A DNA stretch of 24,630 nucleotides from a virus: positions 1 to 24,630 of the IMG/VR virus record IMGVR_UViG_3300037225_000302. One strand, given 5' to 3'. A program made the position numbers and the translations under genes. Position 1 is the first letter of the stretch, and every line of letters starts with the position of its first letter. The notes below the pieces were generated by a model that saw nothing but the letters and a program-made list of their open reading frames with translations, was not told the DNA's origin and did no database searches. Below, one piece after another: positions 1 through 24,630 of this stretch.

Positions 1-120
1 TCAGGAGATGGAAACTCAGGAAATAGAAACTCAGGAGATGGAAACTTAGGAAATAGAAACTCAGGAGATGGAAACTCAGGAGATGGAAACTCAGGAGATG
101 GAAACTTAGGAAATAGAAAC
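1..120 (+). repeat. Eight near-identical 15-bp coding tandem repeats
   Basis: The units alternate TCAGGAGATGGAAAC with (T)TAGGAAATAGAAAC or TCAGGAAATAGAAAC. Each unit encodes one pentapeptide. A degenerate ninth unit begins at 121. The array probably continues left of the window. Because the units are 15 bp, gain or loss by slippage keeps the frame. Confidence 0.9.
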
Positions 121-456
121 TCAGGATTATTTAATTCTATAGATTGTAATGTATATTGTTTTAATAAATTGTCTGATATAACATTAAAAGATTGGTATAA
201 TCACCCGGCATATAATATATTTTTAAAATTTGATTTATGTTCTTTTATAAGTTATGATTTGATGACTGAAGAAGAAAAAGAAAATCATCACGAATATAAA
301 AAAATAGGTGGGTATTTAAAAACAAATAAATATAAAGACTCTTGGAAAATATTGTGGAATAAATTAACAATTGAAGAAAAAAATATTATCCAAACTATTC
401 CTAATTTTGATAAAGATGTATTTTTTGAAATAACTGGAATAGATATTAATGAATAA
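1..456 (+). CDS. Pentapeptide-repeat protein, 3' part (5' end outside window)
   Basis: The frame is open from base 1 and ends at a TAA at 454-456, so the N-terminus is missing. The visible 151 residues start with about eight five-residue units alternating SGDGN, SGNRN and LGNRN. A conserved-looking C-terminal region follows (about residues 42-151) with motifs DWYNHPAYNIF, MTEEEKENHHEYKKIGGYLK and IPNFDKDVFFEITGI. This arrangement, an N-x-G-x-x type pentapeptide stretch followed by a D/E-rich tail ending in PNFD-x-x-F-EI-GI, recurs in phage and gut-bacterial proteins annotated as pentapeptide-repeat proteins, whose function is unknown. Pentapeptide repeats generally fold as a right-handed beta-helix. 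It sits upstream of the small-gene block. I infer no specific activity. Confidence 0.75.
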   Translation, partial: SGDGNSGNRNSGDGNLGNRNSGDGNSGDGNSGDGNLGNRNSGLFNSIDCNVYCFNKLSDITLKDWYNHPAYNIFLKFDLCSFISYDLMTEEEKENHHEYKKIGGYLKTNKYKDSWKILWNKLTIEEKNIIQTIPNFDKDVFFEITGIDINE

Positions 457-469
457 AGGAGAAAATAAT

Positions 470-718
470 ATGGAAACTTATTTTGATGAAAATGGGATGT
501 ATATAAAAATGTGGAATGAAGATAATGGATTATATTTAAATCCTAAATGGGTAATTAGACATAGAGAAGCAACTGAAAATGAAGCATTATCAAAAAAAGA
601 AATGTTAAGGGTTATATTTTATAAAGTTAAGCACCCTAGTTTGTGTAATGTAGATGAATATTTAATACTTGCCTATTTAGAAACAATGCAAAATATTAAA
701 AAAAGAATTAGAAAATAA
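470..718 (+). CDS. Hypothetical small protein (82 aa)
   Basis: I do not recognise this family. The start at 470 is preferred over the in-frame ATG at 449 because AAAGGAGAA lies just upstream of 470, while 449 falls inside the previous gene without a ribosome binding site. The protein is acidic at the N-terminus (METYFDENGMYIKMWNEDNG) and basic at the C-terminus (IKKRIRK). It has one Cys and no membrane segment. It belongs to a closely spaced block of small genes (470-1613) that looks like one transcription unit of phage accessory proteins. Confidence 0.7.
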   Translation: METYFDENGMYIKMWNEDNGLYLNPKWVIRHREATENEALSKKEMLRVIFYKVKHPSLCNVDEYLILAYLETMQNIKKRIRK

Positions 719-754
719 AAAAATTGTTTACAAGAGAGGAGTATATAATAGTAT

Positions 755-1036
755 ATGCCTGAATATATTAAATTATGTAGTGTATGTGATAGAAAATTTG
801 TAACAAGATATAAGAATCAAAAAACTTGTTCTAGAAAATGTAATAATTCCAATAGTGGTAATATACGAACAGGGTTATTTGCAAAGCAATTAAAAATAAT
901 GGTAAATAAAGAATGTAAAGATTGTATATATTCTGGAGAAAAAGATTATTGTAATAATGAATATAGATATGTAAAAACTATAGATTTAAAGGCATGTATA
1001 TTTTTTAATATACATAATCAAAAGGTGAATTTATGA
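755..1036 (+). CDS. Small zinc-finger-like protein (93 aa)
   Basis: Two Cys clusters are visible. The N-terminal one is C8-x2-C11 with C26 and C30 (CSVCDRKF ... TCSRKCN), like a treble-clef or zinc-ribbon knuckle seen in phage DNA-associated proteins. The second is in the middle (CKDCIYSGEKDYC). The function is unknown; nucleic-acid or protein binding through zinc is an inference. The purine-rich site GAGAGGAG is about 14 bases from the ATG, longer than usual, but TAA and TAG codons just upstream in frame exclude an earlier start. The 3' end overlaps the next gene by ATGA. Confidence 0.7.
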   Translation: MPEYIKLCSVCDRKFVTRYKNQKTCSRKCNNSNSGNIRTGLFAKQLKIMVNKECKDCIYSGEKDYCNNEYRYVKTIDLKACIFFNIHNQKVNL

Positions 1037-1239
1037 AAAATAAAAGAATCGAGATAGAAAAACAAATACAATATTTAGATAATAAATGGATGACAATGGT
1101 AGATGTTGCTCATAGACAAGTAGATGAAGTGAATAAGGAATTGTTATTAAATGCTGCATCAATAATTAAGGCTGATATGTGCGAATTAAGTTTAGAATTA
1201 GCAGAAATAGAAGTCGATGAAAAGATTCATCATTTATAA
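1033..1239 (+). CDS. Hypothetical helical protein (68 aa)
   Basis: Translationally coupled to the preceding gene: its ATG overlaps the previous TGA (ATGA), with AAAGGTG upstream. The composition (many E, K, L, I and A in heptad-like spacing, with the acidic stretch ELSLELAEIEVDEKIHHL) predicts one or two alpha-helices, possibly a coiled coil. There is no recognisable family and no membrane segment. Its place in the small-gene block suggests an accessory role that cannot be specified. Confidence 0.65.
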   Translation: MKNKRIEIEKQIQYLDNKWMTMVDVAHRQVDEVNKELLLNAASIIKADMCELSLELAEIEVDEKIHHL

Positions 1240-1251
1240 AGGAGGAGTAGC

Positions 1252-1425
1252 ATGATAAGTTTTGTTGATGATGCTATAGAAATAATAGAAAAAGAATTAA
1301 GATATTATCCAGAATTAAAGGGGTTATTGATTTTTAGTCTGAGAGGGAATAATCATTATACAACTATATATAATTTTGATGATATAATGAAAGAAATTAA
1401 AAATTTAAAAGGAGGATGTATATGA
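1252..1425 (+). CDS. Hypothetical small protein (57 aa)
   Basis: Short frame from ATG 1252 to TGA 1425 with a perfect AAAGGAGGAG ribosome binding site 4-5 bases upstream. The product begins MISFVDDAIEIIEKELRYYP and ends KEIKNLKGGCI, a mixed alpha/beta acidic-then-basic peptide with no recognised domain. The strong binding site and the overlap of its stop with the next start (ATGA at 1422-1425) argue that it is a real gene. The last codons double as the ribosome binding site (GGAGG) of the next gene. Confidence 0.75.
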   Translation: MISFVDDAIEIIEKELRYYPELKGLLIFSLRGNNHYTTIYNFDDIMKEIKNLKGGCI

Positions 1426-1613
1426 AATGTAATTGTGGATATGAATATGAAGAAGGAATAGATTCTAATGGTGAATGGAAAATATTAAAAGGTGATAAAG
1501 AGTTTATTAATTCTGAATTAGTCTTGACATGGGAAATTAATAGTTTTTCTTCGTCTAAAAGAACAGTAAATATTTGTCCCAAATGTGGTGTGTTAAAAGT
1601 AGATTTGTATTAA
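1422..1613 (+). CDS. Small zinc-ribbon protein (63 aa)
   Basis: The protein starts MKCNCGYEYEEG and ends NICPKCGVLKVDLY, so CxCG near the N-terminus and CPKCG near the C-terminus form a likely zinc ribbon enclosing about 45 residues. The start at 1422 is preferred over the ATG at 1416 because GGAGG ends at 1415: 1422 gives a 6-base spacer, 1416 gives none. It overlaps the previous stop by ATGA. Zinc-ribbon micro-proteins are common in phage early and middle regions. The target is unknown. Confidence 0.75.
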   Translation: MKCNCGYEYEEGIDSNGEWKILKGDKEFINSELVLTWEINSFSSSKRTVNICPKCGVLKVDLY

Positions 1614-1646
1614 AAATAAATTTAATTTAAAAGGAGACTTTACATT

Positions 1647-2306
1647 ATGGAAAATTTGAAAGACTATTCTGATTTGCAGTTAATTATGAATTATCAAGAT
1701 TCAAAAGGTGAAAAGTTTTTTAATGAATTATTTAGACGATTTAATAAAATTATTTATTTTTATGCTTTTAACGAGCATAAATGTGTAAACAAATCTGGTA
1801 TGTGTACTATAGAAGATATTAGGCAAGAATATATTTTACAATTTTTAGAATTATTAGCAAAAGTAAATAGAAACAAAGTTAAAGATTGGAATAAATTTAA
1901 TTTTGTTGGAATGATTTTTAATAGATTTAATGCTTATTCAACAGTTATTAGAAATAAGTATTTTGAAAAATTAGATATAATAGATGATATGTCTTTTGAA
2001 GCTATGAGTGATGAAAATTATCAAAATCTTTATTATTATAAAATAAGTAAGATGTATAACATGCCAAATTTAATAAATAATATGAAAAATGAAAGTAATA
2101 AAGTATACTCAAAAATAGAATTTGATTGTGATATGGATAAGTTTATAGAAAAACAAAATCCATTTGAAAGACGAATATTAAAATATATTAGAAAACAGTA
2201 TACTTCAGATGAAATATCACATAAAGTAAAAACACCAAAAGGTAAGGTAAATAAAATTAGATTTCATTTAAGAAAGAAATTTGAACAGCATTTATCTTGC
2301 GCATAA
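1647..2306 (+). CDS. Probable phage RNA polymerase sigma factor (sigma-70-like, late)
   Basis: A 219-residue protein with the layout of a small sigma-70-family factor. An N-terminal helical part (about residues 8-70: YSDLQLIMNYQ, FFNELFRRFNKIIYFYAF, IEDIRQEYILQFLELLAKV) resembles region 2, including the acidic D-x-x-QE element typical of core-binding/-10 regions. A C-terminal part (about 172-214: FERRILKYIRKQYTSDEISHK, then TPKGKVNKIRFHLRKKF) reads as the region 4 helix-turn-helix. The linker is long and not conserved to my eye. The ribosome binding site is AAAAGGAG, 10 bases from the ATG. It is the last gene before the first terminator and the first late-type promoter motif, and that motif then recurs throughout the structural genes. 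Inference: it directs RNA polymerase to the TACTAATAAWTA promoters, as gp55 does in T4. It could instead be a sigma-like regulator with another target. Confidence 0.7.
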   Translation: MENLKDYSDLQLIMNYQDSKGEKFFNELFRRFNKIIYFYAFNEHKCVNKSGMCTIEDIRQEYILQFLELLAKVNRNKVKDWNKFNFVGMIFNRFNAYSTVIRNKYFEKLDIIDDMSFEAMSDENYQNLYYYKISKMYNMPNLINNMKNESNKVYSKIEFDCDMDKFIEKQNPFERRILKYIRKQYTSDEISHKVKTPKGKVNKIRFHLRKKFEQHLSCA

Positions 2307-2329
2307 AATAAACAAAATTTAATTTTTAT

Positions 2330-2364
2330 AACCCTTTATTCTTAATTGAGTAAAGGGTTTTTCT
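2330..2364 (+). terminator. Rho-independent terminator after the sigma gene
   Basis: AACCCTTTATTC pairs with GAGTAAAGGGTT (12 bp with one T-G wobble, 6-base loop TTAATT), followed by TTTTTC and more T's. It ends the small-gene/sigma unit and sits directly before the promoter motif of the terminase gene. Confidence 0.9.
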
Positions 2365-2383
2365 TTTTATACTAATATTATAT
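2365..2383 (+). promoter_or_regulatory. Late-promoter-like motif upstream of terminase
   Basis: Reads TTTATACTAATATTATAT. It shares the invariant TACTAATA core but is the most divergent copy (ATTATA instead of AAWTA). It ends right at the terminase ATG, leaving no room for a ribosome binding site. Confidence 0.55.
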
Positions 2384-4381
2384 ATGAGTATAGAAAACAT
2401 ACAATCTGATCTTAGTTTAAAATATGAATCTCTTTCTTTAGATGAAAAAAAGATGCTGCATAATCTTTATTTTCAAGAAGAAAAAACTCAATCTGATTTA
2501 TATAAAAAATTAAGAAAAATTATATTTAAAATCGACCCCCCCACACCTGAACAATTCTTAGATCCTGCAAATAATTGGTTAACTCAGTCTTTTACAGATT
2601 CTTTATATCCTCATGTTAAAGAAGATTTTTTAGAAATAACAAATTATGATAAAAAATATAAACAAATAGTTGAGTATGGTGCGACGCGCTTAGGTAAGAG
2701 TTATTTAGGACGTCTTATAATAATGTATGTTATTGTATGGTGCCACTGTCTGAGGACTCCTCAGCTGTACTATGGGTTAGCTCCTACTACGGCACTATCT
2801 ATATATATAATGTGTTTTAATGCAGAGAAGGTTAAGCAGTTATTGCTGAAGCCAATCTACGACCTATTATCAATGTCACCTAGATTTAAAAAGATTAAAT
2901 TTCAAGATAAGGTTGCAGAAGAACAATCAAAAGTAGGTGATAATATAATAGTATGGTCTAAAGCAGCAACATTTGGTGAATTAACTCTTGCATCTAATGT
3001 AACTATAAATGTAGGTACTGATTTTCTATCATTTATTGGGGCTGACTTATTATATTTGCATATATCTGAAATAGCATTTTTTATAGATAAAATGGGTGCA
3101 ACTCATGAAGAGATATTTCAAATATATTCTGATGGTTTAGATCGTATCAAAGCTACTGTTGGTAATAATTATATGGGTAGTGTTTTTCTAGATACATCCG
3201 CGAATGAAGTAGATAATGTTATAGAAAAATATATATTAAATGATTTACAATTTCAAGATAAGGTATTTTTTAGAAAAAGAGCAAGATGGGAAGCTAGACC
3301 TCATATGTTTCCTATATGGTTAGCGACTGGAAAAACATTTCAGGTATGTGTGGGGAATAGTCATTTACCAGCAAAGATAATAAATAATCCTATAGAACTA
3401 ATTGATATACCTAAAAATATTATTATAGATGTTCCTATAGATGTTAAAGATGAGTTTGATAGAAATATAGGTACTTCTATTAAAAATATAGCGGGTATGC
3501 CTACTATAAAAGAAAATCGTTTTATAAATAATAGAAAGTTAATTGATAATATATTTGATTACCCTTTACTTAAAAATGTGGAAGGAAGTGTATTAGCTGA
3601 ATCAACTCATTTACCAGATAAATTGATATGGAATCAAATATGTGATACCTTTTTTTCAATGAATGTTGATGGTAAATATGTTATATATAGAGCACCTCAA
3701 GAACCTAGATTTGTTGGATTAGACTTATCTTATTCTTTAAAAGGGGATGCTACTGGATTTGCATGTATTCATAAAGAATGGTCAACTACTAAGGAATGTA
3801 TAATGTATATAGTTGATTTTTGCTTTGCTATTATATCAAAAGAATCAGCTATTAATTTAGAAGCAACACCTTATTTAATAATGAATTTAAGGGATATAGG
3901 ACAATTACCTATTATAAGTGTTGCAGTGGATCAATTTCAATCTCAAACATTATTACAATATTTAGAAAGAAGTAGCATAGCTGCTGTTAAACAATCAGTT
4001 GACATATCTCTTAACCCTTATCAATTCTTATTAACTTGTATTAGTCCAATGAATGAATGCTTAAAAGCGGGTAAAAATATATTTTTATATAATAATTTAG
4101 ATTCTCTTATATATACTAAACTACCTTCTGGTAAGGAGAAAATAGATCATGTTCAAGGTAAAATAAATAATATATATAATGGTGATTTTGAAAAAAGTAC
4201 CGCAGGCATTAATGCAAAAGATATTTCTGACGCTGTGACAACTTGCCTCTGGTCAGCAAAGAATGATACATCTATGCCTTATACTATATTTGAAGAAGAA
4301 CATAAAAGATTTTCAATTATAGAAGAAGACAAGTCTAAATTAGTATCAAAAGCATGGAATAGAATTCATACAAAATATTAA
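2384..4381 (+). CDS. terL: Terminase large subunit (packaging ATPase/nuclease)
   Basis: A 665-residue packaging motor that translocates DNA into the procapsid and cuts the concatemer. The Walker A/P-loop is GATRLGKS at about 99-106. The Walker B-like segment is LLYLHISEIAFF, whose Glu would be the catalytic carboxylate. The C-terminal RNase H-like nuclease has three well-placed acidic residues: D447 (GLDLSYSLKGDATG), D516 (AVDQFQ) and D616 (DISDAVTT). The ATP motor and nuclease motifs are all present, so it looks functional. The start is ATG 2384, directly abutting a promoter motif with no Shine-Dalgarno. The next in-frame Met (residue 24) has no better site, so translation may be leaderless. 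A patch at 2675-2880, covering Walker A, is visibly richer in G+C and in otherwise rare codons than the rest. No small terminase or portal gene lies nearby. Confidence 0.92.
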   Translation: MSIENIQSDLSLKYESLSLDEKKMLHNLYFQEEKTQSDLYKKLRKIIFKIDPPTPEQFLDPANNWLTQSFTDSLYPHVKEDFLEITNYDKKYKQIVEYGATRLGKSYLGRLIIMYVIVWCHCLRTPQLYYGLAPTTALSIYIMCFNAEKVKQLLLKPIYDLLSMSPRFKKIKFQDKVAEEQSKVGDNIIVWSKAATFGELTLASNVTINVGTDFLSFIGADLLYLHISEIAFFIDKMGATHEEIFQIYSDGLDRIKATVGNNYMGSVFLDTSANEVDNVIEKYILNDLQFQDKVFFRKRARWEARPHMFPIWLATGKTFQVCVGNSHLPAKIINNPIELIDIPKNIIIDVPIDVKDEFDRNIGTSIKNIAGMPTIKENRFINNRKLIDNIFDYPLLKNVEGSVLAESTHLPDKLIWNQICDTFFSMNVDGKYVIYRAPQEPRFVGLDLSYSLKGDATGFACIHKEWSTTKECIMYIVDFCFAIISKESAINLEATPYLIMNLRDIGQLPIISVAVDQFQSQTLLQYLERSSIAAVKQSVDISLNPYQFLLTCISPMNECLKAGKNIFLYNNLDSLIYTKLPSGKEKIDHVQGKINNIYNGDFEKSTAGINAKDISDAVTTCLWSAKNDTSMPYTIFEEEHKRFSIIEEDKSKLVSKAWNRIHTKY

Positions 4382-4394
4382 ATTATACAACTAT

Positions 4395-4414
4395 TTTTTA
4401 CTAATAATTATAAT
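4395..4414 (+). promoter_or_regulatory. Late-promoter-like motif (TACTAATAATTA)
   Basis: TTTTTTACTAATAATTATAA, with the core C of CTAAT 27 bases before the ATG at 4428 and GAGG in between. This is the standard arrangement for the motif family: T-run, TACTAATAA(A/T)TA, short leader, ribosome binding site, gene. Confidence 0.7.
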
Positions 4415-4427
4415 AAATGAGGTATTT

Positions 4428-4685
4428 ATGAAAGAATTTTTTAAGAATGTATTTTCTAAAATTAAAGGTTGGGGTGTAGTTATTATTGCTATAATAGCAG
4501 TATTAGTTATAATAATACCTTATTTTGTAGCTTATTATTATATGAGAAAAGCAAATAAGATAATTACTATTTATCCTGAATTTAGTATTAGAGAAATTAA
4601 GAATCAGAATGAAATAGATATGAATGCTCTTGCTGGTGGTTTAAGAATAGGGCAAGAAATTGTTAAAAAATTAAAAGGTAATTAA
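4428..4685 (+). CDS. Small membrane protein (85 aa)
   Basis: One strong transmembrane helix (about residues 15-38, GVVIIAIIAVLVIIIPYFVAYYY) follows a basic amphipathic N-terminus (MKEFFKNVFSKIKGW). It is followed by a basic RKANK stretch and a soluble C-terminal tail of about 45 residues. The positive charges on both sides make the topology ambiguous. The ribosome binding site is GAGG, just upstream. First gene of a short late unit (4428-6114) driven by the motif at 4395. The family is unknown; a lysis or host-envelope role is possible but not shown. Confidence 0.7.
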   Translation: MKEFFKNVFSKIKGWGVVIIAIIAVLVIIIPYFVAYYYMRKANKIITIYPEFSIREIKNQNEIDMNALAGGLRIGQEIVKKLKGN

Positions 4686-4686
4686 T

Positions 4687-4902
4687 ATGTATAAAAAAAT
4701 ATTTAAAGAGGCAGATATATTAGATGACCCTGAGTCTCTTGAGAAAGCATTAGACGCCTCATTAAAAGCAGGATTTGAAGCTTTAAATAGAATTAAACAA
4801 CATAAAAAAGTATTTTTAAAAATGCCACTTAAAAAACAGCAATTTTTTTTAGATGCATTATATAAATTAAATATAACTCGTAATCTTCCAATTATGGATT
4901 AA
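4687..4902 (+). CDS. Small protein with YKKIFKE N-terminus (71 aa)
   Basis: Starts MYKKIFKEADILDD and is otherwise helical and basic (ALDASLKAGFEALNRIKQHKK, LKKQQFFLDALYKLN). Its first eight residues resemble those of the next two proteins (MKQYKKIYNED, MGKYKKIFKED), while the remainder differs. The gene begins one base after the preceding stop, with AAAAGG upstream. I recognise no family. The shared N-terminal segment may be a targeting or docking sequence. Confidence 0.65.
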   Translation: MYKKIFKEADILDDPESLEKALDASLKAGFEALNRIKQHKKVFLKMPLKKQQFFLDALYKLNITRNLPIMD

Positions 4903-4911
4903 GGTAAATTT

Positions 4912-5130
4912 ATGAAACAATATAAAAAAATATATAATGAAGATCTAAGCTATCTTCAACTTTATAAGCATGGTGATGAAATAATTATCAAGTTTATAGA
5001 CTACTTAATGAAAAAATTTAATTCTAGTAGAGCTGATACTTGTAGAGGTTTAGCTACTTTATTAGATGAATTAGCAACAGAAGCAGAAGATCAAGAAAAA
5101 GCAAAGCAACAACCTTATAAAAAATATTAG
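4912..5130 (+). CDS. Small protein, paralogue of the next gene (72 aa)
   Basis: Aligns over nearly its whole length with the protein at 5138: shared YKKI(F/Y)xEDLSYL-x-LY(K/R)HG(D/E)-(x)3-I-KFID, then DTCR-L near residue 43. The C-terminal 20 residues are charged and variable (EAEDQEKAKQQPYKKY). The fold is probably helical, with one conserved Cys. AAGGTAAATTT precedes the ATG. Tandem duplication within the late unit suggests a virion or assembly function, which I cannot name. Confidence 0.7.
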   Translation: MKQYKKIYNEDLSYLQLYKHGDEIIIKFIDYLMKKFNSSRADTCRGLATLLDELATEAEDQEKAKQQPYKKY

Positions 5131-5137
5131 AGGTATT

Positions 5138-5362
5138 ATGGGAAAATATAAGAAAATATTTAAAGAAGATTTAAGTTATCTTACTCTATATAGACATGGG
5201 GAAGATATGATTATGAAGTTCATTGATGTTCTAGCAGAAAAGGTTGGTTCAGATAAATTAGATACTTGTAGAGCATTAGTTAAAGTATTTGATGCTATTG
5301 CTGATGAAATGCAAATTGAAGCTAATAGAAAACAAAAAGAGCAAGCTTTAAAAACTAAATAG
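5138..5362 (+). CDS. Small protein, paralogue of the previous gene (74 aa)
   Basis: Second member of the duplicated pair (MGKYKKIFKEDLSYLTLYRH, MKFIDVLAEK, DTCRALVKVFDAIADEM), with a divergent Lys/Gln-rich tail. AGAGG lies 6-7 bases upstream of the ATG. Divergence from its twin is substantial at both DNA and protein level, so the duplication is old. Function unknown. Confidence 0.7.
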   Translation: MGKYKKIFKEDLSYLTLYRHGEDMIMKFIDVLAEKVGSDKLDTCRALVKVFDAIADEMQIEANRKQKEQALKTK

Positions 5363-5371
5363 GAGATTTTA

Positions 5372-5803
5372 ATGAAAAAAGTATTTATAACTTTATGTAT
5401 AGTATTAGGATTTGTATGTACTAGTTTTGCAGCAGAAAATACAGATGACGAATTAACTATTACCTATAAAAGTGATTCGTGGAAAATGAAAGCATCTGAA
5501 TTTGAAGCTTTAGTTAATGCTGCTTCTGAATGTGATATTATAAGACAAGCTGAATTAGATAAAACAGTTATAGTAGAAGTAGATGATGCACCTTTTAAGG
5601 TTATAACTGGAACTGATTATAAAACAGTTATTCATATAAAATGGATAGGTAGAGATAAAAAAATTATTAAACAAGTAGACATAAATACTAAATTAGTTGT
5701 AAAAAAAGAACCTTATTCAGGAGCTTATATATTTTATAGAGATATAGCAGGAATAGGTTTTCCAATAATGATTGGGGTTGTTGTATTACTTATATTATTA
5801 TAA
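5372..5803 (+). CDS. Secreted, C-terminally membrane-anchored protein (143 aa)
   Basis: The N-terminus is a textbook signal peptide: MKK, a hydrophobic core (VFITLCIVLGFVCTS), then SFA followed by AEN, fitting signal peptidase I cleavage after about residue 20. The Cys in the core is not in a proper lipobox. The middle is a mixed, charged, probably beta-rich domain. The last 20 residues (IGFPIMIGVVVLLILL) form a hydrophobic anchor at the extreme C-terminus. The mature domain would therefore face outside the cytoplasmic membrane. AGGAG is 7 bases from the ATG. Its stop overlaps the next start (TAATG). Candidates are a lysis accessory or a superinfection-exclusion protein. Both are inference. 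Confidence 0.72.
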   Translation: MKKVFITLCIVLGFVCTSFAAENTDDELTITYKSDSWKMKASEFEALVNAASECDIIRQAELDKTVIVEVDDAPFKVITGTDYKTVIHIKWIGRDKKIIKQVDINTKLVVKKEPYSGAYIFYRDIAGIGFPIMIGVVVLLILL

Positions 5804-6114
5804 TGAAAAAATTTACAATAGAAAAAGTAAGAAAAATAATTGAAATATTAAAAATTATAGTTGAATTTATAATAAATATATTTCAAAAAATTAAATCTAA
5901 AATAACAATGGGAATTTTGGTTGTTAGCATATTTAGTTTAGGATTTACATTCTCATTTAAAGTAGGAACTAATGGTTGGCATTGTTATGTAGCATATAGA
6001 ACACCCGATGCAAAAGAGATAAAAGAACTTTTATATAAAGATTACAATATTCCTTCAGATAAAATAGAAAAATTAAATGATTATAACATACAGAAATCCT
6101 CGCTCTGGAAGTGA
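5803..6114 (+). CDS. Single-pass membrane protein (103 aa)
   Basis: Coupled to the previous gene (TAATG overlap). It has a long basic amphipathic N-terminus with hydrophobic patches (IIEILKIIVEFIINIF), then a clear transmembrane segment at about 35-54 (MGILVVSIFSLGFTFSFKV) and a C-terminal domain of about 45 residues. The N-terminus is positive, so the C-terminal part is probably outside. The last 38 bases overlap the tail fibre reading frame. No family recognised; it probably acts with the gene at 5372. Confidence 0.65.
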   Translation: MKKFTIEKVRKIIEILKIIVEFIINIFQKIKSKITMGILVVSIFSLGFTFSFKVGTNGWHCYVAYRTPDAKEIKELLYKDYNIPSDKIEKLNDYNIQKSSLWK

Positions 6115-8512
6115 GGTTGATACCAATGATACTACTGCTGATTATCTAAATAATAAGATAGTAGCTGGTAGTGGTATAGCTATTACTATAGATAACCCTG
6201 GTGGTGTAGAAGCTTTAAGAATATCTACTCTACCTACAAGTGCTGGTATAACAGGTTCTGGTAGTAATGGTCAATTAGCTCAATTTACTAGTGCTTCTAA
6301 TATTTCTGGTGTAGTTGAAAATACCGCTTTTAATCAAAATTTTGAAACAGTTGCTGGAAATATATTAATAAATGGTGTTGCTAATGCTGGTATTTCATCT
6401 AATATTCCTAGAGCAGACCATGTTCATCCTACTGACACTTCAAGACAAGCAGTCATTACAAATCCTATAACGGGAACTGGAGTTAGTGGTCAAGTAGCCC
6501 AATTTAATACTACCAGTGGTATTACAAGTGTAGCAGAAAAAACAGCATTTAATCAGGATTTTGAAACTTCTACATCTAATATTAAAATGGATGGTTCTGT
6601 TTCTGTAGGTGTTTTATCTACAATAGCAAGAGCAGATCATATTCATGCTTCAGATACTACCAAACAAAATACAATTACCAATCCAATAACTGGATTAGGT
6701 ACTACAGGACAATTAGCACAATTTACAAGCTCATCTAATATTTCTGGTGTTTCAGAAAATACTGCTTTCAATAAAAATTTTGAAACATCTTCCACCAATA
6801 TTCAGATGGATGGTGTAGTGAATGTAGGTTCTTTAGCTACATTACCTCATGCAGATCATGTTCACCCAACAGATACTTCTAGACAATCTTTATTAACAAA
6901 CCCAATTACGGGATTAGGTACTTCTGGATATTTTGCTCAATTTACTTCTACTTCTAATATTTCTGGAATCGCAGAAAATACAGCTTTTAACCAAAATTTT
7001 GAGACTAATACTACTAATATACACGCAGTAGGAGCTGTTTCAGTAGGGGCTCTTTCTACAATTCCAAGAGCAGATCATATACATGCAGATAATCAATCAG
7101 GTTGGATTCCAGCGGGGGAAACTTGGACTTATGCAAGCGCTGTAGCTCCTAATTTTACATTAACTATGTCTGGGGATAAAACAACAAAATATTCTAAGGA
7201 CATGAAAATACAATGTCAGCAGCTTCAGACTCTTAGTAACTATTGGAAATTAACTACTGAAAATTATTTAATTGATGAAGAAGGAAATGCAAATGGTACA
7301 GTAATTGGTACTCCTGATTTTGTATCTGGTCTTTGGAGTAAAAATTGTTTAAGATTAGGGCATGGAAATAATCCTAATACAACTGATGCTATTAGTTTTG
7401 CAGATAGTGCAGCTTTTCATCCGACAAGTGCTTTTACTTTTGGTTGTTGGTTTAAAACAAATGCTGTGGGAGTTTATCACGTTATATTTAATTCTTGGTC
7501 TATAAATCCTACTAATTGGGCTGGCATATTATTAGGTATTGACTCTTCAAATGTATTGCGTTTTAGATCAGCTGCTAATACCGATACAGGTGCTAGTAGC
7601 ACATTACTTATTGGAACAACTAATGTATGCGATAATGTATGGCATTATGCAGTATGGACGTTAAATAATAATTGGCTTCAAATTTATTTAGATGGTAAAT
7701 TAGAATTAGCGGGTTGGGTGATAACTCCGGGGTATGGAGCAAATAATTATGTTAGATTAGGCTGCGGAAATGATACAACTTACCCTAGTTCAAATGCTTA
7801 TTGGTTTACGGGACAAATACAAGATGTTTTTTTTATAAATAATTACGCATTAGATGAAAATACAATACGAAATCAGTACAATTTAAATGCCGCTCAAGGA
7901 GCAGGAAATATAACAGTTACAAAGAATTTTATAGTTTGTGCAAATCCTTCATATTCAAGCGGAACAGGATTGACTACTATTACATTATACGGCGGAACTG
8001 ATTATACATTGACAAGTGGTGCAATTACAAATTCATATTATTCAATGGTCGCTCAACCTTTTGGATTTGATCGTAATCCGAATAAATGGAGCGTGACACT
8101 GACTAATTCATTAACATATGCAATATCTTCTCTTTCAGCTGGAGCTATTATTTATGCACAAACTGGAGCTTGGGGAAGTGCTTGCAATATAATAGTTCCT
8201 ATAGGTAACTTTAAATTACAAATACAAGCACATATCGAGGGGTTTGTTGGAGCAAATCCTGTAATAATAGGATTAGGTCTATCCCAATCTTCATCTAATT
8301 TTACAGATCCAGATTTAGTTGAGGAAATAAACTGTGTAGGTACCCCATCGTATAGTGGGGGAGGAGTCATAAATGTACAAAATGATCCGACATTTTATTC
8401 TGTGGCTACAACATATTATTTAGTAGGTTTTACTGCGCTGTCTCTAAATTATTATTATTTAATTGGGATTCACCCTCAAACAAAAATTAAGGCTGAATAT
8501 GTAGGCTTATAA
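6077..8512 (+). CDS. Tail fibre / receptor-binding protein with LamG domain
   Basis: 811 residues. The N-terminus (YRNPRSGSEVDTNDTTADYL, then NNKIVAGSGI and NPGGVEALRIS) resembles the attachment segment of phage fibres. Residues about 54-342 hold four 73-residue repeats, each containing NPITG-x-G-x-x-G, AQF, NTAFN-x-(N/D)FET and ending ADH(V/I)H. Residues about 385-608 read as a concanavalin-like LamG_3 domain (FTFGCWFKT, NVWHYAVWTLNNNWLQIYLD, FTGQIQDVFFINNYALDENT), which normally binds sugars. A C-terminal domain of about 200 residues completes it. Role: host recognition at the cell surface. The start at 6077 overlaps the previous gene by 38 bases and has only a weak ribosome binding site; no better start is visible. 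A hairpin (CCTCGCT/AGTGAGG) lies at codons 8-14. Confidence 0.88.
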   Translation: MIITYRNPRSGSEVDTNDTTADYLNNKIVAGSGIAITIDNPGGVEALRISTLPTSAGITGSGSNGQLAQFTSASNISGVVENTAFNQNFETVAGNILINGVANAGISSNIPRADHVHPTDTSRQAVITNPITGTGVSGQVAQFNTTSGITSVAEKTAFNQDFETSTSNIKMDGSVSVGVLSTIARADHIHASDTTKQNTITNPITGLGTTGQLAQFTSSSNISGVSENTAFNKNFETSSTNIQMDGVVNVGSLATLPHADHVHPTDTSRQSLLTNPITGLGTSGYFAQFTSTSNISGIAENTAFNQNFETNTTNIHAVGAVSVGALSTIPRADHIHADNQSGWIPAGETWTYASAVAPNFTLTMSGDKTTKYSKDMKIQCQQLQTLSNYWKLTTENYLIDEEGNANGTVIGTPDFVSGLWSKNCLRLGHGNNPNTTDAISFADSAAFHPTSAFTFGCWFKTNAVGVYHVIFNSWSINPTNWAGILLGIDSSNVLRFRSAANTDTGASSTLLIGTTNVCDNVWHYAVWTLNNNWLQIYLDGKLELAGWVITPGYGANNYVRLGCGNDTTYPSSNAYWFTGQIQDVFFINNYALDENTIRNQYNLNAAQGAGNITVTKNFIVCANPSYSSGTGLTTITLYGGTDYTLTSGAITNSYYSMVAQPFGFDRNPNKWSVTLTNSLTYAISSLSAGAIIYAQTGAWGSACNIIVPIGNFKLQIQAHIEGFVGANPVIIGLGLSQSSSNFTDPDLVEEINCVGTPSYSGGGVINVQNDPTFYSVATTYYLVGFTALSLNYYYLIGIHPQTKIKAEYVGL
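6239..7103 (+). repeat. Four 219-bp imperfect coding repeats in the tail fibre
   Basis: Units 2, 3 and 4 begin at 6458, 6677 and 6896 (ACAAAYCC or ACCAATCC), exactly 219 bp apart. Unit 1 is offset by one codon and more diverged. Each encodes a beta-rich module that ends in an HxH motif (ADHVHPTD, ADHIHASD, ADHVHPTD, ADHIHADN). Confidence 0.9.
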
Positions 8513-8593
8513 TATGTGAATATAATATTTTTATTTAATTTTTGATATAAAATGATAAAATTTAATAAAAAATAAACAATATCTAAGATTTTA

Positions 8594-8609
8594 TATTACT
8601 AATAATTAT
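8594..8609 (+). promoter_or_regulatory. Late-promoter-like motif abutting IS607 tnpA
   Basis: TATTACTAATAATTAT; the tnpA ATG (8608) begins inside the motif. It probably belongs to the phage, as the former promoter of the fibre gene cluster now starting at 10518, with the insertion sequence placed just downstream. Confidence 0.55.
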
Positions 8610-9213
8610 GAATAAAAGGTATAAAATAACAGATGTAGCTACTCAATTAGGAGTTTCTAGAGCTACATTATATAATTGGAGAAAATCTGGTATAATAGAG
8701 TTTGAAAAGAGTGAAAGTGGAGGCTTAAACTTTATATCAGAAAATACATATAATAAACTTTTAAATATAGAAAAAGAAACTTTAGAAGAAAAAGTTATAA
8801 TTTATTGTAGAGTGTCTTCTACTGTGAATAAAAAAAATTTATATACACAAAAAGAAAGACTTATAAATTATTGTAATGCTAAGGGATATCAGATATATAA
8901 GATTATAGAAGAATTTGGCTCAGGGATAAATGATAAAAGACCTAAGTTACAAAAATTATTAGAAGAGCAAGATTTTACTAAAATTGTTGTTGAACATAAA
9001 GATAGGTTAAGTAGATTAGGTTTTAACTATTTAGAAGTTTTATTAAATAAGAGTAATAAAAAGATAGAAGTTGTTAATTCTGTAGATACTGATGAAGAAG
9101 ATATAATTCAAGATTTTGTTTCAATTATAACTAGTTATTGTGCAAGAATTTATGGTAAAAGAAGAAGTAAAAGAAAAACTGAAAAATTAATTAAAGAATT
9201 AAAAGATGAATAA
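8608..9213 (+). CDS. tnpA: IS607-family transposase TnpA (serine recombinase)
   Basis: 201 residues, normal for IS607 TnpA. The N-terminal MerR-like helix-turn-helix (about 5-30, ITDVATQLGVSRATLYNWRK) would bind the element ends. The resolvase-type catalytic domain starts at about 63 with VIIYCRVSS, where S70 is the likely nucleophile, followed by EFGSGINDKRP, VEHKDRLSRLGFNYLE and the C-terminal Arg-rich helix (ARIYGKRRSKRK). All expected blocks are present, so it looks active. There is no Shine-Dalgarno before ATG 8608, which abuts a phage promoter motif, so expression may be weak or leaderless. The 3' end overlaps tnpB by 8 bases (ATGAATAA). Confidence 0.93.
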   Translation: MNKRYKITDVATQLGVSRATLYNWRKSGIIEFEKSESGGLNFISENTYNKLLNIEKETLEEKVIIYCRVSSTVNKKNLYTQKERLINYCNAKGYQIYKIIEEFGSGINDKRPKLQKLLEEQDFTKIVVEHKDRLSRLGFNYLEVLLNKSNKKIEVVNSVDTDEEDIIQDFVSIITSYCARIYGKRRSKRKTEKLIKELKDE

Positions 9214-10472
9214 AGCTTATAGAATAAAATTATATCCTGCAGAAAAGCAAAAAGAACTTATAGATAAGACCATAGGGTGTGCTAGATTCATCTACAATCA
9301 GATGTTAGCTGAAAGAATTAAAGTTTATGAGGAATTAAAAGATGATAAGAAAAAATTATATTCCTATAGATATAAGACTGAAAAAGACTACAAAAAAGAA
9401 TTTGACTTTTTAGAAGAAGTTAGTTCTTATGCCTTACAACAAAGTAGAATAGATTTAAATACTGCATATAAGAATTTTTACAAAAGAATTAAAAATAAAG
9501 CAAAACAAGTTGGATTCCCTAGGTTTAAAACAAAAAAATTATCAAAAAATTCATTTAGAATTTGTCAAACTAGTTCAAATATTCTTTTAATTAAAGATAA
9601 TAAAATTAAGGTTTCTAAATATGGGTTTATAAAATTTAGGGGATTAAATAAAGATTTTCAAGGAGTTATAAAATCAATAACTATTGAAAAAAGAAAAGAT
9701 GGTAATTACTTTGCTTCAATACTAGTTGAGAGGAACAAAATTAAAAAAGAAAGAAAATCAAATAATATTTTAGGAATAGATTTTAGGAATAGATTTAGGT
9801 TTAAAAGAGTTTGTTACTTGTTCTAATGGAGATATAATAAATGGAATTAAAAATAAATTGTATGAAATAGAAAAGAAAATCATTAGGCAACAAAAACATT
9901 TAAGTAGAAAAAACGAAGTTAATAAAAAATTAGGAATTAAAGATTCAAAAAGAAAAGAAAAGTGTAGAATAAAATTAGCAAAATTGTTTCAGTATAAAAA
10001 AGACTATCAAAATCATTTCTTTTGGCATTTAGCAAACAAACTTTGTAGTGAAAGTCAAGCTATAGGAATTGAAACTCTAAATGTTTCAGGAATGATTAAA
10101 AACCATAAATTAGCACATTCTATAAGTTATTCAAGTTGGTCTGATTTTATAATAAAATTAGAACAAAAGGCTATAGATTATGATACTAAAATTGTTAAAG
10201 TGGATAGGTGGTTTCCTAGTAGTAAACTTTGTTCTAAATGTGGTCAACTTAAAAAAGATTTAACTCTGGTAGATAGAGTATATAGATGTGATTGTAGCTT
10301 AGAAATGGATAGAGATTTAAATGCAGCAATTAATTTGCAAAATTATGTTTTAAAAAATTTATCGTTGGAGTACAGCGATTACAGACATGGAGAAGATGTA
10401 AGACCTACTGAGATTATTTATAATTCTAATGGGCAATTTTCTGAGAAGTGTTTATTTGAGAAAAGTAAATGA
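9206..10472 (+). pseudogene. tnpB: tnpB (RNA-guided nuclease family) broken by a 13-bp duplication
   Basis: Two frames together make one TnpB of about 418 residues. The first part begins MNKAYRIKLYPAEKQKELID and runs to the RuvC-I motif NNILGID. A tandem 13-bp duplication (9768-9793) then shifts the frame and translation stops at 9826. Removing one copy restores GIDLGLKEFVTCS and joins to the second frame. That frame carries RuvC-II (AIGIETLNVSGM), the zinc knuckle (CSKCG ... CDC) and RuvC-III (EMDRDLNAAINLQ). The catalytic residues D, E and D are otherwise kept and no other lesion is visible, so the break looks recent. TnpB of this family acts as an RNA-guided DNA nuclease using a guide from the element's right end. 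This copy would be inactive unless frameshifting rescues it. Confidence 0.9.
9768..9793 (+). repeat. 13-bp tandem duplication in tnpB
   Basis: TTTTAGGAATAGA occurs at 9768-9780 and again at 9781-9793 with no base between. It inserts +13 into the codons for the RuvC-I Asp motif. Confidence 0.97.
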
Positions 10473-10517
10473 ATTATTTATTTTTTATTATTTCAAATTA
10501 TTATAGGTATATATAAA

Positions 10518-10808
10518 ATGAGAACAGAAAAAATAGAAGCATTTTTTACCTCCTATGGAGTACCTCAGACAGGATTATCTCCTACAATAAGAATTAGAGA
10601 ATTAACAGGGAATACGCTTGTAGTTACTGATGCAATAATGACTCATGTAGGTGAGGGTATTTATATATATGATTTTTCTAATTATACTGATTATATAGAA
10701 TATAGTATTAGATGTGATGGTGGGGCTAGTTTACCAACTGATGAGCGGTATACTTATTCGGGCTGGGACGCGGAAGTTTTAAAAGATGGTAGTGGAAAAA
10801 TTAGTTAA
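10518..10808 (+). CDS. Ig-like virion protein, short paralogue (96 aa)
   Basis: Closely matches the C-terminal 90 residues of the protein at 12122: FFT(S/A)(Y/F)G(V/I)PQT-x-L-PTI-I, GEGIYIYDFSNYTDY (GDGIYNYDFITYEDY in the paralogue), CDGG(A/S)SLP-DERY and VLKDGSGKI. Beta-rich, with the G-x-Y-x-Y pattern shared by the fibre/baseplate genes downstream. It lacks the first 30 or so residues of its paralogue. The IS607 element lies immediately upstream, so the 5' region may have been altered by that insertion, although AGG ten bases before the ATG gives a plausible start. Role: structural decoration of fibre or baseplate, inferred. Confidence 0.75.
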   Translation: MRTEKIEAFFTSYGVPQTGLSPTIRIRELTGNTLVVTDAIMTHVGEGIYIYDFSNYTDYIEYSIRCDGGASLPTDERYTYSGWDAEVLKDGSGKIS

Positions 10809-11143
10809 TGTATTTATATTTAATTACTTGTAGTAGTCAATCACCCCTACCTGAAGGAAGGGGTCTTCTGGCGAAGAAGGATAAATTTAAAATAGGTATA
10901 ACAAATAATCCTAAACAAAGGAATTCTATTTATAAAGAACATAATTTAAATTATAAATTTGAAGGTATTTTTAAAGTAGAAAATAAAGAAATAGAAAAAT
11001 CTATTCATTTATCTCTTTTAAAAAAAGGATATAAAAAATTAAATAGTTATAAAGAATGGTTTGAAGGTACTTTTTCTTTATTACAATTAGAAAATGAAAT
11101 AGATGAGTATAATAAAAGATTAAAATTTTGTAAATTAGTTTAA
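10808..11143 (+). CDS. GIY-YIG nuclease-like protein (T5orf172/MUG113 type)
   Basis: The 111-residue product shows the GIY-YIG core: MYLYLIT, then KFKIGITNNPKQR (second strand plus the conserved Arg) and later NSYKEWFEGTF, whose Glu fits the catalytic position. This resembles the T5orf172/MUG113 branch found in phages and mobile elements. Between LITCSS and KDKFKIG lies an unusual insert of about 14 residues (QSPLPEGRGLLAK) encoded by a GC-rich double hairpin. The ATG shares a base with the previous stop (TAATG). It is probably a small mobile or homing-type nuclease inserted among the virion genes. Its activity with the insert is uncertain. Confidence 0.75.
   Translation: MYLYLITCSSQSPLPEGRGLLAKKDKFKIGITNNPKQRNSIYKEHNLNYKFEGIFKVENKEIEKSIHLSLLKKGYKKLNSYKEWFEGTFSLLQLENEIDEYNKRLKFCKLV
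10843..10879 (+). repeat. GC-rich double hairpin inserted in frame in the GIY-YIG gene
   Basis: Hairpin 1 (10843-10864): ACCCCT and AGGGGT pair, then one A-A mismatch, CC/GG and a TGAA loop. Hairpin 2 (10865-10879): CTTCT and AGAAG around GGCGA. The tract is over half G+C in a setting near one quarter and is bracketed by AT-rich codons. Its form resembles the subterminal hairpins of IS200/IS605-type ends; this resemblance is from memory and was not searched. Confidence 0.75.
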
Positions 11144-11161
11144 TAAATAAGGAGGTATTAA

Positions 11162-11518
11162 ATGAATTTATGTGGGTGTATAAATCAAGATAAAGTTTTA
11201 ATTGAAGCGTGTAAAGAAGGTGATATAGAAGTAGTAAAATTATTATTAGAAAGTGGAATAGATATTAATTTTATAAATGAATTTGGTAATACTGCTTTGA
11301 TTCAAGCATGTTTATGGGGATATATAGATATAGTAAAATTATTATTACAATCTGGTGCTGATCCTAATTTACCAGAACTTAAAAAAGAAGATGATTTTGA
11401 TCATTGCGCTTTGATGATAGCGTTATTATATGAATATAAAGAAATTGTTCAATTATTAATTTGTGCTGGGGCCAATCCTAATATTAAAAGTTATAAATGT
11501 TGTATAGGAGCTTCATAA
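11162..11518 (+). CDS. Ankyrin-repeat protein (118 aa)
   Basis: About three ankyrin repeats fill the protein: residues 9-37 (LIEACKEGDIEVVKLLLESGIDIN), 42-70 (NTALIQACLWGYIDIVKLLL, then QSGADPN) and 80-110 (CALMIALLYEYKEIVQLLICAGANPN). A short Cys-containing cap lies at each end (MNLCGC and CCIGAS). Ankyrins bind proteins, so a host-interaction or virion-interaction role is possible. The ribosome binding site is excellent (AAGGAGG, 6 bases from the ATG), and TTTAATAAATAAGG upstream is a weak partial match to the late motif. Its better binding site and different fold from its neighbours suggest an independently acquired accessory gene. Confidence 0.88.
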   Translation: MNLCGCINQDKVLIEACKEGDIEVVKLLLESGIDINFINEFGNTALIQACLWGYIDIVKLLLQSGADPNLPELKKEDDFDHCALMIALLYEYKEIVQLLICAGANPNIKSYKCCIGAS

Positions 11519-11528
11519 AAATGGAAAT

Positions 11529-12125
11529 ATGGCTGAATCAATATTATCAATAATTAAAAAAGGAGATTCATACAAGATTATATATTCAGCAAAGAATTTT
11601 AAATCGGGGCTAGTTGATATAATAGGTGTTTCTCATAATCCTACTGATAATGTAGAATCTCAATTTCAATTAACAGAAATAAGTAATTCTGGTGTATATA
11701 CATACGTTTGGGATTCAATAGATAAAGATATTGGTATATGGACATTTATTATAAATTCAATAAGCAATCCCGCTCCTTCTTTCACAAGAATTCAAGTTAT
11801 AGATCCTTTAACACAGTCTGGAACTCCTTGGGAAAATATAAATAATATATTAATTTCAATAGATGTACTGCAAAATAAAATAAATAATTTAAATGATCAA
11901 TTAACTAATATAAGTGCTAATGTTACAGCAGTAGTAACAGCAGCTCAAAATGCAGCTTTAGCAGCACAATTAACAAATAAAATGCAAAGTGGTAGATGGA
12001 AAATAGCCAATAATCAACTTACATTTTTTGATAATGATAATATCACACCATTAATTACTTTTAATTTATTAGATCAAAATGGCAACCCTACTATGATAAA
12101 TCCAGTAGAAAGAAAACCTGTATGA
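11529..12125 (+). CDS. Ig-like virion protein with C-terminal fibre segment (198 aa)
   Basis: The N-terminal 95 residues closely match the protein at 13629 (KGDSYKIIYSAKNFKSGLVD, SGVYTYVWDS, WTFIINS, FTRIQV.D), a predicted beta-sandwich. Residues 98-145 (ILISIDVLQNKINNLNDQLT and an Ala-rich run) look like a trimeric coiled coil, followed by a small C-terminal cap. It is therefore a likely fibre or baseplate component. The start at 11529 has only a weak GGAA just upstream; the ATG at 11521 leads to a 10-codon dead end. The 3' end overlaps the next gene by ATGA. Confidence 0.75.
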   Translation: MAESILSIIKKGDSYKIIYSAKNFKSGLVDIIGVSHNPTDNVESQFQLTEISNSGVYTYVWDSIDKDIGIWTFIINSISNPAPSFTRIQVIDPLTQSGTPWENINNILISIDVLQNKINNLNDQLTNISANVTAVVTAAQNAALAAQLTNKMQSGRWKIANNQLTFFDNDNITPLITFNLLDQNGNPTMINPVERKPV

Positions 12126-12490
12126 GTTTAATAACTATAGGGTTAAATGGTAATTTAATAACTCAAGGATTAGATTTTCCTTTAATAATAGAAACAACTG
12201 TAAATAATACAAAAAAAATTATTGCTTTTTTTACTGCTTTTGGAATACCTCAAACTAATTTATTTCCTACAATTAAAATAACAAATTTAAATAATGGAGA
12301 TATAATCGTGAATAATGAACTTATGGTAAATAGTGGCGATGGTATATATAATTACGATTTCATTACTTATGAAGATTATCAGCAATATTCTATTATATGT
12401 GATGGAGGAAGTTCTCTTCCAATAGATGAACGATATAATATTAAGAATTTTGATAGTATAGTATTAAAGGATGGTAGTGGAAAAATATGA
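12122..12490 (+). CDS. Ig-like virion protein (122 aa)
   Basis: Paralogue of the gene at 10518 with an extra N-terminal segment of about 32 residues (MSLITIGLNGNLITQGLDFP). Beta-rich, no Cys pair, no membrane segment. Conserved landmarks are FFTAFGIPQTN, GDGIYNYDF, CDGGSSLPIDERY and the terminal LKDGSGKI. It is joined by ATGA overlaps to both neighbours, so the three genes 11529-13263 form a translationally coupled set, expected for subunits of one structure. Confidence 0.75.
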   Translation: MSLITIGLNGNLITQGLDFPLIIETTVNNTKKIIAFFTAFGIPQTNLFPTIKITNLNNGDIIVNNELMVNSGDGIYNYDFITYEDYQQYSIICDGGSSLPIDERYNIKNFDSIVLKDGSGKI

Positions 12491-13263
12491 ATTTAAATTT
12501 TATAACTCAAATTAAATCTTTACTTTTTGATTCTAATAATAATGCCTTAACTACAACACCGGTTTCCTCAAAAAGAGGATTAGATAATAATATAATAAAT
12601 CCATCAACTTCTCCAATATATGTTCAAGGGACTGACGGGAATGCGGCTTATCAATTACCTTTACGAACACAATTCCCTAATACTATTGGGCAAAATAATA
12701 TAAATAATAGTTTAGGTGTTGTTATCGCATCAGATCAACCTCCAATAAATGTAGTAGCAATACCTGTTGATGGTTGGAAAGCAACATATTCATGCTCAAT
12801 AGTTGGATTAATCCCTCCTTCTACTCCTACAGATATCTTTACTATATCTGGAAGTGCTACAAAAATAATAAAAATTACAAAAATTATTATAACAGCAACA
12901 CAAACAACTTCAACAATAAGAGACATTTTAATATTAAAGAGATCAACTCTTAATTCAGGAGGTACATTTTCATCACCTATTATAGTATCACATGATTCAA
13001 CTAATATAACCTTATTAGCAATTATAAAAGCATATACTGTAAACCCTACTTCTTTAGGTACATTAGTAGGTAATATGGTGACTATGAAAATTCTTATTGG
13101 AAATACCACTACAAATCCTGATGAATTAATATTAGATTGGGGTACTCGTCCTTCTCAAGCGATTGTTTTAAGAGGTGTTAATGAAATGTTAGCTATAAAT
13201 TTAAATTCAATAACTTCTGCAGGTAATAATTTTGATATATCTATAGAATTTACAGAGGAGTAA
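12487..13263 (+). CDS. Phage structural protein, baseplate/fibre associated (258 aa)
   Basis: The N-terminal 90 residues carry a segment common in phage virion proteins (LPLRTQFPNTIGQ, SLGVVIASDQPPINV). A beta-sandwich-like domain (DGWKATYSCSIVGLIPPSTP through to NFDISIEFTEE) follows, typical of a jelly-roll or Ig-type virion decoration. No enzyme motif is visible. It overlaps the preceding gene by ATGA. The GAGGAG in its last codons serves the next gene. The specific location in the particle is unknown. Confidence 0.72.
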   Translation: MNLNFITQIKSLLFDSNNNALTTTPVSSKRGLDNNIINPSTSPIYVQGTDGNAAYQLPLRTQFPNTIGQNNINNSLGVVIASDQPPINVVAIPVDGWKATYSCSIVGLIPPSTPTDIFTISGSATKIIKITKIIITATQTTSTIRDILILKRSTLNSGGTFSSPIIVSHDSTNITLLAIIKAYTVNPTSLGTLVGNMVTMKILIGNTTTNPDELILDWGTRPSQAIVLRGVNEMLAINLNSITSAGNNFDISIEFTEE

Positions 13264-13264
13264 T

Positions 13265-13573
13265 ATGATTACTGGTAAAATTGGTGAGCAAATAAAAATA
13301 TGGCTGATGTATCAAAGAGATAATATAATTGTTTCTGGTTTAACTAATTTAACTATAGATATAAAAAATATAAATAATATTTCTTACTTATCTAATGGAG
13401 TTATGATAGAAAATATAAATAATTTAGGAGAATATATTTATTTATTCACTATACCTATATCTATTATAGATTCTTATTTATACATCTATTATAAACAATC
13501 AGGTAATTTATTAGCTATAGAATCATTAATTATAAATATAGCAGGTGATGATCCTGAATCAAGTGCTTTATAA
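13265..13573 (+). CDS. Small Ig-like virion protein (102 aa)
   Basis: A single beta-rich domain with the family pattern: a GEQIKIWLMY strand, a central G-x-Y-x-(Y/F) strand (LGEYIYLFTI) and a closing strand ending LIINIAGDD. It resembles in layout the N-terminal domains at 11529 and 13629 but with little identity. GAGGAG is 5 bases upstream. It ends the fibre sub-operon; the next gene has its own promoter motif. Confidence 0.65.
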   Translation: MITGKIGEQIKIWLMYQRDNIIVSGLTNLTIDIKNINNISYLSNGVMIENINNLGEYIYLFTIPISIIDSYLYIYYKQSGNLLAIESLIINIAGDDPESSAL

Positions 13574-13593
13574 TATCCTAAATTTTTAAAAAA

Positions 13594-13613
13594 AAATTAC
13601 TAATAATTATATA
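13594..13613 (+). promoter_or_regulatory. Late-promoter-like motif (TACTAATAATTA)
   Basis: AAATTACTAATAATTATATA, 29 bases (core C) before the ATG at 13629, with GAGG eight bases before that ATG. Confidence 0.65.
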
Positions 13614-13628
13614 AAAGAGGTATGAATA

Positions 13629-14285
13629 ATGGCAAATACTATATTTACTTTAGTTAAACAAGGTGATAGTTATAAAATATTATATTCTGCAAAAAATTTT
13701 AAATCTGGGTTAGCAGATGTAAAAGCAATTCCTTATGATCCAACAGGTGTAGCACAAGTACAAGTAACATTTACAGAAATAGCTTCAACTGGTATATATT
13801 ATTATGTATGGGATTCTACAGGAAAAGCAATAGGTGATTGGACTTTTATAATTAATTCAAATAGTCAATCTTCTCCAGCATTTACAAGAATTCAAGTTGT
13901 AGACATATCCACAAATTTAGGAACACCTTTTAGTACAATAGATTCTAATATAGACACTATATTGGCTTCAATAAATAATGGTACTTATGGATTATCTGCT
14001 ATTAAAACTGAATTAGATACAGATCATAATACTATAAATAATATCAATGGTATAGTAAGCAATTTAAGTGGGCAGATAGGAAGTATAAATACAGAAAGTG
14101 ATTCAATTTTAAGCATATTAAATAATGTTGTTTATGGAAGTTCTGCTATTCAATCCTTAATAAGTTCTGTTAATTCAACTTTAGTATCTGGAGTTGCTTC
14201 TATAAAAGGTAATGGGAATTGGACTCCTAATGCTAATTTAGCAAATATATATTATAATTCACAGGGTGGGGGAGTTGCACTATAA
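13629..14285 (+). CDS. Ig-like plus coiled-coil fibre protein (218 aa)
   Basis: The N-terminal 95 residues are paralogous to 11529 (QGDSYKILYSAKNFKSGLAD, TGIYYYVWDSTG, WTFIINS, FTRIQVVD). The C-terminal half has two copies of a fibre motif: ILASINNGTYGLSAIKTELD and ILSILNNVVYGSSAIQSLIS, within Ser/Asn/Ile-rich heptads. The N-N-x-(T/V)YGLSAIK pattern is common in trimeric phage fibre shafts. It ends in a short Gly-rich tail. Start 13629 has GAGG at 13617; the ATG at 13622 is out of frame. Confidence 0.78.
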   Translation: MANTIFTLVKQGDSYKILYSAKNFKSGLADVKAIPYDPTGVAQVQVTFTEIASTGIYYYVWDSTGKAIGDWTFIINSNSQSSPAFTRIQVVDISTNLGTPFSTIDSNIDTILASINNGTYGLSAIKTELDTDHNTINNINGIVSNLSGQIGSINTESDSILSILNNVVYGSSAIQSLISSVNSTLVSGVASIKGNGNWTPNANLANIYYNSQGGGVAL

Positions 14286-14300
14286 TAAGAGGATTAAATA

Positions 14301-15551
14301 ATGTTAAATCTTTCTAAGAAAAATAATGCTGTATATATTTTATATGCTTCAAAAAATTATACATCCAGTGTGACTGTTACAGCTAATGTATATGATGACA
14401 CCAATACTTTATATGGTAGTTCACCCTATACATTATTAGAAATATCCACTACAGGGATGTACGGTATAACATTTACCCCAACAACAACGGGAAATTTTAA
14501 AGTTGAAGTGCTTGAAAGCACAACTAAGATGGCTAGTGCTTCTATTAAAATTACAGATAATGATATAGAATCAGTTGCAGGAGATGTCACTTCAGTTTTA
14601 TCATTATTAAATAATGCTGTTTATGGATTACAATCTACTCAAAGTGGTGTGGCATCTATTCAAAGTGACACTATGGATATAAAAGGTGTTTCTTTTACTA
14701 CTGGATCAGATAGCCTACATCAAATTAAAGATTATTTAGTAAATACGATTCAATCATCTATTTCACAAATTCAAAATAATACATTGACATCTGTTTCTTT
14801 ACCCACTCAAATGTTAATTTCTACTACACCGGGGGTACCTCAACCATATAATTTTTATGTCAATACTATGGATGAACAAGGTATGATGACTGATCCTTAT
14901 GATCAAGATTCTGGTGCTGGAACTGCTATGGTATCTGTTGCTGTTTTAAATCAAGCAGGTACTTCAAGAAATAGTAAATTATCTGGATTAGATAGTTCAA
15001 CTCAAGGCGGGTTAAATTGGATGACTCGAATGTCTACTGGAAGATTTTCTGGTATATATAGTGTTGCTTCTGGTGATGCTTTAGAAGAATTAAATTTTAC
15101 TTTCAAATATAAACATGCTGTTGCTGAAAATGATAGAATAATAGATAGAAGCTCAGTTGTAACTTTAGAATTAAATGTAAATACTCAAGTTAATGCAATA
15201 AAAGCAGATGTTGAAAATTCAACTTTTGGTTTATCTGCTATTAAAACTTTAATAGATTATTATGATGCAACTACTCAAGCTGATTTAACCACTATTGAAG
15301 GAAAAATAGATACAGTTACTACTAATGTTGGTACTGTAAACACAACAGTTAATGGAATAAATACTTTATTAACAAATGTAACTTATGGATTATCAGCATT
15401 AAAGACACTAATTGATAATGCAAATACAGCTATTGCTAATATGAGATCTAGTATAGAAGGTGCAGGGTTTAATACTGCTACAGATTCATTAGCACAAATA
15501 AGTTCTAAGGTATCTCAAGTATATAATAGAACTGGAGGGTATATAGCATAA
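14301..15551 (+). CDS. Large fibre/baseplate protein with YGLSAIK coiled-coil repeats (416 aa)
   Basis: Residues 1-95 form an Ig-like domain (YILYASKNYTSSVTVTANVY, TTGMYGITFTPTTTGNFKVEV). A shaft segment (LLNNAVYGLQST, VASIQSDT) follows. A middle beta domain of about 130 residues (TPGVPQPYNFYVNTMDEQGM to VVTLELNV) comes next. A second shaft follows with VENSTFGLSAIKTLID and LTNVTYGLSALKTLID and several T/N-rich heptads. The multidomain layout matches a trimeric tail or neck fibre. AGAGG precedes the ATG. The stop is followed at once by the next ATG (TAAATG). Confidence 0.78.
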   Translation: MLNLSKKNNAVYILYASKNYTSSVTVTANVYDDTNTLYGSSPYTLLEISTTGMYGITFTPTTTGNFKVEVLESTTKMASASIKITDNDIESVAGDVTSVLSLLNNAVYGLQSTQSGVASIQSDTMDIKGVSFTTGSDSLHQIKDYLVNTIQSSISQIQNNTLTSVSLPTQMLISTTPGVPQPYNFYVNTMDEQGMMTDPYDQDSGAGTAMVSVAVLNQAGTSRNSKLSGLDSSTQGGLNWMTRMSTGRFSGIYSVASGDALEELNFTFKYKHAVAENDRIIDRSSVVTLELNVNTQVNAIKADVENSTFGLSAIKTLIDYYDATTQADLTTIEGKIDTVTTNVGTVNTTVNGINTLLTNVTYGLSALKTLIDNANTAIANMRSSIEGAGFNTATDSLAQISSKVSQVYNRTGGYIA

Positions 15552-15833
15552 ATGGCTACTATAAATAGTACATATACAGTTTATTATGTTGCTGATCAAT
15601 TAACTTCTGGATTAACAGATGTTCAATTAAAAGTAACTCATCCAGATGGAACTGTTCATGGGTTATATGTAATGTTAGAAAAAGCAGGTAATCTGGGTGT
15701 TTATTATTATGATTATCCCTTAACTCAATTAGGGCAATATTTATTTGTTGCTAATAGTGCTAGTTATCCTGCAGAATATGTAAAATCATTAGATGTTGGT
15801 AGTAGTACTTTTATTCCAACAGCTGAATTTTAA
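15552..15833 (+). CDS. Small Ig-like virion protein (93 aa)
   Basis: A single-domain member of the local beta-sandwich family: NSTYTVYYVADQLTSGLTDV, LGVYYYDYPLTQLGQYLFVA, then a short C-terminal tail ending FIPTAEF. It is directly adjacent to the preceding stop with no independent ribosome binding site, so it is probably translated by reinitiation and made in proportion to the fibre protein. Confidence 0.7.
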   Translation: MATINSTYTVYYVADQLTSGLTDVQLKVTHPDGTVHGLYVMLEKAGNLGVYYYDYPLTQLGQYLFVANSASYPAEYVKSLDVGSSTFIPTAEF

Positions 15834-15844
15834 AAGGTAAATAG

Positions 15845-16903
15845 ATGGCCAGAAATAATACTCAAGTAATTCCAGGTGGTACAGTTAATTTAGATGTATA
15901 TTTTAGATTATACACTGGTGGTCCTTTAACTGATGCAGATTCAACCCCCACATATATAATATACGATCCTAATAATAATATATTAGCTTCTGGATCAGGT
16001 ACTAAAATATCAACAGGCTTATATAGAGCGACTTATACAGTATCTTCTATAGCAGTTACATCAAATACTTATTCTATATATTGGACAGCTATTGTAGGAG
16101 GAGTGAATGTACCTGATGCTTGGGAATATTTCCAAGTAGTTTCTGCTGGTAGTCCTTCTTTTTCAAATATATTAATTAATCAAGATGATTTAAATCTTAT
16201 AAAGAAAAGATTAGCATATCCTCTTAAAGATAGTATATTGCTTACTGATGAGCAAATAAAAGATCTAATAGTAAGACAAGCATTAAACGAATATTTCATA
16301 AAATTTCCTTTAAAAGTAACTGAAGATTTAAGTGTTATTTCAGGAACTCTTACAGTTAATTTCCCAGATACAAATACTTTTGGTGTAGTAGATGTTAGAG
16401 TAGTAGGTAAAGGGTATGCTGGTGTTTCTGGTGGTTCTTTTTGGGATTTAGTATATTGGAATCAAATGGGTTTATCTACTTATTATAGATCAGTTTATGG
16501 TTCTAATATGTCTGGATTTAATCCTAATAGCATAAGACAAACTAAATTTATGAATCAACAAGTTGCTGATTCTATAGTACAACAAGGTACTTTTAAATAT
16601 ACAATAGATCAGGAAAATAAAAGAGTTGCTATTTATAGTAGTTTAGCAGCAAGAGCTAATATAACATGGGCTAAGTATAGCAATAACTTTGATGATATTA
16701 AATTTCAAAATAAATGGGATGTTATTAAACTATCTCAAGCATATTTACTTATGCATGTTGCAGATACAATGGAATTAGTTGAAGATTCAAGTGCTGAAAT
16801 TAAAATAGATGCTGCCACTTTACGAGATAAAGCTAATGCTCTTAAAGATGAAGTATTTACAAAGTGGCTAGATTACCAATCACCCTTGGTTATGAGACAG
16901 TAA
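15845..16903 (+). CDS. Probable neck / head-tail completion protein with Ig-like N-terminus (352 aa)
   Basis: The N-terminal 105 residues form another Ig-like domain (GGTVNLDVYFRLYTGG, STGLYRATYTV, NTYSIYWTAIV). The rest is different: LLTDEQIKDLIVRQALNEYF, KFPLKVTEDLSV, VNFPDTNTFGVVDVRVV, then a Tyr/Asn-rich region and a helical C-terminus ending DEVFTKWLDYQSPLVMRQ. This C-terminal part resembles proteins annotated as neck or tail-completion proteins in large myoviruses, and its place two genes before the sheath fits. The exact assignment is inference. AAAGG precedes the ATG. Confidence 0.6.
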   Translation: MARNNTQVIPGGTVNLDVYFRLYTGGPLTDADSTPTYIIYDPNNNILASGSGTKISTGLYRATYTVSSIAVTSNTYSIYWTAIVGGVNVPDAWEYFQVVSAGSPSFSNILINQDDLNLIKKRLAYPLKDSILLTDEQIKDLIVRQALNEYFIKFPLKVTEDLSVISGTLTVNFPDTNTFGVVDVRVVGKGYAGVSGGSFWDLVYWNQMGLSTYYRSVYGSNMSGFNPNSIRQTKFMNQQVADSIVQQGTFKYTIDQENKRVAIYSSLAARANITWAKYSNNFDDIKFQNKWDVIKLSQAYLLMHVADTMELVEDSSAEIKIDAATLRDKANALKDEVFTKWLDYQSPLVMRQ

Positions 16904-16907
16904 TTTT

Positions 16908-18026
16908 ATGGTTAAAGAAAAGCAATGTAAATATTGTGGTACTAAAGAAAACTTAATAGAAAGAACCATCAAAGGTCAATTTCAAATAGTAGGTGTTTGC
17001 AAACAATGTTGGTATGAAAATAGACATAATAATTGGATAAATAAAACAGAAGAAGAAAGGAAAACAATTAAAAATAATATAGCTAATGGTACTAAAATAG
17101 CTATGGAAAATTTATCTGAAGACAAGAAAAAAGAAATGGTTAAAAATCATAATGATTCTTGGTTTTCTAGACCTGAAGAAGAAAGAAATGAAATAGCATC
17201 TAAAAGAGGAGAAGCAATAAGTAATTCACCAAAGAATGAAGAAAGATGTAGAAAAATAGGAGATTATTGGATAAACGCTTCTGATGAAATTATAGATAAT
17301 AGAACAGAAAAAGCTCGTAAAACATTAGATAGTAGAACTGATGAAGAAAAAGAATATTATAGGAAAAGAAAAAGTGAAGCAAATTTTAAATCTTGGAAAG
17401 AGAATAAGGAACAAAGATTAAATAAATATAGAAAAACTTGGGATTTAAAAAGTAAAGAAGAAAAAGAAAATATAATATATAAAAGGCTGAGTGGTTGGAG
17501 AAAATTTAGTAAAGAAATTTATCCTAATATGAATATTGAAGAAAAATATGAATTTAACAAACCTAAAATTGAAAAATGGAAAAATACAAGATCTAATTGG
17601 ACAGTAAGACAAAGACAATCAAATTCTAATAAAATAAGAGAAACTATTTTAATAAGACTACAGTCTAACAAAAAATTTCAATCGAAAGTTGAAAGAAGAT
17701 GCTTAGAATATATAAAAATTAATATTGATGAAAATATAAATTATCAAAAAAGATATAATAATTGGATGATAGATTTTTATTCTCCTAAATTAGATTTATA
17801 TATTCAAATGGATGGAGTTTATTGGCATGGATTATTATCAACAGATGAAGAATATAGTAAATCTAAATGTGGATTAGCTATATTAAAAACAAAAGAAAAA
17901 GATAAATTGCAAAATCAAATAATTCCAAATTTAATTAGAATTACTGATGAAGAATTCAATAAAGATCCTTTCTTATTAGAAGAAAAGATTACTCAATTTT
18001 TTAATACCAATTTTACTAATAATTAA
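16908..18026 (+). CDS. Free-standing homing endonuclease, EDxHD (Vsr-like) type (372 aa)
   Basis: A zinc knuckle opens the protein (C7-x2-C10 ... C31-x2-C34). A long, charged, Trp-containing helical region of DNA-binding repeats follows (DSWFSRPEEERNEIA, DYWINASDEIIDNR, KTWDLKSKEEKENI), which probably reads a long target. The C-terminal third has the catalytic series E (SKVERRCLEY), D (WMIDFYSPKLDLYIQMDG), H (VYWHGL) and D (KEKDKLQNQIIPNLIRI), matching the EDxHD/Vsr-fold homing nucleases such as I-Bth0305I. No intron signature is seen, so it appears free-standing between the neck-like gene and the sheath gene. Its last codons and stop (ACT AAT AAT TAA) form the promoter motif for the sheath gene. 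Ribosome binding site is weak. Confidence 0.85.
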   Translation: MVKEKQCKYCGTKENLIERTIKGQFQIVGVCKQCWYENRHNNWINKTEEERKTIKNNIANGTKIAMENLSEDKKKEMVKNHNDSWFSRPEEERNEIASKRGEAISNSPKNEERCRKIGDYWINASDEIIDNRTEKARKTLDSRTDEEKEYYRKRKSEANFKSWKENKEQRLNKYRKTWDLKSKEEKENIIYKRLSGWRKFSKEIYPNMNIEEKYEFNKPKIEKWKNTRSNWTVRQRQSNSNKIRETILIRLQSNKKFQSKVERRCLEYIKINIDENINYQKRYNNWMIDFYSPKLDLYIQMDGVYWHGLLSTDEEYSKSKCGLAILKTKEKDKLQNQIIPNLIRITDEEFNKDPFLLEEKITQFFNTNFTNN

Positions 18027-18028
18027 AG
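18010..18028 (+). promoter_or_regulatory. Late-promoter-like motif for the sheath gene, overlapping the endonuclease stop
   Basis: ATTTTACTAATAATTAAAG; the TAA stop at 18024-18026 lies inside it. The core C is 62 bases before the sheath ATG at 18078, and AGAGG precedes that ATG. Confidence 0.65.
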
Positions 18029-18077
18029 AATTATTAAAAATGAATAAAAATAGTATATTTAATAGAAGAGGTATAAT

Positions 18078-19643
18078 ATGAGTTTCCGGCTTTCCGTAAA
18101 CGAAATTGATTTGAGTGGATTTGTCCAGCCACAAATAGATGAAACAGGAGCTATGGTAGTTATTTCTTCTCAAGGTCCTGGATCAAAACCTATTTATTGT
18201 CAGAGTGAACCAGATGTTATTTTAAATTTTGGAATCCCAAGTGTAGATAATCCTTCAGTATTTGAAGCAATTGCTTTTGCAAGAAAAGCTCCTATATGGG
18301 TTATAAGTGCAGTAAGTAATAATGCTTTATATGGTGGGGTAATGGTTAGACAAACTACAATGGCTAGTTTTCCTGCTATGTCTGGTATTGTTGACCCTGA
18401 TAATTATGATTTTAGAACATATAGTTCTGGTACTGCTGATAATACTATTTCTCATGTATTGTTTAATGCTTCTGCTTATAATTCAACAAATCAAGTAAAA
18501 GTAGCTTCTGTATCGTCTACAAGTGGTACTCAATTTATAGCATCAATTTATAATGTAAGTAATGGAACTGCTAGAATAATTACAAGTTATACATATTCAC
18601 TTACAAGAGAACAAGATAATTTTGGAAAATCTTTATACTTTGCAGACGTGTTTAAAGATAATCCATATTTAATTTGTAAATATAATACTAATACAACTGT
18701 TGTAGCTGGAACTTATAGCTTACTTGGAACTGTAGCTTATACTTTAACAGGGGGATATAGAGGATCTACTCCTCAAAGCAATACTGTGACTACTGCTTGG
18801 CAAGTATTTATTTCATCAAATAAATATCCTATAAAAATATTTATGGATGCTTTAGGGGGTCATGCTGGGGATATAGATACACTTATTACTACTTATCAAC
18901 CTTATGCTATTGGAATTTCAGTTATTCCTTTAGATAAATCAGTAGCAGATGCAGTTACTTATAGAAATGGATTGTCACTTGATACTGATGTTGTTTCTTT
19001 ATATTATAATTGGTCTGAAATAAAAGATCCTTATAATAATTCATATGTATGGATTTCTAATGTAGGATCAATTGGTGGAAAATATGCTCAAATGGTCGAT
19101 GTATATGATTCATATTCACCCGCTGGTATAGATGAAAATCATCATGGAGGTCAATTATCTGATTGGACTCCAATAGATGTTGAATATGATTTTACAGATG
19201 CAAATTTACAAACTTTAGATGAAGCTCAAATTAATCCATGTATATTAGATGAAATATATGGACTTATGATTTATGGTGATAAAACATTACAAGTAAGTTT
19301 ATCAGATACATCCTATGTTGGTACAAGACGTATATATAATTTTATTATAAAAAATATAATAAGACAAGTATTAAGAAAACAAGAATTTAAAAATAATGAT
19401 GAATCACATAGATATAAAGCAAAAGCTATGACAGATAATTTTCTTTCCCCTATATTAGCAGGAGAATATTTAAGATCAGCATTGGTCATCTGTGATTCTA
19501 GTAATAATACAAACGAGGTTTTAGAATTAAGACGGTTTATTCTGGATGTATTAGTTCAAGCTACACCTAATAGTCAGAAGTGTATCTTAAGATTAACAAG
19601 ATTGAGTCAGACGGCCATTATTGCAGATTTTTTACCAGCTTAA
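18078..19643 (+). CDS. Contractile tail sheath protein
   Basis: 521 residues, the usual size. The N-terminus SVNEIDLSGFVQPQIDETGA is the classic sheath start (a strand that links to neighbouring subunits). Further sheath features are GPGSKPIYCQSEPDVILNFG, FARKAPIWVISAVS, IKIFMDALGGHAGDIDTLI, the SPAGIDE...GGQLSD loop and the C-terminal domain (TRRIYNFIIKNIIRQVLRKQ, NDESHRYKAKAMTDNFL, FILDVLVQATPNSQKCILRL). Sheath subunits form the outer contractile tube around the tail tube encoded next. It has its own promoter motif and a strong terminator, consistent with high expression. Both ends of the gene look richer in G+C than its middle. Confidence 0.95.
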   Translation: MSFRLSVNEIDLSGFVQPQIDETGAMVVISSQGPGSKPIYCQSEPDVILNFGIPSVDNPSVFEAIAFARKAPIWVISAVSNNALYGGVMVRQTTMASFPAMSGIVDPDNYDFRTYSSGTADNTISHVLFNASAYNSTNQVKVASVSSTSGTQFIASIYNVSNGTARIITSYTYSLTREQDNFGKSLYFADVFKDNPYLICKYNTNTTVVAGTYSLLGTVAYTLTGGYRGSTPQSNTVTTAWQVFISSNKYPIKIFMDALGGHAGDIDTLITTYQPYAIGISVIPLDKSVADAVTYRNGLSLDTDVVSLYYNWSEIKDPYNNSYVWISNVGSIGGKYAQMVDVYDSYSPAGIDENHHGGQLSDWTPIDVEYDFTDANLQTLDEAQINPCILDEIYGLMIYGDKTLQVSLSDTSYVGTRRIYNFIIKNIIRQVLRKQEFKNNDESHRYKAKAMTDNFLSPILAGEYLRSALVICDSSNNTNEVLELRRFILDVLVQATPNSQKCILRLTRLSQTAIIADFLPA

Positions 19644-19669
19644 TTTAAAAATTAAAATAAATTTTATTT

Positions 19670-19705
19670 AAAAAGAGGGAAAATAAAATATCCCTCTTTT
19701 TTTAT
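19670..19705 (+). terminator. Rho-independent terminator after the sheath gene
   Basis: AAAAAGAGGGA pairs perfectly with TCCCTCTTTTT (11 bp, 10-base A/T loop), followed by further T's. The A and T flanks make it potentially bidirectional. The next promoter motif begins immediately after it. Confidence 0.93.
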
Positions 19706-19726
19706 CTTTTACTAATAAATATATAG
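19706..19726 (+). promoter_or_regulatory. Late-promoter-like motif heading a gene-poor leader
   Basis: CTTTTACTAATAAATATATA, a near-ideal copy. No substantial gene follows for 300 bases, so it should produce a leader or small RNA across 19730-20027. Confidence 0.65.
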
Positions 19727-19757
19727 AGAGACAAGAGCTAGCTACCCCTTTCTGAAA

Positions 19758-19807
19758 CTTTGATGAGTAAGAATTACCTCTAAATTTTTTAACCTATCAA
19801 AGAGGTA
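19758..19807 (+). promoter_or_regulatory. Possible bistable RNA element controlling a ribosome binding site
   Basis: Two perfect 7-bp helices compete. CTTTGAT (19758-19764) can pair with ATCAAAG (19796-19802), and TACCTCT (19775-19781) can pair with AGAGGTA (19801-19807). The second helix would hide the AGAGG ribosome binding site of the small frame at 19812. The two 3' arms overlap by two bases. A six-codon frame (ATG 19763, MSKNYL) ends within the anti-binding-site arm, but it has no clear ribosome binding site. Seen directly: the complementarity. Inference: regulation. Confidence 0.35.
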
Positions 19808-19811
19808 TATT

Positions 19812-19913
19812 ATGTATTCTAGAGAAGAATGTAGAATTACCCATATTTGTAAGGCTATATATTATCATTACATACATATTTTTTATTCACTGCATCATTC
19901 TGAAACATACTGA
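19812..19913 (+). CDS. Possible 33-residue peptide in the sheath-tube intergenic region
   Basis: ATG 19812 to TGA 19913 with AGAGG six bases upstream. The product (MYSREECRITHICKAIYYHY and so on) is rich in His, Tyr and Ile with two Cys and does not look like a conserved domain. It is the only frame with a decent start in the 384-base stretch 19644-20027. The rest of that stretch holds a terminator, two promoter motifs, the helices at 19758-19807 and AT-rich sequence. A TTCTGAAAC string occurs at 19750 and again near 19899. It may be a leader peptide or a remnant. Confidence 0.25.
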   Translation: MYSREECRITHICKAIYYHYIHIFYSLHHSETY

Positions 19914-19974
19914 GGTCAATCTATTATATAATTATTGATATATCATATAAAAATTTTATTTGAATTATTAGAAA

Positions 19975-19995
19975 AAATTTTACTAATAAATAAAG
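19975..19995 (+). promoter_or_regulatory. Late-promoter-like motif for the tube gene
   Basis: AAATTTTACTAATAAATAAA, core C 45 bases before the tube ATG at 20028. GAGG is at 20014-20017. Confidence 0.68.
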
Positions 19996-20027
19996 AATAC
20001 GAAATTAATAAATGAGGTAAAAATATA

Positions 20028-20531
20028 ATGGTTAATGTAGATACTATATTGGCACTTTCCGATGATGCTTTAGTGAATCAGTTTGAAATCGTCTTTCCAG
20101 ATGGCATTCCAGGCGGGGGTAATGGAGATAGAATATCACTTAGAAGTGATCAGCAATTTGATATACCACAGCAAATTATATACAAATATGATATTGAATT
20201 TCGCGGTCATAAAATTCCTAAAACAGGTAAAAAAGAGGATACAGAAAAAACAATAACATTTTCTATTCGCCTTGACCAGCAATGGAAAGTTTATGATGAT
20301 TTAATTACCTGGTTAAAATTAGCTTATGATCCTAATACAGGAATAGCAGTTCCTGATTTACTTGGAAGATGTACAATAGCAGTTCATTCATTAAATAGAG
20401 ATAATAGTATAGCAAAAACTATTACTCTTAGAAATTGTAAAGCGATAGGTATTAAAGTAACATCTTTTGATAATGCTTCTGGTGATCCTCAAAGAGTTGA
20501 ACTTACAATATTATTTGGAAGCATCGAATGA
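20028..20531 (+). CDS. Tail tube protein
   Basis: 167 residues, the usual size for a myovirus inner-tube subunit. Features are an N-terminal ALSDDALVNQFEIVFPDGIP, then IIYKYDIEFRGHKIPKTGK, KTITFSIRLDQQWKVYDDL and a C-terminal VTSFDNASGDPQRVELTILF. This beta-barrel layout with a long loop (FRGHKIP) matches gp19-like tube proteins. The position directly after the sheath gene is diagnostic. It has its own promoter motif and terminator, so it is a one-gene unit, fitting a very abundant protein. The 5' half is richer in G+C than its surroundings. Confidence 0.88.
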   Translation: MVNVDTILALSDDALVNQFEIVFPDGIPGGGNGDRISLRSDQQFDIPQQIIYKYDIEFRGHKIPKTGKKEDTEKTITFSIRLDQQWKVYDDLITWLKLAYDPNTGIAVPDLLGRCTIAVHSLNRDNSIAKTITLRNCKAIGIKVTSFDNASGDPQRVELTILFGSIE

Positions 20532-20576
20532 ACATATATACATTCTAGTCAGATCTCTCCTAATTTTTAACTCTTC

Positions 20577-20606
20577 AATCCTCTATAATTTTATAGAGGA
20601 TTTTTT
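20577..20606 (+). terminator. Rho-independent terminator after the tube gene
   Basis: AATCCTCTATA pairs perfectly with TATAGAGGATT (11 bp, ATTT loop), followed by TTTT. The next promoter motif begins at once downstream. Confidence 0.92.
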
Positions 20607-20629
20607 ATTTCTTACTAATAAATATATAT
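20607..20629 (+). promoter_or_regulatory. Late-promoter-like motif for the second tube-like gene
   Basis: TTCTTACTAATAAATATATA, core C 27 bases before the ATG at 20642, with GAGGTG between. Confidence 0.7.
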
Positions 20630-20641
20630 TGAGGTGAATCT

Positions 20642-21271
20642 ATGGCTGATGCTGCTTCTACTGCTAAAGCAATTGCTGATGCAACAGTAGGTAATTTAAA
20701 TAAAGCGACTGCTTTTTTATTAGACTTATTTGACCCACAAAATAAAAATTTATTTGAACTTATTTTATATCCTGCTAATATTACTTTTGGGCTTACTGCA
20801 GAAGATTTAAAATTTTTAGGACAAGCCGCTTTAGATACTGTTATTGCTAGATTATATGTACAATCAATAAATGTATCTTTTAGAGATTTTGAATATCAAG
20901 ATTATAATGAATTGAAAGGTATTAGAGATATAAAATATCCTGATACTATATCAATGACCTTTATAGAAAATGAACTTGGGTTTGTAAGAAATTATATTAG
21001 ATATTGGGAAAAAAGTATAGGTGATAAAAGTTTATTATCAGAACAATTCTTATTTAATAACAATCAATCAATAACTAAAAAGAATGGTATATTGGTACCT
21101 TTAATGGGTATTGGTTTACCTAATCCAGCAGTAATAAGATTTATAGGATTAAAATTTAAATCTTGGGGTGAATTAACTTTTTCTCATGGTGATGGTGATC
21201 CAATGTTATTAACAGTTAATTTTTCAGTAGATGATGTTTACTGGAGAACACTTTCTGATTTAATACCATAA
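20642..21271 (+). CDS. Second tube-like / tail-terminal protein (209 aa)
   Basis: Shares general features with gp19-type tube proteins: NLFELILYPANITFGL, an RLYVQSINVSFRDFEYQDYN loop, YPDTISMTFIENELGFVRNY, and C-terminal LKFKSWGELTFSHGDGDPML with LTVNFSVDDVYW. It is longer than the tube protein and not closely similar to it. In contractile phages a second protein of this fold often forms the tube's baseplate or head-proximal end, and that is the likely role here. It has its own promoter motif. No strong terminator follows, only an AT-rich possible stem at about 21311-21340. Confidence 0.72.
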   Translation: MADAASTAKAIADATVGNLNKATAFLLDLFDPQNKNLFELILYPANITFGLTAEDLKFLGQAALDTVIARLYVQSINVSFRDFEYQDYNELKGIRDIKYPDTISMTFIENELGFVRNYIRYWEKSIGDKSLLSEQFLFNNNQSITKKNGILVPLMGIGLPNPAVIRFIGLKFKSWGELTFSHGDGDPMLLTVNFSVDDVYWRTLSDLIP

Positions 21272-21299
21272 TTAAAAATAGTACTAAAATATCAAGAAT

Positions 21300-21416
21300 T
21301 TAAAAAATAGTATAATAAATAATTTTATTTTTTATTATTCTTGTCTGAAAAACTCTTTCAGGAAATTCTTTTAAAAAATCTTGAGTAGGATAATCTACTC
21401 TTATATTTTCGGTCAC
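21300..21416 (-). CDS. Overlooked minus-strand small gene candidate (38 aa)
   Basis: On the minus strand, GTG at 21416 (or TTG at 21419) opens a 38-codon frame ending at TAA 21302-21300. It begins VTENIRVDYPTQDFLKEFPE and ends with a basic, Ile/Tyr-rich stretch. The composition looks protein-like rather than random. AGATAGG lies just upstream, and a perfect copy of the late-promoter motif lies upstream on the same strand with its core C 26 bases before the GTG. That matches the 26-29 base spacing at plus-strand genes. An in-frame TAG bounds it upstream. The lack of an ATG is the main weakness. It would be the only minus-strand gene in the window. Confidence 0.4.
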   Translation of the reverse strand: MTENIRVDYPTQDFLKEFPERVFQTRIIKNKIIYYTIF

Positions 21417-21430
21417 CAAACCTATCTACT

Positions 21431-21449
21431 GATAATTATTAGTAAAAAT
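21431..21449 (-). promoter_or_regulatory. Minus-strand late-promoter-like motif
   Basis: On the minus strand reads ATTTTTACTAATAATTATC, a full match to the family. It faces leftwards into the intergenic region and lies beside the plus-strand copy at 21455, making a divergent pair. Confidence 0.6.
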
Positions 21450-21454
21450 TTATA

Positions 21455-21474
21455 ACTTTTACTAATAAATAAAG
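21455..21474 (+). promoter_or_regulatory. Late-promoter-like motif, distal copy
   Basis: ACTTTTACTAATAAATAAAG, core C 29 bases before the ATG at 21491. The following AAAGGA could serve as a ribosome binding site, with a long spacer. Confidence 0.65.
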
Positions 21475-21476
21475 GA

Positions 21477-21490
21477 TTATACTAATAAAT
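21477..21490 (+). promoter_or_regulatory. Late-promoter-like motif, proximal copy abutting a start codon
   Basis: TTATACTAATAAAT followed directly by ATG 21491. It repeats the motif 20 bases downstream of the previous copy, so the two may be a local duplication. Confidence 0.5.
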
Positions 21491-21781
21491 ATGAAGTTAG
21501 ACAATCATTGCAAAGAGTGTATAAAAGAATTAGGTAAACCATTTAAAGAAGTACATCAGTGGTTAGATGCCTTTGCTGGTACTAAAGAATTTGGCATGAG
21601 GCATAGAAAGAAAAGACATCATCAAAATGGTTTGGTTCAAATTCAAGAACTGTTTGGTGAAGAAGCTGTATATGCAGGTCAATTGCATATAATCTCTGAT
21701 TTAAAAGAAGAAGGTTGGAATAAAGAAAAAGATCACTTCCCATTAAATGAAATAGAATATGTCAAAATGGGATTATTTTAA
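21491..21781 (+). CDS. Conserved His-rich phage protein (96 aa; DUF6915-like)
   Basis: The sequence MKLDNHCKECIKELGKPFKE, VHQWLDAFAG, GMRHRKKRHHQNG, LHIISDLKEEGW and EIEYVKMGLF is a pattern I recognise from small conserved proteins found in many phages and bacteria (recalled as DUF6915, not checked). The His and Cys residues (HCKEC, HR..RHH) could bind metal. The function is unknown. It is preceded by two promoter motifs, and the ATG abuts the second. It lies between tube and assembly genes. Confidence 0.7.
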   Translation: MKLDNHCKECIKELGKPFKEVHQWLDAFAGTKEFGMRHRKKRHHQNGLVQIQELFGEEAVYAGQLHIISDLKEEGWNKEKDHFPLNEIEYVKMGLF

Positions 21782-21807
21782 CAACAATTAAACAGGAGTG
21801 TAAATAG

Positions 21808-23010
21808 ATGGAAATTATAAATCCACAAGAAGTGCAAAAACAGAGAACAAGAAGTTTACCCAAAAGAATGGTAATAAATGAAATTGACCCTCAAGATGAG
21901 AATAAAGAAGATATAGTACAAGAAATAAAAACTGAAGCTCTTACTGATAGTAAAAAATATATTAGTAGAGCAGGTACTATAGATATTCATTATGAAACAA
22001 ATAATAGATTCTCTATACCTAGTAGCTTATATTTTAGAGACTATACAATAGAAGATGTTAATAATTTAACTCTATCAAGACAAGAAGACTTACTTGAAAA
22101 TCTTTTAGTTATTTTAAATAATGCTGTTAATGAAGATGCCAATTGTAAAATAGAAGATATGTTGATGGAAGAATTTCTTGAAACATTAGTAGGTATTAAG
22201 ATGCAGTTTAATATTCATTTACATCAGCATCCTTGGGTATGTGATTGTCAAAATGGTGTTACTGGAAAAGATCAAGTAGTAAATCAAACTGAAATTGATT
22301 TAAAAACAATAAAATATAAATCTATTGAAGAAGCAGATGAATATATAAGAAGTATGTATAAACCAACTTTTGAGGTTATGTCTAAAGAAGATTTTAAAAA
22401 GTATCTTGTATTGAAATATGGGAATGATCCTATGGTTGATGTAGACAATTGGACTATCGAACAAGAGTTAGAAAAGATACAAGTTAAAGAACCTATTATT
22501 ATAGATGGTAAAGATGGAAAATCTTATACATTTAGATTTATGAGAGTTAAAGATGTTATTGAAGCTCAGAAGAAAGCATCTCAAAAATATGCTGGTAAAA
22601 TTAAACAAGTTAATTCAAAACAACCTTTACATGGCATGGGATTAGCAGATCAAAAGGCTTTAAAAGAAAAAGAGATAGAAGAGTTACAATATCAGCAAGC
22701 TAAAGACACTATATTATATGCAAGAGCTTTTACATTAGAAGCTGTCGATGGTAGAAAATTAAAAGAAGAAGAAAAATTTAATATATATAAGAACATACCT
22801 CGATCAGTCTTGTTTGATTTTATAAATTTTATGGATGAAATAAAATTTGGTATTCAAGATGAGAGGGACTTTACATGCCCATTATGTGGTACTGTAAAGC
22901 AGAGGTCACTTCAACTCAGCATTAATCCTTATGAATTATTACCTCTGGACCTTGCTACCAAGGGAAAACAAAGACAGTTTGCAGGAATTAATGTTCGTTT
23001 TGGAGTTTAA
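21808..23010 (+). CDS. Probable tail assembly / baseplate hub assembly factor (gp26-like, 400 aa)
   Basis: An acidic, helical 400-residue protein placed just before the tape measure. The first 60 residues are charged and disordered-looking (QKQRTRSLPKRMVINEIDPQ). Middle blocks are SIPSSLYFRDYTIEDVNNLT and LEETLVGIKMQFNIHLHQHPW. A Cys pair near residue 145 (CDC) and a C-terminal CPLCGTVKQRSLQLSINPYE suggest a zinc site. The RDYTIEDVNNL block and the late C-P-x-C-G segment followed by NPYELLPL resemble T4 gp26-type hub/chaperone proteins of myoviruses, which support baseplate hub and tape-measure assembly. CAGGAG lies 12 bases upstream. Its 3' end overlaps the next gene. Confidence 0.65.
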   Translation: MEIINPQEVQKQRTRSLPKRMVINEIDPQDENKEDIVQEIKTEALTDSKKYISRAGTIDIHYETNNRFSIPSSLYFRDYTIEDVNNLTLSRQEDLLENLLVILNNAVNEDANCKIEDMLMEEFLETLVGIKMQFNIHLHQHPWVCDCQNGVTGKDQVVNQTEIDLKTIKYKSIEEADEYIRSMYKPTFEVMSKEDFKKYLVLKYGNDPMVDVDNWTIEQELEKIQVKEPIIIDGKDGKSYTFRFMRVKDVIEAQKKASQKYAGKIKQVNSKQPLHGMGLADQKALKEKEIEELQYQQAKDTILYARAFTLEAVDGRKLKEEEKFNIYKNIPRSVLFDFINFMDEIKFGIQDERDFTCPLCGTVKQRSLQLSINPYELLPLDLATKGKQRQFAGINVRFGV

Positions 23011-23179
23011 ATATAATCAAGGTAGATCAGATATTATGAAGACACCTTATTGGGAAGCTAATACAAGAAGAAGACAGTTAGAAAAATATTATAGTGAAAG
23101 AAATAAAAGTATGAATGAAGCAGCATCAAGTGCAAAAGGTAGTAGAACTATTACACCTAGTTCATTTAACAAGAGGTAA
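22991..23179 (+). CDS. Small tail-assembly protein overlapping the gp26-like gene (62 aa)
   Basis: Begins MFVLEFKYNQGRSDIMKTPY, followed by WEANTRRRQLEKYYSERNKS and a Ser/Ala-rich tail. Short proteins with an F/L-x-F-x-Y-x-Q-G start and a P-x-W...R tail commonly follow gp26-like genes in phages, directly before the tape measure. The start at 22991 is chosen because AGGA lies four bases upstream. The ATG at 22931 is deep in the other gene, and 23036 would discard the conserved start. The 20-base overlap in a different frame also leaves room for a programmed frameshift joining the two products, as in tail chaperone pairs; no classic slippery heptamer stood out. Confidence 0.6.
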   Translation: MFVLEFKYNQGRSDIMKTPYWEANTRRRQLEKYYSERNKSMNEAASSAKGSRTITPSSFNKR

Positions 23180-23188
23180 GTATATAAA

Positions 23189-24630
23189 ATGGTTCAAGCA
23201 GCAGCAAGTATGGTAGCAATGCCTTTTATTCCTAAAGAGAATAAAGATGATAAAGCTTTATCTAATGGGTTAAAAAAAATAGCTGAAAAATTAAGTTCGA
23301 CAGATGAATATTATTCTTTAATGACTAAGCGTCAAAAACAAGCCACAGATTTAGCTAAAAAACAATTAGAAGTAGCCCAACAGATTCAAAAATTAAATGT
23401 GTTAGTTCAAGATCCTAATTTATCTGCTTTTGAAAAACGTCAATTAAATTTTAAATTAAAATTATATCAGATGTATGATAAGCATATTATAAAAGGTAAT
23501 TTCTTTGGTAAAGTTCTTTTGGGAATTTTTAATATAGGTAAAGAACTAGTTAAACTAGCAGGAAATTCATTTTTTAAAATATTAGCTTTTCTTTTACTTA
23601 TGGCTATTATAGATCCTAAAGGAAAAATGCTGCAATCTATACTTAATATAATAATTAATTTAGCACTACAAGTATTTAGAGTAGTAGCTAGAATGTTACC
23701 TGGATTAATTAGAACGATGATTAATATAGTAACAAAAGTATTACCAGGTATTATTAGAAATATAGTAGAACATTTATTCCCTGCATTAGCACAAATATTT
23801 AAAAAATTAGGAAAAGGTCTAGGAAAAGATTTTCCTATACTTGGGTGGATATTTAAAATGATTGGTAAGGCTTTTGGTAAAGGTGGCCCATTATACTGGT
23901 TTTTTCATGATGTATTACCTAAAATATTTCCTATATTATTAGGTGTATTTTTGTTTATAGGGTTGATAGTAAAATTAATGCCTTTCTTAAAAGGATTATT
24001 TTCTGTATTTAAAGGTATCTATACTGTATTTAAAGGTATCTATACTGTAGGTAATTTTTTAGTTACTAAAGTTTTCCCAATGTTATTTACTGCTATTAAA
24101 GCAATAGTAATGTTTTTAATTGCTAACCCTATTGTAGCTATTGCAATAGCTATAATTGCAGCATTAGTTTTATTATGGGTTTTTAGAGATAAAATAGCTA
24201 AATTTTTTGAAAATCTTTGGGAAAAATTTAAAAAATTAAGCACTGGTATGAAAATAGTAGTTGCTATACTTGCATTAGCTCTATTTCCTTTAACTCTACT
24301 TGCTTTAGCAATTTATGGAATAGTTAAATTATTTCAATATTTGTCAAAACATGGATTAAAAGGAACATTAAAAAATATAGGTGGGTTTTTTAAAAGTTTA
24401 GGTAAGAAAGTATGGAAAGGAATAAAAAATATAGGATCTAAAATTGGAAATTTTTTTAGTGATATAGGTACTTCTATATCTAATAAAGTAAGTAGTTGGT
24501 ATAATTCATTAAAAGATACTGGTAAAGGTGCTTGGGAAACAGTTAAAGAAGTTGGTAAAGGTGCTTGGGAAACAGTTAAAGAAGTTGGAGGTGGGATAGG
24601 TAATAAGGTCGCTGATATAGCTAGTTGGAT
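23189..24630 (+). CDS. Tape measure protein, N-terminal part (continues past window)
   Basis: Open from ATG 23189 to the window edge (480 residues visible), with AAGAGG upstream. The N-terminal 110 residues are helical and charged (DEYYSLMTKRQKQATDLAKK, QLEVAQQIQKL). A long Ile/Leu/Phe-rich region with several strongly hydrophobic segments follows (ILAFLLLMAIID, IFPILLGVFLFIGLIVKL, NPIVAIAIAIIAALVLLW, MKIVVAILALALFPLTLLAL), separated by Gly/Lys-rich linkers. Tape measures set tail length and enter the host membrane during DNA injection, and such hydrophobic stretches are typical. Two internal tandem repeats are present. The position after the tail assembly genes supports the call. Confidence 0.82.
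   Translation, partial: MVQAAASMVAMPFIPKENKDDKALSNGLKKIAEKLSSTDEYYSLMTKRQKQATDLAKKQLEVAQQIQKLNVLVQDPNLSAFEKRQLNFKLKLYQMYDKHIIKGNFFGKVLLGIFNIGKELVKLAGNSFFKILAFLLLMAIIDPKGKMLQSILNIIINLALQVFRVVARMLPGLIRTMINIVTKVLPGIIRNIVEHLFPALAQIFKKLGKGLGKDFPILGWIFKMIGKAFGKGGPLYWFFHDVLPKIFPILLGVFLFIGLIVKLMPFLKGLFSVFKGIYTVFKGIYTVGNFLVTKVFPMLFTAIKAIVMFLIANPIVAIAIAIIAALVLLWVFRDKIAKFFENLWEKFKKLSTGMKIVVAILALALFPLTLLALAIYGIVKLFQYLSKHGLKGTLKNIGGFFKSLGKKVWKGIKNIGSKIGNFFSDIGTSISNKVSSWYNSLKDTGKGAWETVKEVGKGAWETVKEVGGGIGNKVADIASW
24005..24046 (+). repeat. 21-bp perfect tandem repeat in the tape measure
   Basis: GTATTTAAAGGTATCTATAC plus T, present twice back to back, encodes VFKGIYT twice. In-frame and identical, so a recent duplication. 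Confidence 0.95.
24521..24586 (+). repeat. 33-bp perfect tandem repeat in the tape measure
   Basis: Two identical 33-bp units encode GKGAWETVKEV twice. An 11-residue period is a natural helical repeat for a tape measure, so duplication should add a fixed rise to the tail length. Confidence 0.95.

Follow-up and report, generated by a model that had tools for sequence, protein, structure and literature searches.

Genes in the window, the 24,630-nt stretch of DNA analyzed here (positions 1–24,630 of IMG/VR virus record IMGVR_UViG_3300037225_000302, one strand), all run in one direction, apart from a GTG-started frame of 38 codons on the minus strand that lies beside the second tube-like tail gene and behind a copy of a motif that also precedes plus-strand genes. 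This locus raises the question of whether the motif drives a small gene on the otherwise empty strand, or whether frame and motif are better viewed as the relic of a longer gene, an idle promoter or the source of an antisense RNA. We regard a divergent accessory cassette, in which the minus-strand motif drives a small, real 38-codon gene, as the best reading of the sequence and as moderately probable. The features concerned are listed in Table 1.

Table 1. Features of the locus between the second tube-like gene and the 400-aa gene (positions in the window;., no strand assigned).
Feature	Position	Strand	Remarks
Stretch between the second tube-like gene and the 400-aa gene, accessory insertion	21272..21807	.	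536 bp; 23–77 nt instead in relatives
AT-rich hairpin between two converging genes	21293..21343	.	Candidate 3′ end for both
GTG-started 38-codon frame	21300..21416	-	VTENIRVDYPTQDFLKEFPERVFQTRIIKNKIIYYTIF, stop included
Weak terminator-like stem inside the minus frame	21383..21400	.	Both strands
AGATAGG, weak ribosome-binding-site candidate and predicted transcript 5′ end	21421..21427	-	5′ end predicted from T4 geometry (PMC1524935)
Late-promoter-like motif, pointing left	21431..21449	-	Full motif AATTTTTACTAATAATTAT, core 12-mer TACTAATAATTA at 21444–21433
Inverted repeat, minus and plus motifs back to back	21433..21471	.	39 bp, 82% identical to its own reverse complement
Late-promoter-like motif of the DUF6915 gene	21458..21471	+	TAC 31 nt before ATG
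Third motif copy	21480..21491	+	Runs into the ATG of the DUF6915 gene
DUF6915 gene, other half of the putative divergent cassette	21491..21781	+	96 aa

Related contigs were retrieved via the sheath and second tube-like proteins, and further motif-bearing contigs via a pattern composed of the motif, a ribosome-binding site and ATG. This pattern selects short spacings by design; the spacings of the window genes and the strand count given below were not so selected. The set of ten contigs includes near-copies (L026/L027 and L032/L037), and the independent cases within it are therefore fewer than ten.

The full motif copy that the initial annotation had placed on the minus strand was confirmed, with its 12-mer core exact, and this was the sole minus-strand copy among the 11 sites in the window with at most one mismatch. 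The 14-mer TTTACTAATAATTA reads on the minus strand from 21446 to 21433, and six occurrences of the 14-mer TTTACTAATAAWTA were counted in the window, among them the minus copy, versus 0.02 expected from shuffled sequence. Scored with a weight matrix built from related contigs only, the minus copy reached 16.2 bits, which was within the group of plus copies (16.0–21.0 bits) and was attained 0.1 times per window by column-permuted matrices. The second-best minus site in the window scored 12.5 bits, and the plus copy at 21480 that overlaps a start codon scored 9.6 bits, outside the plus group. By both the 14-mer count and the weight matrix, the minus copy matched the motif of the group beyond chance. 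The ten contigs held 31 copies of TTACTAATAA. A simple majority rule marks three as off-strand; two of these three, in the mixed contig L032, actually precede tail genes and share the strand of those genes. The sole truly off-strand copy among the ten contigs was the minus copy of the window, and a copy on an empty strand is therefore not common background.

In this phage group the motif appears to be a genuine late-promoter-like element. T4-type late promoters have the sequence TATAAATA, with CTAAATA in Aeh1 (PMC1524935) and NATAAATA in S-PM2 (PMC2984593). Like these, the window motif is short and AT-rich and lies immediately ahead of late structural genes, leaving a short leader, and the AATAAATA within it matches TATAAATA at 7 of 8 positions. 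Unlike them, it has a longer invariant core, TACTAATAA, preceded by a T-rich stretch. A literature search for TACTAATAAATA did not find the motif in a phage context. A gene elsewhere in the window (1647–2306) encodes a protein of 219 aa; on visual inspection the protein looks like a small sigma factor with a helix-turn-helix at its C-terminus, which makes it a candidate reader of the motif. It had no Pfam match, and a PDB search gave only weak winged-helix matches to its C-terminus.

The minus motif lies at a short fixed distance from a start codon on its own strand, that of the putative gene, with 28 nt from TAC to GTG compared with 29, 31, 29 and 31 nt for the plus-strand genes at 4428, 13629, 20642 and 21491. 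The initial annotation had described the spacing from the core C as equal to that of plus-strand genes; the 26 nt to the GTG were as described, and the corresponding distances of the plus-strand genes are 27–29 nt, close rather than equal. Elsewhere the distance from TAC to start was 25–30 nt for many genes and some copies were more distant, up to 57 nt. It was, for example, 25–26 nt in L028 (L028 and L008 being one contig) and 27 nt in each of L026, L030 and L040, and the copy ahead of the second tube-like gene in L006 stood at 28 nt. Both the frame and the AGATAGG ahead of it are present as first described. The latter is a poor Shine-Dalgarno sequence, offering only AGG, 4 nt from the GTG, whereas other genes have GAGG.

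The minus motif forms one half of the inverted repeat, the other half being the plus motif at 21460. The half-sites are not identical, the minus one being an AATTA variant and the plus one AAATA. An IMG/VR search for other back-to-back motif pairs found none. Within the window, the plus motif at 19981 has a weaker inverted minus partner (19973, score 12.5; region 19955–19992), with no long frame behind it.

The codon statistics of the frame match those of the phage's own genes. G+C by codon position was 0.30/0.24/0.05 in the frame versus 0.38/0.35/0.12 in phage genes, and the purine content was 0.68/0.49/0.46 versus 0.67/0.50/0.49. Wrong-frame ORFs scored as high in 1 of 55 cases in the window and in 6 of 401 when ten related or motif-bearing contigs were included with it. 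Frames of at least 38 codons arose in 0.8% of dinucleotide shuffles of the local stretch, and none of 168 such frames scored as high. These comparisons agree with the earlier impression that the peptide looks coding, and the codon score, under normal approximations, is about 14:1 for coding over chance. All of these figures are weakened somewhat because the frame had been chosen for looking coding. Only the first 26 codons carried the gene-like signal, at 0.42 bits per codon; the final 12, which consist almost only of A and T, scored −1.18. The AlphaFold model of the 38-aa peptide alone, a single helix over residues 13–37, had a pLDDT of 66 and was not informative.

Searches with the peptide identified no relative. 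There was no homologue by tblastn against phages with either the full 38 aa or the first 26 aa, and against plasmids the first 26 aa gave no homologue, with one chance match at E 3. Degenerate DNA patterns of the peptide matched nothing in IMG/VR and one Methanobrevibacter stretch among genome contigs. When the peptide was compared with 23 contigs, related or motif-bearing, over their entire records, the best match (E 0.04) was inside a 1739-codon open frame and was taken as chance. Pfam and PHROGs had no match to the peptide, and Rfam gave nothing at gathering score.

Comparison with the relatives indicated that the locus is an insertion. Only 23–77 nt separate the second tube-like gene from the 400-aa gene that comes after it in L006, L009, L026, L032, L037 and L047, and the junction in some of these contigs has a variant of the plus-strand motif. 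The insertion, which holds the minus frame, the inverted repeat, the third motif and the DUF6915 gene, is missing from all relatives covering the junction and stands between genes that are adjacent in them. L010 shares the gene order of these relatives, although its middle gene has no detectable similarity to that of the window. Searches with the DUF6915 protein gave no match in phage records, in IMG/VR by patterns or in the contigs of the four closest relatives, and a literature search found none; the AlphaFold model of this protein, with a pLDDT of 46, was set aside. L010 also carries, between its sheath and first tube genes, an HNH/NUMOD3 homing-type endonuclease gene on the minus strand (L010:9152–10153), and opposite-strand insertions in the tail cluster therefore have precedent. 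The 536-bp layout is that of a putative divergent accessory cassette. The proposal of a minus-strand microgene with its own late motif was partly supported, on statistical grounds, by motif quality, strand rule, spacing and codon periodicity; conservation of the peptide and the minus motif in relatives was not found, because the relatives are without the whole insertion.

Based on these observations, we propose that this contractile-tailed phage acquired an accessory cassette, placed between two of its conserved tail genes, and that the cassette comprises two divergent genes, the DUF6915 gene on the plus strand and the 38-codon gene on the minus strand, with back-to-back late-promoter motifs between them. 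A phage-modified RNA polymerase would start leftward at about 21427, the leader would measure about 11 nt, and translation of the GTG frame would give a small, probably helical protein. Transcription would end near the AT-rich hairpin, tail to tail with the upstream tail gene. This hairpin had z-scores of −3.5 (plus strand) and −2.7 (minus strand); the promoter motifs of the cassette are clear and its terminators weak. The stem inside the frame has a T-rich tail on the minus strand and, if active leftward, would cut the transcript after about 50 nt, a stop that a translating ribosome could prevent. The 38-aa product would most likely be a dispensable late accessory protein. Against its being a gene are the lack of a homologue in the searches above, the weak ribosome-binding site, the AT-only last 12 codons, the stem inside the frame and the choice of the frame for its coding appearance; the motif, as part of the inverted repeat, could also have arisen as a by-product when the repeat formed.

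The frame may be the intact 5′ end of a once longer minus-strand gene brought in by the cassette, with the promoter and about the first 26 codons kept and AT-rich filler after them. Such a remnant would fit the loss of gene-like codons after codon 26 and the longer opposite-strand gene nearby in L010, but the searches revealed no homologue that is longer than the peptide, a phage protein of 38 aa can be viable, and the AT-only tail lies where a hairpin may have been kept to end the transcript; we consider it unlikely. Alternatively, the inverted promoter may be idle or its transcript untranslated. A local inverted duplication of the plus promoter would have made the symmetric 39-bp element, and the minus motif may fire leftward weakly or not at all, with any transcript stopping at 21383–21400 and the frame being one of chance. 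The symmetry of the repeat, the terminator-like stem with its T-rich tail and the weaker minus site beside the motif at 19981 are all consistent with this. However, chance frames of such length and gene-likeness are rare, the start is at the regular distance from the motif, and the half-sites are not identical copies, and an idle or untranslated promoter likewise seems improbable to us.

As an alternative, the initial annotation had suggested that the transcript is an RNA antisense to the 3′ end of the second tube-like gene; such a leftward transcript would pair with the message of that gene and lower its stability or translation. The orientation fits, and such an RNA is known in cyanophage S-PM2, where CfrI covers psbA and an endonuclease gene (PMC2984593). 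Like CfrI, the minus element belongs to a contractile-tailed phage and would be transcribed against the prevailing gene direction; unlike CfrI, it has a gene-like frame, and that frame overlaps no coding gene. A distance of 29 bp separates the end of the frame (21300) from the stop of the tube-like gene (21271), the AT-rich hairpin lies there, and overlap with the coding sequence would need read-through past this hairpin. In addition, relatives carry the same tube-like gene without any such element, and no known RNA family was matched. We therefore do not favor an antisense role and consider it very improbable. A single transcript that both encodes a late protein without relatives and tunes the tail gene, by pairing with its 3′ untranslated end, is also highly doubtful.

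Returning to the accessory cassette, small accessory phage genes that have a late promoter of their own are a known kind, and this putative example has no known relative. Like morons and other small accessory phage genes, the putative cassette consists of extra genes between conserved structural genes, missing in relatives and with their own promoter. Unlike morons, it has two divergent genes around back-to-back late promoters, and its predicted expression is late rather than lysogenic. If this reading is correct, small late genes missed by gene finders in uncultured phages could be recovered via the promoter motif of their own group, and the tail operon of this phage group would accept divergent accessory cassettes. 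The effect on general knowledge would be modest.

Several other regions of the window were noted in the course of these analyses. Between the sheath and first tube genes are 384 nt (19644–20027; 16 nt in L006) with a strong terminator and motifs at 19710 and 19981. A 33-codon frame there (19812–19913) has an AAGAGGT ribosome-binding site that can pair with an upstream TACCTC; it was not gene-like by codon statistics, and its leader folded no better than shuffles. At 8597–10472, the ATG of a serine-resolvase gene overlaps a copy of the motif, and after this gene comes a TnpB-like gene split into two frames (9206–9826 and 9858–10472) with HTH_OrfB_IS605 and Cas12f1-like TNB domains, and we interpret this as an IS607-like element inside the phage, its TnpB apparently broken or recoded. 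Just before the sheath gene is a 372-aa gene (16908–18026) that had no Pfam or PHROG match and by eye is homing-endonuclease-like, and a similar-looking 373-aa gene occupies the equivalent position in L006 (2276–3397).
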